From Gemmatimonadota bacterium (lineage in GTDB: Bacteria > Gemmatimonadota > Gemmatimonadetes > Gemmatimonadales > Gemmatimonadaceae), in assembly GCA_014192065.1 (NCBI GenBank), contig BJHH01000002.1, forward strand, positions 248,001-312,000: a stretch of DNA of 64,000 nt, written 5' to 3'. Positions 1 through 64,000 of the stretch are shown in pieces. Every line of letters begins with the position of its first letter. Position 1 is the stretch's first letter. Made by a program: the position numbers and the translations under genes. The notes beneath the pieces are model-generated. The model did no database searches, was not told the origin of the DNA, and was given only the letters and a program-made list of their open reading frames with translations.

Positions 1-1706
1 AGATGTACAATCAGCTCTTTACGATGCACGGCACGACGATGGTCTTCCTCGTCATCATGCCGCTCTCGGCCGCCTTCTTCAACTACCTGATTCCGCTGCA
101 GATCGGTGCCCGCGACGTCGCCTTCCCGCGACTCAACGCGTTCAGCTACTGGGTCTACCTGTTCGGCGGCATCTTCATGACGGTGCCGATCTTCTTCAAT
201 GTGGCGCCCAACGGCGGCTGGTTCGGCTACGCACCGCTCACCACGATGCAGTTCTCGGGCGGTCTGAACATCGATTTCTGGGTGATCGGCCTGCAGATCC
301 TCGGCGTCAGTTCGCTCGCCGCGGCATTCAACTTCATCACGACGATCATCAACATGCGCGCACCGGGCATGAGCCTGATGCGCATGCCGATTTTCACCTG
401 GATGTCGTTCGTCGTGCAGTTCCTGCTGATTCTGGCCTTCCCGGCCATCACGATCGCGCTCTTCTTCCTCCAGTTCGACCGGTTCTTCGGCACGCAGTTC
501 TATGAAATCGCGGCCGGCGCCGACCCGCTCCTCTGGCAGCACCTCTTCTGGGTGTTCGGCCACCCCGAGGTGTACATCCTGATCCTGCCCGCCTTCGGCC
601 TCGCGTCGGAGATTCTGCCGACCTTCTCGAAGAAGCCGCTCTTCGGCTACAACGTAATGGTCTACTCGGGCATCATGATCGGCTTCCTCGGCTTCGGCGT
701 GTGGGCCCACCACATGTTCGCCGTCGGCATGGGCGCCACGGCCGACACGATCTTCGCGATGGCCACGCTGCTCATCGGCATCCCGACCGGCGTGAAGATC
801 TTCAACTGGGTGGCCACGATGTGGGGCGGCAACATCCGCTTCACCGTGGCGATGAAGTTCGCCATCTCACTCGTGGCTCTGTTCACCATCGGCGGCATCT
901 CGGGCGTCATGCACTCGTCTCCGCCGACCGACCTCCAGCAGACCGACACCTATTTCATCGTCGCGCACTTCCATTACGTGCTGTTCGGCGGCTCGATCAT
1001 GGGCATTATGGGCGGTATCTACTTCTACTACCCGAAGATCTTCGGTCGCTATATGAGCGAGAAGCTCGGTAACTGGCACTTCTGGAGTTTCTTCGTCGGC
1101 ATGAACATGACGTTCTTCCCGATGCACTACGCCGGCATGCTCGGCATGCCGCGCCGCATCTACACCTATGACATCGGCCAGGGCTGGGAGCAGTTCAACC
1201 TCTGGTCGACAGTCGGCGCGCTCTTGCAGGGCGTCGGCCTGATCTGCTTCGTCTACAACTTCGTGAAGAGCCGGAAGCGCGGCGAAGTGGCGCCGAACGA
1301 CGCGTGGGGCGCAGGGACGCTCGAGTGGTCTATTCCGTCGCCGCCGCCGGACTACAACTTTGCCAAAATCCCGTACGTGACGTCGCGCTATCCGCTCTGG
1401 GACATCAAGCAGCCCGAGATGACGGCCGAACTCACGCACACGGCGCCCGACGCCGGCGTGATCGCTGATGCACACGCGGTGCCGATGCACGAGGAGACCC
1501 AGTACTACACGGCCAAGTCGCTCGGCATCCCGATGCCGTTCCCGACGATCAAGCCGTTCTTCGCCGCACTGTTCATGGTGCTGATGATGGCCGGCCTCGT
1601 GTTCATCCACCTCGACCTGTTCTGGGTGGCGATCTTCGTGATGATTGGTAGCGGAGCCGCCTTCGTGGGATCACTCTACGGCTGGCTCACCAGCCCCTTG
1701 GAATAA
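1..1706 (+). CDS. ctaD: Cytochrome c oxidase subunit I (5' truncated by window)
   Basis: Haem-copper oxidase catalytic subunit in the inner membrane; it reduces O2 to water and pumps protons. The frame is open at the window edge. The visible part starts within transmembrane helix 2 (QLFTMHGTTMVF, with a haem a ligand His), so helix 1 and the N-terminus lie upstream. HPEVY (near visible residue 187) carries a CuB His, the cross-linked Tyr and the proton-channel Glu, as in A1-type oxidases. HH at 236-237 supplies the other CuB ligands, and HFH at 322-324 the haem a3 and haem a ligands. After the core, a soluble stretch and two extra hydrophobic segments (about 505-560) form a C-terminal extension like that of caa3-type subunits. 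ctaE follows after 9 bp. Subunit II is not in the window. Confidence 0.97.
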   Translation, partial: MYNQLFTMHGTTMVFLVIMPLSAAFFNYLIPLQIGARDVAFPRLNAFSYWVYLFGGIFMTVPIFFNVAPNGGWFGYAPLTTMQFSGGLNIDFWVIGLQILGVSSLAAAFNFITTIINMRAPGMSLMRMPIFTWMSFVVQFLLILAFPAITIALFFLQFDRFFGTQFYEIAAGADPLLWQHLFWVFGHPEVYILILPAFGLASEILPTFSKKPLFGYNVMVYSGIMIGFLGFGVWAHHMFAVGMGATADTIFAMATLLIGIPTGVKIFNWVATMWGGNIRFTVAMKFAISLVALFTIGGISGVMHSSPPTDLQQTDTYFIVAHFHYVLFGGSIMGIMGGIYFYYPKIFGRYMSEKLGNWHFWSFFVGMNMTFFPMHYAGMLGMPRRIYTYDIGQGWEQFNLWSTVGALLQGVGLICFVYNFVKSRKRGEVAPNDAWGAGTLEWSIPSPPPDYNFAKIPYVTSRYPLWDIKQPEMTAELTHTAPDAGVIADAHAVPMHEETQYYTAKSLGIPMPFPTIKPFFAALFMVLMMAGLVFIHLDLFWVAIFVMIGSGAAFVGSLYGWLTSPLE

Positions 1707-1715
1707 CCGGAGACC

Positions 1716-2459
1716 ATGACTGTGGCCACCGCCGACACACCTGCAGGGCACGAAGGGCATCACGAGCACGTGCACTACACGAGCACAGGGCTCGAGAACC
1801 GCAAGATCGCCATCTGGGCGCTCATTGGTTCCGAGTGCATGCTCTTTGCATCGCTCATCTCGACGTATCTGATCTACAAGGGCCGGTCCAAGGTCGGGCC
1901 GTTCCCGCACGAATGGTCGTGCAAGACGTCCAACGTCGTGGGCAAGACCGCCGAGCTGGTGGCGGGCTGCGCGCCGGCCGACGTGCTCAAGCCGATTCTC
2001 GACATCCCGGTCACGTCGCAGTCGACCTTTGTTCTGCTGATGTCGTCGCTCGCGATGGTGCTCGCGCTGGCCGCCGTCGAGAACAAGGGTCATCCGCTTC
2101 CGGCCGGCGCCGGCTGGTGGGACCGCTGCCTGGCGTCGTCGAAGTTCTGGCTGATGGCGACCGCGGTCATGGGTGCCACCTTCATTGGGTACCAGTCGTA
2201 CGAGTTCACCTCGTTCGTTCACGAGGGGCTCACGATCAAGACGAATTTGTTCGGCTCATCGTTCTTCACATTGACCGGCTTCCACGGCGCCCACGTGTCG
2301 GTGGGCGTACTCTGGCTGCTCACGCTCTTCGCCATCGACGTCAAGCGCGGACTCAAGGGAAAGAACGACGTCCTGCTCGTGGACATCTGCGCGCTGTACT
2401 GGCACTTCGTGGACGTCGTCTGGATCGCGATCTTCACGCTCATCTACCTCATCCAGTAG
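1716..2459 (+). CDS. ctaE: Cytochrome c oxidase subunit III
   Basis: Membrane subunit III of the aa3/caa3 oxidase, 247 residues, which stabilises the catalytic core. The N-terminus is His-rich (residues 10-20) and cytoplasmic-looking. It is followed by helices typical of the family, with the signature GFHGAHVSVG (near 190) and the C-terminal YWHFVDVVWI. A GGAGA Shine-Dalgarno sits just before the ATG. The loop after the first helix (about 55-90) is long and contains two Cys (CKTSN and GCAPAD), which is unusual; they could form a periplasmic disulfide. It lies between ctaD and ctaF in one operon with gaps of 9 and 16 bp. Confidence 0.96.
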   Translation: MTVATADTPAGHEGHHEHVHYTSTGLENRKIAIWALIGSECMLFASLISTYLIYKGRSKVGPFPHEWSCKTSNVVGKTAELVAGCAPADVLKPILDIPVTSQSTFVLLMSSLAMVLALAAVENKGHPLPAGAGWWDRCLASSKFWLMATAVMGATFIGYQSYEFTSFVHEGLTIKTNLFGSSFFTLTGFHGAHVSVGVLWLLTLFAIDVKRGLKGKNDVLLVDICALYWHFVDVVWIAIFTLIYLIQ

Positions 2460-2475
2460 ACGGAACCCACTCCCC

Positions 2476-2796
2476 ATGAGCGACCATAACGCTGCCGCCC
2501 ACGACCATGTCGAGCATCCCACTTGGAAGCAGTACAAATGGGTGGGATTCTGGCTGCTGGTGATCACGGCCATCGAAGTGTGGGTGTACTACACACCGTT
2601 CAAGGAGTCGAAGCTGTTCGCCCCGACGCTGCTGCTGATGTCGGCGGTCAAGTTCGGGGTCGTCGTGTTTTACTACATGCATCTCAAGTACGACCATCCG
2701 CTATTCAAGCGGCTGTTCGCGATGGGCCTCGGAATCGCGATCTGCACGATGTTCGCACTTCTGTTCCTGTTCGGAGCGCTGAAGATCGGCGGCTGA
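2476..2796 (+). CDS. ctaF: Cytochrome c oxidase subunit IV
   Basis: Small oxidase subunit (106 residues) of the bacterial subunit IV family. It has a short His-containing N-terminus followed by three predicted membrane helices (about 23-42, 52-70 and 80-102). The motif FYYMHLKYDHPLFKRLF between helices 2 and 3 is typical of this family. It is the last gene of the operon; a strong hairpin with a T-run follows 21 bp downstream. Its likely role is assembly or stability of the oxidase rather than catalysis. Confidence 0.93.
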   Translation: MSDHNAAAHDHVEHPTWKQYKWVGFWLLVITAIEVWVYYTPFKESKLFAPTLLLMSAVKFGVVVFYYMHLKYDHPLFKRLFAMGLGIAICTMFALLFLFGALKIGG

Positions 2797-2817
2797 GCAC
2801 GGAGTTCCACCTTGGTT

Positions 2818-2853
2818 GAAAGCGGGGCGACCTGATCAAGGTCGCCCCGCTTT
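2818..2853. terminator. Rho-independent terminator after ctaDEF
   Basis: AGCGGGGCGACC (2821-2832) pairs perfectly with GGTCGCCCCGCT (2840-2851), and flanking A-T pairs extend the stem. The loop is about 5 nt and TTTT follows on the + strand. It lies between the convergent ctaF and the minus-strand gene ending at 2883, so it may stop transcripts from both sides. The T-run favours the + strand. Confidence 0.9.
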
Positions 2854-2882
2854 TGCTTTGCCGTCGATCGCCAGCTGAGGCG

Positions 2883-3374
2883 TTACGCGGTTCCTTCAAG
2901 CGAGACCCGGAGCTCACCGGCCAGCTCCGGATGGCGGCGCCAGATGTAGCCGCCCATCAGCACGGCGGCCAGCAGGTTGGCCACGCCAATCTGGTACCAG
3001 GCGAGGCGCCCGAGCGTGTCGAACTGGGTGACGAACAGGGCGATGAACTGGAAGCCCACCTCGAACACCACGAAAAAGAGGAGGAGCCCGATCGTGACAT
3101 GCGGCACACGCCGCGAGATGTCCACGAGCGTGCAAGCCAGGGTTCCCACGGCCACGAAGGCCACCAGGTGGAAGATGGTGTATGCCGTCACATTCACGGC
3201 GAGCCCCTGCGGCGTGCCGCCGATGATCGCGAGCATCGCATTGCCGAGGACTCCCGGCGTGTAGAGCGGATGCCCTGAGATGATGTCGATCACGAAAAAC
3301 CAGAGCGCGACACCGGCCGCGCCTAAGAGGCCTGCGGTGATCCCTTCGCGCCCAACCTTGGAAATGGTGGTCAT
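2883..3374 (-). CDS. Small four-helix membrane protein, unknown function
   Basis: 163-residue integral membrane protein that I do not recognise as a named family. Four hydrophobic helices are visible at about 11-33, 55-78, 88-110 and 122-142, followed by a basic, Arg-rich tail. The ATG at 3374 is chosen because GAGGAGGGG lies 4 nt upstream. The frame stays open further upstream, but that extension is Arg/Glu-rich and overlaps the promoter region of the divergent gene at 3456. It is convergent with ctaF and shares the hairpin at 2818-2853. Oxidase-related or general envelope roles are both possible; nothing in the sequence decides. Confidence 0.75.
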   Translation of the reverse strand: MTTISKVGREGITAGLLGAAGVALWFFVIDIISGHPLYTPGVLGNAMLAIIGGTPQGLAVNVTAYTIFHLVAFVAVGTLACTLVDISRRVPHVTIGLLLFFVVFEVGFQFIALFVTQFDTLGRLAWYQIGVANLLAAVLMGGYIWRRHPELAGELRVSLEGTA

Positions 3375-3418
3375 GACCCCTCCTCGGTTGATTGATCCAT
3401 ACAACATTCTGGATCCGG

Positions 3419-3447
3419 CGTCCAGACCCGGCCGGCTGACATAGATT
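3419..3447 (+). promoter_or_regulatory. Candidate promoter with TAGATT -10 box (near-leaderless start)
   Basis: TAGATT at 3442-3447 matches the -10 consensus at four of six bases and recurs before several other genes in the window. The corresponding -35 position (3419-3424) is poor. The GTG at 3456 is 8 nt past the box, so the transcript would have almost no leader. This argues against the TTG start at 3447, which lies inside the box. Confidence 0.4.
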
Positions 3448-3455
3448 TGGGAATC

Positions 3456-4679
3456 GTGCCAGAACCTCAGGCCACCAGCCGGACCGACACGGCCATCCGC
3501 CGCGCCCCGCAGCTCGACCCCGCGCTGCTGACCACGCCAGCCAGGGCGCAGCAGCAACGCCTGCTGGCCGTGGACGTGTTCCGCGGACTCACGGTGGCCG
3601 CCATGCTCCTCGTGAACAATCCGGGCAGCTGGAGCGCGATCTACCCGCCGCTCCAACACGCGGCGTGGAATGGATGGACACCAACCGACCTGATCTTTCC
3701 GTTCTTCCTGTTCATCGCCGGCATCACGACGCACCTCTCAATTTCGGCGCGCATTGCCCGCGGCGACGACGACGCGGCGATCCGGCGCCAGATCCTGAAG
3801 CGTGGCGCCCTGATTGTGCTGTTCGGTCTGCTGCTCGCGACCTTTCCGTGGAACTTCACACGAATTCTGAACGTGCGGATTCCCGGCGTATTGCAACGGA
3901 TTGGCGTGGCGTACGCCTGCGCCGCGCTGTTTACGCTTCGCACGACGCTCAAGCAGCAGGTGATCATCCTCGTCACGCTGCTGTATGGCTACTGGTTTGC
4001 GATGACCCTGCTCCCTGTGCCGGGAGCCGGAGGCGGAATCGGAGCCAACCTGCTCGACGAAGGCCCACGCACGCTCGCGGCCTGGGTGGACCGGGCACTG
4101 CTCGACGGGCACCTCTGGGTCAGCTCCAAGACCTGGGACCCCGAGGGCCCACTCTCGACGATTCCCGCAATCGGCACGGCAATGCTTGGCGTGATGGCCG
4201 GGCGCTGGCTGGGCACAGACCGCTCGCTTTCGGAGCGACTCAGCGGCCTGTTCGCGGTCGGGACTCTCGCGATAGTGGCGGGGTTGATCTGGGACTGGTC
4301 GTTCCCGATCAACAAGTCGCTCTGGACCAGCTCGTACGTCGTGTTTACCGCAGGCATGGCCTGTGTGACGCTCGCCACAATCACCTGGATCACCGACGTC
4401 CACCGCGTTACGAAGTGGACCCAGCCGCTCGTCATATATGGAATGAACCCGATGGTCGCGTTCGTCGGATCGGGAATAATGGCGCGAACGATCTACACGC
4501 TCTGGAAGGTCGAGTACGAGGGCCAGGTCGTGTCGGTGCAGTCCGCGGTCTACCAGTCCCTGTTCGCGTCGTGGCTCGCACCCCGGAATGCCTCGCTCGC
4601 GTTCGCCCTCACCTTCGTGTTACTCTGGTACGGAATTCTCTCGATCCTATGGCGACGAAAGATCATCCTGAAGGTCTGA
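3456..4679 (+). CDS. HGSNAT/NagX-like acyltransferase family membrane protein
   Basis: 407-residue polytopic membrane protein resembling the heparan-alpha-glucosaminide N-acetyltransferase-like family (DUF1624/DUF5009, NagX-like). The signature near the N-terminus is RLLAVDVFRGLTVAAMLLVN, followed by PTDLIFPFFLFIAG. About ten hydrophobic segments continue to the C-terminus, which ends in a short basic tail. By family analogy it could transfer acyl groups to amino sugars across the inner membrane, but the substrate is unproven. The GTG start is supported by the -10-like box directly upstream; a TTG at 3447 would add three residues. dacB begins 5 bp after the stop, suggesting one cell-wall-related transcription unit. 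Confidence 0.82.
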   Translation: MPEPQATSRTDTAIRRAPQLDPALLTTPARAQQQRLLAVDVFRGLTVAAMLLVNNPGSWSAIYPPLQHAAWNGWTPTDLIFPFFLFIAGITTHLSISARIARGDDDAAIRRQILKRGALIVLFGLLLATFPWNFTRILNVRIPGVLQRIGVAYACAALFTLRTTLKQQVIILVTLLYGYWFAMTLLPVPGAGGGIGANLLDEGPRTLAAWVDRALLDGHLWVSSKTWDPEGPLSTIPAIGTAMLGVMAGRWLGTDRSLSERLSGLFAVGTLAIVAGLIWDWSFPINKSLWTSSYVVFTAGMACVTLATITWITDVHRVTKWTQPLVIYGMNPMVAFVGSGIMARTIYTLWKVEYEGQVVSVQSAVYQSLFASWLAPRNASLAFALTFVLLWYGILSILWRRKIILKV

Positions 4680-4684
4680 CGCAG

Positions 4685-6223
4685 ATGGCCAGACAGCTGG
4701 GCGCGCGGCGGGCGATTCGCCTGATGCGTGCCGCGCTGTTGCTCACCTGCGCCGTCACCGCCAGCGCGTCAACTCCCACGCCAGCCAGTGCCCAGTCCCG
4801 CGGGGCATTCTTCGATCTTTTCGCCGTGCCGGCGACGATGGCACGCCGCCGCGAAGCCACCGACAAGCTCGCCGCCAGCCTGAACGCCACGCTCCAGCGG
4901 ACGAAGAACTCGGGCACGTGGGGCGTGATCGTTGTCTCGCTCACCTCGGGCGACACCCTCTTTGGTCACAACGCCGACCGCCAGCTCTTGCCGGCGTCGA
5001 CAATGAAGCTGTACACCGCCGCCCTCGCACTCGACAGGTTCGGCGCGAACGGACGGTTTGAAACAGAGGTGCTTCGCACCGGCACGCTTCGCCCCGACGG
5101 CACGCTCGATGGCGACCTCGTGCTCCGCGGCGCCGGCGACCCCACGCTGGGTGGTCTCCCGGTCAACGACGCCATCACGTCGCCCATGTCGGTGCTGGCC
5201 CGCGCGGTCGCCGACGCCGGCATCAAGCGGGTGAGCGGTGCGCTGATTGGTGACGCCTCGGGATTCGACGACGGCAAGGTTCCGGACGGCTGGCGCAAGC
5301 GCTACCTGCACGCCTCATACGCCGCGCGCGTGTCGGCGCTCTCGTTCAACGAGAACAAGATTGTCGTCCTCGTGCGTCCCGATGGAAAGCGAGCCGCGGT
5401 GTCGTTTCGACCTGCCGTGAGCGGCATTGATCTGTCGAACCAGGTGAAGATCGTGGCTGGCAGCCGCAGTGCACGCATTCGCGTCACGCAGGACTCGGTT
5501 GCCGGCAGCATCCGAATCAGCGGCTGGATCGGTTCACGCAGCGCAACGCGCGACTACACCTTGGTCGTCGAAAACCCTGAACTCTTTGCCGTGGGCGCGC
5601 TCAAAGCCGCGCTGGCGGCCGAGGGCATCACGGTTGGTGGCCCGATCCGCATTGGGCAGCCCCGTGACTTCGCGGTGCCGGTCGCATCGCTCTCATCGCC
5701 CACGCTGGACCGGATCATCGGCCAGATGAATGGCGAGAGCAACAATCACTTTGCCGAACTGCTCTTCCGCAACGCGTCCCGAAGCCCCGACGCAAGCGGT
5801 TCGGCCGAAAGCGCAAACTCCATGCTCGGCCGGTTTTTGGTGGACAAGGTTCGCGTCGCCGCGGACGCCGTGTTCGCCGCCGATGGCAGCGGCCTCTCGA
5901 CCCTCGACCGTGTGACTCCGCGCTCAATGGTTCAGCTCCTCAGCTATGCCCGCCACGCGCCGTGGGGTTCGGTGCTGGAGGAGTCGCTGCCGGTCGCCGG
6001 CGAGACGGAGACCCTCCGCCGCCGCATGCGCCGTACGGCCGCCATGGGAAACCTCCACGCCAAGACGGGCACCACGAACGACGTCGCGTCACTCGGCGGA
6101 TACGTCACCGCCAGCAACGGCGAAGACCTCGCGTTCTCCGTGATCTACAACGGGTCAAATCGCTGGTTGGCGCGCGATGCAATCGATCGCATCGGCGTGA
6201 CCTTGGCGACCTTCTCGAGATAG
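4685..6223 (+). CDS. dacB: D-alanyl-D-alanine carboxypeptidase/endopeptidase (PBP4, S13)
   Basis: Periplasmic penicillin-binding protein of peptidase family S13, 512 residues, which trims or cleaves peptidoglycan cross-links. A basic N-terminus and hydrophobic stretch (14-37, ending ASAQS) look like a signal peptide. The three active-site motifs are present: STMK (Ser105-Lys108), SNN near residue 358, and KTG in HAKTGTTND near 460. A large insert domain between motifs 1 and 2 is typical of PBP4. The ATG at 4685 has AAGGT about 9 nt upstream; an in-frame ATG at 4649 inside the previous gene is less likely. It is probably co-transcribed with the NagX-like gene. Confidence 0.93.
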   Translation: MARQLGARRAIRLMRAALLLTCAVTASASTPTPASAQSRGAFFDLFAVPATMARRREATDKLAASLNATLQRTKNSGTWGVIVVSLTSGDTLFGHNADRQLLPASTMKLYTAALALDRFGANGRFETEVLRTGTLRPDGTLDGDLVLRGAGDPTLGGLPVNDAITSPMSVLARAVADAGIKRVSGALIGDASGFDDGKVPDGWRKRYLHASYAARVSALSFNENKIVVLVRPDGKRAAVSFRPAVSGIDLSNQVKIVAGSRSARIRVTQDSVAGSIRISGWIGSRSATRDYTLVVENPELFAVGALKAALAAEGITVGGPIRIGQPRDFAVPVASLSSPTLDRIIGQMNGESNNHFAELLFRNASRSPDASGSAESANSMLGRFLVDKVRVAADAVFAADGSGLSTLDRVTPRSMVQLLSYARHAPWGSVLEESLPVAGETETLRRRMRRTAAMGNLHAKTGTTNDVASLGGYVTASNGEDLAFSVIYNGSNRWLARDAIDRIGVTLATFSR

Positions 6224-6270
6224 CTCCACCGCGTAGTACGAAACCGCAGCGCGCGACCCCGCCGCTTACC

Positions 6271-7905
6271 TCACCGCTCAGTAATTCGGGCGAGTAGCGC
6301 GACGTCGGGATCCACTCGCATGCGCGACGGTGCGGCACGCAGTCCCGCACTCACCGTGAACACGCTCTCGCGCTCGGCCGGAATCACCAAGCGGGAACGA
6401 TGCGGCGTGCCGCCAGCATCGGTGAACTCGACCGTGAGCGGGAAGGTGAAGTTCCCGAACTTGCCCGACTGCGTCACGGTCAGCGTCAGCTGACCGGTCG
6501 CCGCATTGTACTTCCATGCCGACTCGATTTCTGGAAAACCGGGTCTCGTCAGCCACTGGGTGAAGAACGGTCTCAGCTCCTTGCCGGATGCCCTGCCCAT
6601 GGCGGCGCGCAAGTCGTCGGTGAGCGCGGTGCCGTGGCGGAATGTGTCCTGGTAGTCGCGCGCGCCGCGAAAGAAGGCCGCGTCGCCGATCTCCTCGCGC
6701 AGCATATGCAGCACGAATCCGCCCTTCTGATAACTGTTCGCGTTGAGGAGCGCCGTGAGGATGGTTTCGATCGTGTCGATCACCGGGCGCTGAGCGACGA
6801 TGGCGTCACCGAGCACCGCAGTCCGCACACCGCTCATCTCCGCCAGGAACGCGGAATCACCACGTGACTTCTGTGTGTACAGCGCCGCGAGATAGGTCGC
6901 GAATCCCTCAGACAGCCAAAGATGCGGCCATTCGCGGGCCGTGACCGCATCACCGAACCACTGATGTGCGGTCTCGTGGGCCAGCAGGCCGTAACTCACG
7001 CCACCCGTGCGAAACGTGCGATCGGAATAGAAAATCGCGCTGGCGTTCTCCATCCCTCCAAAGCGCGTGAGGCTCTGCAAGTGGGCCAGCTTTTCGTAGA
7101 CGAAGGGCCCGAACATCCGCGCGAAAAACGTGACGACTGAATCGGCTTCGGCAAAGGCGCCGGGCACGATGCGCCGCTGTTCAGGAAGCGTGTAGACCAT
7201 CTGCGGAACACACCCGCCACCTTCCATCAGCCCACACGCCGTATTCCCGAGCGGGTATTCCACGAGCGGTGCCGCGGCGATGACCATCAGGTAGGTGGGA
7301 ATCGGCTTCGACTCGCGCCACTTCGTCTTCGTGACCGCGATCGGCGCGCCTGCGTGGCCGTCGGGATCGTCCTTTTGCGGTACGGTCATCTCTTCGAGAC
7401 GGGTCCCGTTCGCGATCACTTTGCGTTCGCTCGGCGCGATCACCGTCCAGGTGACTGTCGCCTTGTCGGACGGATGATCCACTGAGGGAATCCAGTGACG
7501 CGCTCGGTTGGGCCAATTGTCACCGAAGGCCATCCAACGGCCGGCGCTGTCGGTGGAGACGATGAGCCCATCCTTTACCGCGCCGCTGTACGCCACCGTT
7601 ACCCGAGCTGAATCGGCTGTGGCGCCGAGCGGAATGCGGATCACGCCACCAGCATGGGTGAACGGCGCAGCGCGGTCGCCGACGCGCACCGACTTGACCG
7701 TGAGGTCCAGCAGGTCGAGCGCCAGCGTGTCATTCGCGCCACCGCGCGCGAGTCGACGGATGGTGAGGATCGCCACGCCGTCAATCGTGCTCCCGGCGTC
7801 GGGGAGGGTGATGGTCAGGTCGTAGTCGAGGATGTCGACACTCGGCTTCCGCTGCTGGGCGCCGAGTTGCGTGGCGAGGACCAGTGCGGCAAAGGCAATT
7901 CGCAT
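6271..7905 (-). CDS. M1 family zinc metallopeptidase
   Basis: Secreted or periplasmic aminopeptidase-like protein, 544 residues. The N-terminus is a short signal peptide (to about AQQ at 18). An N-terminal beta domain is followed by the catalytic domain, with a GGMEN motif (the GAMEN exopeptidase motif) and HETAH...E (zinc ligands, around residues 308-331). It is shorter than full-length M1 enzymes and stops soon after the thermolysin-like domain, lacking the ERAP1-like C-terminal repeat domain. The start at 7905 gives a clean signal peptide; the 15 codons upstream are not convincing. A cupin gene lies 56 bp upstream on the same strand. Confidence 0.9.
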   Translation of the reverse strand: MRIAFAALVLATQLGAQQRKPSVDILDYDLTITLPDAGSTIDGVAILTIRRLARGGANDTLALDLLDLTVKSVRVGDRAAPFTHAGGVIRIPLGATADSARVTVAYSGAVKDGLIVSTDSAGRWMAFGDNWPNRARHWIPSVDHPSDKATVTWTVIAPSERKVIANGTRLEEMTVPQKDDPDGHAGAPIAVTKTKWRESKPIPTYLMVIAAAPLVEYPLGNTACGLMEGGGCVPQMVYTLPEQRRIVPGAFAEADSVVTFFARMFGPFVYEKLAHLQSLTRFGGMENASAIFYSDRTFRTGGVSYGLLAHETAHQWFGDAVTAREWPHLWLSEGFATYLAALYTQKSRGDSAFLAEMSGVRTAVLGDAIVAQRPVIDTIETILTALLNANSYQKGGFVLHMLREEIGDAAFFRGARDYQDTFRHGTALTDDLRAAMGRASGKELRPFFTQWLTRPGFPEIESAWKYNAATGQLTLTVTQSGKFGNFTFPLTVEFTDAGGTPHRSRLVIPAERESVFTVSAGLRAAPSRMRVDPDVALLARITER

Positions 7906-7961
7906 GTCGAAACGTAGCCGGTCGCTGGGAGGGACAACCCCGACAACCAAGGCGGCCCGTG

Positions 7962-8354
7962 CTACTTGGCCGGCGACGACAGCGGCTTCCCTTTTTCGAT
8001 AAAGTAGGTCCCGATCACCTTCACCTTGTCGGTGCCGACATTCTTGCCCCCGTGCACCGTATTGGCAGGCACGAAGAAGACATCACCGGCCTTGAGCATC
8101 TGCGGCGGCTTGCCATCGATGAGCACCTGAAAGGCGGAGCCCTCGGCCACGTAGCCCAGCTCCTCACCAGGGTGCGTATGCCGACCCGATGAGATGCCCG
8201 GGTCAATCTCGGCTCGGGTCGTCACGCCGTGGCGGTCGGCCACAGACAGTTCCTGGTCCTGTAGTACCGTGCGCACAAATCCCGTCTGCTGCGCGCCAAC
8301 GACTCCTGCAACGACGACCGCGACACACAGCCCGTAGCCTACGCTGCGACGCAT
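7962..8354 (-). CDS. Secreted cupin-domain protein
   Basis: 130-residue protein with a signal peptide (1-22, ending VVGAQQ) and a single conserved cupin barrel. Cupin motif 1 is seen as GRHTHPGEELGYVAEG (near 57-72) and motif 2 as GDVFFVPANTVHGGKN (near 90-105). These provide His, His, Glu and His metal ligands. Single-domain periplasmic cupins of this kind are usually annotated by fold only; substrate and metal are unknown. It may be transcribed with the downstream M1 peptidase (56 bp gap), though no functional link is evident. Confidence 0.85.
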   Translation of the reverse strand: MRRSVGYGLCVAVVVAGVVGAQQTGFVRTVLQDQELSVADRHGVTTRAEIDPGISSGRHTHPGEELGYVAEGSAFQVLIDGKPPQMLKAGDVFFVPANTVHGGKNVGTDKVKVIGTYFIEKGKPLSSPAK

Positions 8355-8421
8355 TGCACTTCTCCGTGATCATGTGTGATGCCTGCCCCGTGCCCGTAGA
8401 GTAGACCAGCGGGGACCCTAC

Positions 8422-8455
8422 CGACCTAGCGCCTCAAGATACGCGCGCTAGGTCG
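8422..8455 (-). terminator. Hairpin overlapping the dehydratase stop codon
   Basis: CGACCTAGCGC (8422-8432) is the perfect complement of GCGCTAGGTCG (8445-8455), with a 12-nt spacer. The right arm contains the TAG stop of the minus-strand dehydratase gene. No T-run follows on the minus strand, so this may protect the mRNA 3' end or work with Rho rather than act as an intrinsic terminator. Confidence 0.5.
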
Positions 8456-9446
8456 TCGTGCCGCCGAGCAGCTCTTGCAAGCCGTCGAACTCGATGTTGC
8501 CGCCAGACAGCAGGCAGACGACCGGAGTCGTCGGCTTCACGATGCCCGCGAGCAAGGCCGCCACCGTAATGGCACCGCTCGGCTCGGCCACCAGTTTGTG
8601 CCGGTCGAGCAGGAAGCGCACGGCAAGGGGAAGTTCGCTGTCGCCCACCGCGACGACGTCGTCCAAATACGCCTGATGGTGCTCGAATGTCAGGTTGCCG
8701 ATGCGCACCGCAAGCAGACCATCGGCGAGTCCGTGAGGATTCGCGGCAATCGTTACCGGCGCACCGGCGGCGCGCGCGTGCGACAGTTTGGGTGAATTCG
8801 ACGGCTCGATGCCGATCACGCGCGCGTTCGGTGTGAGCTGCTTGATCGCGGTCGACACACCGGCAGACAGCCCACCGCCGCCCACCTGTACCAGCACGGC
8901 GTAGTCGCCGAGCCCGAGTGCCATCGCGTCTTCGGCGATCTCGAGTCCCCCGGTGCCCTGCCCCGCGATGATAGAGGCGTCGTCGTACGGAGGAACCAGG
9001 ATCGCGCCCTCCTGCTCGACGATCTCCGTCGCCTTGGCCATACGCTCGGCGGTCGTCGTGCCGGCAAAGACTACCCGTCCGCCAAGCCGTTCGGCGCCAG
9101 CGACCTTCGCGCGAGGCGCGGTGGTCGGCATCACGATCGTGGCCTTGACCCCATAGAGTCGAGCGGCAAGCGCCACGGCCTGGCCGTGGTTGCCCGACGA
9201 CGGAGCGACGAGCCCTTTCGCGCGATCGACAGCCGAGAGCCGAGAAACGAAGGTATATGCGCCACGGAGCTTAAAGGCCCCGCCGCGCTGCAGCATTTCT
9301 GGCTTGAGATAGACCGGCACGCCCACGCGCTGCTCGAGATCGTACGAGCGCAGCAACGGCGTCCGAACGGCCACGTCACGCAGCGTGGCGGCTGCGCGCC
9401 GAATATCGTCGAGCGAAACGAGAGTAGAGTTCGCGGATCGCGTCAT
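8448..9446 (-). CDS. Threonine/serine dehydratase (fold-type II PLP enzyme)
   Basis: 332-residue PLP enzyme that likely deaminates L-threonine or L-serine to 2-oxobutyrate or pyruvate. The PLP lysine lies in GAFKLRGA (near residue 59), the substrate loop SSGNHGQA near 84-91, and the phosphate-binding GGGGLSAG near 190. The C-terminal SGGN contacts the cofactor. The protein ends after the catalytic domain with no ACT regulatory domain, so it resembles catabolic TdcB-type dehydratases or serine racemase rather than allosteric IlvA. It lies 52 bp downstream of gyrA on the same strand. Confidence 0.88.
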   Translation of the reverse strand: MTRSANSTLVSLDDIRRAAATLRDVAVRTPLLRSYDLEQRVGVPVYLKPEMLQRGGAFKLRGAYTFVSRLSAVDRAKGLVAPSSGNHGQAVALAARLYGVKATIVMPTTAPRAKVAGAERLGGRVVFAGTTTAERMAKATEIVEQEGAILVPPYDDASIIAGQGTGGLEIAEDAMALGLGDYAVLVQVGGGGLSAGVSTAIKQLTPNARVIGIEPSNSPKLSHARAAGAPVTIAANPHGLADGLLAVRIGNLTFEHHQAYLDDVVAVGDSELPLAVRFLLDRHKLVAEPSGAITVAALLAGIVKPTTPVVCLLSGGNIEFDGLQELLGGTTT

Positions 9447-9498
9447 GAGTACCGGTTATCTCTGATGATCTCCCTTATCCCTGCTCACGCCGTAGAAC

Positions 9499-12027
9499 TC
9501 ATTCCTCCGACGTGAGCTCGAGCACTTCGCCCGGGCCGGCATCGTCGCCGCCCTCGCCTTCACCACCACCTTCGGCGGTGTCGTCCGGCACGACACGCGC
9601 GACGGCCGTGACGAGGTCACCCGCCCCGAGGTTCATCAACTTCACGCCCTGCGTGTTGCGGCCCGCGACGCGCACGTCCTTGACTGGGGCTCGAATGGTC
9701 TGCCCCGTCTTCGTGATGAGCATGATCTCATCCTCGGGCAGGACTTCCATCAGCGCGACCACGTCGCCCGTTTTTTCTGTTCGGTTGACCGTCTTGATGC
9801 CCTTGCCGCCGCGTTTCTGCACGCGGTAGTCGTCAATGTGCGTGCACTTACCGATCGCATGCTCGCAGACCACCATCAAGGTGGCCTCGCGCTTGATCAC
9901 GACCATCCCGATCACCGCGTCACCCTCGCCCAGATCCACGCCCTTCACGCCGGTGGTGTCACGCCCCATGGCGCGCGCGTCCTGCTCGTGGAATCGTACG
10001 CTGAGTCCGTGCCGCGTGGCGATGACGATGTCATTCGTGCCGCCAGTCACCTGCACGTTGATGAGCTCATCGCCGTCCTCGATCTTGATGCCCTTCACGC
10101 CCGAGACGCGGACATTGGAGTATTCCGACAGTGCCGTCTTCTTGACCGTCCCGTTCTTGGTGCAGAAGAGCAAGAATTCGTCGTCCGTAAACTTCTTCAC
10201 CGGCACCATCGCCTTGATCACCGTGTCCGGCGTGACGTTGATCAGATTAATGATTGGCTTGCCCTTGGCGGCGCGGCCGGCCTGCGGAATCTCGTGCACC
10301 TTGAGCCAGAAGCAGCGTCCATCCTGTGTGAAGCAGAGGATGTAGTCGTGCGTCTGCGCGACGAAGAGGTGCTCGACGAAGTCCTCAGCCTTAAACTCGG
10401 CGCCGACGATCCCCTTGCCGCCGTGGCGTTGCTTGCGATACGTCGAGATTGACGTGCGCTTGATGTAGCCGGTGTGCGTGATCGTGACGACCATTTCTTC
10501 GTTGGCGATCAGGTCTTCGAGCGAGATCTCGCCCTGGTCACTCGTGATCTCGGTGCGACGGTCATCCCCATACGCCTCAACGATCTTCGCGAGTTCGTCC
10601 TTCATCATCTGCATGCGCATCGGCTTCGAGTCGAGCAGCGCGGCGAGTTCCTTGATGAGGGCGCGGACTTCCTGGAGTTCCTCCTCAAGCTTGCCGATCT
10701 CGAGGCCGGTGAGCTTCGCGAGGCGCATGTTGAGGATCGCCTCGGCCTGCTTCTCACTCAGCTTGAAACGCCGCTGCAGTTCCTTCGAAGCGCCCTCGGT
10801 GTCGTCGGCCGCGCGGATGACCTTGATGACCGCATCGATGTTGTCGACGGCGATCTTGAGGCCATCGAGGATGTGCTCGCGCTCACGCGCCTTGTCGACG
10901 TCGAACTGCGTCCGCCGGACGATGACTTCGTGCCGGTGGTGGATGAAGTGCAGTAGCGCCTCGCGCATACCCATCACGCGCGGCACAAGGCGGCGCGTCG
11001 TGGGATCGGGCACGAGGGCCAGCATGATCACGCCGAAGGTGCTCTGCATCGACGTGTGCTTGTACAGCTGGTTCAGCACGACGCGCGGAATGGCGTCGCG
11101 CTTGAGCTCGATCACGATGCGCGTTTGGCTCGACGACTCGTCGCGCAGGTCGCTGATCCCTTCCAGTTTCTTGTCGCGCACGAGCTCCGCGATCGACGAC
11201 ACCAGCGTCGAACGATTCGCCTGGTACGGAAGCGCCGTCACGACAATCTGTGACTTATTGCCCTTCTCGTTCTCCTCGATCCCGGCGCGCGCACGCATCA
11301 CGATCTTGCCGCGGCCCGTTTCGAGGTAGTCCTTGATGCCCGCGGTGCCGTAGACGTAGGCACCCGTCGGAAAATCGGGACCCTTGATGTGCTGGCGAAT
11401 GTCGTCGGCCGTCAGCGACGCGTCGTCAATCAGCGCCACCACCGCCGACACGATCTCGCGCAAGTTGTGCGGCGGAATGTTCGTCGCCATGCCGACCGCG
11501 ATGCCGCTCGACCCGTTCACCATCAGGTTCGGGAGCCCGCTCGGAAGCACTGTCGGCTCCTCGAGGCGATCGTCGTAGTTCGGGATGTAGTCGACGGTGT
11601 TCTTTTCGATGTCGGCCAGCATCTCGGTCGCGATGCGCGTCAGCCGCGCCTCAGTATACCGATAGGCCGCGGCGCTGTCGCCGTCCATCGAGCCAAAGTT
11701 TCCCTGGCCATCCACAAGCGGGTAGCGCAGCGAGAAGTCCTGCACCATGCGCACCATCGCGTCGTACACCGCGCTGTCGCCATGCGGGTGGTACTTGCCG
11801 AGCACGTCGCCGACCACCGTGGCGGACTTCTTGTAGCCGCGACCGGGCACGAGGCCCAGTTCGTTCATCGCGTACAGAATCCGTCGGTGCACCGGCTTGA
11901 GTCCGTCGCGCACATCTGGCAACGCGCGACTGACGATGACGCTCATCGAATAGTTGATGAACGACTCGCGAATCTCGTCGTCAATGAGCCGCGGGAGAAT
12001 CCGTTCGCGGTTGTTAGGAGCGGTCAT
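9499..12027 (-). CDS. gyrA: DNA gyrase subunit A
   Basis: 842-residue type II topoisomerase subunit that introduces negative supercoils together with GyrB. The catalytic tyrosine is Tyr124 in [11 protein letters not shown]. The quinolone-determining region reads [12 protein letters not shown] with Ser85 and Asp89, i.e. the sensitive-type residues. The C-terminal beta-pinwheel carries a GyrA box (QKRGGKG), which supports gyrase rather than topoisomerase IV. The protein ends in an acidic Gly/Glu/Asp-rich tail of about 30 residues, as in GyrA proteins with a regulatory tail. A promoter is visible about 50 nt upstream. The Shine-Dalgarno AGGA is only about 2 nt from the ATG. Confidence 0.97.
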
Positions 12028-12234
12028 TTCCTAGACGGGAAAAGGGGGGTCCGAGCCGCGGTTACTGAACGTGGAAATCTACCCATTTCACCAAGGCAAA
12101 TCAACGATTTTAAGCCCCCCTAACCCATTGGGGCAGAGAGGCTTATCCGAGCCGGTTACGGGGTCGATCTGACGATGTGGAGAACCGGCGGTTCCGGCCG
12201 GCGCCTGTCGGCTCCGCGCCGAGTGCCACCACGG
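12028..12234. other. Intergenic region upstream of gyrA
   Basis: 207 bp between two minus-strand genes. It holds the gyrA promoter (12076-12104) and relatively A/T-rich DNA around 12060-12115. The part at 12130-12234 is GC-rich and contains no reading frame or clear terminator for the upstream channel gene that I can support. Confidence 0.5.
12076..12104 (-). promoter_or_regulatory. Predicted gyrA promoter
   Basis: Read on the minus strand: TTGATT (12104-12099), a 17-nt spacer, then TAGATT (12081-12076). Both hexamers match the sigma-70 consensus at four of six bases with ideal spacing. Transcription would start near 12069, giving a leader of about 40 nt before the gyrA ATG. The surrounding A/T richness contrasts with the GC-rich neighbourhood. 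Confidence 0.65.
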
Positions 12235-12972
12235 TCACTTCGTCGCTGGGCCGTCGAGCTCCTCGGCAGCTTCCTCGGTCTGCACCTCGCGGTCAATCGC
12301 CTCGCGCTCGGCCTTGTAGCGCTCGTACCACGAGCGCGTGATCTCGCCGGCGAGGTCACGGGTGCCGAGCCCAAAGCTGAGCGCCATCGCGAGTGCCACC
12401 GCACCGAAGATGATCGCAAACGCCGTCGTCACGATGTTCGTTGCGACGCCGAGTTCCTGCAGCGACATGAAGACCGCCAACACCACCACGCCCCCCTTGC
12501 CAGCCCGGGCGAGGGTCGGACCGCCATGGAGCGAGTGCGTACTCGCCATGATCAGTCCACCAACGAAATCACCGAGCACGATGCCAAGGATCACGATGAC
12601 GATCGCGGTGATCACGCTCGGGACATAGCCCACCAACTCGGAGAAGACGGGCGCCAGCGAATCGATGCCCAGCGCGTTGGCCGCGACGAGCATCGCGGTG
12701 AACATTACCGCCCAAAAGGCGAGGTGCGCGATGATCCGCGACGGATTGAAGTGCGCGCCGGCGCTGGCCATTGCGCCCATCACGCCGCCCTTGCGCAACA
12801 GATCGTTGAGGCGGATTCGGCGCAGCAGGCGCGTGAATCCCTTCTGGACGAGTTTCGCGAGGACGTACCCGAGCAGCAGTACGAGGCCCGCGCCGACGAA
12901 CGCAGGAAGGAAATCCCAGAGCAGCGTGAGACTCTGCTGCAGCCGGTCGATGAAGTTCACGGAGTTGGGCAC
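12235..12972 (-). CDS. Mechanosensitive-channel-type membrane protein (TM-helix repeats)
   Basis: 245-residue inner-membrane protein resembling the conserved TM-helix repeat family linked to small-conductance mechanosensitive channels. Helices are visible at about 15-40, 70-95, 105-135 and 150-190, with Gly-rich repeats such as FVGAGLVLLLGYVLAKLV and VIVILGIVLGDFVGGLI. It then has GLGTRDLAGEI and a charged C-terminal tail. A large MscS cytoplasmic domain is absent. The GTG at 12972 is preferred: a TAGATT box ends at 12990, and the longer frame to 13035 would start upstream of that promoter and adds an unconvincing hydrophilic leader. Confidence 0.78.
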   Translation of the reverse strand: MPNSVNFIDRLQQSLTLLWDFLPAFVGAGLVLLLGYVLAKLVQKGFTRLLRRIRLNDLLRKGGVMGAMASAGAHFNPSRIIAHLAFWAVMFTAMLVAANALGIDSLAPVFSELVGYVPSVITAIVIVILGIVLGDFVGGLIMASTHSLHGGPTLARAGKGGVVVLAVFMSLQELGVATNIVTTAFAIIFGAVALAMALSFGLGTRDLAGEITRSWYERYKAEREAIDREVQTEEAAEELDGPATK

Positions 12973-12989
12973 TCGAAAGAGGTACCCTG

Positions 12990-12995
12990 AATCTA
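12990..12995 (-). promoter_or_regulatory. TAGATT -10-like box before the channel gene
   Basis: TAGATT on the minus strand, 17 nt before the GTG start at 12972. No convincing -35 is visible at the usual distance. It is reported because the same hexamer sits at the expected place before other genes in the window. It would give a leader of about 10 nt. Confidence 0.35.
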
Positions 12996-13074
12996 GAAGC
13001 TCATGCTCCCCAGCGCATAGGTGCTGCCCATCCAAGGGCAGCCGCCACGACGCCGGAGCGGCCGTGCGATACGC

Positions 13075-13299
13075 TCAGTTCCGGGTCCCGCGCCTCACAT
13101 CGAAGAGCGCGCTCCGTCGGCAGCTCGGGCAGATCAGCCATTCGCGTTGTCGGGCGTAGCCGAGGCCAAAGCTCCCGCCACCGATGCTGCGCGCGGTCAT
13201 CGCTACTGCGCACCGGGGGCACGCTGGCATCTCGCCAAGCGCGAATGCCTCTCGCAGCGCCCGCTGCTCGCCGGCGGTAAAGAGGGCGTCGTCAGCCAC
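13075..13299 (-). CDS. Small zinc-ribbon protein, unknown function
   Basis: 74-residue protein with two CxxC knuckles, CPRC (27-30) and CPSC (57-60), which should bind one zinc ion. It ends in a basic tail (RRGTRN). The helical N-terminal part precedes the ribbon. The GTG at 13299 is chosen because AAGGGG lies 6 nt upstream; a TTG at 13323 would add eight residues. It starts 39 bp after the alcohol dehydrogenase stop on the same strand and may be co-transcribed. Function is unknown; nucleic-acid binding is only a possibility. Confidence 0.65.
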   Translation of the reverse strand: MADDALFTAGEQRALREAFALGEMPACPRCAVAMTARSIGGGSFGLGYARQREWLICPSCRRSALFDVRRGTRN

Positions 13300-13338
13300 G
13301 CGGAGCCCCTTGCCCGTCGCCAAATCGGCGCTGACGCG

Positions 13339-14388
13339 TCACCCGTCCGCCTCGGCCACCTGAATCACGACCTTCCCAAATTGCTGGCCGCTCGCCAGTC
13401 GTTCAAACGCCTCCCTTCCCTGCTCCAGTGGCGTCACCGAGTCCACCGGCATCACGAGCCGGCCAGCCACGAACTCGTCGATCACCGCATGAAACTCCGA
13501 CTCGCTCGACATCGTCGAGCCAAGAATCGTCCACTGGTTCCAGAAGAGCCGGCGCACATCGACCTGTACGATCGGTCCGGTCGTACCGCCGCAGGACACC
13601 AGCCGCCCCCGCCGCCCGAGCGCCCCGAGTGAACTTGGCCAGCTCGCCGAGCCGGAGTTGTCCACGACGACGTCAGCGCCGCGCTTCCCGGTCCGGGCGC
13701 GCACCTCGCGGGCCACATCCTGGGTCAGATAGTTGAACCCTTCGTCCGCCCCCAAGGCGCGCGCGCGGGCGAGCTTGTCGTCGCTCGACGACGTCACCCA
13801 GACCCGTGCACCGCGCGCCTTGGCGATCTGGAGCGCTGCGAGCGCCACTGGGCTGCCGATGCCTTGGATGAGCACGAGGTCTGCCGCCGTCACCTGCGCC
13901 CGGGTGACCAGCATCCGCCACGCAGTGAGCGACGACAACGGGAAGGCGGCGGCGAGCGGATCTGGAATCGAATCCGGGATCTGTCGCACGTGCGTGGCGG
14001 GCACCACGACGTACTCCGCGAAGGTGCCCGGCCGGTGTTCGCCAAGCACCGCAAAGTTGAGGCAGAGCGGGTGCTGCCCGTCGAGGCAGTACTCGCACAT
14101 GCCACAGCCGATGCCGGGGTTGAGCACCACGCGGTCACCGACCTTCACGTTGGTCACGGCGTCACCCACCTCGTCGATCTCGCCGACCGCGTCGGAGCCG
14201 AGGATCCAGGGCGGCGCGATCGTGAAGCCGGGGAGCCCCGCGACCACGTAGAGATCGAGGTGGTTCAGCGATGCCGCCGCCACCCGCACCCGAACGTCAC
14301 CGGGCTGCGCGACGATGGGTTCCGGGAGGTCGTCCCGGAAGGTCACGCGGTCGAGGGATCCGTGCTCGTCAATTGTCAGCGCGCGCAT
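13339..14388 (-). CDS. Zinc-type medium-chain alcohol dehydrogenase/quinone oxidoreductase
   Basis: 349-residue NAD(P)-dependent MDR-family oxidoreductase. The GroES-like N-terminal domain keeps the structural-zinc loop CGMCEYCLDGQHPLC (near 95-109) and a GSDAVGEIDEVG motif. Ligands typical of a catalytic zinc are not clearly present: NHLDLYV replaces the usual Cys-containing motif, as in some quinone oxidoreductases. The Rossmann domain starts near 165 (LIQGIGSPVALAALQIAK), in which the usual GxGxxG is changed to GIGSPV. Substrate is unknown. It diverges from sucB across 78 bp. Confidence 0.85.
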   Translation of the reverse strand: MRALTIDEHGSLDRVTFRDDLPEPIVAQPGDVRVRVAAASLNHLDLYVVAGLPGFTIAPPWILGSDAVGEIDEVGDAVTNVKVGDRVVLNPGIGCGMCEYCLDGQHPLCLNFAVLGEHRPGTFAEYVVVPATHVRQIPDSIPDPLAAAFPLSSLTAWRMLVTRAQVTAADLVLIQGIGSPVALAALQIAKARGARVWVTSSSDDKLARARALGADEGFNYLTQDVAREVRARTGKRGADVVVDNSGSASWPSSLGALGRRGRLVSCGGTTGPIVQVDVRRLFWNQWTILGSTMSSESEFHAVIDEFVAGRLVMPVDSVTPLEQGREAFERLASGQQFGKVVIQVAEADG

Positions 14389-14466
14389 CTTTCTGCCCGA
14401 TAAGCGTGGCCACGGTCGACCCGAGGCGTGGACGTGTAATGTGTCATGAGTCTATTATGTTCGTTC

Positions 14467-15771
14467 ATGGTCTCGATCAAGGTTCCTCCGCTCGGCGAGT
14501 CCATCTCCGAAGCCACTGTCTCCCGATGGCTCAAGCAGGCAGGCGATGTCGTTGCTGCCGGTGACACGCTCGTCGAGCTGGAGACCGACAAGATTACGGT
14601 AGAAGTGCCCGCACTCAAGGCGGGCACGCTTCTTCGCCACCTCAAGTCCGAAGGCGATGTGGTCGCCGTGGGCGATCCACTCGGCGAACTCGACGACTCG
14701 GCGACAGGCGCCACGGCTCCCGCAATCGCCGCCGTGCCTCCTGCAGCACCCCCAGCTGCGCCACCTGCTGCGCCAACCGCCGCGCTGTCAGCCGACATTC
14801 GCAGCGCACCGTCGGCGAGAAAACTTGCTGAAGTTGCCGGGATCGATCTTGCCGCCATTCAGGGCACGGGCCGTGGCGGAGTCGTGAGCAAGCCCGATGT
14901 TGTCGCCGCCATGGGAGCGCCGGCTCCGGCTGCACCCACGGCTCCGGCTGCACCCCCGGCCCCGGCTGCACCCCCGGCTGCACCCCAGCCGCCGGTCGCA
15001 TCGGTGCCACGGGGCGCGGCCACAGCGGCGACTGCCCCGACGCCCTTTGCCCTCGCCGAACCGCCCGCTCAGGCCCAGCGGGAGGTGCGCGAGAAGATGA
15101 CGACGCGCCGCAAGCGCATCGCCGAAAACCTGCTCAATGCACAGCACCAGACTGCGCACCTCACGACGTTCAACGAAATCGACATGTCGGCGATGGTCGC
15201 GCTCCGCGACCGGATGAAGGAACGGGTCGAGAAAACGCACGGCCTGAAACTCAGCTACATGCCGTTCTTCGCAAAGGCAGCCATCGTCGCGCTCGAACAG
15301 TTCCGGACGGTGAACGGCCGCGTGGACGGCGACACGATCGTCTACCACAACTACGTGAACCTCGGCATCGCGGTGGCGAGCGACGCCGGACTCGTCGTAC
15401 CGAACCTCAAGGATGCCCAACGCATGGGTGTGCTTGGGCTCGCGCGAGCGATCGCCGCGCTCGCCGCGCGCGCGCGCGACGGCAAACTCACGATCGACGA
15501 CCTCACGGCCGGCACCTTCACGATCACCAACGGTGGCGTGTTCGGGTCCCTGCTCTCGACTCCGATCATCAACTACCCGCAGGTCGGTATTCTCGGGCTG
15601 CACAAGATGCAGGACCGGCCGGTGGCCGTGAACGGCCAAGTCATGATTCGTCCGATGATGTACATCGCGCTTTCGTACGATCACCGGCTGATCGATGGCC
15701 AACAGGCCGTGCTCTTTCTCGTGAAGATCAAGGAACTGATGGAAGATCCCGAATCGATGCTCATTTCGTAG
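14467..15771 (+). CDS. sucB: 2-oxoglutarate dehydrogenase E2 (dihydrolipoyl succinyltransferase)
   Basis: 434-residue E2 core of a 2-oxoacid dehydrogenase complex, most like the succinyl type. The lipoyl domain (1-75) carries the lipoylated Lys42 in [11 protein letters not shown]. An Ala/Pro linker follows, then the E3/E1-binding domain (near 115-155, [12 protein letters not shown]). A second, longer Ala/Pro linker built from near-repeats leads to the catalytic domain (about 210-434) with [13 protein letters not shown], whose His and Asp are catalytic. The ATG at 14467 is favoured because the family begins at this point; an upstream ATG at 14446 would add seven residues. lpd (E3) lies about 1.3 kb downstream. 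E1 of this type is not in the window. Confidence 0.93.
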
Positions 15772-15780
15772 CATCGTCCG

Positions 15781-15808
15781 GGCCGGCGTCGGCATGGCGC
15801 CGGCCTTC
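15781..15808 (+). terminator. Hairpin after sucB
   Basis: GGCCGGCG (15781-15788) pairs with CGCCGGCC (15798-15805) over a 9-nt loop. It begins 9 bp after the sucB stop, between convergent genes. Only a weak T tail (TTCGTGCTT) follows, so termination efficiency is uncertain. Confidence 0.5.
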
Positions 15809-15813
15809 GTGCT

Positions 15814-16956
15814 TCAGGGTCTTGGCGCCGTGAATGTCACAGGCAGCTGATAGACCTGTGCCACAGGCCGCTGCTCCTTGATGGCCGGCAGGAAGGTCGC
15901 TTCGAGCACCGCCAGGCGTACCGCATCGGCGAACCCGATGTGTGTGGCCGAGACCACGCCGATCGACTCCTTGTTGAGCTTGCCATCGGCATCGATGATG
16001 AACTCAATCACCGCCGAACCGCTCACTCCCGCGGCGCGAAGCGAGTCGGGATAATCGGGCTCCTGCAGCGACACGACCTTCGCCGGCGTGTCCACCTCAC
16101 TCACCACGAACACCCGCTGCGCGTCAAGCAGGCGGACGATCGAGTCCGCGTCGATCGTGGGTCGTGGCATTGGACGCTCGCCTCGCCGCGTCCAGATGAC
16201 GATCGCCCCGCATCCCTGCGCGTATGGCGGCCCCTGGAATTGCGGCGGGACCAGCGACGGACTCGAATAGACCTCGATCGCCTCGACCGTGCCCGGCGGT
16301 AGTAGGTCCGGGTCGAACGGAATGCCGAGCAATGCTTGGCCGTCCAGCCAGAACAACGGCGCACAGCGATTGTTCCGGAGGCGGACTTCGGTGAAGTTGC
16401 GCTGCGTTCGGGCCATCGAGACGCCCGGCACGCGACGCAGAATGTCGCTGAACCGCGACGGGTTGCTCTTCATGAAGTCGTCGCGGTAGACGAAGTGGCC
16501 ATTGCCACCGGTGCGTTGGCGTTCGCGAATCGCGCCCACCATGGTCTTCGTTTCGCCGCTCACCGCGTTCACCACGACCGGTCGCACCATCTGGATCGCT
16601 CTCGTCAGGCGGACAACGAGCGCCGGCGCCGCCGGCTGCGGTAGGTGCACGACCACGGTCTCTGGGCGGAACCCGATCCGCCGCAGGACGATGCGCGGCA
16701 CAGTGTCGCCAAGCACGAACAGCTCGAAGGTTCCGTCCTCTCCGGTAACGGCTGGCCTGTTCGCAGATCCAATGACGCGCACCTGTGCACCGACGACCCA
16801 TTCGCCACTCACCGAAATCGCGGATCCCGTCAGGCGGGTCTGCACGAGCTGCGCCCCGGCCGGCGCGACAAGCGCCGCTGCCAGCACGGTCGCCAGTGCC
16901 GCCGCCATCGCCTTCGGTGCCGTCGCCTTCGGTGCCATCGCCAAACCGCCGCCCAT
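15814..16956 (-). CDS. Carboxypeptidase-reg / TonB-plug / TonB-C fusion protein
   Basis: 380-residue exported protein. A signal peptide (to about APAGAQ, residue 36) is followed by a carboxypeptidase-regulatory-like beta domain (about 40-115). A TonB-receptor plug-like segment comes next (about 155-260, with DILRRVPGVSMARTQ and VEAIEVYSS), then a TonB C-terminal-like domain (about 290-378, with QEPDYPDSLRAAGVSG and DGKLNKESIG). A receptor beta-barrel is absent, as are an ExbBD-contacting helix and a Pro-rich spacer, so it is neither an ordinary receptor nor an ordinary TonB. The start at 16956 has GCGAGG 4 nt upstream. It lies opposite and between sucB and lpd. Confidence 0.75.
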   Translation of the reverse strand: MGGGLAMAPKATAPKAMAAALATVLAAALVAPAGAQLVQTRLTGSAISVSGEWVVGAQVRVIGSANRPAVTGEDGTFELFVLGDTVPRIVLRRIGFRPETVVVHLPQPAAPALVVRLTRAIQMVRPVVVNAVSGETKTMVGAIRERQRTGGNGHFVYRDDFMKSNPSRFSDILRRVPGVSMARTQRNFTEVRLRNNRCAPLFWLDGQALLGIPFDPDLLPPGTVEAIEVYSSPSLVPPQFQGPPYAQGCGAIVIWTRRGERPMPRPTIDADSIVRLLDAQRVFVVSEVDTPAKVVSLQEPDYPDSLRAAGVSGSAVIEFIIDADGKLNKESIGVVSATHIGFADAVRLAVLEATFLPAIKEQRPVAQVYQLPVTFTAPRP

Positions 16957-17001
16957 TCGCCTCGCCCTTGGCGACAGCGAGACCCGATTCGCCGACACCG
17001 T

Positions 17002-17007
17002 TAGATT
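17002..17007 (+). promoter_or_regulatory. TAGATT -10-like box before lpd
   Basis: TAGATT on the + strand in an A/T-rich stretch, 43 nt before the GTG start of lpd. The -35 position holds GAGACC (three of six matches to TTGACA). It lies just upstream of the divergent fusion gene's start, within its 5' region. The predicted lpd leader is about 37 nt. Confidence 0.4.
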
Positions 17008-17050
17008 TTGCGTTGGATTACCATCTACAACCAATTACCCAATCCGTCCA

Positions 17051-18460
17051 GTGAGTGTAACGCCCCAGCCAGTCGACGTCGTCGTAATTGGCGGCGGTCC
17101 CGGCGGATACGTCGCGGCAATTCGCGCCGCGCAACTCGGCCTCTCCACCGTCTGCGTCGAGATGGACCGCACGCTCGGCGGCACCTGCGTGAACGTCGGC
17201 TGCATCCCAAGCAAAGCGTTGCTCCAGTCATCGGAGCATTTCGAGTTCACGCGGCTCCACGCCGCCGAACATGGCATTATCGTCGGCGACCTGACGCTCG
17301 ACCTCGCGCGCATCATGCAGCGCAAGGACGACGTCGTCGGGGCAAACACCAAGGGTGTCGAGTTTCTCTTCAAGAAGAACAAGGTCACCTGGGCGAAGGG
17401 CGCCGGACGCCTACTTCCGGGGAATCTGGTTGAGGTGACGGCGGCGGACGGGACGAAGACGACGTATCAGGGCCGAAGCGTGATCGTCGCCACAGGATCG
17501 GTGCCGTCAGGGCTCCCATTCCTGCCCTTCGATGAAGAACGCGTCCTCTCGAACGTCGGCGCACTCAAGATTGCGGAAGTGCCGAAGCACCTGATCGTCA
17601 TCGGCGGCGGAGCGATCGGCCTCGAACTCGGTTCCGTCTGGCGCCGGCTCGGCGCCAAGGTCACGGTCATCGAGTTCATGCCGACGATTTTGCGGGACAG
17701 CGACGAGGACGTGACGAAAGAAACCGACCGCGTGCTGCGCAAGCAGGGCCTTGCAATCCACACTGGGACAACGGTGGTCAGCGGCCGCCGATCAGGCGAC
17801 CGCGTGTTCATCGACGTCGAGCAGGGCTCGGCGAAACTGACGCTGGACGGCGACTACGTGCTCGTCTCGATCGGTCGGAAACCAGCATTGCACGGGATCG
17901 ATGCCTCGGCACTCGGCTTGGCGACTGGACCGCGCGGCGAAATCCTCGTGGATGCCCAGATGCGCACCAACGTGCCGAACGTCTACGCGATCGGCGACGT
18001 GGTGGGCGGGAAATTGCTCGCGCACAAAGCCGAGGAAGAGGGGGTCGTCGCAGCAGAGGTCATCGCGGGCCGGCCAGCGCGGATGCATTACCACAACATG
18101 CCGTCGGTGGTCTACACCTGGCCCGAAGTCGCGACCTGCGGCCTCGCCGAGCACGAGGTGAAGGCAAGCGGCCGCCCGTACAAGGCCGGGAAGTTCCCGT
18201 TCAGCGCCAATGGCCGCGCACGCACGATGGGCGAAGCATCGGGATTCGTGAAGTTCGTCTCGGACGCCGCGACCGGCGAAGTGCTCGGCTGCCACATCGT
18301 GGGACCGGGCGCGAGCGAGCTGATTGCCTCGATCGTACTGGCCATGGAATTCCGTGCGACGGTGGACGACATCGGCGAAACGGTGCACGCGCACCCGACG
18401 CTGTCGGAGGCGGTCAAGGAGGCCGCACTCGCCGCGCTAGGCCGGGCGATTCACAGCTGA
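17051..18460 (+). CDS. lpdA: Dihydrolipoyl dehydrogenase (E3)
   Basis: 469-residue flavoprotein that reoxidises dihydrolipoamide of 2-oxoacid dehydrogenase complexes with NAD+. The FAD-binding fold starts VVVIGGGPGGYVAA. The redox disulfide is Cys46-Cys51 in GGTCVNVGCIPSK. The NAD-binding GGGAIGLELGSVW lies near 185, and the second FAD contact near 308 (VYAIGDVVGG). The C-terminal HAHPTLSEA carries the active-site His-Glu pair. The GTG at 17051 fits the family's usual N-terminus; no clear Shine-Dalgarno precedes it. It would serve the nearby SucB and possibly the fused E1 at 57.6 kb. Confidence 0.95.
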   Translation: MSVTPQPVDVVVIGGGPGGYVAAIRAAQLGLSTVCVEMDRTLGGTCVNVGCIPSKALLQSSEHFEFTRLHAAEHGIIVGDLTLDLARIMQRKDDVVGANTKGVEFLFKKNKVTWAKGAGRLLPGNLVEVTAADGTKTTYQGRSVIVATGSVPSGLPFLPFDEERVLSNVGALKIAEVPKHLIVIGGGAIGLELGSVWRRLGAKVTVIEFMPTILRDSDEDVTKETDRVLRKQGLAIHTGTTVVSGRRSGDRVFIDVEQGSAKLTLDGDYVLVSIGRKPALHGIDASALGLATGPRGEILVDAQMRTNVPNVYAIGDVVGGKLLAHKAEEEGVVAAEVIAGRPARMHYHNMPSVVYTWPEVATCGLAEHEVKASGRPYKAGKFPFSANGRARTMGEASGFVKFVSDAATGEVLGCHIVGPGASELIASIVLAMEFRATVDDIGETVHAHPTLSEAVKEAALAALGRAIHS

Positions 18461-18502
18461 CCGGAGGCTGCATCATCGGTGAGCTCCTCGAGAGAACAAG
18501 CG

Positions 18503-18535
18503 AAAGGCGGAGAGGAATGCATCCTCTCCGCCTTT
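18503..18535. terminator. Bidirectional terminator after lpd
   Basis: AAAGGCGGAGAGGA (18503-18516) pairs perfectly with TCCTCTCCGCCTTT (18522-18535) over a 5-nt loop. The A/T ends give a T-run on both strands. It lies between convergent lpd and the sigma-factor operon, as expected for a shared terminator. Confidence 0.88.
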
Positions 18536-18578
18536 CAAATTATCTGTTCGCGTCGGCAAACCGCCGCGGAACCGCTGG

Positions 18579-18878
18579 TCAGCCTTCCTTGCGGATGGCC
18601 TCCATGATGGCGCCCCTGATGGTAGCCGGCGCCTGCATGCGGCGGCGGTCAACGGTCTCGGCCTGCACGCGGCGCCAGAGCGGATAGCTACCGGCCGCCT
18701 GCAATGCCGGCTCGTTCACCGGCTCGCCGTCGAGCCACGCGTGGATGATCGCGGGCATGCTGGCGCCTGCAACAGGCACCTCGCGATCGGTGACGGATTC
18801 GTCGCGAATCTCGGCACGCTCGCCCTTGGCGGGTTCGACGTGTCCGGAGACGTGGGGATCAAGATTATCGTGCATCAT
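18579..18878 (-). CDS. Small protein translationally coupled to an ECF sigma factor
   Basis: 99-residue soluble protein, no membrane segment, no family recognised. The N-terminal half is acidic and disordered-looking (residues 1-40). The C-terminal half is helical and basic, ending RGAIMEAIRKEG. Its ATG overlaps the stop of the upstream sigma gene (ATGA-type overlap), so the two should be made in a fixed ratio. This position is typical of a sigma-factor regulator. There is no zinc HxxxCxxC motif, so it does not look like a ZAS-type anti-sigma factor. A role in sigma control is inference from context only. Confidence 0.7.
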   Translation of the reverse strand: MMHDNLDPHVSGHVEPAKGERAEIRDESVTDREVPVAGASMPAIIHAWLDGEPVNEPALQAAGSYPLWRRVQAETVDRRRMQAPATIRGAIMEAIRKEG

Positions 18879-19441
18879 GCGGCTTTCTCCTCCAGCAACT
18901 TTTGCAGCGCCTCGCGGGCGCGGTGGACTCGCATCTTCAGGGCACCGACCGTCGTGTCGAGCAGCTCGGCCATGTCTTCATACGAGCGACCCTCGACATG
19001 CTTCATGACGAACGCTTCACGTAGCGACACGGGCAGGGCCGCGAGCGCCCGGTCCAGATCGCCACGCAGCTCACCCCGATCCAACTCTTCATCGGGCGTC
19101 TGATATCCAGACGGTTGATCGTCTTCTTCGTAACTCAGGTGGGTGCGCCGAATGTTCTTCAGCCAGTCCTTGCACCCGTTTGCCACGATCCTGAAGACCC
19201 AGGCATCGAAGCGGCCCCGCACCTCGCCGAGGTGCTGATACGCCTTGATGAACGAATTCTGCAGAATGTCGGCGGCGTCGTCCGGGCTGCCTGTCATGCC
19301 GACCGCATGCCGGTACAGCACATCGCTGTAGCGGCTGATCAGCAAGCCAAAAGCATCCCGATCGCCGGCGAAGACGCGATCAATAATGGCTTGATCCGCA
19401 TCCACTTCGGATTCTTGTGGCGAGGACGGGGTTGACTTCAC
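18875..19441 (-). CDS. ECF-family RNA polymerase sigma factor
   Basis: 188-residue sigma factor of the extracytoplasmic-function group. Region 2 (about 20-90) includes DAADILQNSFIKAYQHL and GRFDAWVFRIVANGCKDWL. Region 4 (about 120-180) has LPVSLREAFVMKHVEGRSYEDMA and a helix-turn-helix with VGALKMRVHRAR. Region 3 is absent, as expected. The GTG at 19441 gives a normal-length protein and lies 6 nt after a TACACT box. The frame stays open to a GTG at 19519, and an ATG at 19483 is also possible. The downstream small gene overlaps its stop codon. Confidence 0.88.
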   Translation of the reverse strand: MKSTPSSPQESEVDADQAIIDRVFAGDRDAFGLLISRYSDVLYRHAVGMTGSPDDAADILQNSFIKAYQHLGEVRGRFDAWVFRIVANGCKDWLKNIRRTHLSYEEDDQPSGYQTPDEELDRGELRGDLDRALAALPVSLREAFVMKHVEGRSYEDMAELLDTTVGALKMRVHRAREALQKLLEEKAA

Positions 19442-19549
19442 GACGCTAGTGTAACCACGCACGCGCGCCGTGGACAGACCCATCCGGCGCCCGAGACCCA
19501 AAGGTACCGGTACCGTCACATCTACCAGACGAGGCGGGCGGGATAAAGG

Positions 19550-20857
19550 TCACGGGCAGGGGCTCGCCCGCAACGGTAACAGGGTAGAAACCCCGAGGGT
19601 GGGCAGCCCAAGGCGATAGGCGTCATTGATCGCGAGCGCGACGGCGTTGGCAATCAACCGCTGGCCTTCGGCCGTCGGCCGGAGCCCATCGAGGGAGAAA
19701 TACCAGCCATACGGCATCGTGCAGGTCAGGTGTGCGCCGGCCGCGTACGGACCGGTACCGGCGAGCATCGTGGCAAATGGAAGGTCGAGATCCGCGAACG
19801 CCCATCGATGGGCTTGGGCGAGTTGCTTGAGCTGCGCGTTGATCTGGTCGACTGCCGCGTCGAGCGCCGCGACGTCAGCCGGGAGCAGGACATGGTCAGC
19901 AGAACCGGGGACGTCCGCGCACGAAAGGGGCTGTGGCAATCCGGTGGTGATGGACTGGAGCACGAGCGAGGGAATCTTCGCGGCGACGTTGATGACATTG
20001 ACGCTGGCGTCGCAGTTGCTCGCGACGGTCACCCCAAGGGCGGCGAGTACCGTACGTTGCGCCGCGAGGGCGCGGCCGGCCTGGAACGCTGGAAAGCGCG
20101 TCATGTGCGGCACGGAGAGAATCACGGCCTTGGCGGCGGACTTCGCGATGCTGTCACCGATCGCGGCAATGATTGGCGCGGCAACAGCCGCGGGGACATA
20201 GGTCCACGGCGCAGCCTGCACGTACGTCGCAGCCGGCAGCAGCAAGCCGCTGGTCACGGCGCCAAGGACTTCGGCGGTGCCGAGTTCCAGCGCGACGAAG
20301 GTCGGCGCCTTGACGAGCATCGCGGTGACCTGAGACTGCGTCGTTCCAAGCACGAGCGGGTAACGCGCGCGGTCGAGCGCCGGATACGACGCCGGCGTCG
20401 CGGCCAGCAGTTTCGGCGTGAAGTGGAGCGCCGCGTAGGCCGTCGCATTCGGCAGCGAGAGGTTGTCGGCCGGAATCGCGGCGGAGGTCGCCGGACCCGC
20501 GCAGGACGAGTCCCGGATCGTCGCGGAGGAGCCGGAGAGCCAGCGCCCGAGCAGTAATGGGGCGACCAGCGGCGGAGTGCAGCCAGGGACCTTGAACAGC
20601 GGCTGCCGGAAGGTGATCTGGGCTGAGCCTGCGATGATGGCCGGCCACGACGTGCCCTGAGTGCTCGCGAGCACCCCGCCGGACGCGACTCCCATGGAAA
20701 GGTCGGTACCGATCACGGTGAATCGCGAGAGCGCTGCTGCGCCGCTCGGGGCGGTGATATGCGCGTCACGATTCTCGCATCCCGAAAATGATGCGACGAA
20801 TACAAGGCTGACGGCGACCGCGGCCGCGCGACGGTGTGCGTAGAGGAGAGCAGGCAT
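19550..20857 (-). CDS. SGNH/GDSL-like lipoprotein with altered catalytic positions
   Basis: 435-residue predicted lipoprotein with lipobox FSGC (Cys27) after a hydrophobic N-terminus. It resembles outer-membrane SGNH hydrolases: block I begins VIGTDLSMG (48-56), followed by SWPAIIA and a PGCTPP segment. The C-terminal block is SLDGLRPTAEGQRLIANA. In active members the nucleophile is Ser in G-D/N-S and the last block reads D-G-x-H-P. Here the Ser position appears to be Asp52, and the His is Arg. Activity is therefore doubtful, although Ser54 is close by. Start 20857 gives the proper lipoprotein signal. It lies 32 bp downstream of the CoA-transferase gene on the same strand. Confidence 0.75.
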   Translation of the reverse strand: MPALLYAHRRAAAVAVSLVFVASFSGCENRDAHITAPSGAAALSRFTVIGTDLSMGVASGGVLASTQGTSWPAIIAGSAQITFRQPLFKVPGCTPPLVAPLLLGRWLSGSSATIRDSSCAGPATSAAIPADNLSLPNATAYAALHFTPKLLAATPASYPALDRARYPLVLGTTQSQVTAMLVKAPTFVALELGTAEVLGAVTSGLLLPAATYVQAAPWTYVPAAVAAPIIAAIGDSIAKSAAKAVILSVPHMTRFPAFQAGRALAAQRTVLAALGVTVASNCDASVNVINVAAKIPSLVLQSITTGLPQPLSCADVPGSADHVLLPADVAALDAAVDQINAQLKQLAQAHRWAFADLDLPFATMLAGTGPYAAGAHLTCTMPYGWYFSLDGLRPTAEGQRLIANAVALAINDAYRLGLPTLGVSTLLPLRASPCP

Positions 20858-20889
20858 CGGCTTCAGTCTAGCCCGAAGCGGGCAACCGG

Positions 20890-21993
20890 TCATCCCGCAT
20901 GCGCGAATGCATCCCAGGCATGCGTGCGCACGAGCGTGCCATGTTCGTCGAGTCGGGGCGGCGGGCGGCGAACCATTCCGGGCGCCTGCGGCGGGATTCC
21001 CGAGAGCGGAGAACCTGCGACTTCATCCAGCACGTCGCGGACGCGCCGCACCGCACCAGACGGAATACCGGACGCGGACAGCGCCGCCACCCAGTGCGCG
21101 ACCGACCGCGTGGCAATCCGCGCGGCGATCAACGCGACGAGTTCGGTACGGTGCGCCAATCGGCCGGCGTTCGTCGCGAATCGCCCATCACTGAGGGCCG
21201 GTTCGTCCAGTTGGCGCCCGATCGCCGCGAACTGGGCATCGTTGCCCACGGCGACAACCATCGGCCCGTCGACCGCGTGAAACAGTTGGTACGGAACGAG
21301 GTTGGGATGCGCCTGGCCCATGCGCACGGGCTCCGCCCCCGACACCAAAGCGCTTTGTGCGACGTTGATCAGCGCCGCCGCCGCAGTATGAAAGAGCGAT
21401 ACGGTCAGATGCCGTGAGACATCCAGTCCGGCGCGAAGACCGGTGAGGGTCGCGAGAATTGTCGAGAGTGTCTCCTTGCCGGTGAGCAGATCGGCGAGCG
21501 CTGTTCCGGTCCGCATTGGCTCGCCGTCCGACTCGCCCGTAATCGACATCCAGCCAGCCTCTGCCTGCACGACGTAGTCGTACCCTGGCCGCGCGGACTC
21601 GGGCCCAAAGCCAGTGATCGTGCACCAGACGAGCTGCCGATGCCTCGCGACGAACACCGCGGGATCGAGTCCAACGCGAGCGAGCGCGCCGGGAAGAAAG
21701 TTGTCTACGACAATGTCGGCGCCTGCAATCAGGTCGCGAACCATCGCCGCGTCCGCCGGTATTGTGAAGTCGGCGGCGACGCTGAGTTTATTCCGATTGC
21801 AGCAGAGGAAGTACGCGCTTTCGCCGCGGGAATCGAACGGCGGGCCCCACGCGCGCGAGTCATCGCCGACGCCGGTTCGCTCGATTTTTATGACGTCAGC
21901 GCCGAGATCACCGAGTTGCATCGTCGCCAACGGGCCGGCGAGAACGCGAGTAAGATCGAGCACTTTGACGCCTTTTAGTGGTAGTTGGCTCAT
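20890..21993 (-). CDS. CaiB/BaiF (class III) CoA-transferase
   Basis: 367-residue class III CoA-transferase, which moves CoA between carboxylic acids. The N-terminus GVKVLDLTRVLAGPLATMQL is characteristic. The catalytic Asp is Asp139 in GYDYVVQAEAG, followed by the usual SITGESDGEPMRTGTALAD. Substrates cannot be read from sequence; formyl-, carnitine-, succinyl- and aromatic-CoA members all look alike. The ATG at 21993 has AGGA 7-8 nt upstream. The A/T-rich upstream DNA contains three GTAT-type repeats (22005-22030), which could be a regulator site or overlapping promoters. Confidence 0.88.
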   Translation of the reverse strand: MSQLPLKGVKVLDLTRVLAGPLATMQLGDLGADVIKIERTGVGDDSRAWGPPFDSRGESAYFLCCNRNKLSVAADFTIPADAAMVRDLIAGADIVVDNFLPGALARVGLDPAVFVARHRQLVWCTITGFGPESARPGYDYVVQAEAGWMSITGESDGEPMRTGTALADLLTGKETLSTILATLTGLRAGLDVSRHLTVSLFHTAAAALINVAQSALVSGAEPVRMGQAHPNLVPYQLFHAVDGPMVVAVGNDAQFAAIGRQLDEPALSDGRFATNAGRLAHRTELVALIAARIATRSVAHWVAALSASGIPSGAVRRVRDVLDEVAGSPLSGIPPQAPGMVRRPPPRLDEHGTLVRTHAWDAFAHAG

Positions 21994-22111
21994 TAGTGTT
22001 CCTATACTGGGCTTATACTGATACTTATAAAGCGGTAATTTCAAGCACGTTAGCTACGACTTGATCGCAAAAACAACCGCCAAATAGCCTGAAATAGATG
22101 CCCCTAACCGC

Positions 22112-22139
22112 TTGCTACGAAACGCTTTTTCCATATACT
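22112..22139 (+). promoter_or_regulatory. Predicted promoter of the phasin/H1-like gene
   Basis: TTGCTA (22112-22117), 16-nt spacer, TATACT (22134-22139): four and five matches to the sigma-70 consensus. Transcription would begin near 22146, leaving a leader of about 115 nt with no evident reading frame. It lies in an A/T-rich divergent region shared with the CoA-transferase gene. Confidence 0.6.
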
Positions 22140-22261
22140 TGGCGCGTCCACCTCGTGCTCGCATTAATCGTCCGCCGAATTTCGGCCATGGGACACCATC
22201 GCACGACTCGACGCGCCGCCCACTGACGACGGCGCACTGCCCGACCACGGAGCACGCTCGA

Positions 22262-22753
22262 ATGCCCGAAAAGACACCACCAGTTGTTCGTCCATCAGCA
22301 CCAGCCGCTGCCACCACCACGACGCTGCCGGTTCGCCGGCACCCTGGCCACCGCGGCGTTGATGTCCGCGACACGGTCGCCGAGATGGCGGCCAAGGCGC
22401 AGGAAATCAGCATGGAAGCTGGCAGCAAGATGGCAGCTGCCATGAAAGATGTCATCGGCGCAGCCGCCGGCATCAGCGGCTTCTCGATCGAAAGCGCGCG
22501 CGACCTCGTGCAGTTCATGGTCCGCCGCAGCCAGATGACGCAGGATGAGGCCGACAAGCTCATCGTTGTCGCCGAGGCCGCGACGTCAAAGAATCGCCGT
22601 GGCAAGAAGCCCGACGCCTCGGCCAAGTCTTCGGCGAAGAAGCCGGTCGCGAAGAAGCCGGTCGCGAAGAAGCCGGTCGCGAAGAAGCCGGTCGCGAAGA
22701 AGCCGGTCGCGAAGAAGCCGGTCGCGAAGAAGAAAGCGGCACCAAAGAAGTAG
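22262..22753 (+). CDS. Phasin/histone H1-like protein with AKKPV repeats
   Basis: 163-residue protein with two parts. The N-terminal part (about 30-105) is a helical, Ala/Met-rich segment ending SQMTQDEADKLIVVAEAA, which resembles phasin-like helical proteins. The C-terminal part (about 110-163) is a strongly basic tail with six identical AKKPV units followed by AKKKAAPKK. This is like histone H1 or PhaF tails that bind DNA. A PHA-granule/nucleoid linker or a chromatin-like protein are both possible; no PHA genes are nearby to decide. The ATG at 22262 marks the start of the conserved-looking frame; codons upstream of it are not convincing. Confidence 0.75.
   Translation: MPEKTPPVVRPSAPAAATTTTLPVRRHPGHRGVDVRDTVAEMAAKAQEISMEAGSKMAAAMKDVIGAAAGISGFSIESARDLVQFMVRRSQMTQDEADKLIVVAEAATSKNRRGKKPDASAKSSAKKPVAKKPVAKKPVAKKPVAKKPVAKKPVAKKKAAPKK
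22636..22725 (+). repeat. Six perfect 15-bp tandem repeats (AKKPV coding)
   Basis: The unit GAAGAAGCCGGTCGC occurs six times in a row with no base differences, even at synonymous positions. Each unit adds one AKKPV pentapeptide without changing frame. Perfect identity points to recent expansion or continuing homogenisation. Confidence 0.95.
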
Positions 22754-22771
22754 CGACCGCCGAGCGCCCCG

Positions 22772-23929
22772 ATGCGCCAGGCGATGTCCAGAGGTGACGC
22801 GGTCGCGCTTACACGCGAGCTCGTGGCCATTGACTCACGGAATCCCTCGCTCGTGCCTGACGGCCCGGGCGAGGGGGCCTGCGCCCGCCTCCTGAGCGGA
22901 ATCCTCCGCGACTGGGGGTTCCGCGTTGAGCTGCAGGAAGCCGCGCCAGGCCGCCCCAACGTGATTGCGCGCATCGGGTCAGTGGGCGGCCCCTCGCTCA
23001 TCCTGAATGGCCACCTCGACACCGTAGGTGTCGAGCGTATGTCGCACGAGCCATGGGAGCCGACCGTACGCGACGGCCGGCTCTACGGCCGCGGATCCGC
23101 CGACATGAAAGCCGGAATCGCCGCGATGTGCGCGGCCGCCTGGCATGCCGCGAAGTCGGGGATCGCCGGCGAGGTGATCGTCACCGCGGTAGCCGACGAA
23201 GAGTTCCGCAGCATCGGCACGAAGGCCGTGCTCGACTCCGGAATCCGTGCCGACGCCGCGATCGTGACCGAGCCAACGCAGCTCGCGATTTGCACGGCCC
23301 ACAAAGGATTCGTCTGGGCGGACCTCGATGTGCGCGGCGTCGCCGCGCACGGTAGCCGCTACGACATCGGCGTCGACGCCATCGCACTCGCGTCGCTCGT
23401 CGTGGCGGATCTCGAGCAGTACCAGCAACGCGTCCTCGCGACGCGCGCTCACCCGCTCCTCGGTCGGCCGTCGCTGCACGCGTCGTTCATCCGTGGTGGG
23501 CAGGGCCTGTCCACCTATCCCGACCGCTGCACGGTGCAGTACGAACGTCGCACGATTCCGGGCGAAGTACCCGGCGATTTCGCGCGCGAACTGGCCGAAG
23601 CGGTCGCACGGGTGCGCGCGACTCGCCCGGAACTCGACGCGGTGGTCATTCCCGGTTTCTCCCAAGATCCAAACGAAGTGCCGGAGTCACACGCCATCGT
23701 GCAGGCACTCGCGCGCGCACTCGCAGCCGAAGGCGCGCCGGCGCCAATCGTGGGCCTCGCCTGCTGGACCGATGCGGCGTTGTTTACCGCGGCTGGAATT
23801 CCCGCGATCTGCTTCGGCCCGGGTGACATTGCCCTGGCGCATGCGCGCGAGGAGTTCGTGCCCGTACGGGAAATCGAAGTCGCCACCACCGTGCTCACGT
23901 CGGTCATCCGCAGTTGGTTCGCCGCGTGA
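22772..23929 (+). CDS. M20-family deacylase (ArgE/DapE type)
   Basis: 385-residue zinc-dependent amidohydrolase of the acetylornithine deacetylase/succinyl-diaminopimelate desuccinylase group. Metal ligands are visible in NGHLDTVG (near 72-79), GRGSADMKAG (near 107), the general-base pair in ADEEF, TEPTQ (near 165), and the late His in IALAHAREEF. A dimerisation domain (about 180-295) separates the two halves of the catalytic domain. The exact acyl-amino-acid substrate is uncertain. The gene starts 18 bp after the H1-like gene; a second ATG four codons in is equally possible. Confidence 0.88.
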   Translation: MRQAMSRGDAVALTRELVAIDSRNPSLVPDGPGEGACARLLSGILRDWGFRVELQEAAPGRPNVIARIGSVGGPSLILNGHLDTVGVERMSHEPWEPTVRDGRLYGRGSADMKAGIAAMCAAAWHAAKSGIAGEVIVTAVADEEFRSIGTKAVLDSGIRADAAIVTEPTQLAICTAHKGFVWADLDVRGVAAHGSRYDIGVDAIALASLVVADLEQYQQRVLATRAHPLLGRPSLHASFIRGGQGLSTYPDRCTVQYERRTIPGEVPGDFARELAEAVARVRATRPELDAVVIPGFSQDPNEVPESHAIVQALARALAAEGAPAPIVGLACWTDAALFTAAGIPAICFGPGDIALAHAREEFVPVREIEVATTVLTSVIRSWFAA

Positions 23930-23961
23930 AGGCCCAGTGACCGCTCTCTGACCTGGTCCTG

Positions 23962-24180
23962 ATGACGCAGCTCACCGTAAAACAGTACGACGCCCTAGAA
24001 GACGCGATCCGTGATGGCCGGCGCGTCATCGTGGGACGGCAGCACCAGCAGGTCACGGTGATCCCGGAGCGACTCGTCATCCGCAACCGCCGCGAAGCGA
24101 TCGAGGCGCGCCATCCGACGACCGGCGACCGAATGGTGATCTGGATTGACGACGCCGATTCGCTCGAGGTGGTGCGATGA
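23962..24180 (+). CDS. Small conserved-looking protein coupled to RNase H-like gene
   Basis: 72-residue soluble protein rich in Arg and Val with no recognised domain. It looks like a small beta-barrel or SH3-like fold (VIVGRQHQQVTVIPERLVIR, then MVIWIDDADSLEVV), but that is impression only. Its stop overlaps the next start as ATGA, so translation of the RNase H-like gene is likely coupled to it. It lies 32 bp after the M20 gene. Confidence 0.7.
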   Translation: MTQLTVKQYDALEDAIRDGRRVIVGRQHQQVTVIPERLVIRNRREAIEARHPTTGDRMVIWIDDADSLEVVR

Positions 24181-24806
24181 GTCGCGTCATGGCGCGCGAA
24201 CTGATCGCGATCTACGCCGACGAGTCCTGTCTGGGCAACGGACGTGAAGGCGAAAACCCCGGCGGCGCCGGTGCGCTCGTCGAATACCGCCGTGCCGGGT
24301 CGGACGAAATCGTGCGCCGCGATCTCTGGCTCAGCGAACGCGGCTCCACGAACAACCGGATGGCGCTGCGCTCAGTCACTGCATCGCTCGACGAACTCGG
24401 CGTGAAGGGGGCGACGTTCAACATCCTGTTCACGACCGACTCGCGGTACATCGTCGATGGTATGACTGACTGGGTGCACGGGTGGGCACGGCGCGGGTGG
24501 ACGCGCAAAAGTGGCGCGATCGAGAATCTTGGGCTGTGGGCCGACGCGATTGCCGCGGCCCGCGCGCACGTGGTGCAGTGGCAATGGGTACGCGGGCATA
24601 ACGGCCACGCGCAGAACGAGTACGCCAATCATCTCGCCACACGCGCGGCCGCCGACCAGACGCAGTCGGGCGGGCTCGTGCCATCGGGGTTCGAGGCGTG
24701 GGACGCTGCGGCTCGGGCACGGGGTGCCAAGCACGCGCCGCCATCGGCGTTTCTCGACGTCGCGAACTTTCGGCCGCACGCCGAGCTTCCCGAACCCCCC
24801 GAGTAA
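24177..24806 (+). CDS. Divergent RNase HI-family protein
   Basis: 209-residue RNase H-fold protein. It keeps the first catalytic Asp (Asp15 in YADESCLGNG), the TNNRM segment, Asp88 in TTDSRYIVDGM, and the His in WVRGHNGHAQNEYAN. Against E. coli RNase HI, Glu48 corresponds to Ala63 (TNNRMALRS) and Asp134 to Asn151 (NEYANHLA). Two of four metal-binding carboxylates are thus missing, so classical activity is uncertain. The C-terminal 45 residues extend beyond the fold and are Ala/Pro-rich. It is translationally coupled to the 72-residue gene upstream. Confidence 0.85.
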   Translation: MSRVMARELIAIYADESCLGNGREGENPGGAGALVEYRRAGSDEIVRRDLWLSERGSTNNRMALRSVTASLDELGVKGATFNILFTTDSRYIVDGMTDWVHGWARRGWTRKSGAIENLGLWADAIAAARAHVVQWQWVRGHNGHAQNEYANHLATRAAADQTQSGGLVPSGFEAWDAAARARGAKHAPPSAFLDVANFRPHAELPEPPE

Positions 24807-24888
24807 CTCCGTCGGTACGGGACTGTTGTGCCCGATCGCACTCGGCCTGACCAGCGGCGCGTATTACGTTGGAAGCTGAGGAGAATCC

Positions 24889-25002
24889 GTGACCCGCATC
24901 CAACATGCACTCGACACACTCGGCCAGCGGCGTGACCGGCTGGTGCGCACGATCCGCGACGAACGACCTGAGTTCCTCGCGGGCGCGTTCGGCGGAACCT
25001 GA
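24889..25002 (+). CDS. Possible 37-residue mini-ORF upstream of squalene synthase
   Basis: GTG-started frame with GAGGAG 5 nt upstream, one of the better ribosome-binding sites in this region. The product is a short amphipathic, Arg-rich helix (TLGQRRDRLVRTIRDER) with no known relatives that I can name. It ends 2 bp before the next mini-ORF. It could be a real small protein or a leader peptide that carries ribosomes to the downstream genes. Confidence 0.45.
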   Translation: MTRIQHALDTLGQRRDRLVRTIRDERPEFLAGAFGGT

Positions 25003-25004
25003 GC

Positions 25005-25178
25005 GTGGCTGACCGCCTCCCGACACCGCCGCCCTCGCCGATCGGGCGGGCCTTGCCCGCGGTGGCGATCTCGGTCATGCGGAATCAATACCGCACGCTG
25101 CTCAATCGGGCACAGGTCTCACTCGAACAGGCGCTCGACCGCCTCGAATACGGCGACGAACCGCGGCGCCTTGCCTGA
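25005..25178 (+). CDS. Possible 57-residue mini-ORF coupled to squalene synthase
   Basis: GTG-started frame placed 2 bp after the previous mini-ORF. Its TGA is followed one base later by the ATG of the synthase (TGAGATG). The product has a Pro-rich start (LPTPPPSPIGR), then a helical segment (VMRNQYRTLLNRAQVSLEQ), and an acidic/basic end. No family is recognised. The tight spacing is the main evidence for translation. Confidence 0.5.
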   Translation: MADRLPTPPPSPIGRALPAVAISVMRNQYRTLLNRAQVSLEQALDRLEYGDEPRRLA

Positions 25179-25179
25179 G

Positions 25180-26235
25180 ATGGCGCCCCCACTCGGGCGC
25201 AGCCTGGACGACGCCGAGCGGTGGGCGCGCGCGCGATTGCCTGCGGTCTCGCGCACCTTTGCGTTGTCGATCCGTTTTCTCCCGGGCACGCTCGGGCGGG
25301 CGGTCATGACGGCGTATCTCCTCTGCCGCATCGCCGACACTATCGAGGACGACGGTGCGATGCCGGCCGCGCGAAAGGCCGAGTTATTCGACGCATTCCG
25401 CCGTGCCCTCGATGCCGAAGCGGCAGCCGACGCATTCCCTGCGCTCGCGAGTGACATCACGGGCGACCGCGCACACGTCGAGTTGCTCCTGCACACCGAC
25501 CTCGTCTGCCGGCTGCTCCGATCCCTCCCCGTGCGCACCCAGGAACGGGTGGTGCATTGGGTGGTCGAAATGGTCACCGGGATGCACAAGTTCGTCGTGC
25601 TCTACCCGCATGGCATCCGCATCCAGACGCTCGCCGAGTACCGTGAGTATTGCTACTACGTGGCGGGAACCGTCGGATGCCTGCTCACCGAACTCTGGCG
25701 CGAGCACTCGCCGCACATCGGCGAACGGGAGTACCCGGGGCTGTGGGAACGCTGCCAGAAGTTCGGCGAAGCACTGCAGACGGTGAACATCCTTAAGGAC
25801 ATCGCCTGGGACGCCGAGCACGAAAATGCGATCTACATCCCCGCCAGCACGCTCGCCGAACACGGCAGCGGCCACGCCACCCTGCTCGGCTCAGCGCACC
25901 TGGAAGGAAACAAGGCGGCTGTGGCCTCGTTCATCGAGCTGGCCTGGCAGGACCTAGACGAGGCACTCGAATACCTGTACCGTGTGCCTCGCAGGGCGCT
26001 CGCCATTCGTGCCTTCTGCGTCCTCCCCCTGCTCTACGCCTACGCCACCCTTCGGGACCTCTCGGCGTCGCGGTCGATGCTGAAGGCGGGAGGGTCCGTG
26101 AAGATCTCGCGCGGCGAGGTCCGGTCGCTGATGATCGTTGGGCTCAGTGTGATGTGGAGCAACCGGCTGCTGCGATCGCTGGTCAGGCGCGTCAAGCAAC
26201 GTCCGTTCAACCCGATTGCCCTGTCCGCCGGATAA
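25180..26235 (+). CDS. Squalene/phytoene synthase family protein
   Basis: 351-residue all-helical prenyl synthase that condenses two prenyl diphosphates head to head. The first Asp-rich motif is ADTIEDD (near 48-54) and the second region is QTVNILKDIAWD (near 203-214), both Mg-diphosphate-binding. The C-terminal FCVLPLLYAYATL resembles squalene synthases more than phytoene synthases, and a final hydrophobic/basic stretch may dock it to the membrane. No other hopanoid or carotenoid genes are seen nearby. The ATG at 25180 directly follows the mini-ORF stop; a TTG at 25171 is the alternative. Confidence 0.87.
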   Translation: MAPPLGRSLDDAERWARARLPAVSRTFALSIRFLPGTLGRAVMTAYLLCRIADTIEDDGAMPAARKAELFDAFRRALDAEAAADAFPALASDITGDRAHVELLLHTDLVCRLLRSLPVRTQERVVHWVVEMVTGMHKFVVLYPHGIRIQTLAEYREYCYYVAGTVGCLLTELWREHSPHIGEREYPGLWERCQKFGEALQTVNILKDIAWDAEHENAIYIPASTLAEHGSGHATLLGSAHLEGNKAAVASFIELAWQDLDEALEYLYRVPRRALAIRAFCVLPLLYAYATLRDLSASRSMLKAGGSVKISRGEVRSLMIVGLSVMWSNRLLRSLVRRVKQRPFNPIALSAG

Positions 26236-26307
26236 CCGGCACCGCGCACAAACCGCGCGCCGGACCGCCCGGTTATCTTCCACGGAAATTCACCGTCTCC
26301 CCGCCCA

Positions 26308-27063
26308 ATGCCGCAGTTCTATACCGAACCCGTCATCAGCGTCCTCGCCCGTCCGTCGTTCGCGGAACCGGCCCACCTTCCCGTGCAGTGGATCGGCGAA
26401 AGCACCGACGGTGAACGCCTCGCGGAATTCGCTGGCCGGCTCTGCTACATGAGCCAGAAGAACCCGGCCAGCCGCAACACCCGCGAGTACATCGACAACA
26501 TCAAGAAACAGGGACATGGCTCGGTCCTTGAGCACGCGAACTACTCGCTGCTGCTCGAGGGCATCAGCCGGTCGCTCACGCACGAACTAGTGCGGCACCG
26601 CGCCGGATTCGCCTACTCGCAACTCTCGCAGCGCTACGTCGACGAATCGCATGCGGCGTTCGTCGTCCCGCCCGCGATCATCGGTGACGAGGCGCTCGTG
26701 GCCGAGTGGACGGCGCAGGTCGAGTCGGCGCAGGCCACATACGTCGCGCTGGTAGACAAGCTGATGCAGCGCTACGGCTGGGTGGACGACAAGGTCCATC
26801 GCCGCAAGATGGCACGCGAAGCCGCACGTGGCGTGTTGCCGAACTCGACGGAAACGAAGATCGTCGTGACGGCCAACGCGCGCGGCTGGCGGACGATGTT
26901 GGAATTGCGGACGAGCGAGGGCGCCGAGATGGAAATCCGCCGCTGCGCGGTGGCGGTTCTGCGCGTGCTGCAGCAGGAAGCGCCGGGATTCTTCAGCGAT
27001 TTCGAAGTGTACCAGGCACCGGACCGGGTCGAGGCGGCGAGGATCGCCTACCACAAGGTCTAA
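26308..27063 (+). CDS. thyX: FAD-dependent thymidylate synthase
   Basis: 251-residue flavin-dependent enzyme that makes dTMP from dUMP using methylene-tetrahydrofolate and NADPH. The ThyX motif region reads RHRAGFAYSQLSQRY (Arg96-Tyr110). Counting gives RHR, eight residues, then Ser107, one more than the classic RHRX7S spacing. GHGSVLEHANYS (near 69-80) is the other family hallmark, and RTMLELRTSEGAEMEIR (near 195) contributes the late nucleotide-binding Arg residues. No thyA is seen in the window. It is monocistronic by spacing (72 bp from the upstream gene) and convergent with the EF-G-like gene. Confidence 0.95.
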   Translation: MPQFYTEPVISVLARPSFAEPAHLPVQWIGESTDGERLAEFAGRLCYMSQKNPASRNTREYIDNIKKQGHGSVLEHANYSLLLEGISRSLTHELVRHRAGFAYSQLSQRYVDESHAAFVVPPAIIGDEALVAEWTAQVESAQATYVALVDKLMQRYGWVDDKVHRRKMAREAARGVLPNSTETKIVVTANARGWRTMLELRTSEGAEMEIRRCAVAVLRVLQQEAPGFFSDFEVYQAPDRVEAARIAYHKV

Positions 27064-27094
27064 GCCGTGACGGGAGGGCGATCACGCGTCCTCG

Positions 27095-29203
27095 CTACAC
27101 TTCTACCTCTCCTTGTACGGACTTCTCATGCGCCGCAATTACCTTGGCGGCCTGCTCGCGCGGCATCTGCTCATAGCCGTGAAACTGGTGCGTGAAAGAG
27201 CCGCGACCATGCGTGAGACTCGAGAGACGCGTGCCATAGAGGTGCAGGTCGGCCTGCGGCACAATGGCGTTCACGACTGAACCTGCGCCGTTGTCGGCCT
27301 GCGCGGTGCCGAGCAGCTTGCCGTGGCGGCTGCTGAGGTCGCCCATCACGTCACCGAGGTAGTCGTCGGGCGTGATTACATGGACCATGTCGAGCGGCTC
27401 GAGGAGCACCGGTCGGCACTTGGGCGCCACGGACTTAAAGGCCTGGATGCCGGCCATCTTGAACGACGCCTCATTGGAATCCACCGAGTGGTAGCTACCG
27501 TCGAAACACTCGGCGATGAAGTCCACGAGCGGATAACCCGCAACGATGCCGCGTGCTGAGGCCTCCTGAATGCCCCGGTCCACGGCGGGGATGAACCCGC
27601 GTGGAATTGCACCACCGACGATCGAGTCCACGAAAGCGTACCCGTCGCCACGCTTGGCCGGGCGCATCTTGACCCAGCAATCGCCGAACTGGCCGCGTCC
27701 GCCGCTCTGCTTTTTGTGACGGCCTTGGCCATCGCCAGATCCCGTGAGGGTCTCGCGGTACGGAATGCGTGGCGACGACAGCTCGGCCTTGGTTCCGAAC
27801 TGCCTCGCCAGCCGCGCCATTGCGACCTCGATATGCCGCTCGCCGAGTCCGCCGACGATCGTCTCGAGCGTCTCGGAATTGTAATGCGTCTGGAATGTCG
27901 GATCCTCGTCGTGCAGCCGATGCAGCCCCTGCTGCATCTTCTCCTCATCGTTTCGTGAGGCGGCGCGCACGGCGAAGGTCACGAGCGACTCCGGAAACGC
28001 GATCTGCGGCAGCCGTACCGGATGCGCCTTGGTCGAGATCGTGTCGTTGGTGTGCGTGTTGTGCAGCTTCGCCACGCAGCCGATGTCGCCGGGATGCAGG
28101 CGAGGCACCTCGATCCGTTCCCTGCCCTGCGCGACCGCGAGATGGTTGAGTTTCACCGCGCCGTTGCGCGTGGCGTTGTACACCTCCTGCCCGGACGCCA
28201 CGGTCCCGCTGAACGTCCGGAAAAACGTGACGTCGCCGACATGCGGCTCGGCGGTCGTCTTGAACACGAGCGCCGCGAACGGCGCGTCGTCGTTGGGATG
28301 AATCTCGACGGCCTTGCTGCCTTCGGCGCCCTTGAAGGCGTGGAGCTCCTCCATCTCGTATGCGTTCGGCATGAGGGCCACGAGGAAGTCCAGCACGGTG
28401 CGGACGCCGATCATCAGGTGTGCCGAACAGCAGAGGACCGGGAAGAGATCCTCGCGCTTCATCGCTTCCTTCAGCGCGGCCATCTCGTCTTCGCCGGGAA
28501 TCTCCTCGCCGCCGAAGAAGCGCTCGAGCAGCTGGTCGTCGGTCGCGGCCACGGCCTCGACCATTTCGGCGTGATACCGCTCGAACCGCTCGCGTTCCGC
28601 AGCCGGAATGTCGGTTTCCTCGTACTCACCGGCCTTTCCTGACTTGGCGGGAACGTATGCCTTTTTGGCGATGAGGTTGATCACGCCGCCGAACCCGGAG
28701 CCGGCTCCGATGGGAATCTCGACCGGCACGACCTTCGACGTCAGCCGATCCTTGATCATCCGGTAGGCGCTGTCGAAGTCGGCATGCTCCTTGTCCATCA
28801 TCGAAATGACAAAAAGGACCGGATCCTCCCGCGCGACCGCCTCACGAAACATCCGCTCGGTACCGGCCTCGACTCCGGTTGCCGCACCGACAATCAGCAG
28901 CGCGCCATCAGCGGCCGAGAGCCCGGCAATCGCATCACCCTGGAAGTCGAGGAAGCCCGGCGTGTCGATCAGATTGACCTTGGCACCCTTCCATTCGGCG
29001 AACGCACACCCAAGCGAAATGGAATACTTCCGCTCGATCTCCTCTGGCGTCGTGTCGGTGAGGGTGGTGCCATCCTTTATTGAGCCGTGCCGTTTTGAGG
29101 ATCCAGACACAAAGGCGAGCGCGTCGACCAGGCTGGTCTTCCCGCTCGCCCCATGTCCAACGACGGCGACATTTCGAATGGCATCACTCTCGTATTCCCG
29201 CAA
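27095..29203 (-). CDS. EF-G-like GTPase (non-canonical paralogue)
   Basis: 702-residue translational-GTPase homologue with EF-G domains I-V. The P-loop is GHGASGKT (16-23), G2 falls in the TTPEE region, and G3 is DTPG (near 83). The G4 motif, normally NKxD, is altered: the region reads VISMMDKEHAD. Domain IV contains QSGGRGQFGD and the C-terminal domain GRGSFTHQFHGYEQMP. This is the EF-G2/FusA-like subfamily of uncertain role rather than the housekeeping factor. The TTG start at 29203 is chosen: GGAG lies 8 nt upstream and MREYESDAIRN fits the family. A GTG at 29212 overlaps that Shine-Dalgarno. Confidence 0.88.
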   Translation of the reverse strand: MREYESDAIRNVAVVGHGASGKTSLVDALAFVSGSSKRHGSIKDGTTLTDTTPEEIERKYSISLGCAFAEWKGAKVNLIDTPGFLDFQGDAIAGLSAADGALLIVGAATGVEAGTERMFREAVAREDPVLFVISMMDKEHADFDSAYRMIKDRLTSKVVPVEIPIGAGSGFGGVINLIAKKAYVPAKSGKAGEYEETDIPAAERERFERYHAEMVEAVAATDDQLLERFFGGEEIPGEDEMAALKEAMKREDLFPVLCCSAHLMIGVRTVLDFLVALMPNAYEMEELHAFKGAEGSKAVEIHPNDDAPFAALVFKTTAEPHVGDVTFFRTFSGTVASGQEVYNATRNGAVKLNHLAVAQGRERIEVPRLHPGDIGCVAKLHNTHTNDTISTKAHPVRLPQIAFPESLVTFAVRAASRNDEEKMQQGLHRLHDEDPTFQTHYNSETLETIVGGLGERHIEVAMARLARQFGTKAELSSPRIPYRETLTGSGDGQGRHKKQSGGRGQFGDCWVKMRPAKRGDGYAFVDSIVGGAIPRGFIPAVDRGIQEASARGIVAGYPLVDFIAECFDGSYHSVDSNEASFKMAGIQAFKSVAPKCRPVLLEPLDMVHVITPDDYLGDVMGDLSSRHGKLLGTAQADNGAGSVVNAIVPQADLHLYGTRLSSLTHGRGSFTHQFHGYEQMPREQAAKVIAAHEKSVQGEVEV

Positions 29204-29408
29204 CGTGCACACTCCGGAAGGCAGCTACTTGACCATGGCACTATTGGGGGGCGCCGTCAAGCGGAATTCTCCCCACGATCTCGGTCACTCCGCTGACGCC
29301 GAAACCGGGCACCGGCATCCTGACCGATTAACGTCCCCTGACCCGCAACGTCAGTGAGTTACCAGCACACGCCAGTTCGTACGACCGGCCGCATCATGAG
29401 AGTCGCCA

Positions 29409-31268
29409 ATGCAGCGAAGCATCCTGTTGGTCATCGCAGCCGCCGCGTTTGCCACCGCTTGCTCGCCGGCGCCGCGGCCACGTCCGGCTGCCGTGCCAGC
29501 TCGGGCGACGACGGCTTCGGTCGATCGCGAGCAGACGGCCGACCAGCAGATCGCACACGCCCTGAACCGCCTCACCTTTGGCGCCAGGCCGGGCGACGCC
29601 GAGCAGATTCGCGGAACCGGGCTCGACCAGTGGATTGAACAGCAGCTGCGCCCCGAGCGGATCGATGACAGCGCGCTCAACAGGTTTCTGTCCGCCAACT
29701 ACCTCACCCTTGAGCTGAAACCGGCTGCCCTCGAACAGAAATGGCCGCCACCCGGACAGCTGCTCAATCAGGCCGCCGCGCGCGGTGGCGCCACTCGCGC
29801 GGACAGTGCCCGGCTGCGCGACTCAAACCAGGGCCTGCGGCAGATCACCACCGAGGTACAAAGCGCGCGCGTGGCGCGCGCCGTGCTGAGCGAACGGCAG
29901 TTGCAGGAAGTCATGACCGACTTCTGGCTCAATCATTTCAGCGTGTATGAAGCCAAGGGACCGCGCGAGCGGTATATGCTCAGCGAGTACGAGAACCGCG
30001 TTATCCGCCCGAATGTTTTCGGCAACTTTCGCACGCTGCTCGGCGCCGTCGCCAAGAGCGAAGCGATGCTGTTCTATCTCGACAACTGGCAGAGCCAGGC
30101 AGACAGCGATCGCCCGCGCCTCACGGCAGCTGGTGGGCGTGGCGGCCGCGGAACGGCCGCCGGGCGCGGTGCGGTTGGTGGGCGCGGCGCTCCACCGGCC
30201 CCGGTCCAGCAGCCCGGACAACGCCCACGTCAGGGGCTCAACGAGAACTACGGTCGCGAACTGCTCGAACTGCATACACTCGGCGTTGACGGCGGATACA
30301 AGCAGGCCGACGTGATCAACGCCGCCCGGGCACTTACCGGCTGGACGATCCGCGGAGCGCCCCAAGGCGGAGGATTCCAGTTTCAGCCGCTCATGCACGA
30401 CGCGGGATCGAAACTGTTTCTCGGCCAGACGCTCGCCGCGGGCCGCGGCATCGAGGATGGCGAAGCGGTGCTCGACATTGTCGCACGCCATCCAGCGACC
30501 GCGACGCACATCGCCTTCAAGCTTGCGCGCCGGTTCGTTGCCGACACGCCATCCACCGCACTGGTTGCACGCGCCGCCGCCATGTTCACGAACTCCGGTG
30601 GGGACATCCGCGAGACCTTTCGAGTGATCGTGATGAGTCCCGAGTTTTTTGGACGCGCCGCCTATCGGAGCAAAGTGAAGTCACCATTCGAGGTAGTAAC
30701 GAGCGCCGCGCGCGCCCTCGGCGCGGCCGGCGACCCCACGCCGCGTACTGCGAGCTTTGTCGCGACGCTTGGCCAGCCGATCTACGGCCATCAGGCGCCC
30801 AACGGGTGGCCCGAGACCGGTGATCAGTGGATGAACACCGGCGCGATTCTCAACCGCATCAACTTCGGAATGGTCGTCGCAGCCAACCGCTTGCCCGGCG
30901 CATCGCCAACCGCATTCAAGGACGCAGACATCCTGCAGACCGCGACGCGTGAACTGCAGGTGGATGGCGTGATCGACGCGCTCCTCGGCGGCGACGCTTC
31001 GGCAGCGACCCGTGCCGTGCTCGTGAGCGGTGAGAATCCGATGGCCAAAAACCTGCCACCATTTCCCGACCCCGCCGACCCAGCGATGGGCCCGCCGCCG
31101 GCCGGCCGTGGCGGGCGCGCCGGGCGTGGTGGTGCGGGCGGGCGGGCGGGAGCACCACCGACCACGCCGGGCGTGGGTGGCCGCGGCATGGCACAACTAC
31201 CACCGCTCCGCGGATTACCGCTCGTGGTAGGGCTCGCGTTGGGCTCACCCGAATTCCAGCGCCGATAG
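29409..31268 (+). CDS. DUF1800-family lipoprotein with RGG-like inserts
   Basis: 619-residue DUF1800 protein, an uncharacterised secreted family. The N-terminus ends in a lipobox (TACS, Cys18). The early motif ALNRLTFGARPGDAEQIR and WLNHFSVYEAKG are family hallmarks, as is the ENYGRELLELHTLGVDGGY segment near 280. Two low-complexity inserts rich in Gly/Arg stand out: about 241-270 (GGRGGRGTAAGRGAVGGRG) and about 563-585. The DUF1501 gene follows 12 bp downstream, the usual arrangement. Function of the pair is unknown. Confidence 0.88.
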   Translation: MQRSILLVIAAAAFATACSPAPRPRPAAVPARATTASVDREQTADQQIAHALNRLTFGARPGDAEQIRGTGLDQWIEQQLRPERIDDSALNRFLSANYLTLELKPAALEQKWPPPGQLLNQAAARGGATRADSARLRDSNQGLRQITTEVQSARVARAVLSERQLQEVMTDFWLNHFSVYEAKGPRERYMLSEYENRVIRPNVFGNFRTLLGAVAKSEAMLFYLDNWQSQADSDRPRLTAAGGRGGRGTAAGRGAVGGRGAPPAPVQQPGQRPRQGLNENYGRELLELHTLGVDGGYKQADVINAARALTGWTIRGAPQGGGFQFQPLMHDAGSKLFLGQTLAAGRGIEDGEAVLDIVARHPATATHIAFKLARRFVADTPSTALVARAAAMFTNSGGDIRETFRVIVMSPEFFGRAAYRSKVKSPFEVVTSAARALGAAGDPTPRTASFVATLGQPIYGHQAPNGWPETGDQWMNTGAILNRINFGMVVAANRLPGASPTAFKDADILQTATRELQVDGVIDALLGGDASAATRAVLVSGENPMAKNLPPFPDPADPAMGPPPAGRGGRAGRGGAGGRAGAPPTTPGVGGRGMAQLPPLRGLPLVVGLALGSPEFQRR

Positions 31269-31280
31269 GCGGCGCACCCC

Positions 31281-32525
31281 ATGCAACGTCGCTACTTCCT
31301 GAAGTCGGGCGCGATCGCGCTCGCCACCATGGGGCTCAGTCCGTCGTTCTTGCGCCGCATGACATACGGCCTCGAACTGCCCGGCGTGCAAAAGGGGAAC
31401 GTGCTGATCTGCCTTTTTCAGCGCGGCGCCGCCGATGCGCTCAACGTGGTCGTGCCGTTCGGCGAGCCGTCCTATTACCGACTGCGGCCAAGCATCGCGA
31501 TCCCCGCGCCGAGCCGCGGTGCGCGGTCGGCGATCGACCTCGATGGCTTCTTCGGATTGCACCCATCGCTCGCCCCGCTGAAGCCGCTCTGGGATGCGGG
31601 ACTGCTCGCGCCGATCCACGCGGTAGGCAGCCCGAGCAGTACGCGATCGCACTTCGACGCGCAGGACTATCTGGAAAGCGGAACGCCGGACGTGAAAGGC
31701 ACGCGCGACGGTTGGCTCAATCGGTACCTCGCCGCATCAGGCACCTGCGAACAGTGCGAAGCCAGCCCCTTCCGCGCCGTGGCGATGGCACCACAGACAC
31801 CGCGGGTGCTGCAGGGCAGCGCGCCGACGGTGGCCATGGACTCGCTCGATCAGTTTGCCGTGCGATCAGGCGGCGACGCGGCAGCGCAGCTCGAAGCGCT
31901 CTACCGCACGGGTTCCTCCGAGATCGTGCACGGTGCCGGCAGCGAGATGTTCGACGCCGTAAAAATGCTCAAGTCAGCCGACCCGCAGCGCCACCAGCCT
32001 GAGCATGGCGCAGACTACCCGAGGTCGCAGTTTGGCCAGCGCCTTCGTCAGATTTCGCAACTGATCAAGAGTGACGTCGGCCTCGAGATCGCATTCGCCG
32101 ACATCGGCGGATGGGACACGCATGTGAACCAGGGTGGTGTGAACGGCCAGCTGGCGAACCGGCTCAGCGATTTCGCCCTGAGTATCGCCGCGTTGACGAC
32201 CGACCTCGGTGACCGGATGGAGCAGGTCGTCGTGCTGACGATGTCGGAGTTCGGCCGGATGGCGCGCCAGAACGGCAATGGCGGTACCGATCATGGTCAT
32301 GCGGGCGCGATGTTCGCGATTGGCGGAAGCGTGAAGGGACGGAAGGTCTACGGCAGGTGGCCAGGCCTTGCCCAGGACCAGTTGTACGAAGGCCGCGACC
32401 TTGCGCTCACTACCGACTTCCGGACGGTGTTCGGCGAAGTGGCCAGCACGCACCTCGGGACGAAGCAGCTCGACCTGCTCTTTCCAGGATTCACACCGGG
32501 ATCGCGGATGGGCATCCTCGGATAA
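31281..32525 (+). CDS. DUF1501-family secreted protein
   Basis: 414-residue DUF1501 protein, related to the alkaline-phosphatase/sulfatase superfamily. The N-terminus MQRRYFLKSGAIALATMG is twin-Arg-like, suggesting Tat export. Typical motifs are LICLFQRGAADALN (near 42), GSPSSTRSHFDAQDYLESG (near 115), IAFADIGGWDTHVNQGG (near 270) and TMSEFGRMARQNGNGGTDHG (near 318), the last with His/Asp residues that could bind metal. It forms a two-gene unit with the DUF1800 gene. A polysaccharide deacetylase gene follows after 47 bp. Confidence 0.88.
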   Translation: MQRRYFLKSGAIALATMGLSPSFLRRMTYGLELPGVQKGNVLICLFQRGAADALNVVVPFGEPSYYRLRPSIAIPAPSRGARSAIDLDGFFGLHPSLAPLKPLWDAGLLAPIHAVGSPSSTRSHFDAQDYLESGTPDVKGTRDGWLNRYLAASGTCEQCEASPFRAVAMAPQTPRVLQGSAPTVAMDSLDQFAVRSGGDAAAQLEALYRTGSSEIVHGAGSEMFDAVKMLKSADPQRHQPEHGADYPRSQFGQRLRQISQLIKSDVGLEIAFADIGGWDTHVNQGGVNGQLANRLSDFALSIAALTTDLGDRMEQVVVLTMSEFGRMARQNGNGGTDHGHAGAMFAIGGSVKGRKVYGRWPGLAQDQLYEGRDLALTTDFRTVFGEVASTHLGTKQLDLLFPGFTPGSRMGILG

Positions 32526-32572
32526 TTGGGGACGCGACCTGTGTGACCGACCGGCGAATACCTTTGGATCCA

Positions 32573-33568
32573 ATGCGGAAACCATTTTGTGTATTGATGA
32601 TCGGAGCGGCCTTTGCGTCGCAGGCGCAGGCCTCGCAGCCGCGAGTGTCGCCCGCGCAGGCCCAGGCGCCCCAGGCGGCATCGGCGCGCGCGCCGAATGC
32701 GCAGGGCCGGATTCCGATCCTGGAGTACCACCTCGTCGGCAACAAGGACAGCCGCTGGGGCCGGAGCACCGAGCGGTTCCGGCGCGATCTCGAGTTGTTA
32801 TATGCGCGCGGCTACCGGCCGATTACCGTCGCCCAACTGGTGGACGGCGAGATCGATATTCCAGCAGGCACATCGCCGGTGGTGTTCACCTTTGACGACG
32901 CGTCGCCCTCGCAGTTCCGGTACATCGAGCGCGGCGGGAAGAAGGAAGTCGACCCATCGAGCGCGGTGGGCATCTGGCTGGCGTTCAGCCGAACACATCC
33001 CGACTGGAAAACGCGCGCGACGTTTTGCCTGCTGTCGGGCGCGAGCGCGGGCCATAATTTCTTCGGCGACAAAGGGATCGAGGGACAGAAGTCAGCGTGG
33101 CGTTTGGAGAAGCTGCGCTTCCTCGCCGAGCAGGGCTTTGAGCTGTGCGCGCACACAGTCTGGCACGCCGATCTGGCGAAGTACGGCGATCTGATCGTTC
33201 AAGAACAGATCGCGCGCAATGTCTTGGCGATCGACTCGGCGATTTCCGGGTATCGCGTTCGAACATTCGCGCTGCCGCTTGGCAGCTGGCCGAAAAATCG
33301 CGCGCTCGCGAGGGCAGGACGCTGGAAGGATCCGCGCTCCGGCCGGGAGGTGCAGTATGCATTCGATGCCGTGTTGAAGGTGTCTGGGTCGCCCGTGCCG
33401 AGCCCCAGCTCGGACACGTTCAATCCCCACGCGTTGGAGCGAATCCAGGTCTTTGCCGGCGAGCTCGAGAAGCTGCTCGACCGGCTCGACCGCGCTGGCG
33501 ACCGATACGTGTCATCCGGGACGGTGCGGCCGAACCGACCGAAGCCCGCTACGTCACCGCGCCGCTAA
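32573..33568 (+). CDS. Polysaccharide deacetylase family protein (CE4/NodB)
   Basis: 331-residue secreted protein with a signal peptide (to about AQAS, residue 20) and a Gln/Ala/Pro-rich spacer to about 43. The NodB-type domain follows: PILEYHLVG, the metal/catalytic Asp pair in TFDDASPSQF (near 105), and HTVWH (near 193) with the two His metal ligands. An insert between these motifs holds GGKKEVDPSS. The likely role is N-deacetylation of a cell-surface or peptidoglycan glycan; substrate unknown. The C-terminus is basic and Pro-rich. Confidence 0.85.
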   Translation: MRKPFCVLMIGAAFASQAQASQPRVSPAQAQAPQAASARAPNAQGRIPILEYHLVGNKDSRWGRSTERFRRDLELLYARGYRPITVAQLVDGEIDIPAGTSPVVFTFDDASPSQFRYIERGGKKEVDPSSAVGIWLAFSRTHPDWKTRATFCLLSGASAGHNFFGDKGIEGQKSAWRLEKLRFLAEQGFELCAHTVWHADLAKYGDLIVQEQIARNVLAIDSAISGYRVRTFALPLGSWPKNRALARAGRWKDPRSGREVQYAFDAVLKVSGSPVPSPSSDTFNPHALERIQVFAGELEKLLDRLDRAGDRYVSSGTVRPNRPKPATSPRR

Positions 33569-33615
33569 ACCTTCTGACTGCGCGACGCCTGCTGGCACCC
33601 GACCGTACGGTGCCG

Positions 33616-34203
33616 TCAGCCAACCATGCCGCGGAGCGCTTCGAGCGCGCGGGTGAGCGCGGCCCGTTCGTCGTCGCGACTCGCGCGGGCGAGGAGGTGC
33701 TCGTAGCTCGCCACGGCCAGCTTGAGCGCGACGGGATCGTTCTCCGCGCCGGCCAGCGAGGCGGCGCTATCCGCGAGGTTCACGCGCGACATCGGATCGT
33801 CGGGGAACCGTTCGACCACCTCGCGCCATCGGTCGGTTCGCTCGCGCGGCGCCGATTCGGCGAGGGCCCACATATGCCAGGCCGCGAGCGAACTGGCGTC
33901 GGCCGCCCGGGCACGGTCGGCAAGCCCGGAGACGACTTCCGGACCACGTCCCGTCAGCCAATAGGCTTGCGCGAGTGCGACGAGTGCGCGGGCGTTGGCC
34001 GGCTCTCGTTCAACGATCACTTCGTAGACCGGCCCCACCACTTCCTGAAGCTCGCCATACGGCACCAGGGCTTCGATCAGCTGTTCGGTTGTGTGGGCAC
34101 GCGCGATGCGGTCCAGTTGACCGAGCAAGACGCCGACGTCTGCCGTACGACGATACGCCGTCACGGTGCTTGCGAGTTCATGAGTTGCAGACGAAGAAGT
34201 CAT
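33616..34203 (-). CDS. TPR-like helical repeat protein
   Basis: 195-residue soluble protein with TPR-like helix pairs in the central and C-terminal part: EPANARALVALAQAYWLTGR (near 67), a second around residues 95-120, and DPMSRVNLADSAASLA near 135. No signal peptide is seen. It probably acts as a protein-interaction scaffold; the partner is unknown. A TAGATT box lies 9 nt before the ATG, so the transcript would be nearly leaderless. It diverges from the rho leader. Confidence 0.7.
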   Translation of the reverse strand: MTSSSATHELASTVTAYRRTADVGVLLGQLDRIARAHTTEQLIEALVPYGELQEVVGPVYEVIVEREPANARALVALAQAYWLTGRGPEVVSGLADRARAADASSLAAWHMWALAESAPRERTDRWREVVERFPDDPMSRVNLADSAASLAGAENDPVALKLAVASYEHLLARASRDDERAALTRALEALRGMVG

Positions 34204-34212
34204 CAGCAGAGA

Positions 34213-34218
34213 AATCTA
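34213..34218 (-). promoter_or_regulatory. TAGATT -10-like box before the TPR-like gene
   Basis: TAGATT on the minus strand ends 9 nt before the ATG at 34203, the spacing expected for leaderless or near-leaderless transcription. The -35 region is not convincing. Confidence 0.4.
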
Positions 34219-34287
34219 CCGGGCTACCGATAGCAGGTGACCCGTTTGGCACACCCTGTTGGCGACCAAGTGGGTGTCTGCCAAGGG

Positions 34288-34588
34288 TTGCGCGGCGGGC
34301 GCGGCCAACCCATACTCTATGGAGCATCAAGCAAGACCTCGCCCCGTGAGCAATGCGGGGCGCCGGGCAGGGATACTCGGACCGCGTGCAATACACCGCG
34401 CTCCATGAAGCCCGGGATGATCGAGCGACAATCACACGCTGTCCCGCGGTCGATCCCACGTTCCATTTGCTGGCAGTCGCATAGCCGTCCTGAACAGAGT
34501 TGTACCGCGCCCCGGACTGACAGCGCTTAGAGCACCAACCGCTGCGCCGATTGCGCACCGCTCCATCATTTTTTCTCAAGCCACACAC
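34288..34588 (+). promoter_or_regulatory. rho promoter candidate and long structured leader
   Basis: The 385 bp between the TPR-like gene and rho hold no convincing reading frame. A weak promoter fits at TTGCGC (34288-34293), 17-nt spacer, CATACT (34311-34316). The transcript would begin near 34322 and leave a leader of about 265 nt. It can fold: GGAGC (34321-34325) with GCTCC (34400-34404) encloses GCCCCG/CGGGGC (34341-34346 with 34356-34361) and other GC-rich arms. A T-run stands just before the rho start. This is compatible with autoregulated attenuation. I match it to no known riboswitch class. Confidence 0.4.
34530..34574 (+). terminator. Attenuator-like hairpin with T6 just before rho
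   Basis: TGCGC (34543-34547) pairs with GCGCA (34553-34557), and the outer GAGC (34530-34533) with GCTC (34560-34563), interrupted by internal loops. CATCA and then six T residues (34569-34574) follow, 14 nt before the rho ATG. The stem is imperfect, so it could be a regulated rather than a constitutive stop. Confidence 0.4.
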
Positions 34589-36256
34589 ATGAACGAACGT
34601 CGCCGTCCGGCCCGCCGCGGCCGTGGTCCGCGCCCCACATCCGATTCACCAGATGCTGCCGAGGCTCCCCAGGGCGCCGAAGCGGATCCGTACCGCGAAT
34701 CTGGCGGTGCCGAGGAGAAGGCTCCCGCCCCGGCCGAGCGCGTGCGCCGCGGACGCGGCACGAAAAAGCAGCAGCCGGTCGCCGACGCGGCACCAGAGTT
34801 AGCCAACGGTGGGAGCGGCTCTGCCGCGGCGGAGACTCCTGCCGATCGGCGAGACGACGCACCACCGCGGCCACCGCGGCCATCGCAGCCAGATTCAGAG
34901 CAGCAGTCGCAGGGCGGCGGCACCAACGAACGCCGGCAGCCGCAGAACGGCCCAGGCGGCCAAGGCGGCCGAGGTGGACAGGGGGATCAGGGTGCAGGCC
35001 AAGGTGGCCAGCGCGGCGGACGCCGCGGGCGACGGAATCGCAGGGGCCGGCACCGCAACGATGGCCAGCCGCAGCAGCAGGGAGGCGGGGGGGGTGACCG
35101 TCAGGCAACCCAGGCTGGGCCGCCACCGGTCATCGTACCGGATAGCACCACCGAGGGATGGTTTGACGCGTCGCGCGATGGCGGTTTCGTCCGCCGTGCG
35201 ATCAACAGCTACCTCGCGGATCCCGCGGACGCATACGTCGGCCCGCAGGTCGTCAAACAGTACAGCCTCCGTCGTAGCGACAAGATCGTTGCCGCCACGG
35301 GTCACGATCACCGCGGCCGTTCGACCGTCGTGGAGATCACCATGCTCAATGACGCCGAACCGATGGCCGGCGCCCGGCGTACCGAGTTTCAGGCGCTCAC
35401 CGCGAGCTATCCAGAACGCCACCTTCGGCTCGAGACGGGACGTGTCGCGAAGAGCGGCCCAGAACTCACGCGCCGCTGCATCGACCTCATCGCCCCGATC
35501 GGCTACGGCCAGCGGGCGCTGATCGTCGCGCCGGCCCGCGCCGGCAAGACGATGCTGCTCCACGCGATCACCGAAGGCATCGCCCTCAACCACCCCGAGG
35601 CGGCGCTGTTGATCCTGCTTGTGGACGAGCGGCCAGAAGAAGTGAGCGAGGCGATCTCGTGGGAGGTTGGTGAAGTCGTCGCATCGAGCTTCGACCAGCC
35701 GGCCAAGCGGCACGTCGATGTAGTCGAGATGGTGCTCGAGCGGGCCCGCCGGCTCGTCGAGCTGGGCAAGGACGTAGTGATCGTGCTCGACTCACTGACC
35801 CGCATGGCGCGCGCATTCAACACCGCGGAACGCGGCACGGGGCGTACGCTCTCGGGCGGCCTCGATTCTTCGGCGATGGCGCGCCCAAAGGCATTTTTCG
35901 GATCGGCGCGGTCGATCCTGCCGGAGAACGGCGGCGGGTCCATTACGATCATCGCCACAGCGCTGGTGGAGACGGGCTCGCGCATGGACGACGTGATCTT
36001 CGAGGAGTTCAAGGGAACGGGCAACTGCGAGATCAAGCTCGACCGCTCGCTGTCGGAGAAACGCATCTTCCCCGCCTTCGACATTGCCACGAGCGGTACA
36101 CGTCGCGAAGAGAAGCTCTACCGCGAGGACCAACTGCAGGCGATCTACATGCTGCGACGCGGGCTGCAGCAGATGCCCGCCTCGACAGGAATGGAGTGGC
36201 TCATCAAGCGGATCGCCGGCACCCCGAACAACGACGCGCTGCTGACCGGCTTGTAG
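34589..36256 (+). CDS. rho: Transcription termination factor Rho with long RG/Q-rich N-terminus
   Basis: 555-residue hexameric RNA helicase that ends transcription. Residues about 1-185 are a low-complexity, disordered-looking extension rich in Arg, Gly, Gln and Pro (clusters such as RRGRRNRRGRHRN). The usual N-terminal helical Rho_N domain is not evident. The RNA-binding OB fold starts near 188 (TEGWFDASRDGGFVRR). The ATPase domain has Walker A APARAGKTML (near 313), Walker B VVIVLDSLTRMARAFN and the R-loop/SGGLDSSAMARPK segment. The stop codon is only 3 bp from the stop of the convergent dipeptidase gene, leaving no room for a terminator. Confidence 0.96.
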   Translation: MNERRRPARRGRGPRPTSDSPDAAEAPQGAEADPYRESGGAEEKAPAPAERVRRGRGTKKQQPVADAAPELANGGSGSAAAETPADRRDDAPPRPPRPSQPDSEQQSQGGGTNERRQPQNGPGGQGGRGGQGDQGAGQGGQRGGRRGRRNRRGRHRNDGQPQQQGGGGGDRQATQAGPPPVIVPDSTTEGWFDASRDGGFVRRAINSYLADPADAYVGPQVVKQYSLRRSDKIVAATGHDHRGRSTVVEITMLNDAEPMAGARRTEFQALTASYPERHLRLETGRVAKSGPELTRRCIDLIAPIGYGQRALIVAPARAGKTMLLHAITEGIALNHPEAALLILLVDERPEEVSEAISWEVGEVVASSFDQPAKRHVDVVEMVLERARRLVELGKDVVIVLDSLTRMARAFNTAERGTGRTLSGGLDSSAMARPKAFFGSARSILPENGGGSITIIATALVETGSRMDDVIFEEFKGTGNCEIKLDRSLSEKRIFPAFDIATSGTRREEKLYREDQLQAIYMLRRGLQQMPASTGMEWLIKRIAGTPNNDALLTGL

Positions 36257-36259
36257 GCC

Positions 36260-37648
36260 CTAGCCCAGCGCGTCGTACAGGACGGCCATCGCGCGCATAC
36301 CGCGGCGAAGGTTGTCGACGCTGATCCATTCGTCGGGTGCGTGCGCATTTTCGCCGGGCAATCCAAAGCCGACGAGCAAAACAGGAGCGCCCAGGATGCG
36401 CTCGAAGTCTCCAACGACGGGGATCGAGCCACCTTCTCCAACGATCACCGGGTCGCGCCCGAACGCCGCGGCGAGTGCGACACGAGCCGCATCGAACAGC
36501 GGGCCATCGAGGTCCGCACGCCAAGGCCGGCCACCATGCATCGCCGTGATGGTGACGGTGACGCCCGGCGGCGCGACACGCTTGATGTGCGCCCGCAGAA
36601 GCTTTTCGACGAGGTCAGGATCCTGGTCTGGCACGAGGCGGAAGCTGACCTTGGCCATCGCCTTGGCCGGGAGCACCGTCTTGGCACCTTCGCCAGTGTA
36701 GCCAGAGAGCATCCCGTTCACTTCGCAGGTCGGGCGGGTCCAGAGTTTTTCGAGCGTGGTCTTCCCCGCCTCACCGCCGAGCGCTTTGACACCGACGTCC
36801 TTCCGGAAGCGCGCGTCGCTGTGCGGCAACTTCTTCATTCCCATGAGGACAGCCGCCGGGAACGCCCGCACGCGATCGTAGAAACCCTTGATCGCCACGC
36901 GACCGCGTGCGTCGTGCATGGTGGCGAGGAGGCGCGCGAGTGCCATCGCCGGATTTACCACGGCACCGCCGTACATCCCGGAATGCAGGTCGCCTGACGG
37001 CCCCTGCACTTCGATCTGGAAGTACGCGAGCCCACGCAACGAGCTGAGGATACTGGGAATCCCGGGCGCGAACATCGCCGAGTCGCTGATCACCACATAG
37101 TCACACGCGAGCCGCGCCCGATTCCGCTCGATGAAGTGAGCGAGGTTGACGCTGCCGACCTCTTCCTCCCCCTCGGCAAGCACCATCACGTTCACCGGCA
37201 GCGTGCCGCGCGCGCCAAGATGCGCGGCCAGGGCCATGGCATGCACCCAGAGCTGGCCTTTGTCGTCCACCGCGCCGCGCGCGAAGAGCTTGCCGTCGCG
37301 CACCGTGGGCTCGAAGGCCGGCGAGGTCCAGAGCTCGTTCGGCTCAGACGGCTGCACGTCGTAGTGGCCGTAGATGAGCACAGTCGGCGCACCCGCCGGC
37401 GCCTTGCGCCATTCGGCAAGCACGATGGGGTGGCCCGGTGTCGGCAGGATCTCCGACGCGAATCCGAAGCGGGTTAGCGACGCGTTGAGCCACTCGGCTG
37501 CACGGGCAGTATCGGCGTTGTGGTCAGACTTGGCGCTGACACTTGGAATGCGGAGAAAGGCGAAGAGGTCGTCCATGCCACGCTGGTCATTGGCATGAAG
37601 CCAACGATCGAGGTCGGCAGGAATGGAGCCTGAGGTGTTCGGTATCAT
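36260..37648 (-). CDS. M20-family dipeptidase
   Basis: 462-residue zinc metallopeptidase of the M20 family (carnosinase/CNDP-like dipeptidases). Metal and catalytic residues are seen in LIYGHYDVQP (near 93-102), GAVDDKGQ (near 125), EGEEEVGS (near 160) and the final His in GENAHAPDEW (near 434). The lid/dimerisation domain lies between. The start at 37648 is firm: its ATG overlaps the TGA of the upstream glycosyltransferase gene (ATGA). The longer frame upstream is therefore rejected. No functional link between the two coupled genes is obvious. Confidence 0.9.
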   Translation of the reverse strand: MIPNTSGSIPADLDRWLHANDQRGMDDLFAFLRIPSVSAKSDHNADTARAAEWLNASLTRFGFASEILPTPGHPIVLAEWRKAPAGAPTVLIYGHYDVQPSEPNELWTSPAFEPTVRDGKLFARGAVDDKGQLWVHAMALAAHLGARGTLPVNVMVLAEGEEEVGSVNLAHFIERNRARLACDYVVISDSAMFAPGIPSILSSLRGLAYFQIEVQGPSGDLHSGMYGGAVVNPAMALARLLATMHDARGRVAIKGFYDRVRAFPAAVLMGMKKLPHSDARFRKDVGVKALGGEAGKTTLEKLWTRPTCEVNGMLSGYTGEGAKTVLPAKAMAKVSFRLVPDQDPDLVEKLLRAHIKRVAPPGVTVTITAMHGGRPWRADLDGPLFDAARVALAAAFGRDPVIVGEGGSIPVVGDFERILGAPVLLVGFGLPGENAHAPDEWISVDNLRRGMRAMAVLYDALG

Positions 37649-39321
37649 GGGGTGGTCGGTAGGAATGGCTGGTCGCGGCTTGGCCAGCCGTCGGTCTTGC
37701 CGGAGAGTATCCACACGCGCTTGCGTTCGATCAGCTGGCCCGCGCGCATAAGCGAAATGCCTTCGCTCTCATCGATGCGACTGAAGCAACAGGCGAGCTT
37801 CCGGATCACACGCGGTTCATCACGCTGATCGTCGAGTACGAGCACGATCGTCGCACCGAGGGGCGCGTCGTACCGGAACTGCGACCAGAGGTCGTATTGA
37901 TTGGCGCGCCCCGTGAGGTTGAGCGAATAGACCTTCGGGTGACCGGTGACGTGAAACGCCAGTTCTGCCGCGTCCTGATACCGCTCGGCCGCGACGTAGA
38001 CGATTTCACTCCCCGGCACGCTGCGGCCCCGGCCGATGCCCTGACGAATCGCGCTGAGCTTTCGGTCGACGACCTCACCGACGAGGTCCCAACCAAAGGC
38101 CTTGGCCACCTGGTCGCGTCCAGGCGGGATCGGCACGATCGGCATGACGACGTGCACGTAGACGATCGCAGAGAGTACCGCGGCCAGCACAATGCCGCGG
38201 GCGAACCAGGCGCGGGCGCGGGCCGAGTGCGGCGGATCGCTGGCCAGCAGCGCGACGGCAGCGACCCACGCCATCGCCGGCCAGTTGGCCTCGACCGACC
38301 GGCGACTGGCGCTCAACACAAAGAAGGCGAGCGGCACAATGCAGACCAGTCCGACGACAAGGCGAAAGCCCTCTTCGGAAAAACGGACCGCGTCGCGCAG
38401 CGCTCGAGCGAGAAACCAGAATAGAATCGGCGAGACCAAGCCAACCTGCCCGCCAAACAGCTCGATTTCACGATTCAGCGCGCCTAGCGCGCCGCCCTTC
38501 GGCGCGCCGAGGCCGTGCGAGAGTTGGAACTGGAATGACACCCAGTCGTGCGTTGCATTCCACCAGAGCACCGGCACCATCAGGAGTGAGGCAACAGCGA
38601 CGGCGATGTACGGGCCCGCTTGGCCGAACCGGTTCTGCAACTTGCCGTGGAAGACGAACGCGAGGGCGATGCTCGCGGGAATGAGGACGCTGGTGTACTT
38701 GGACGACATCGCGATACCGATCGCTATGCCGGCGATAATCCACCACCGCAGCGCGGCGCGGCCGTCTGCGGGTCCGTCTTCGCCGGCGGCGTGCTCGGGC
38801 AGACCGAGCGCGCGGAGCACCGCGTAGAGAGCCCACGCTGCGGCGCAGAGCATCGGGGCGTCTGGCGTGGCAAGCACCGCGCCGGCGGCGACGATCGGCA
38901 TGACGGTGATCAAGATCGCGGCCAGCCGCGCGGCTCCATCACCGCCGAGCGCGCGCGCGATCCGGACAACGGCCAGCGCACAGCCCGTACCGGCGAGTAT
39001 GGGAACGACACGGACACCGAACGGGGTGTCGCCAAATAGGGTGGTGCCCATCCGAACCAGCAGCGCAATGACCGGCGGATGGTCGAAGTACCCCGCTGCG
39101 AGATTGCGCGACCATTCCCAGTAGTAGGCCTCGTCCGGGAAGAGCGGCACAACGGCGCCGAGGATAAGACGCACGATCGTGGCGCCCGTGAGGACGCGCA
39201 TCGCCTGCTGCCACGCGGCCGGGTTGTGGCCAGTGTGGAACTCAGCGGGATCGAGAATCTGCGAGAGGTATCGGAGCACGGAGTGAGTCGCCGCCGCATT
39301 GGCGTGGAACGGATCTGTCAT
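37645..39321 (-). CDS. ArnT-like glycosyltransferase (GT39/PMT family)
   Basis: 558-residue polytopic inner-membrane glycosyltransferase of the dolichyl-phosphate-mannose/ArnT superfamily. The first periplasmic loop has FPDEAYYWEWSRNLA and YFDHPP, the acidic and DHPP motifs typical of polyprenyl-phosphate-sugar-dependent enzymes. About eleven hydrophobic helices follow, then a periplasmic C-terminal domain of about 150 residues. It likely adds a sugar to lipid A, a glycan or a protein; acceptor unknown. The ATG at 39321 has AGG 5 nt upstream; codons further upstream are not convincing. It is coupled to the dipeptidase downstream. Confidence 0.85.
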   Translation of the reverse strand: MTDPFHANAAATHSVLRYLSQILDPAEFHTGHNPAAWQQAMRVLTGATIVRLILGAVVPLFPDEAYYWEWSRNLAAGYFDHPPVIALLVRMGTTLFGDTPFGVRVVPILAGTGCALAVVRIARALGGDGAARLAAILITVMPIVAAGAVLATPDAPMLCAAAWALYAVLRALGLPEHAAGEDGPADGRAALRWWIIAGIAIGIAMSSKYTSVLIPASIALAFVFHGKLQNRFGQAGPYIAVAVASLLMVPVLWWNATHDWVSFQFQLSHGLGAPKGGALGALNREIELFGGQVGLVSPILFWFLARALRDAVRFSEEGFRLVVGLVCIVPLAFFVLSASRRSVEANWPAMAWVAAVALLASDPPHSARARAWFARGIVLAAVLSAIVYVHVVMPIVPIPPGRDQVAKAFGWDLVGEVVDRKLSAIRQGIGRGRSVPGSEIVYVAAERYQDAAELAFHVTGHPKVYSLNLTGRANQYDLWSQFRYDAPLGATIVLVLDDQRDEPRVIRKLACCFSRIDESEGISLMRAGQLIERKRVWILSGKTDGWPSRDQPFLPTTP

Positions 39322-39424
39322 GCGGCCTGCTGCGCCGGTGAGGTAAACTGACAGGATCGCGCACGATGTCGCCACTGGAACGACGCACACCGAGCAGCAC
39401 CTCGCTCCACCCTTCGCATTGCTC

Positions 39425-41443
39425 ATGAGCAACCGTCTCGCCACCGAATCGAGCCCGTACCTCAGGCAGCACGCCGGGAATCCGGTGGATTGGCATCCGT
39501 GGGGTCCGGAAGCCCTGGCACTCGCCCGCTCGACGGACCGGCCGATTCTGCTTTCGATCGGCTACGCGGCGTGCCATTGGTGCCACGTAATGGCCCACGA
39601 GTCGTTCGAGGACCCGGTGACCGCGGCGGAGATGAACGCGGCGTTTGTGAACGTCAAGGTGGACCGCGAGGAGCGGCCCGATCTCGATGGCATCTACATG
39701 CAGGCCGTACAGGCGATGTCGGGGCATGGCGGCTGGCCGATGACGATGTTTCTGACGCCCGAGGGCGTACCGTTCTTCGGCGGCACCTATTTCCCGCCGA
39801 CAGACCGCCACGGGATGCCGAGTTTTCGGCGTGTGATCGCGTCGATGGCGGAAGCCTGGCGGTCGGGCCGTGAGGAGATCGGCCGGACGGCGGAGTCGGT
39901 GCGCGCGATGTACATGGCGGAGGCGGCGCGTCGACCAACGGGGAATGAACCGACAGCCGAGACGCTTCGTGCGGCATATCGGGGAATCGCACGGGCCCGA
40001 GAGCCGCAGTTCGAGGGACTTGGAACCGCACCGAAGTTTCCGCAGGCGATGGCGCTCGATTTTTGCCTCCGCCACTGGGCCCGGTCAGGTGAACCCGGCG
40101 CGCTCGATCTCGTCCACAAGACCTTTCTGGCGATGGCACGTGGTGGCATCTACGACCAGGTGGGCGGCGGATTCGCACGGTACAGCACCGACATGCGGTG
40201 GCTCGTGCCCCATTTCGAGAAGATGCTGTACGACAATGCGCTGCTCACCCGACTCGGTGCGCACCTGTGGCAGGCGACGGGCGACGCCGAAGTGCGGCGC
40301 GTGACTGAAGAGACCTTACGCTGGGTGGATCGCGAGATGACCGCCCCCGGCGGCGGGTGGTATTCCTCGCTCGACGCCGACAGCGAAGGCGAGGAGGGCA
40401 AGTTCTACGTCTGGAGTTCGCACGAGTTGCGCGGGCTGCTCGGCGCCGATTTTGAGACCTGCGCACAGATCTGGGGCGTCACGGACGGCGGCAACTTCGA
40501 GGGGCAGTCGATCCTGCACGTCGCCGATCCGGTCGTGGCGGCCGCGCAGGCGCCGGTGATCGAGCGAGCGACGCGTCTGCTGTACGAAGTCCGGGCGAAG
40601 CGGGTGTGGCCCGGTCTCGACGACAAAGTGCTCGCCGGCTGGAACGGACTGATGCTGCGCGCCATGGCCGACGCAGGCCGGGCATTTGGCGATGAGGCGC
40701 GGGTGGCAGCGGCGGTGCGCGGCGCGGAGTTTCTCGCACACGAGTTGATCCGCGATGGTCGCGTCATGCGGTCGTGGATGGACGGCAGATCGCGGATTCC
40801 GGGATTTCTCGAGGACTACGCGTCGCTCGGGCTCGGCTTCATCGCCGTCTATCAGGCCACGTTCGACCGCCGGTGGCTGGATCATGCGCAGGCACTCTCC
40901 ACGGCCTGCGTCCAATGGTTCTGGAGCGAATCCGACGGCTGCTTCTACGACACCGCGCATGACCACGAGTCACTGGTCACGCGCCCCCGCGACATGGCCG
41001 ACAACGCCACGCCGGCAGGTTCGTCGCTCGCGGCCGAACTGTTGCTCATGATGTCGGAGTACTTCGGTGACGGCGAGGCGAGGCGGTGCGCGGACCAGAC
41101 GCTGGCGCAGGCCGCTGAGCTGATTCCGCGCATGCCGGTGATGCTGGGACACCTACTCGGGGCGTGCGACTTGGCCGTGCATGGCGCGGTCGAAGTGGCG
41201 ATCGCTGGAGATCCGGATTCGGCAGCGGTCCGGTCACTCCGGACTGCGGTCGCCGCGCAGTACCTGCCCTCGCTGGTGATTGCCGGGGGGACGGGCGATG
41301 CAGTGCATGCCATGCCGCTGTTTGAAGGGCGCGGCCTCCGTGCCGCGACCGCGTACGTCTGCCGTGGCTACCGCTGCGATCTCCCAACGACTGAGCCGTC
41401 GGTGCTAGCCGATCAGCTCGCGCGCGCGGCACGGGTTGGCTGA
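39425..41443 (+). CDS. yyaL: YyaL/DUF255 thioredoxin-domain protein
   Basis: 672-residue member of the YyaL/SSP411 family. The N-terminus [18 protein letters not shown] is diagnostic. A thioredoxin-like domain (about 25-165) has the CHWC motif at Cys50-Cys53. It is followed by an (alpha/alpha)6-barrel region resembling glycan epimerases/glucanases, with NPxx-like repeats such as [20 protein letters not shown]. Biochemical role is unknown. The ATG at 39425 is preferred over a TTG two codons upstream. It diverges from the glycosyltransferase gene; a TAAACT box at 39344-39349 may be its -10. Confidence 0.9.
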
Positions 41444-41458
41444 ACGGAACAGCCTCGG

Positions 41459-41620
41459 CTAGAGATCCGCGCAAGACTTGTTGATGTTGGCGCACGCTTC
41501 GCAAATCAGTTTGCATTTGCGCCAGACGAGCTTGGGCATGCCGCAAAAGTCGCAGGGGGCCGTCTCGCGTTTGCCATCGCCGGGCTGAGCGGAGCCCGAC
41601 GGCGAACCGCCGCTACTCAA
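41459..41620 (-). CDS. Small zinc-ribbon protein (53 residues) starting in a tandem repeat
   Basis: A 53-residue frame on the minus strand between nadC and yyaL. A short Gly/Ser/Pro-rich start (residues 2-16) is followed by CDFCG (23-27), LVWRKCKLICEACANINKSC (31-50) and the end ADL. Six Cys in a CxxC...C...CxxC pattern suggest a zinc ribbon. No ATG is available: the start would be the TTG at 41620, which lies in the first + strand copy of the 11-bp repeat array. An in-frame stop lies just upstream, so the N-terminus is well bounded. The stop is 15 bp from the convergent yyaL stop. It may be transcribed with nadA-nadC. Confidence 0.65.
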   Translation of the reverse strand: MSSGGSPSGSAQPGDGKRETAPCDFCGMPKLVWRKCKLICEACANINKSCADL

Positions 41621-41675
41621 CGGCTACTCAACGGCTACTCAACGGCTACTCAACGGCTACTCAACGGCTACTCAA
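41613..41675. repeat. 11-bp tandem repeat array (5.7 copies) between nadC and the Zn-ribbon gene
   Basis: CTACTCAACGG is repeated five times exactly (41613-41667), followed by CTACTCAA (41668-41675). On the minus strand each unit reads TTGAGTAG plus three bases. The last nadC codons (GAG TAG) are part of the array, and its other end supplies the TTG start of the small downstream gene. The 11-bp period is not a multiple of three, and the array closes all minus-strand frames. Confidence 0.97.
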
Positions 41676-42585
41676 AGTCGAGCGCGAGGTCGAGCGCAGG
41701 CGCAGAGTGCGTTAACGCGCCGACGGAAATACGGTCCACGCCCGTCGCGGCGATCGCCGCGACGCTGTCGAGTGTCACGCCGCCGCTCGCTTCGGTGACG
41801 CACCTGCCACGCGCGAGCGCGACCGATTCGCGCAGCTCTGCGAGTGTCATGTTGTCGAGCAGTATGCTGTTGGCACCCGCGGCAATGGCGGCGACTACCT
41901 GCACGATGGCATCGCACTCCACCTGCACTGGCGAGTCCGCTGGCGCGTACGCGCGCACTCGCCGGACGGCTTCGCCGACATCTCCGCCGGCGGCGGCGAG
42001 GTGATTGTCCTTGATGAGGACCGCATCGGCCAGGCTGAACCGATGGTTCGTACCGCCACCGCACCGGACCGCGTACTTCTCGAGGGCCCTCCAGAGCGGG
42101 GTTGTCTTGCGGGTGTCCACGATCTGCGCGGATGTGCCCGCGACCGCCTGCACGTAGCGGTTCGTCAGCGTGGCCACCCCCGACAGGCGCTGAATGAAGT
42201 TGAGGGCGGTGCGCTCGGCGGTGAGCAGTCCGCGCGCCTGACCTGACAGAAACAAGACCTCGTCGCCGGCGTGAACGCTCGTGCCGTCCTCCACGTCCAC
42301 GCGAATCGTGACTTCGGGGTCGAGCAACCGGAACGCGGCCAGCGCGAGTGGCACTCCGCATACCACACCATTCGCACGGACCACCAAGCGGGCACGGGCG
42401 CGGTCCCCGGCAAGCACCGTCGCGATGGTGGTGGTGTCGCGATCGGCACCGTCTTCATCGAGCGCCTGTTGGACCAGAGCGACGATGCCCACTTCCGTGA
42501 GCGGGAATCCCAGCTTGGGCGCAGCAAGCCGCTCGGGCTGCAGTGACGTGATCCGGCGCGGCGACTGCGAGTCCGGATCCTTCAT
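41668..42585 (-). CDS. nadC: Nicotinate-nucleotide pyrophosphorylase (carboxylating)
   Basis: 305-residue quinolinate phosphoribosyltransferase, the third step of de novo NAD synthesis: quinolinate plus PRPP to nicotinate mononucleotide. Signature residues are in DTRKTTPLWRALEKYAVRCG (about 155-174) and LIKDNH (near 190), with NSILLDNMT (near 238) and SGGV near 265 for phosphate binding. The start overlaps the nadA stop (ATGA). The stop codon lies in a tandem-repeat array. Confidence 0.95.
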   Translation of the reverse strand: MKDPDSQSPRRITSLQPERLAAPKLGFPLTEVGIVALVQQALDEDGADRDTTTIATVLAGDRARARLVVRANGVVCGVPLALAAFRLLDPEVTIRVDVEDGTSVHAGDEVLFLSGQARGLLTAERTALNFIQRLSGVATLTNRYVQAVAGTSAQIVDTRKTTPLWRALEKYAVRCGGGTNHRFSLADAVLIKDNHLAAAGGDVGEAVRRVRAYAPADSPVQVECDAIVQVVAAIAAGANSILLDNMTLAELRESVALARGRCVTEASGGVTLDSVAAIAATGVDRISVGALTHSAPALDLALDFE

Positions 42586-43595
42586 TCGCCAGGATCCACA
42601 CCCGGTGCCGGCGGGGTCGATGGCCTACTCCCGCCAATGGACACCATGCGGTCAATGGCGAGCTTCGCACGCGACGCGATTTCGTCTGGCACCGTGATCC
42701 GATGGCGCAGATGTTCGAGCGACTCGGCCACCTTTGCCAGCGTTGTGACCTTCATGTAGGCGCACGAGGCGCGCTCATTCGCCGCAAAAAAGGTCTTGTT
42801 GGGGTAACTGCGGCGCAGCCGATGGAGGATCCCCACCTCGGTCGCGATGATGAACTCGTCTGCGCTCGACTGGCCAGGGCGCTGCATCATCCCCTCGGTG
42901 GAGAGGATATGCACGCCGCTCGGATCAACGTCACCGGCGGAGACGGCCTCAACGACGCTCGTTGCGCAGCCGCACTCGGGATGGATCAGGAACTCGGCAC
43001 CGGGATGCAGCGAACGCTGCAGCCGGATGTTTTCCGGATCGATTCCGGCATGCACGTGACACTCGCCCATCCAGACGCGCATGTTCGCGCGGCCGGTGAT
43101 GCGGCGTACGTGGGCGCCGAGGAACATGTCCGGAAGAAAGAGGATTTCCTTGTCGGCCGGGACGGCGTTGACGACATCGACAGCGTTGCTCGAAGTGCAG
43201 CAGTAATCACTTTCGGCCTTCACCTCGGCAGAGGTGTTCACATACGACACCACCACGGCGCCTGGAAACTCGGACTTCCACTGCCGGAGTTGGGCGGCGT
43301 CGATCGTGGACGCGAGCGAGCAGCCCGCGGCGAGATCGGGCAGCAGGACCGTCTTGGTGGGCGAGAGAATCGCGGCCGTTTCAGCCATGAAGTGCACGCC
43401 ACAGAAGACGATCACATCGGCGCCCGTGCGCGCCGCTTCACGCGAGAGGCCGAGCGAATCGCCGACATAATCGGCAACATCCTGGACTTCGGGACGCTGG
43501 TAGTTGTGGGCGAGGATCACCGCGTTGCGCTTTCGCGCGAGCGCACGAATCTCTTCCTGCAGGGCGGTATCGCCCGAGACGAACGGTGCAGCCAT
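42582..43595 (-). CDS. nadA: Quinolinate synthase A
   Basis: 337-residue [4Fe-4S] enzyme that condenses iminoaspartate with dihydroxyacetone phosphate to quinolinate. The three cluster cysteines are in VIFCGVHFMAE (near 64), IHPECGC (near 204) and RASCAYMKV (near 276). The early AHNYQ motif and SLGLS are typical. The C-terminal 15 residues form a Pro-rich tail. It is first in a nadA-nadC operon with an ATGA overlap. Confidence 0.96.
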   Translation of the reverse strand: MAAPFVSGDTALQEEIRALARKRNAVILAHNYQRPEVQDVADYVGDSLGLSREAARTGADVIVFCGVHFMAETAAILSPTKTVLLPDLAAGCSLASTIDAAQLRQWKSEFPGAVVVSYVNTSAEVKAESDYCCTSSNAVDVVNAVPADKEILFLPDMFLGAHVRRITGRANMRVWMGECHVHAGIDPENIRLQRSLHPGAEFLIHPECGCATSVVEAVSAGDVDPSGVHILSTEGMMQRPGQSSADEFIIATEVGILHRLRRSYPNKTFFAANERASCAYMKVTTLAKVAESLEHLRHRITVPDEIASRAKLAIDRMVSIGGSRPSTPPAPGVDPGE

Positions 43596-43689
43596 ACCTG
43601 AATTCTAGCCGTCTGCCACCCCGACCGCACAGCAGCGAACGCAGGCAGGGGGATGGCAACGGTGGTGCGGGTTACGGATACTTCTCCCC

Positions 43690-44622
43690 ATGAACCTCAG
43701 TTCCGTGCTGGCCGATGCCGGTGGCGCCACGCAACTCGCCGTCCGCACACTGGCACTCGGCGGCGCGACCGTCGTGATCGGCGCGTCGGCGTTCCGGTGG
43801 GTGGTGATGGGCTCAGCGGCCCGAGCGAACACCGTGACCGGCGATGTCGAACGGCAGGTGGAACGACAGGTCGCTCGCATCGGGATGGTCGCCGCAGTCG
43901 TGGTGACGATCGCGGCGGCGTGGCGCATTGTGGCGCAGGCGGATGCGTTCCTGTCCCCCGGCGACCCGCTCCTGCCGCTCGTGGTGGCCGTACTCAAAAC
44001 CACGTGGGGCCGCGCGGCGACCGTTCAGGTCGCTGCGGCGCTCGTGGTCCTCGTCAGGTTTTGGTCGACACGCAACGCGTCATCGCGCGGTTGGACGGTA
44101 GCGCTTGGCGCGGCCGTGGTCATGGCCGCGACCCCGGCCTGGATGGGGCACGCTGCCGCCACCGAGAGCCGTACCGTCATCGCGATCGGTGCCGACATGC
44201 TGCACGTCGGTGCGGCTGGCGGCTGGGCCGGCGCCGTGATCGTGCTGGCACTGGTCCTCCGCCACCTACAGAGAGAGACAGGCGACGGCGCGATGGCCGC
44301 CGAACTGATTTCGCGATTTCGCATTTTGGCGCTCGTGTGCGCTGGGACACTGCTCGGCACGGGCACCACGAGCGCGCTGTTTCGGTTGGCCGCGCCGAGC
44401 GACCTGTTCACTTCGCCATATGGCCTCATACTCAGTGCCAAGCTTGCGATCGTCGCGAGTGCCGCCATTCTTGGTAGGCGCCACTCCCAGACCGCCGCGC
44501 TGCGCGCGCGGACGGGCGGCGCGAGTGCGGTGACAGCGTCGATCGGCGCGGAGGCGGTGCTCTTTGTCCTCGTGCTGGCGCTTTCGGGGTTACTGAGTGC
44601 GTCACCACCACCTAGCGACTAG
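43690..44622 (+). CDS. CopD-like copper-resistance membrane protein
   Basis: 310-residue protein with about eight hydrophobic helices, resembling the CopD domain family. HVGAAGGWAGAVIVL (near 175) and SPYGLILSAKLAIV (near 243) resemble the conserved histidine- and lysine-containing helices of that family, which are thought to move copper across the inner membrane. It stands alone on the + strand between nadA and nadB and faces the ctaG/sco genes. Copper delivery for cytochrome oxidase is a likely context but not proven. Confidence 0.75.
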   Translation: MNLSSVLADAGGATQLAVRTLALGGATVVIGASAFRWVVMGSAARANTVTGDVERQVERQVARIGMVAAVVVTIAAAWRIVAQADAFLSPGDPLLPLVVAVLKTTWGRAATVQVAAALVVLVRFWSTRNASSRGWTVALGAAVVMAATPAWMGHAAATESRTVIAIGADMLHVGAAGGWAGAVIVLALVLRHLQRETGDGAMAAELISRFRILALVCAGTLLGTGTTSALFRLAAPSDLFTSPYGLILSAKLAIVASAAILGRRHSQTAALRARTGGASAVTASIGAEAVLFVLVLALSGLLSASPPPSD

Positions 44623-44648
44623 CAGTCAGACCGGCCGAGGCGCGGCGT

Positions 44649-46157
44649 TCACCATTCGATGTGCTTGCCGCGCCACTTCTTTTTTTCGCGCGGGAAGTCG
44701 TGACGGAAGTGCCCGCCGCGGGATTCCTTCCGCATCAACGCCGCTTCGGCGATCAGCATGGCGGTCGTGGCCATGTTGTGCTCTTCGGTGGCGCCGGCGC
44801 TCAGCCGACGCGCGATCTCCTTGAGCTGATCGAGGCAGGCGCGCAGCCCCTTCGCGGAGCGGTCAATGCCGGTGTGCTCCCACATCAAGAGGCGAATCGT
44901 GTCGGCGGCGACCTGCGCGGCACCACGGTCACTGAGCGTGGGAACCGACCACGCCTCGAGTTTCGGCAGTCGCGGAAGTCGCCCAATCGCCACCATGTCA
45001 CGCGCCACACGCTCGGCAAAGACGAGCCCTTCGAGGAGCGAGTTGGACGCGAGACGGTTCGCGCCATGCACACCGGTGCAACTGACCTCACCGCACGCGT
45101 AGAGCCGTTCGAGCGAAGAACGTCCGGCAAGGTCGGTCACGATGCCGCCCATCATGTAGTGCGCGGCGGGCGTGACGGGAATGTGATCGCGTCGCGGATC
45201 GATGCCGCGGGCGAGGCAGATTTTCAGAATTCCTGGGAACCGTCGCGCGAAGACGCGGGACAGTTTTCTCGCGTCAAGCCACACCGACGATCCGCCCCGC
45301 TGCTCGCGGAATATCTCGCGCGCGACGATGTCTCGCGGCGCGAGTTCGGCGAGCTTGTGCTTGCGTGTCATGAAACGCTGACCGCGATCGTTCACCAGCA
45401 CCGCCCCCTCGCCGCGCACCGCTTCGGAAATAAGCGAGAGCGGGGTTTCCGGTGTGTCGAGGGCCGTCGGGTGGAACTGCACAAACTCCATGTCGGCGAG
45501 CCGGACACCGGCGCGATGCGCGATGGCGAATCCGTCGCCGGTCGCCACTTGGGGATTGGTGGTGTAGCGATAGATCTGGCCGCATCCGCCGGTCGCGATC
45601 ACCGTCGCGTCCGCGAGGATTTCGATCGCACCTCCGGCGTGGCTCGCCCGCACACCGACGCAACGGCCGCCGACGACGATGAGATCGAGCGCACGCGCCC
45701 GCTCGAGCACGCGGATCGACGGTGTTTCGCGGACGCGCTGAATGAGCGTGCGCGCAACTTCCGCGCCGGTCTGGTCGCCGTGCGCGTGCACGATGCGCTT
45801 GCGCGAATGCGCCGCCTCTTTCGAGAGCGTAAATCGGCCGTCCGGGTCGGTGTCGAAGCGCGCGCCGAGCGATGCGAGCTCGCGCACACGCTGCGGCCCC
45901 TCGGCAACCAACACTTCGACGGCGGCCGCGTCACAGAGCGCCGCGCCCGCAGCCAGCGTATCGAGCCGATGCAGTTCGGCCGAGTCGCCCGCGCCCAGCG
46001 CGGCTGCGATGCCGCCCTGCGCATAGGCGGTGGCGCTGTCGAAGAGCGACCGCTTGGTGAGCACGACCACCTCGCCGTGCGACGACGCGCGCCACGCAGT
46101 GTGCAGCCCAGCAACGCCAGAGCCAACGACGAGGAACCGGGTGCGAATCCGCTCCAT
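44649..46157 (-). CDS. nadB: L-aspartate oxidase
   Basis: 502-residue flavoenzyme that oxidises L-aspartate to iminoaspartate, the substrate of NadA. The FAD-binding start is RFLVVGSGVAGLHTA (6-20). Other motifs are SATAYAQGGIAAAL (near 42-55), THE-type residues near 240 in EFVQFHPTAL, PAAHYMMGGI (near 338) and CTGVHGANRLASNSLLEGLV (near 358-377). A C-terminal helical domain follows. The ATG at 46157 overlaps the ctaG stop by one base (TGATG), which fixes the start. Confidence 0.95.
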   Translation of the reverse strand: MERIRTRFLVVGSGVAGLHTAWRASSHGEVVVLTKRSLFDSATAYAQGGIAAALGAGDSAELHRLDTLAAGAALCDAAAVEVLVAEGPQRVRELASLGARFDTDPDGRFTLSKEAAHSRKRIVHAHGDQTGAEVARTLIQRVRETPSIRVLERARALDLIVVGGRCVGVRASHAGGAIEILADATVIATGGCGQIYRYTTNPQVATGDGFAIAHRAGVRLADMEFVQFHPTALDTPETPLSLISEAVRGEGAVLVNDRGQRFMTRKHKLAELAPRDIVAREIFREQRGGSSVWLDARKLSRVFARRFPGILKICLARGIDPRRDHIPVTPAAHYMMGGIVTDLAGRSSLERLYACGEVSCTGVHGANRLASNSLLEGLVFAERVARDMVAIGRLPRLPKLEAWSVPTLSDRGAAQVAADTIRLLMWEHTGIDRSAKGLRACLDQLKEIARRLSAGATEEHNMATTAMLIAEAALMRKESRGGHFRHDFPREKKKWRGKHIEW

Positions 46158-46969
46158 CAGGCCGCTTGGTCCGGCAACCCTTGCCGCCCCGCCCACCGAA
46201 AAAAGAGAATCCCGGACGCGACCACGATCACGCCGAACACGCCGAGTTCCATCACACCGCCCGCGAGCTGCTGGTCGGCGCGGACGGGAATCGCGACAAT
46301 CGGCGGCGCCAATTCATACACGCCATAGATCGGCAGTTCCGCCGAAAGCATGATCATGCCGATGACGGTGTGGAAGAGCGTGCCGACTAGGAGGTAGAGA
46401 ATCTTCATCGGCTCGGCGAACCGCGCGTACACCGGCGCGGGCATGATGACGGGCCACCAGAAAATCAGGCCGCCAGCAAGCCAGGCCGCGTCGATCATGA
46501 ACGCCCCGAACGGCGTCGGCATCAACCCGTCGACGACAGACGGCACGTGGCTCGCCGCGACGATTGCGTTGAAGATGATCGCGGCGACAAGCGGATGGAC
46601 GATGGTGCGGCCCACGGCTCGCAGACCTGCGCTGGGCGCGCCAACGGCAATCCGTTCGATGAATCCGGTTCGCGAACCAAGGAGCAGCAATGGCGCCGCA
46701 AACATCGTCACGATCAGGAACTGCAGCGCGTGCGCCGAAGCCAGATAGCCTGCCGCGATCGGGCCAAGCGGCCAGTCGAGGGAGATCCAGAGGGTGATAA
46801 CGCCCGCGATGAACGCGACGCGCTCGCCCGCGCCGGCGCGCGCCCAACTGCCGGGACCGGCCACCCAGCGGAGTCCCGCGACCATCGCGATCACGAACAA
46901 CCAGACGCCAGGATAGGCGCGCCAATTCCAGGTCCAGGTTTCGCCGAGTGCAGCGCACCACCATTGCAT
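46157..46969 (-). CDS. ctaG: Cytochrome c oxidase assembly protein CtaG (caa3-type)
   Basis: 270-residue membrane protein of the caa3_CtaG family, an assembly factor needed for CuB insertion into oxidase. About seven helices are visible. Family residues include the opening Trp-rich segment (ETWTWNWRAYPGVWLF), SAHALQFLIVTMFAAPLLLL (near 77-96) and LFHTVIGMIML (near 200). It sits 3 bp downstream of the Sco-PCuAC gene and overlaps nadB, so the three form one operon. Confidence 0.9.
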   Translation of the reverse strand: MQWWCAALGETWTWNWRAYPGVWLFVIAMVAGLRWVAGPGSWARAGAGERVAFIAGVITLWISLDWPLGPIAAGYLASAHALQFLIVTMFAAPLLLLGSRTGFIERIAVGAPSAGLRAVGRTIVHPLVAAIIFNAIVAASHVPSVVDGLMPTPFGAFMIDAAWLAGGLIFWWPVIMPAPVYARFAEPMKILYLLVGTLFHTVIGMIMLSAELPIYGVYELAPPIVAIPVRADQQLAGGVMELGVFGVIVVASGILFFRWAGRQGLPDQAA

Positions 46970-46972
46970 CAG

Positions 46973-48100
46973 TTATTTCCTCACGGCGGTCGTGGTTGCG
47001 GTATCGACGTCGGCGTAGGTGATGACGGTGGCTGTCGTGCGGACCGCCCCGGCCCGGGCGAACTGTACGGTGAGCGCGATCCGTTCGCCGCGCACGAGCG
47101 CGCGTCCGAGCGGGCTGATCATTCCGTGCGCGCCGCCTGGCACAAGACGGGCCGTCCCGCGAGCGGGAACTGCGAGCGCCGCGAGCGGCTGCATCGACAT
47201 CGTATTGGTCAGGTGGTCGTGCACCGATTCATGCAGCGACGCCGGACCAATCGCTTCGGTGGCAACGGAGAGGATTGAATCGGGCGACCCGGTGGGATTA
47301 CTCGCCGCGAAGTAGATCGCGGCGGGGCCCTTGGCGGCCGGAATCACGACATACGCCCGCTCGACCGACGGAGTGAGAGCCGACGGAGTGAGAGCCGACG
47401 GAGCGAGAACCGACGGAGCGGCAACCGATGAGGCGTTGGCCGGCCGGCGGTGACCTTTGCGGGCGAGGAGGCGCGGCATGTCACGGATCCAATCAGCCTG
47501 GCGGGTGCCAAATGGGTACATCACGTGCGCGGTGTCGTCGGCGGTGAAGACGACGACGGGCGCGGCGTGGGTGACCGTCGTGGCACCGCCGGAATCGACT
47601 CCGACGATCGCGCCACCGAACCCGATGAGTTGCTGCACGGCGTCAACCTCTTCGCGTGTGCCGCGCAGCCCGATGAAATCCACACTGAAGGCATTGAGCC
47701 ATTTTCGCAGCGCCGCAGCCGAGTCTCGGTCGGGATCGACTGTGACAAAGACCACGGTCAATCGCATCCGGTCGGACGGCGCGAGGTTGGCAATGACGGT
47801 CGAGAGGTTTGCCATGTGCACCGGACAAACGTCCGGACAGTTGGTGTAACCGAACTCGAGGAAAGTGAGTGTGCCGGCGGTACGCTCCGCGAACGCGTAG
47901 GGCATACCGTCGGTGTCGGTGAGCGTGAAGGCCGGCCTCGGGATGCTCACGTCGGTCGCGCCCGACTCGGCCGACACCACGCGCCCACCACTGGTCGGTC
48001 CGCAGCCTGCCAGAGTGACCGCCGCCAGCACCACGCCGGCCCGTAGGAAAGTCACCGCGCGATCAAAACCGCGAACGGGAACTTGGACAAAAGACATCAT
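46973..48100 (-). CDS. Sco1/SenC-PCuAC fusion copper chaperone
   Basis: 375-residue lipoprotein (lipobox LAGC, Cys33). The N-terminal Sco1/SenC thioredoxin-fold domain (about 50-215) has the copper-binding CPDVC motif (Cys88-Cys92) and the third ligand His in VTHAAPVVVF. A Ser/Pro/Ala linker (about 220-248) made of short repeats leads to a PCuAC-like domain (about 250-360) with His/Met ligands: HESVHDHLTNTMSM and GGAHGMI. Both domains normally act as separate proteins in CuA assembly. It is first in the sco-ctaG-nadB operon. An ATG one codon later is an alternative start. Confidence 0.9.
   Translation of the reverse strand: MMSFVQVPVRGFDRAVTFLRAGVVLAAVTLAGCGPTSGGRVVSAESGATDVSIPRPAFTLTDTDGMPYAFAERTAGTLTFLEFGYTNCPDVCPVHMANLSTVIANLAPSDRMRLTVVFVTVDPDRDSAAALRKWLNAFSVDFIGLRGTREEVDAVQQLIGFGGAIVGVDSGGATTVTHAAPVVVFTADDTAHVMYPFGTRQADWIRDMPRLLARKGHRRPANASSVAAPSVLAPSALTPSALTPSVERAYVVIPAAKGPAAIYFAASNPTGSPDSILSVATEAIGPASLHESVHDHLTNTMSMQPLAALAVPARGTARLVPGGAHGMISPLGRALVRGERIALTVQFARAGAVRTTATVITYADVDTATTTAVRK
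47366..47425 (-). repeat. Four imperfect 15-bp repeats in the Sco-PCuAC linker
   Basis: CGACGGAGTGAGAGC occurs twice exactly (47366-47395), followed by two diverged copies to 47425. On the coding strand each adds a five-residue Ser/Pro/Ala/Leu/Thr unit to the interdomain linker without a frame change. Confidence 0.85.
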
Positions 48101-48155
48101 TTAATTTACCCGATGCTTGCCCCAAAGAGGGCGAACGGCGAACCTACCTCCTCCA

Positions 48156-49193
48156 ATGCGACGACTCTTCGGCCTGCTGGGTGTGCTTCTCCTGGCGCAC
48201 GTGACGCTGTCTTTCGTGCATCCCACGGGTGCCGCGACCGCGCCCACAGGCGACGCCGTGGACGTGGGCATCGTGTTCGACCTCGGTGGCCGTGGCGACA
48301 AGTCGTTCAACGACGGTGCCTATCTGGGCGCCGAGCGCGCGATGGCAGAGCTTGGGGCTCGCGTACGATTCGTCGAGCCGGGTGAGGGGTCCGACCGTGA
48401 GGCGGGGCTGCGCCTGCTCGCCGCAGAAGGAATGGACCTCGTGATCGGCGTCGGGTTCATCTTCACGGACGACCTGTCGCAACTCGCCAAGGAATATCCA
48501 AATATCGCATTCGCCGGCGTGGATTACGCGCTGGCAGTGGATGCGGCCGGCAACGTGGTGCCGCCGCCGCAGAATCTTGCCGCGCTCAAGTTCCGCGAGG
48601 AACAGGGCTCGTTCCTCGTGGGCGCGCTCGCCGCGCTGGTCGGCAACTCGAAGAAAGTGGGATTCGTCGGCGGCATGGACACGCCGCTGATTCACAAGTT
48701 TGAGGCCGGCTATACGGCCGGCGTGAAGGCGGTCTGTGCGGACTGCGAGGTGATCGCCCAGTATGCTGGCGTGACGCCGGAGGCGTTCCGGAATCCAGGT
48801 CGCGGCAAGGAACTCGCCCTGTCGCAGTACCAGCAGGGCGTCAACGTGATCTACCACGCCTCAGGGTCCACCGGACTCGGCGTGTTCGAAGCCGCACGCA
48901 CAATGAAGAAGCTCGGCATCGGCGTGGACGCGGACCAATACAACGAAGCGCCGGGCTATGTGCTGACGTCGATGGTGAAGCGCGTGGACAACGCCGTGTA
49001 CGACGCGATCGCACGCGTGGTGAACAAGCAGTTCGCCGGCGGGATCTACGACTTCGGGCTCGATAAAGACGGTGTCGGGTACGCGTACGACGAACACAAC
49101 AAGGCGCTGATTCCGGACGCAGTGCGTGCACGGGTCGAGGCGCTCAAGGCCGAGATCATCGCGGGACGGATCAAGGTGCCGAGCAGCCGATGA
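48156..49193 (+). CDS. BMP-family substrate-binding protein (purine nucleoside ABC importer)
   Basis: 345-residue periplasmic binding protein of the basic membrane protein (BmpA/PnrA/YufN) family. It has a signal peptide (to about GAATA, residue 29). Hallmarks are GIVFDLGGRGDKSFNDGAY (near 37-55), the VIGVGF segment (near 97), PNIAFAGVDYAL, and GFVGGMDTPLIHKFEAGY (near 170-187). The family binds purine nucleosides such as guanosine and adenosine. The ATG at 48156 is chosen because it gives a normal signal peptide. The ATPase gene overlaps its stop by 4 bp. Confidence 0.9.
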   Translation: MRRLFGLLGVLLLAHVTLSFVHPTGAATAPTGDAVDVGIVFDLGGRGDKSFNDGAYLGAERAMAELGARVRFVEPGEGSDREAGLRLLAAEGMDLVIGVGFIFTDDLSQLAKEYPNIAFAGVDYALAVDAAGNVVPPPQNLAALKFREEQGSFLVGALAALVGNSKKVGFVGGMDTPLIHKFEAGYTAGVKAVCADCEVIAQYAGVTPEAFRNPGRGKELALSQYQQGVNVIYHASGSTGLGVFEAARTMKKLGIGVDADQYNEAPGYVLTSMVKRVDNAVYDAIARVVNKQFAGGIYDFGLDKDGVGYAYDEHNKALIPDAVRARVEALKAEIIAGRIKVPSSR

Positions 49194-50761
49194 CAACGCC
49201 CACTGCGCAGATCGGACCGGCGCCGGTCGTTCGGATGACCGGTATCCAGAAGCACTTCGGCGCGGTGCACGCCAACCGCAGCGCCGAAATCGAAGTGGCC
49301 GCTGGCGAGATTCACGCGCTGGTGGGCGAGAACGGTGCCGGCAAAAGCACGCTCATGAAGATCCTGAGCGGGATGTTGCCCGCGGACGGCGGCCGCGTCG
49401 AAGTCGGTGGCCGCGACGTGACGGGCTGGAGCACGACGCAGGCAATCGTTGCGGGAGTGGGCATGGTGCACCAGCACTTCATGCTCGTGCCGACGCTCAC
49501 GGTCGCCGAAAACGTGGTATTGGGCCGCGAGCCGGTGAACGTGGGCACTTTCGATCGTGACCGCGCGATCCGCGAAGTCGAAACGTTGTCGAAGCAGAGC
49601 GGGCTGATCGTGCCGGCGGAACGCCTCGTGGCTGACCTCTCGGTCGGCGAAGCGCAACGCGTCGAAATCCTGAAGACGCTGTATCGCGGCGCGCGCATCC
49701 TGCTGCTCGACGAACCGACGGCGGTGCTCTCGCCGCCGGAGGTCACTGAGCTCTGGGGCGTGCTGCGGCGTGTGCGTGATCAGGGAACAACGATCATTCT
49801 CATCACGCACAAGCTTGACGAAGTGATGGCCGTGACGGAACGGATCACGGTGATGCGGCAGGGCGCGACCGTGGCGCAGTTGGCGACGCGGGAGACGACG
49901 CCCGAGGGGATCGCGCGGGCCATGGTGGGTCGCGAGGTCGATCTGGCGATCCGTGACGGACAGCGCGTGACACGCGAACCGGGGAGAACCGGTACGGCGA
50001 ATGGGCTCATCGTGTCCAACCTCACCGTACGTGGAGCGCGCGTCGAGCGCGCCGTGAACGACGTGTCGTTCACCGTGGCGCCAGGTGAGATTCTCGGCAT
50101 CGCCGGCGTTGAGGGCAACGGACAGACCGAGCTCCTCGAGGCGATCGCGGGACTGCGCCGCGCCACGAGTGGCCGGATCCAGCTTGGCGCGCTCGACATC
50201 ACGGCCGCGACCGTGCGCGAACGCGCCGACGCCGGCCTCTCGCACATTCCCGAAGATCGTCACCAGCGCGGCCTGATTCTCGACTATTCGGTCGCCGACA
50301 ACCTGATCCTCGGCCAGCAGCACCGCTTCACACAACGCGGCGTGCTTGACCGCCATGCGATCGCGACGAACGCGGCCGAACAAGCGACACGGTTCGACAT
50401 TCGCCCCGCCAATACGACGGCCAAAGTCCGTGACCTCTCGGGCGGCAATCAGCAGAAGGTCGTCATCGCGCGCGAATTGTCGCGCCACTTCATCGTACTG
50501 CTCGCCGCGCAGCCCACGCGCGGCGTTGACGTCGGGGCGATCGAGTTCATTCACGATGCGCTCCGCAGGGCGCGGGACGCGGGCAAGGCGATTCTGCTTG
50601 TCTCAGCGGAACTGCGCGAAATCCTGACGCTCTCGGACCGAATCGCCGTGATGTACGGCGGGCGGATCGTGACCGTGATGCCGCGCAGTGACGCGAGTGA
50701 AGCGGTGCTTGGCCCATTCATGACCGGCGCGCGAAAGGGTTCCCAGGCGGACGCCGCATGA
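49190..50761 (+). CDS. ABC transporter ATP-binding protein (two NBDs, nucleoside/sugar type)
   Basis: 523-residue protein with two nucleotide-binding domains. NBD1 has Walker A GENGAGKST (near 46), signature LSVGEAQR (near 147) and Walker B ILLLDEPTAV. NBD2 (from about 275) has VEGNGQTELL in place of a Walker A Lys-Ser/Thr, a good signature LSGGNQQKV (near 419), and Walker B LLAAQPTRGVD, in which the catalytic Glu is Gln. Such a degenerate second site is usual in this importer family. The start overlaps the BMP gene and the stop overlaps the permease gene (both ATGA). Confidence 0.93.
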   Translation: MTTPTAQIGPAPVVRMTGIQKHFGAVHANRSAEIEVAAGEIHALVGENGAGKSTLMKILSGMLPADGGRVEVGGRDVTGWSTTQAIVAGVGMVHQHFMLVPTLTVAENVVLGREPVNVGTFDRDRAIREVETLSKQSGLIVPAERLVADLSVGEAQRVEILKTLYRGARILLLDEPTAVLSPPEVTELWGVLRRVRDQGTTIILITHKLDEVMAVTERITVMRQGATVAQLATRETTPEGIARAMVGREVDLAIRDGQRVTREPGRTGTANGLIVSNLTVRGARVERAVNDVSFTVAPGEILGIAGVEGNGQTELLEAIAGLRRATSGRIQLGALDITAATVRERADAGLSHIPEDRHQRGLILDYSVADNLILGQQHRFTQRGVLDRHAIATNAAEQATRFDIRPANTTAKVRDLSGGNQQKVVIARELSRHFIVLLAAQPTRGVDVGAIEFIHDALRRARDAGKAILLVSAELREILTLSDRIAVMYGGRIVTVMPRSDASEAVLGPFMTGARKGSQADAA

Positions 50762-51846
50762 GGATGACCGAATCACGCCGCGCCGCCCTTGAGGAGGCTC
50801 TGCTTCCACTGGCCGTAGCGTTGGCCGTCGTGCTCGTCGTCGGCGACCTGCTGATTCTGGCCTACGGTGAGGCGCCGGGCGCGGTCTGGCGACTCTTGCT
50901 GGACGGCACGTGGGGCAACGCCTACGGCATCGGGCAGGTGCTGTACAAGGCGACGACACTCACCTGCACCGGACTCGCGGTGGCACTCGCGCTCCGCGCC
51001 GGCCTGTTCAACATTGGCGCAGAAGGACAGCTGGCCGCCGGCGGGTTCGGCGCGGCCGTGATGGGGCTCGCGTTGCCGACCGGTACGCCGTCGCTGCTGG
51101 CGATCGGCGCGTGCGTCGCGGCGGCGGCGCTGTGCGGAAGCGCGGTCGGCGCGGTGCCGGGCGTGCTCCGTGCACGGTTCGGCGCGCACGAAGTGATCGT
51201 GACGATCATGATGAACTTCATCGTGCTCGCGCTGCTCAACTACGTCGTCGCGGCGAAGCTGCATGTGCCGGAGACGTTGCACACGCCGGCACTGGAGGCC
51301 GGTACCGTCGGGCGCGTAGCGGCCACCTTCCCGGCATTCCACGGCTCGGCGCTCAACTGGACGATCGTGCTCGTCGCCGCGGCTGTCGTGAGCGTGGCCT
51401 GGTACCTCTTCCGCACGCGCGCCGGCTTTGAGCTGCGCGCGGTCGGCCTCCAGCCCGACGCCGCGGAATACGGTGGCGTCAGCGTGTCGCGCACCTGGAT
51501 AGGTGCGATGGCGCTGTCGGGCGCCATCGCGGGGCTGGGCGGCGTGAACTTTGTGCTCGGCTACAAGGGCTACTACGAAGACGGATTCGCCGGTGGCGCA
51601 GGCTTCCTCGGCATCGTGGTCGCGCTTGTGGGACGGAATCATCCGCTCGGTGTCGTGATCGCGGCGTTGTTCTTCGCGACGCTATCACAGGGCGGGCTCG
51701 CGATCAACGCGATGGTTCCAAAGCAGATCGTCGAGGTGCTGCAGGGCATCGTGATTCTGGCCATCGCGTCGTCGGTGCCTGAAGTGCGGCGCCTGGTGCG
51801 GAAAGCGGCGGGCGCCCGTCGCGCGGACACCGGAGCAACATCGTGA
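50758..51846 (+). CDS. ABC transporter permease 1 (nucleoside type)
   Basis: 362-residue integral membrane permease of the BPD-transp_2 family (YufP/NupP-like). Ten or so helices are visible. NIGAEGQLAAGGFGAAVMG (near 83-101) and MMNFIVLALLNYVV (near 151) are typical. A cytoplasmic coupling region with RAVGLQPDAAEYGGV lies near 228. The product pairs with the second permease. It overlaps both neighbours by 4 bp, so the four subunits are likely produced in fixed proportion. Confidence 0.92.
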   Translation: MRMTESRRAALEEALLPLAVALAVVLVVGDLLILAYGEAPGAVWRLLLDGTWGNAYGIGQVLYKATTLTCTGLAVALALRAGLFNIGAEGQLAAGGFGAAVMGLALPTGTPSLLAIGACVAAAALCGSAVGAVPGVLRARFGAHEVIVTIMMNFIVLALLNYVVAAKLHVPETLHTPALEAGTVGRVAATFPAFHGSALNWTIVLVAAAVVSVAWYLFRTRAGFELRAVGLQPDAAEYGGVSVSRTWIGAMALSGAIAGLGGVNFVLGYKGYYEDGFAGGAGFLGIVVALVGRNHPLGVVIAALFFATLSQGGLAINAMVPKQIVEVLQGIVILAIASSVPEVRRLVRKAAGARRADTGATS

Positions 51847-52721
51847 CGCTGCTTCTCTTCCTCGCGCAGACGATCCGGATCGCGGTCCCATACCTGTTCG
51901 CTGCAGCAGGAGGCGCGCTCGCTGAGCGCGCGGGTATTGTCAGCCTGTCGCTCGAGGGATTCATGCTGGGCGGCGCATTCGGCGCGGTGATCGGTGCGCA
52001 TTACACCGACAGTGCGTGGATCGGCGTGGTGTCTGGCGTGGTGGCAGGGCTCGGGCTCGCGGGAATGCACGCCGTCTGCACGCTGCGCTTCAAGGCCGAC
52101 CAGATCGTGACCGGCGTGGCGATCAACCTGTTCGCCGTGGGCATCACGCGGTTTCTGCTGCAGCTCGCATTTGACTCGAGTTCCAACTCGCCGCGCGTTG
52201 CCGGTTTTGGCGGCGAGAACGTCGGTGGCGCGCTCGCCCTCGCATCGAACCCGCTCGTCTGGCTCGGCGTGGCGGTGATGCCCGTATTGGCCTTCGTCGT
52301 GTATCGCACCACCTTCGGACTCCGGGTGCGCGCGGTCGGCGAGCATCCCGCGGCGGCAGCCAGCCTCGGCGTGCCGGTGAATCGCGTGCGATACGCTGCG
52401 GTACTCGGCTCCGGGGCGCTTGCCGCGCTCGGCGGCACCTACCTCGCGCTCGACCAGCACCAATTCACCGACTCGATGACCGCGGGCCGCGGTTTCATCG
52501 CGCTCGCGGCAGTGATCTTTGGCCGCTGGGATCCCATGCGCGCCGGCGTCGCCTGCCTGCTCTTCGCCGCTGCGGAAACGCTCCAGATTCGCCTCCAGGC
52601 CACGCAGATCATCCCGTCCCAATTCGTGGCGATGATTCCCTACGTGCTGACCATTGTTGCCGTGGCCGGCGTCGTGGGACGCAGCCGGTCACCGGCAGCA
52701 TTGGGGCGCACGACCGAGTAA
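51843..52721 (+). CDS. ABC transporter permease 2 (nucleoside type)
   Basis: 292-residue permease partner (YufQ/NupQ-like). AERAGIVSLSLEGFMLGGAF (near 26-45) and the coupling motif RVRAVGEHPAAAASLGVPVN (near 161-180) are characteristic. About nine helices. The GTG start overlaps the previous stop (GTGA). It ends the transporter operon; the next gene has its own ribosome-binding site 31 bp later. Confidence 0.92.
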   Translation: MTLLLFLAQTIRIAVPYLFAAAGGALAERAGIVSLSLEGFMLGGAFGAVIGAHYTDSAWIGVVSGVVAGLGLAGMHAVCTLRFKADQIVTGVAINLFAVGITRFLLQLAFDSSSNSPRVAGFGGENVGGALALASNPLVWLGVAVMPVLAFVVYRTTFGLRVRAVGEHPAAAASLGVPVNRVRYAAVLGSGALAALGGTYLALDQHQFTDSMTAGRGFIALAAVIFGRWDPMRAGVACLLFAAAETLQIRLQATQIIPSQFVAMIPYVLTIVAVAGVVGRSRSPAALGRTTE

Positions 52722-52752
52722 ACTCAGGCACGCATTTTCTGGAGTAACTGCC

Positions 52753-53994
52753 TTGGGTCGGTTGGTCGTACTGATGGTGACCGCGTTCGTGGACATGATG
52801 GGAAACCTCATCGTGTTCCCGCTTGTGCCGTTCTACGCCAAACGACTGCTCGGCCACGGCCCGCTCTGGACGCTGCTCGACTCCATCGGGCTCGGTGGCG
52901 AAGGCGCGGTGGTCTCGCTGATGGTGATCGCGTTCGCCGTTGCGCAGCTGATGAGTGCGCCGTCGTGGGGCCGGTTCTCCGACAAGTTTGGGCGCCGCCC
53001 GGCACTGATGATCGGTCTTGGCGGTTCGGCGATTGCCTTTATCGTGTTCGCGTTCGCGAACTCACTCGAACTGCTGTTCCTCTGCCGGCTCGTGCAGGGC
53101 GCGGGCGGCGGCACGGTGGGTGTCATCCAGGCCTACGTCGCCGATGCCACGAAGCCGGCCGACCGCGCCAAGGCGCTTGGGTGGCTGTCGGCCGCGACCA
53201 ACGCCGGCGTTGCGATCGGGCCGGCGATCGGGGCATGGGCCATGACCTTCGGTACGAGTGGGCCAGGCCTCGTCGCGGCAGCGATCATGCTCGTCAACAT
53301 GGCGTTCGCCTGGAAGTATCTGGCTGAATCGAACGAACACGCTGGCAAGCACGCGAGCGACCGGCCGGTGTCGCGCAAGTCACCCGAAGTGATGCGCCGC
53401 GTGCTGTCGCATCCAAAGGAAGCCGCGTCGCGCCTCATCTGGATCTACGGCATCACGATGGGCTCGTTCCAGGGAATGAACACGATCCTCGCGCTCTTCC
53501 TTGCTTTCAAGTTCGGTGTGACGGAGCAGACGATCGGCTACTTCTTCGCCTACGTCGGCACCATCTCGTTCGTAACGCGCGCGGCCTTCCTCGGGAAACT
53601 GGTGGACCGATTTGGCGAACCGCATCTGTCGCGAATCGGCATGGTGTTTCTTGCGGCCGGTCTCGCCGGCATGGCGCTCGCACCGAACATTCCGTTACTC
53701 GCCGTCGCCGTCGCGCTCGTTCCGCTCGGCGCGGCGTTCACCTTTCCCTGTGTCACCGGCCTGCTGTCACGCGTGGTGCCCTCGCACGAGCGCGGACTCT
53801 ACATGGGCGTGCAACAGACTTTCGGCGGTGTGGGCCGGGTGATCGCACCGCTTTATGCAGGCTTCGCCTTTGATCACCTCGGCAAGGGCGTGCCGTTCCT
53901 CACCGGCGCCGTGATCGTGTTGCTGACGATTCCGCTAGGACTCGGGATCGAGAAGCAGATGCCGGCGAAAGAGACGGAACAGGCTGCCCCATAG
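52753..53994 (+). CDS. MFS transporter
   Basis: 413-residue major facilitator with 12 predicted helices. The loop 2-3 motif is GRFSDKFGRRPALMIG (near 73-88), and a long central loop (about 200-235) is basic. TCR/MdtG-like multidrug and TetA-like exporters share this form; the substrate cannot be assigned. The TTG at 52753 is chosen because GGAG lies 8 nt upstream. A downstream ATG at codon 8 is possible but would clip helix 1. It follows the nucleoside transporter operon by 31 bp. Confidence 0.85.
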   Translation: MGRLVVLMVTAFVDMMGNLIVFPLVPFYAKRLLGHGPLWTLLDSIGLGGEGAVVSLMVIAFAVAQLMSAPSWGRFSDKFGRRPALMIGLGGSAIAFIVFAFANSLELLFLCRLVQGAGGGTVGVIQAYVADATKPADRAKALGWLSAATNAGVAIGPAIGAWAMTFGTSGPGLVAAAIMLVNMAFAWKYLAESNEHAGKHASDRPVSRKSPEVMRRVLSHPKEAASRLIWIYGITMGSFQGMNTILALFLAFKFGVTEQTIGYFFAYVGTISFVTRAAFLGKLVDRFGEPHLSRIGMVFLAAGLAGMALAPNIPLLAVAVALVPLGAAFTFPCVTGLLSRVVPSHERGLYMGVQQTFGGVGRVIAPLYAGFAFDHLGKGVPFLTGAVIVLLTIPLGLGIEKQMPAKETEQAAP

Positions 53995-54040
53995 CTGGCT
54001 CGACTGCAGCGGTCGATGCGCAGCGTCGTGCGCGATCCTG

Positions 54041-54817
54041 CTAGCGCGTCTTAAACGCCTCGAGCGCACGACGCGTGTGCGCGGACAGCACGAGCCGGCC
54101 GCTCATCTCGGCGCGTTCGTCGAGGAGTCGGTCCCAGTGATCGGTGCCTTCCCACAGCGTCGCCTTGATGCGCGCCGTCGCTTCGGGGTTCGACTTCGCG
54201 AGTTGGTTCACGAATCCTTCGAAGGCGGAGTCGAGGCCTGACACGCTGTCGTGGATGCCGGCGTAGAGGCCCACGTCCAGCGCCCACTTGGCCGACCGCC
54301 AGTCCGCATCGAGCGCCATCGCACTAAACGCACCGGGCCCGATCTTGCGTTCGATGGCCGGCCCGACGACGAACGGTCCGATGCCGACGGCCAGTTCGCT
54401 GAGGCGCAGTTGTGCATGTTCGGTGGCGATGACGTAGTCCGACGCCGCAACGACACCCACACCACCGCCGACGACCTTGCCCTGCACCCGCGTGACGATC
54501 GGCTTCGGACAACGGGTCATCGCGAGGATCAGATGCGCAAAGCCGAGGAAAAACCGTTTGCCGGCGATTTCGTCCTGGATGGCGGATAGCTCGTCGAAAC
54601 TTGCACCGGCGCAGAACGGCCCCTCGCGGGCGCTGCGCAGCGCGATAACCCGCACATCGTCGCGCGCGCCGACAGCCGTCATCTGTTCCGCAAGCAGGCG
54701 CAGGACGCGTGCCGGGAGCGAGTTCCCCTTCGGATGTGAGAACTCAATCGTGGCGACGCCGCCGGCTACCGATAGGTCGACCGCTCCTTCTCTCGGATAC
54801 TCGTCGGTAACGCTCAT
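54041..54817 (-). CDS. Enoyl-CoA hydratase/isomerase family protein
   Basis: 258-residue crotonase-fold protein. Oxyanion-hole segments are GPFCAGASFDEL (near 66-77) and GKVVGGGVGVVAASDYVIA (near 113-131). The catalytic Glu pair is not fully canonical; ELAVGIGPFVVGPAIERKIG (141-160) carries the only nearby acidic candidates. It is divergent from paaABCD, so a role in the phenylacetate route (PaaF/PaaG-like) or in methylglutaconyl-CoA hydration is plausible. Sequence alone does not settle which. Confidence 0.82.
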   Translation of the reverse strand: MSVTDEYPREGAVDLSVAGGVATIEFSHPKGNSLPARVLRLLAEQMTAVGARDDVRVIALRSAREGPFCAGASFDELSAIQDEIAGKRFFLGFAHLILAMTRCPKPIVTRVQGKVVGGGVGVVAASDYVIATEHAQLRLSELAVGIGPFVVGPAIERKIGPGAFSAMALDADWRSAKWALDVGLYAGIHDSVSGLDSAFEGFVNQLAKSNPEATARIKATLWEGTDHWDRLLDERAEMSGRLVLSAHTRRALEAFKTR

Positions 54818-54918
54818 GGTCGGTGGTCGTGGTGGAGGGGTGCGGCCAGAGGTGAGTGATGGAGCCGCTCAGGACAATTTACGGCATCCGATCGCTCCGC
54901 CGTGAGGGGATTGCTCGA

Positions 54919-54947
54919 TTGTCGGTCTCCCGGTCGGGGCCTAGATT
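54919..54947 (+). promoter_or_regulatory. Predicted paa promoter
   Basis: TTGTCG (54919-54924), 17-nt spacer, TAGATT (54942-54947). Both hexamers have four of six consensus matches with ideal spacing, as in the gyrA promoter. The start would be near 54954, about 41 nt before paaA. No inverted repeat resembling a PaaR/PaaX operator was found by eye in the 177-bp divergent region. Confidence 0.6.
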
Positions 54948-54994
54948 GCATGGGTCACGCTCGCCGGCACCAGCAACACCGGGATAGACCTGTC

Positions 54995-55966
54995 ATGACG
55001 CCAGCTTCCGTAGTCGCACCAGCCGAAGACCCCAAGCGCCTCGCCGACTTCGAGGCGCGCATCGCGCGCGGCGAGACAATCGAGCCCAAGGACTGGATGC
55101 CGGAGCGGTACCGCCGGCAGCTGATTCGGATGATGTCGCAGCATGCCCACTCGGAAGTGGTGGGCATGCTTCCCGAAGGCAACTGGATCACGCGCGCACC
55201 GTCGTTGCGCCGCAAGATGTCGCTCATGGCCAAGGTGCAAGACGAAGCGGGCCACGGACTCTACATCTACTGCGGCACCGAAACACTTGGCGTCGATCGC
55301 CACGACCTGATCCTTCAGTTGCTCGCCGGCACGGCGAAGTACTCGAGCATCTTCAACTATCCGACGATCAGCTGGGCTGACATGGGCGCGATCGGCTGGC
55401 TGGTAGACGGCGCGGCCATCGTCAATCAGACGATGCTCGCCAAGGCGAGCTACGGCCCATATGCTCGCGCCATGGTGCGCATCTGCAAGGAAGAGAACTT
55501 CCACAAGCGTCAAGGCTTCGAGATCATGACCGTGCTCTCGGGCGGCACACCCGAACAGCATGCGATGGCGCAGGACTCGCTCAATCGCTGGTGGTGGCCG
55601 TCCCTGATGATGTTTGGCCCGCACGATGCCGACTCACCAAACTCCGGCGAGCTATCGCGCTGGGGCATCAAGCGAAAAAGCAACGACGAACTGCGCCAGC
55701 GTTTCGTGAACATGACGGTCGCTCAGGCGAAGGCGATCAACCTCACGATCCCCGACGAGGGGATGCGGTTCAACGAAGCGACCGCGAACTGGGAATTCAG
55801 CGCGATCAACTGGGATGATTTTTGGCGCGTGGTGAAAGGCGACGGCCCGTGCAATCGCGAGCGTCTCGCTGCACGACGCAAGGCGCACGACGACGGCGCG
55901 TGGGTTCGCGAGGCCGCGGCCGCGCATGCCGCCAAACAGACCGAGAGCACGGAAGCGGCCGCATGA
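54995..55966 (+). CDS. paaA: 1,2-phenylacetyl-CoA epoxidase subunit A
   Basis: 323-residue catalytic subunit of the PaaABC(E) oxygenase, which converts phenylacetyl-CoA to the ring epoxide. It is a ferritin-like four-helix bundle with diiron ligands, including [12 protein letters not shown] (near 82) and [13 protein letters not shown] (near 165). The conserved [12 protein letters not shown] (near 199) is also typical. The Ala-rich C-terminal tail is dispensable-looking. The ATG at 54995 lies about 40 nt after the predicted transcription start. paaB overlaps its stop by 4 bp. Confidence 0.96.
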
Positions 55967-56262
55967 GCAGCGAATCGCGCGACAACCCGCTTCCCTTGTG
56001 GGAAGTGTTCCTGCAGCCGCCGGGCGGCGCCGCACACGAGCATGCGGGCAGCGTGCACGCAGGCGACAAGGAAATGGCGCTACAGGCCGCGCGCGACGTC
56101 TACGCACGCCGCGGCGAAGCCGTGAGCATCTGGGTGGTACCCTCCGAGCAGATCACGGCGTCGACGCCAGAGGACATGGGTCCGTTTTTCGAGCCCGGCA
56201 ACGACAAGGCGTACCGGCATCCCCAATTCTACAAGGTGCCACCGGGGGTGCGGGTTTCTTGA
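55963..56262 (+). CDS. paaB: 1,2-phenylacetyl-CoA epoxidase subunit B
   Basis: 99-residue structural subunit that bridges PaaAC dimers. Recognisable segments are [13 protein letters not shown] (near 10-22), [19 protein letters not shown] (near 26-44), [15 protein letters not shown] (near 46) and the end [10 protein letters not shown]. Length is normal for the family. It overlaps both neighbours (ATGA with paaA, TTGA with paaC). Confidence 0.94.
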
Positions 56263-57011
56263 GCGAGCCATTTTTCGAATACCTGCTTCGCCTCGGCGAC
56301 GACCGGCTCGTCCTCGGCCATCGACTGAGCGAATGGTGCGGCCATGGACCGACCCTCGAAGAGGACATCGCGCTGACGAACATCGCGCTCGACCTCGTGG
56401 GCGAGGCCAACCTGGTGTTACAGCGCGCCGGCCAGATCGAGGGTGCAGGGCGTGATCAGGATGCGCTCGCCTACCTGCGTACCGATCGCGAGTACCGCAA
56501 CGCGCTCATGGTCGAACTGCCCAAGGGCGACTTCGGATATTCCATCGTACGACAGTTCCTCTTCAGCACATACGCGATGCACCAGTGGGAGGCGCTCTCG
56601 GCATGCGCCGACACCGACCTCGCCGGCATCGCGGCCAAGGCGCTCAAGCAATCGCGCTACCACGTGCGCCATAGCGCCGAGTGGTTGGTACGGCTTGGCG
56701 GCGGCACCGACGAGAGCCACGGCCGCGCAGAGGATGCGCTGAACGACCTGTGGCGCTACACGGGTGAGCTCTTCGCGACGGATGCCGTCGAACAGGCGCT
56801 CGTGAAGCAGAAGCTGGCGGTGGACTCGTCGAGTCTCGAGGCGGTATGGCGCCGTGACGTGGCCGACGTGGTTGCACGCGCAACGCTCACGCTGCCACCC
56901 GACGGGTACATGCAACGCGGCGGACGCGCGGGCGGGCACACGGAACACCTCGGACTGATGCTGGCGGAGATGCAGGTGCTGCCGAGAACGTATCCTGGCG
57001 CGAAGTGGTAG
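56259..57011 (+). CDS. paaC: 1,2-phenylacetyl-CoA epoxidase subunit C
   Basis: 250-residue non-catalytic ferritin-like subunit that pairs with PaaA. Signature stretches are LRLGDDRLVLGHRLSEWCGH (near 9-28), EEDIALTNIALDLVGEA (near 33-49) and KALKQSRYHVRHSAEWLVRLG (near 128). The C-terminus GGRAGGHTEHLGLMLAEMQ is also typical. The TTG start overlaps the paaB stop as TTGA; no better start exists. paaD begins 7 bp before its end. Confidence 0.94.
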   Translation: MSEPFFEYLLRLGDDRLVLGHRLSEWCGHGPTLEEDIALTNIALDLVGEANLVLQRAGQIEGAGRDQDALAYLRTDREYRNALMVELPKGDFGYSIVRQFLFSTYAMHQWEALSACADTDLAGIAAKALKQSRYHVRHSAEWLVRLGGGTDESHGRAEDALNDLWRYTGELFATDAVEQALVKQKLAVDSSSLEAVWRRDVADVVARATLTLPPDGYMQRGGRAGGHTEHLGLMLAEMQVLPRTYPGAKW

Positions 57012-57538
57012 ACACCGCAGCGACGGGTGATGCGCGACGGGTGCGGCAGAGTTCGCTGAGCCGCGATGCCGTGATGCGGATACTCGAATCAGTGAAGGAC
57101 CCAGAAGTTCCGGTGCTGAGCGTCGTCGAACTCGGCGTGGTGCGCGATGTCGAGATCGACGGCGACGCCGTGACGGTCGTGGTGACGCCGACCTACTCCG
57201 GGTGCCCGGCGATGCAGGCCATCGAGGACGACATCGTCAGCGCACTGCGCGCCGGCGGTGTCGCCAACGCCCGGGTCCGCACGGTGTTCACGCCCGCCTG
57301 GACGACGGACTGGATTCCGCCGGCCGCCCGCGAAAAACTGCGGGCGTACGGGATCGCACCGCCCTCACATTCCGGTGTGCACTCACCCGTGCAGCTCAGG
57401 CGGCGCGAACCGGTACTCTGCCCGTATTGCGGATCGGCCAGCACCACGCCCCGAAGCGAGTTCGGCTCCACGGCGTGCAAGGCGCTGCACTTCTGCAATG
57501 CCTGCACACAACCGTTCGAAGAGTTCAAGGCGATCTAG
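57005..57538 (+). CDS. paaD: Phenylacetate degradation protein PaaD (MIP18-like)
   Basis: 177-residue protein with a MIP18/DUF59-like domain (about 20-115; VKDPEVPVLSVVELGVVRDV and PTYSGCPAMQAIEDDI). A C-terminal zinc-ribbon-like part (about 135-172) has CPYCGS and FCNAC. PaaD (PaaJ) is needed for phenylacetyl-CoA epoxidase function, probably in iron-sulfur cluster supply to the reductase. The GTG start overlaps the end of paaC by 7 bp. No paaE reductase follows; the next gene is on the other strand. Confidence 0.92.
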   Translation: MVDTAATGDARRVRQSSLSRDAVMRILESVKDPEVPVLSVVELGVVRDVEIDGDAVTVVVTPTYSGCPAMQAIEDDIVSALRAGGVANARVRTVFTPAWTTDWIPPAAREKLRAYGIAPPSHSGVHSPVQLRRREPVLCPYCGSASTTPRSEFGSTACKALHFCNACTQPFEEFKAI

Positions 57539-57585
57539 AGCGGTCGGGGCGCCAGATCACCGTCATCACCGCGCGCTCCACGGCG

Positions 57586-59712
57586 CTACGCCCTGAGTAC
57601 GGCCTCGATGCGCGCCGCGATCCCGTCGACATTCGGCATCAGCGCCGCGAGCAGATCTTCATGATAGGCGACCGGGATGTCGCGTGGGGCAAGGCGCTCG
57701 ATGGGTGCGTCGAGCTCCCAGAACGCATGTTGCGCAAGCGTCGCGCTGATTTCGGCGCCAAAGCCTGCCGTGAGATTGTCCTCGTGCACCACGAGGCAAC
57801 GGCCGGTCTTGCGCACCGACTCGAGGACGCACGCCTTGTCCCACGGCGCAACCGTCCGAAGATCGATCAGTTCGACGCGCGTCCCAAACCGTGCGGCGGC
57901 TTCGATGCAGCGGTGAACCATCGCACCCCAGGTCACCACGGTGATGCCGTCGCCAGGCGTGACAATGCGCGCGCAACCAAAGGGTAGCACGTAGTCGTCG
58001 CCCGGATAGCGCGCGCTCCCATCGCCCGTCATCAGCAGCGAGCGATGTTCGAAGAAGATCGTCGGATTTGCGCCGCGCATCGCCGCGCGCAGTAACCCAA
58101 CCGCATCGGCAGAGTTCGACGGCATCGCGACCTGCCAACCATACGCGTGGACGAACCGCACTTCGTCGGAGAGCGAGTGCCACGGGTCGCCGACGTCCTT
58201 CCCGAACCCACCGGGCATGCGCACCACGATCGGCGCGGCAAACCGATTGTTCGTACGCCAGCGCAACGTCCCACAATTATTGAGCTGCTCGGCGGCTGGA
58301 TCGGCGTACTTGCGGAACTGGATCTCGGCGACGGGCATCAGGCCAGCGATTGCCATCCCCACGGCCCGACCGATGATGCCCTCTTCGGAGAGCGAGGTGT
58401 CGAACACGCGCTGGTCACCAAACTTGCGTTGCAACCCTTCGGTCACGAGGTGCACGCCACCTTTCCGGCCGACGTCCTCGCCAAAGACGAGCACCTTGGG
58501 GTTCACCTCGAGTTCACGCGCCAGTGTACGCTTGACGGCCTCGGCAAATCGCAACAGCTCGCCGCCTGCTGCCGGCGCATCGGACCCATTGAGTGTCGCG
58601 CGCTCGGCACGGGACAGGCCGCCGTACGCTTGCGCCACACCCAGCGAGTCGTCGGCAAACACGAACTGCCCAACGGTGTCGGCGAGCGGAGCTGGCCGTG
58701 CCCGTGCCCCCGCGAGGGCGATCCCCACATCGCGTGCGACTTCCTTCTCGAGGGCAGTCCATTCGGCGACCGAAAGGAAGGCGGGCACGACATGCTCTTT
58801 CAGTTTCGGCAGTGGATCGCGCGCGGTGTCGGCCGCGATCTCCGCGTCGGTGCGGTATCCCCTCTGGTTGTCGGGCCCAGAGTGGCTGCACATACGCGGC
58901 ACCGTCAGGCGAACGAGCGAGGGCCCCTGCCCCGACCGGACGTGCGCCACGCATTCGGCGAGCAACGTCGCGCTTTCGCCGGGGTCAGTACCGTCGCCGC
59001 TGCGTACGAGCAGGTTGCCGAACGACGCGAGGTTGGCGCTGATGTCGCTGCCGGGCGTCTGCAGGTCGCCGCGCACAGAAATACCGAGCCCGTTGTCCTC
59101 GATATAGAAGAGCATCGGGAGCTTGAGTGTTGTCGCCATCGTGAGCGAAGACCAGAACCCATTCGTCGCCACCGAGGCGTCGCCGCCGAGTACCACGCCA
59201 ATCGCGCCGGCGTAGTCCTGTTCGCCGAGCACCTCGCGGTGATAGGTGATGGCTTGGGCCCAGCCCGCACAGGGGGTGAACTGCGAGCCCACGTCGCCGC
59301 TCATCGGCAGGACGATCGGCCCGTTCGCGTTGGGCAGGTTGCAGACAACACCGATATCGCGTCCATCGCTGAATCCGCCGGAGCGGCCGAGCGGACTCGC
59401 GAGGCCGTCTTCGATGGTCAGGCCGAGGCCGAGCAGCAGGGGACGGTTCCTGTAATAGGCACTGACGCCGTCGTGTCGGTGATTGATGAGCTCAGCGAGA
59501 ATGGCCTGCGCGACCTCGTGGCCGCGCGCCGAAAACTGATAGAGGATGAGATGTTCGCGCGGGACGTTGGCACGACTCTTGTTGGTCGCCTCCTCGAGGT
59601 CATCGAGCGCGCGCGAGGTCAGCGTGGTGCGCACGATCTCCCGCCACCGTAGCGGCGGATTGGGCTGTACTGCCGACAGGGAAGGATTTTTCGACGTTTT
59701 GGGTGCGGCCAT
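57586..59712 (-). CDS. Fused alpha/beta E1 of a branched-chain-type 2-oxoacid dehydrogenase
   Basis: 708-residue thiamine-diphosphate enzyme in which the alpha and beta E1 subunits are one chain. Residues about 30-360 form the alpha part, with the TPP-Mg motif GDASVATN...IEDN (about 176-205) and SHSGPDN near 268. Residues about 380-708 form the beta part, with LVFGEDVGRKGGV (near 402), SEEGIIGRAVGMAIAGL and the C-terminal ED/H region. The likely reaction is oxidative decarboxylation of branched-chain 2-oxoacids with an E2 such as a BkdB; which E2 is used is not shown here. The start at 59712 (MAAPKTSKN) fits; the open frame further upstream is not convincing. Confidence 0.9.
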   Translation of the reverse strand: MAAPKTSKNPSLSAVQPNPPLRWREIVRTTLTSRALDDLEEATNKSRANVPREHLILYQFSARGHEVAQAILAELINHRHDGVSAYYRNRPLLLGLGLTIEDGLASPLGRSGGFSDGRDIGVVCNLPNANGPIVLPMSGDVGSQFTPCAGWAQAITYHREVLGEQDYAGAIGVVLGGDASVATNGFWSSLTMATTLKLPMLFYIEDNGLGISVRGDLQTPGSDISANLASFGNLLVRSGDGTDPGESATLLAECVAHVRSGQGPSLVRLTVPRMCSHSGPDNQRGYRTDAEIAADTARDPLPKLKEHVVPAFLSVAEWTALEKEVARDVGIALAGARARPAPLADTVGQFVFADDSLGVAQAYGGLSRAERATLNGSDAPAAGGELLRFAEAVKRTLARELEVNPKVLVFGEDVGRKGGVHLVTEGLQRKFGDQRVFDTSLSEEGIIGRAVGMAIAGLMPVAEIQFRKYADPAAEQLNNCGTLRWRTNNRFAAPIVVRMPGGFGKDVGDPWHSLSDEVRFVHAYGWQVAMPSNSADAVGLLRAAMRGANPTIFFEHRSLLMTGDGSARYPGDDYVLPFGCARIVTPGDGITVVTWGAMVHRCIEAAARFGTRVELIDLRTVAPWDKACVLESVRKTGRCLVVHEDNLTAGFGAEISATLAQHAFWELDAPIERLAPRDIPVAYHEDLLAALMPNVDGIAARIEAVLRA

Positions 59713-59866
59713 TTGGTGAAATCTGGCCGGGGCGCGTTGTGGATGCGAGGCCGTCCGACAGGTACCGGCGTCGCTCGGCGGCGCAAAGAGGCCAACCGGC
59801 GGGGTTGCACCAGCGCGCGTCCATTGGAACCTTCGATGAGCACAATACGTCTGGGATTCCATCATC

Positions 59867-61144
59867 GTGACTACCGCCCCGTCCAAGAACCCCTTTACGC
59901 CGCGCGCCGATGAGGCGGAGCGGCGCGATAAGCTGAACGCGATGAAGCGGCTCGCTACGGGCCTCCTCGCGTTGAGCGGCGTGGTCTTTGTCGTGGCCAC
60001 GGCGTTCGAAGGCCGCTACCCTTGGCTGGGATACGTCCGGGCGATGGCCGAAGCCTCCCTCGTCGGTGGGCTCGCGGACTGGTTCGCCGTCACCGCCCTC
60101 TTTCGCCGGCCGCTGGGGCTGCCGATCCCGCACACCGCGATCGTCGCGACGCAGAAGGAACGGATCGGCCGGATCCTCGGCGCATTCGTGCAGAACCACT
60201 TTCTCGCGCGCGATCTGATCGCGACGCGCCTGCGGGCGATGCAGCCATCGCGGCGCATCGCGCGCTGGATCAGTCAGCCGGCCAACGCGCGGCAACTCGC
60301 CCAGCAGATGGGCAGTAGGCTCGTGCGGTTCATGGAAGCGCTGCCTGACGACACGATGCGCGACCTGGTACGCGATGCCCTCGGCACCAACCTGCGCGCT
60401 ACGCCGTGGGCACCCGTGCTCGGCAAGACGCTGTCACGCATCGTGGCCGGCAACCGACATCAGGAACTGATCGACCAGGCCGTGCAGCTCGCCGCCAGGA
60501 CGGTCGAGGACAACCGCGAGTTCATCCGCGACAAGGTGAAGGCCGAATCGCCGTGGTGGATACCCGGCGCGGTCGACGACATGATCTACAAGAAGATCTT
60601 CAGCGCGATTGACGGACTGTTGCGCGAGATGGGCACGACTCCCGGGCATCCAATCCGGGCCGCGTTCGACCGCGCAATCCACGATTTCGTGTACAAGTTG
60701 CAGACCTCACCGGAGATGATCGCGCGGACCGAAGAGCTCAAGAACGAATGGCTCGACGACGCGACGGTGACGGAGCTCTCGTCGCGACTGTGGGACACGA
60801 TGAAGCGCGCTGTACTGCGTTACGCGGCCGCCGCCGAGGCGCCAGAACCCGGAGCGCTCCAGCGCGGCATCTGCTCCGTTGGCGAAGCGCTCACAGCGAA
60901 CGAGCCCCTGATGGCCGAGGTGGACGACTGGTTGGTGGAGGTCGCCGTGGCCGTCGCCGAGCAGAACCGCCATGCGGTGGCAGAAATTATCGCCCAGACT
61001 ATCGCATCCTGGGACCCAGACGCCACGGTAGATCGCATCGAACTGGCCGTGGGGCGCGATCTGCAGTTTGTGCGCATCAACGGCACGCTCGTCGGCGGAC
61101 TCGTCGGACTCGTGATCTACACCGTCTACAAGTTCTGGCAATAG
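59867..61144 (+). CDS. DUF445 family membrane protein (YjiN-like)
   Basis: 425-residue DUF445 protein. Hydrophobic helices lie near the N-terminus (about 28-48, followed by MAEASLVGGLADWFAVTALF at about 60-79) and at the extreme C-terminus (GGLVGLVIYTVYKFW). The long middle part is helical and charged. The ADWFAVTALFRRPLGLPIPHTAI segment is the family hallmark. Function is unknown; it resembles E. coli YjiN. The GTG at 59867 is the likely start, divergent from the E1 gene across 154 bp. Confidence 0.85.
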   Translation: MTTAPSKNPFTPRADEAERRDKLNAMKRLATGLLALSGVVFVVATAFEGRYPWLGYVRAMAEASLVGGLADWFAVTALFRRPLGLPIPHTAIVATQKERIGRILGAFVQNHFLARDLIATRLRAMQPSRRIARWISQPANARQLAQQMGSRLVRFMEALPDDTMRDLVRDALGTNLRATPWAPVLGKTLSRIVAGNRHQELIDQAVQLAARTVEDNREFIRDKVKAESPWWIPGAVDDMIYKKIFSAIDGLLREMGTTPGHPIRAAFDRAIHDFVYKLQTSPEMIARTEELKNEWLDDATVTELSSRLWDTMKRAVLRYAAAAEAPEPGALQRGICSVGEALTANEPLMAEVDDWLVEVAVAVAEQNRHAVAEIIAQTIASWDPDATVDRIELAVGRDLQFVRINGTLVGGLVGLVIYTVYKFWQ

Positions 61145-61155
61145 CTGGCACCGAC

Positions 61156-61195
61156 GCGAAACGCGCCACGGAACGGACTCCGTGGCGCGTTTCGC
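61156..61195. terminator. 17-bp perfect inverted repeat between convergent genes
   Basis: GCGAAACGCGCCACGGA (61156-61172) pairs with TCCGTGGCGCGTTTCGC (61179-61195) over a 6-nt loop. It starts 11 bp after the DUF445 stop and ends 21 bp before the susD stop. No clear T-run is present, but stem strength and position suggest a shared transcription barrier. Confidence 0.75.
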
Positions 61196-61216
61196 ACTTC
61201 GGGTACTGCGGAACTG

Positions 61217-62620
61217 CTACGCCTTACGGTCGAGGCAGCCCGTGAATAGCGGGTTCACCTTTTCGGCATCCGGAACGGGGAAGTTGACGTCCGAACCGTA
61301 GATGCCGCCCTTGAAGTACGCGCCCTTTGGGAAGACGTTGTCCTCGGTACGGCCGTACTGACGGATGAGCCGGCGCAGGTCGCCAAGCCGCTGACCACGT
61401 CCGTATGTCCAGAACGCCTTTTCGCGGAAGAAGAGCGTGGCGGCGTCAGCTTTCGTCGCGGGCACCGTCGCCAGCGCCGCCATGGCGCCGGGCTGGTAGT
61501 TGCTGATTTTCGGCGGCGTTGCGCGCAATGCGTTCAGCGTCGCGAGCATGCCGGCGAAGTTGCTTGCCTGGAGCTGCGCCTCGGCCTCCATCAAGCGGGC
61601 ATCGATGCCCGATGCCACCGGAAGTGGGTCGTCTCTGGTCCAGATGAGCTGCACGAAATGCGGCGTCGATCCGTCTTCCGCCTGGACCTTTGGGTTCACG
61701 TCATTGCCCGACTTGATCGGCACGCGTGGGTCGTTTGCCGAATAGTACGGCAGCGCATTCTTGATCACGTTCTTGGCACCGCCAACGATGTCGAAGCTGT
61801 CAGCCGCGCTCATCCGGTGCGAAAGGTTGATGTTGCCGAAGATCCCGTTGTCGTCGGAATTGTTTGCGGGATCGCTCGTCCACAGATACTGGTATGCCGA
61901 CGGCACGGCGGTGACTGCCGTCGCGGCGGCGGCGTACTGGCCAAGGTTGACCAGAACGCGGCCTTTGATGATCGACGCCGCGTTGCGAATGAAGATGCTG
62001 CCCGCATCGCTTCCGGTGGTGACGGCCAGCGCCGAATCCACATGGGCCAGCGCGACGGCGTACACCTCGGCATTGGTCAGCGGCTTGCCAAGGACGATCT
62101 GGCCGTTGAGCGCGCTGCCAAGTGGGATGCCATTGCAGAAGCCCTCCGCCAGCGACAGCTCGACGAAGGCGAGTGACATATACAACTCGCCGATGTCTGC
62201 CGTGGCCGTCGGCATGTACGTCTTCATGGCGTCAATCGCCGTGATCACGAATCCGCGCGCCTGCGTAACCGCCGTGTAGGGAATGCTGCCGTTGTCCGTC
62301 GTGATCGAGCGCTGATCGACGTCCTGCCGGGTATTCTGGAAGTCCGTGTTCTTGAACTCGTCGGTCATGATGCCCGCTTCCGACCACAGGCACTCGTAGC
62401 TACCGCAGTTCGCCAACAGTTTTACCCGACCAATAGCGCCCACCCGCAGCGCGGCGGCGGCTGCAGGCGAACCCGCAGCCGAGTTGTCGACGATGCCAGG
62501 GTTTTCGGGCTGGAGCAGTTCCTTCGTATAGTCCTTGCACGCAAACGCCGTGAGCGAGGCGAGCGCGATGAACGTGCCCGCAGCAACGGCCGATCGAGCG
62601 CGACTTTCAATTTTCGACAT
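61217..62620 (-). CDS. SusD/RagB-like outer-membrane lipoprotein
   Basis: 467-residue nutrient-binding lipoprotein, partner of the SusC-like receptor upstream. A signal peptide ends in a lipobox (AFAC, Cys28). Helical TPR-like segments (about 120-165, 190-245) and the C-terminal FFREKAFWTYGRGQRLGDLRRLIRQYG (given here in part: FWTYGRGQRLGDLRRLI) are characteristic of SusD proteins. The ligand is unknown; adjacent carbohydrate enzymes are absent within the window. It starts 23 bp after the susC stop. Confidence 0.9.
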   Translation of the reverse strand: MSKIESRARSAVAAGTFIALASLTAFACKDYTKELLQPENPGIVDNSAAGSPAAAAALRVGAIGRVKLLANCGSYECLWSEAGIMTDEFKNTDFQNTRQDVDQRSITTDNGSIPYTAVTQARGFVITAIDAMKTYMPTATADIGELYMSLAFVELSLAEGFCNGIPLGSALNGQIVLGKPLTNAEVYAVALAHVDSALAVTTGSDAGSIFIRNAASIIKGRVLVNLGQYAAAATAVTAVPSAYQYLWTSDPANNSDDNGIFGNINLSHRMSAADSFDIVGGAKNVIKNALPYYSANDPRVPIKSGNDVNPKVQAEDGSTPHFVQLIWTRDDPLPVASGIDARLMEAEAQLQASNFAGMLATLNALRATPPKISNYQPGAMAALATVPATKADAATLFFREKAFWTYGRGQRLGDLRRLIRQYGRTEDNVFPKGAYFKGGIYGSDVNFPVPDAEKVNPLFTGCLDRKA

Positions 62621-62643
62621 GAGTATCGTCCTCGATGGGTGAT

Positions 62644-64000
62644 TTAGTATTTGAGATTGAAACGCAGCGTGATGTAGGTCGGCGGCGGCGCCGACTGGAA
62701 GTTCGTCTGGTTGTCGTTCTGCGCGAGGCCCTGGTTGATCTCCGGGTCGATGTCCGTGAACCCAGTCCAGTGCTTGATATTCCGGACCGACAGCACGAGG
62801 CTCGAACCGTCACGCGAGCGCAGATACTTCGTGGCGATCGCCGGCAGCTGGTACACGGCCGACAACTCGCGGAAGCGCCAGAACTGACCACTCATGAAGT
62901 AGCCGCCGGCCGACTTGAAGTTCGTCGCACCAAAGTTGGACCCATACGTCTTGGCGATGTTGCGGGCCTGTTCGGCGAGCGGCGCCTTGGGGTTCTGCGT
63001 TTCTGAGCAGGCGCGCGGATCGGTGTTGCATTGGAAGTTGTTGCCACCGTCCTGCATGTTGAAGCCGCCCTTGTAGTCGAACGACATGTTCACACGCAGT
63101 TTGCGCTTGAAGAGGTCGATGCCGTTCTGGACGGAGAAGATGTCACGTGGCGCCGTCACGCCCTTAAACTTGAGAGCGGAGTCCACGTGCACCTCGGAGA
63201 GCGCGTTGTCCCTGTTCCACTGCAGCACGCCATCCTTGTTCACGTCGTCGTACGTGTACGGCCGGTACCACTGGCCGTTGATCGGCATCCCTTCGCGCTG
63301 CTGCGTGGTAGCACCGAACCCGATGATGCGGCGGGCGTTGGTCGCGGGGTCGAGGCCGAGGTTGACGACCATGTTGGTGTTGTGCGATCCGTTGAGCGTG
63401 ATGTCCCAGCCGAGGTTGACACGATCAATGAGCTGCGCCGTGACCTGTACCTCGTGGCCGGAGTTCCGAATGGAACCGACGTTCTGCAGCACACTCAGCT
63501 GCGAGGCGCCCGTCGACGGGGCGAGCGGAACGCTGATCAGCGCGTCGTAGCTCTGCCGACGATAGTAGGTGTAGTCGATGTGCGCCCGGCCGTCGAGGAA
63601 CTGGGCGTCGAAACCGGTTTCGAATTCCTTTGATGTTTCCGGCTTGAGGTCCGGAAGTCCCGGCTGCGCCGCGACGAGGCCCGGCGTATTGATGCCGGCG
63701 GTGGCCGCCGTACGGCTCGGAAGATTGACGCTGGCGGCGGTGAAGGTGACGAGCGCCGCCGTCGCGCCCGGCTGCACGCCGCTGGCACCGAACGCAGCGC
63801 GGAGGCGCAACGACTGCAGCCACTTGTACTCGGGGAAGAACGACTCGTCGGACACGAGCCACGAGGCGCTCAACTTGGGATAGACCACCTGCTGGAAGTT
63901 CGAACCGAACGCGCTGTTCTGGTCTGTGCGCACGGCGGCCGTGAAGAAGAGCCGGTCACGCAGCGCCACCTGCTCCTGAACGAAGAACCCGAGCGTCTTG
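62644..64000 (-). CDS. SusC/RagA-like TonB-dependent receptor (5' end beyond window)
   Basis: C-terminal 452 residues of a SusC-type receptor. The frame is open to the window edge and continues upstream (FVQEQVALRDRL at the border). Beta-barrel features are visible: alternating aromatic strands, GFDAQFLDGRAHIDYTYY (near visible residue 130), and the terminal aromatic ending LRFNLKY. Plug and signal peptide lie outside the window. It pairs with the SusD-like gene downstream (23 bp), forming an outer-membrane importer for glycans or peptides. Confidence 0.92.
   Translation of the reverse strand, partial: KTLGFFVQEQVALRDRLFFTAAVRTDQNSAFGSNFQQVVYPKLSASWLVSDESFFPEYKWLQSLRLRAAFGASGVQPGATAALVTFTAASVNLPSRTAATAGINTPGLVAAQPGLPDLKPETSKEFETGFDAQFLDGRAHIDYTYYRRQSYDALISVPLAPSTGASQLSVLQNVGSIRNSGHEVQVTAQLIDRVNLGWDITLNGSHNTNMVVNLGLDPATNARRIIGFGATTQQREGMPINGQWYRPYTYDDVNKDGVLQWNRDNALSEVHVDSALKFKGVTAPRDIFSVQNGIDLFKRKLRVNMSFDYKGGFNMQDGGNNFQCNTDPRACSETQNPKAPLAEQARNIAKTYGSNFGATNFKSAGGYFMSGQFWRFRELSAVYQLPAIATKYLRSRDGSSLVLSVRNIKHWTGFTDIDPEINQGLAQNDNQTNFQSAPPPTYITLRFNLKY

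Follow-up and report, generated by a model that had tools for sequence, protein, structure and literature searches.

The window analysed here, a 64,000-nucleotide stretch of Gemmatimonadota DNA, encodes a ribonuclease HI-like protein of 209 residues that a first-pass annotation had described as lacking two catalytic carboxylates. The locus therefore raises the question of whether this protein is still a nuclease, and with which residues, or whether it binds RNA:DNA hybrids and leaves them uncut. The features that bear on the question are as follows.

23962-24180, + strand: gene for a 72-residue partner, a predicted lone Sm-like/WYL-like domain (open reading frame; model; profile searches)
24177-24806, + strand: rnhA-like gene for a 209-residue RNase H1 with a relocated glutamate, LC9 or DEDN type (open reading frame; Pfam, PDB and fold matches)
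24219-24224, + strand: codons of Asp15 and Glu16, the first aspartate and the relocated glutamate (counted from 24177; alignment columns)
24363-24365, + strand: codon of Ala63, at the E. coli Glu48 site (counted from 24177; alignments)
24438-24440, + strand: codon of Asp88, at the E. coli Asp70 site (counted from 24177; alignments)
24597-24599, + strand: codon of His141, at the E. coli His124 site (counted from 24177; alignments)
24627-24629, + strand: codon of Asn151, at the E. coli Asp134 site (counted from 24177; alignments)

Active-site residues of the 209-residue protein

Alignment to E. coli RNase HI confirmed that Ala63 and Asn151 stand where the E. coli enzyme has Glu48 and Asp134, and that the equivalents of Asp10, Asp70 and His124 are kept, as Asp15, Asp88 and His141 (residue numbers by counting in the window protein). 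The same alignment places Glu16, directly after Asp15, at the site of E. coli Gly11. Because Glu16 follows Asp15, the site is one catalytic carboxylate short, not two; Asn151 does remove one. The two substitutions listed by the first-pass annotation thus stand, but the two-acid deficit does not: with Glu16, realignment does put another acid into the site, the outcome that the annotation itself had named as refuting its reading.

The protein has a single Pfam match, a full RNase_H domain (PF00075, E = 8.9e-29, residues 10-158), and scores 121.4 bits against the NCBIfam ribonuclease HI equivalog model, below its cut-off of 160 bits. With Ala63 for Glu48 and Asn151 for Asp134, it falls outside classic RNase HI (DEDD). 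The top PDB sequence match is 4IBN, LC9-RNase H1 (E = 1e-82, residues 8-205), which is also the top fold match of the predicted model (Foldseek 1.6e-26, 64% identity), with Z 30.8 and an rmsd of 1.9 over 204 residues, the next entry reaching Z 19.7. This model, metal-free and made from a 15-sequence alignment, has a mean pLDDT of 92.0 and places Glu16 inside strand 9-18. By both fold and sequence (Pfam, PDB sequence match, Foldseek and Z) the protein is a type 1 RNase H, and it has the marks of the LC9 type (DEDN), namely a glutamate after the first aspartate, a helix position without glutamate and asparagine as the fourth residue. The PDB title of 4IBN is 'a type 1 RNase H with the type 2 active-site motif', and the reference list of PMC4423430 gives the title of the LC9 paper with the words 'atypical DEDN active site motif' (Nguyen et al. 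2013, FEBS Lett. 587:1418) and there calls LC9-RNase H1 metagenome-derived. Membership of RNase HII was rejected, as the protein matches PF00075 only and the one PF01351 gene of the window genome lies elsewhere.

Compared with the close relative L004 over 203 codons, the gene differs 32, 31 and 101 times at codon positions 1, 2 and 3. Differences are thus about threefold more frequent at third positions than at either of the other two, which points to purifying selection on the gene.

Exchange of the glutamate among relatives

RNase H loci were gathered across the Gemmatimonadota phylum and gave 172 distinct alignment rows, E. coli and LC9 among them, of which 171 were readable at the Gly11 and Glu48 columns. 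Identical copies (35 of 205 sequences) were dropped before the exchange was counted, and L032 and L100, read on the wrong strand, were left out of the working alignment A2; L235 and L236 had no domain match, six rows were short, and L226 and L234 were cut at one end. Of the 171 rows, 160 combine glutamate at the Gly11 site with alanine at the Glu48 site and 11 combine Gly11 with Glu48, while mixed combinations occurred in none. Asp15, Glu16, Ala63 and Asp88 are invariant in 159 of 159 distinct relatives, rows selected for Glu16 and Ala63, which fixes two of the four. Because these four residues are unchanged in relatives and third codon positions differ in excess, the alanine and asparagine substitutions are, judged from alignment and codons, neither chance nor decay.

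The first-pass annotation had proposed conservation of the alanine and the asparagine as a check. In these 159 rows (LC9 not counted) the Asp134 site varies, with asparagine in 135 rows, aspartate in 22 and histidine in one, and is cut off in one. The histidine belongs to L216, the single relocated-glutamate RNase H1 seen with this residue. On a tree built with the Asp134-site column masked (quick search, SH-aLRT only), a minimum of 11 changes between asparagine and aspartate is needed, at least six of them forced by starred branches. Since the exchange at the glutamate is strict whereas asparagine and aspartate change repeatedly on the tree, the relocated glutamate is, on this sequence comparison, the fixed trait and asparagine at the Asp134 site a secondary, changing one. 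As a separate trait that changes repeatedly, asparagine for Asp134 provides natural pairs for testing the role of the fourth carboxylate.

The gene is the one PF00075 match in the window genome, which is 97.75% complete. Searches found relatives of the protein in 191 of the 199 related genomes and a PF00075 match in 376 of the 395 genomes sampled from the phylum; residues were read in the fetched loci only. Among named-genome relatives, the best 80 of 420 carry titles of Gemmatimonadota or of its subgroups, with the exception of L122, titled only 'bacterium'. In the Gemmatimonadota loci that were read, RNase H1 usually takes the relocated-glutamate form. In L073, L074 and L075 (genomes G324, G306 and G271) the sole PF00075 match is of the classic kind, with Gly11 and Glu48; it looks as though this form had taken the place of the usual gene. 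We also considered mobile elements as a setting for the gene and rejected them: the 14 pattern matches in viral contigs included one relative (L183), with classic residues, and relatives in plasmid and phage records (715 and 507) all fell below 60% identity, the comparison there being by identity alone.

The 72-residue partner gene

The coupling to a 72-residue partner gene noted at first pass is borne out, as the open reading frame exists and its stop codon and the start codon of the RNase H gene overlap in an ATGA at 24177-24180. A search detected the partner in 43 of 61 relatives, and a 51-member profile detected it in 127 of the 295 genomes from the class; redundancy reduction for this profile left 74 of 103 sequences, of which 51 were aligned, the window copy standing for L001. 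The partner gene is upstream of the RNase H gene, on its strand, in 56/56 f1 loci, 33/33 named Gemmatimonadaceae loci, 46/48 other named-record or viral loci (exceptions L172 and the viral contig L183) and 9/16 f2 loci, counts that are not independent, many genomes having been fetched twice, the window genome included (L001, L003). It adjoins the RNase H gene in 0/5 f3, 0/1 f4 and 0/23 f5 loci, and it is not beside it in 10/10 f6 loci read. In eight f2 loci chosen for separated matches, L202 among them, both genes lie within the fetched 3.5-5 kb. A start codon falls within -10 to +3 of the partner stop in 112 of the 130 loci that have both genes, a permissive range counted without a chance control.

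Several neighbours were recorded alongside. L172 is the sole named Gemmatimonadota locus in which no partner was found; upstream it has an Ala/Lys-rich tail protein resembling the product of the window's open reading frame at 22112-22753, which ends in about six head-to-tail VAKKP copies in a Lys/Ala/Pro-rich tail. In the f6 locus L193, a co-directional gene beside the partner has no Pfam match, and DsbA-like and Peptidase C26 genes flank the site, which gives no clue to function. Downstream of the window RNase H gene, on the same strand, lies a squalene/phytoene synthase gene (25171-26235; SQS_PSY, E = 5.6e-52), and between the two is a 57-residue open reading frame without a Pfam match (25005-25178).

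The predicted partner model (pLDDT 89.6) has an N-terminal helix and a five-strand small barrel, and its fold is of the WYL/Sm-like kind (CapW, Z 10.1; Hfq, Z 9.8; best Foldseek E 2.6e-4). The likeness extends to the WYL domains of CapW, DriD and BrxR and to Hfq at Z of about 9-10; unlike WYL and Hfq/Sm-like proteins, however, the partner is a stand-alone protein of 72 residues. The window copy has no Pfam match of its own, WYL included, and Pfam WYL matches among the partner members are weak (11/51, best E 0.0069). A curated WYL protein and Hfq were both rejected as identities, neither the WYL model nor PF17209 having a match in the window genome. Among PDB sequences, the partner profile best matched Rof (YaeO), the inhibitor of Rho, over the full length but weakly (E 0.18-0.19), and Rof has a similar fold (8w8d, Foldseek 8.8e-3); Pfam ROF matches 3/51 members (best E 0.0072), and none of the partner-Rof sequence matches is significant. 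A comparison of the partner with the RNase H for relatedness was negative. A role of the partner in nucleic-acid binding is plausible, and it is the sole part of the locus that could be undescribed.

Whether the RNase H depends on this partner as a subunit that binds hybrids or activates the enzyme, which would make the pair the functional unit, can be weighed from the arrangement of the genes. The partner is the same-strand upstream neighbour in 135/136 loci of f1 or named genome records (a count that takes in genomes fetched twice), yet the RNase H occurs without an adjacent partner in the f3, f4 and f5 loci, the f6 partners lie apart from it, and a Usp gene stands between the two in the f2 locus L202. 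The ATGA overlap in the window and the predicted Sm-like/WYL-like fold, which is seen with nucleic acid in the PDB (Hfq-RNA, DriD-ssDNA), fit such a unit; E. coli RNase HI acts alone. We consider the dependence unlikely. It is similarly doubtful that, across the Gemmatimonadaceae, the partner would be a detached Sm/WYL-fold nucleic-acid-binding subunit made jointly with an LC9-type RNase H1, serving as a hybrid-binding or regulatory domain or in a Rof-like coupling to Rho. The conserved small-barrel neighbour is a modest lead, and the only one that the locus offers.

Catalysis and comparison with known RNases H

The first-pass annotation had proposed, as its second option, a hybrid-binding, non-cleaving protein; such a relative of RNase H would protect or sense hybrids. 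The equivalents of Glu48 and Asp134 are both substituted, at the same two sites as in the E. coli active-site mutant structure 1wsg (E48A/D134N with Mn2+), but Glu16 replaces Glu48 in a strict exchange across relatives, and the PDB entry 4IBN describes an RNase H that has the type 2 motif. In addition, the search of the genome turned up no second RNase HI gene, so that an inactive copy of this sole RNase HI-type gene would leave RNase HII alone. On the strict Glu16/Ala63 exchange and 4IBN we set the non-cleaving protein aside as highly improbable. We are instead confident, from sequence and predicted fold, that the gene encodes a catalytically competent, metal-dependent RNase H1 of the LC9 type; metal binding and hybrid cleavage are what we infer from these together with conservation. 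The original observation was correct and its implication largely mistaken: the protein is the orthologue of an RNase H1 of known variety and is very probably active. The suggestion of a distinct subfamily with altered chemistry was right in outline, and that subfamily was already known (LC9-RNase H1, 4IBN). A false lead is thereby closed: the lost carboxylate is replaced directly after the first aspartate, in an arrangement already solved in LC9-RNase H1.

In the proposed arrangement, the Asp10-Glu48-Asp70-Asp134 site would be rebuilt as Asp15-Glu16-Asp88-Asn151 plus His141, with the glutamate supplied by the first strand, adjoining the first aspartate as in RNase HII, instead of by the first helix. 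The divalent metal would most likely be held by Asp15, Glu16 and Asp88, with Asn151 and His141 most likely near the attacking water. In excerpts of PMC8900815, the ligands of E. coli metal A are Asp10, Asp134 and the Gly11 carbonyl, and those of metal B are Asp10 and Glu48. Since the Gly11 carbonyl binds metal A in E. coli, a glutamate at the Gly11 site would be well placed, near the metals. Ordinary RNase HI acts in the cell on R-loops and primer remnants, and the cell role of the 209-residue protein would match this.

The window protein shares with RNase HII (type 2) the adjacent Asp-Glu that starts the site, and the RNase HII of the window genome itself starts AGVDEVGRG, with such a pair; unlike RNase HII, the window protein matches type 1 in its whole sequence and fold. 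With E. coli RNase HI (type 1, DEDD) it shares the fold (Z up to 19.7), Asp10, Asp70 and His124, whereas Gly11 is replaced by Glu16, Glu48 by Ala63 and Asp134 by Asn151, and its C-terminus is longer than that of the E. coli enzyme. The Asp-Glu type is already known from one crystal structure, that of LC9-RNase H1, which agrees with the window protein in the Asp-Glu pair, the alanine, the asparagine and the C-terminal extension, at 64% identity over nearly the whole length. The 2013 LC9 paper reportedly describes an enzyme with RNase H1-like activity and is said to place a second glutamate beside the first aspartate as in RNase HII, supported by mutants. On the tree, LC9 groups inside the Gemmatimonadota family of the window genome, with its best identity (84%) to L030 and a smallest starred set of 4 rows at 99; most likely, therefore, LC9 came from a bacterium belonging to this family, called Gemmatimonadaceae after the titles of the nearest named relatives. 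The window protein and LC9-RNase H1 are orthologues from different lineages of one family.
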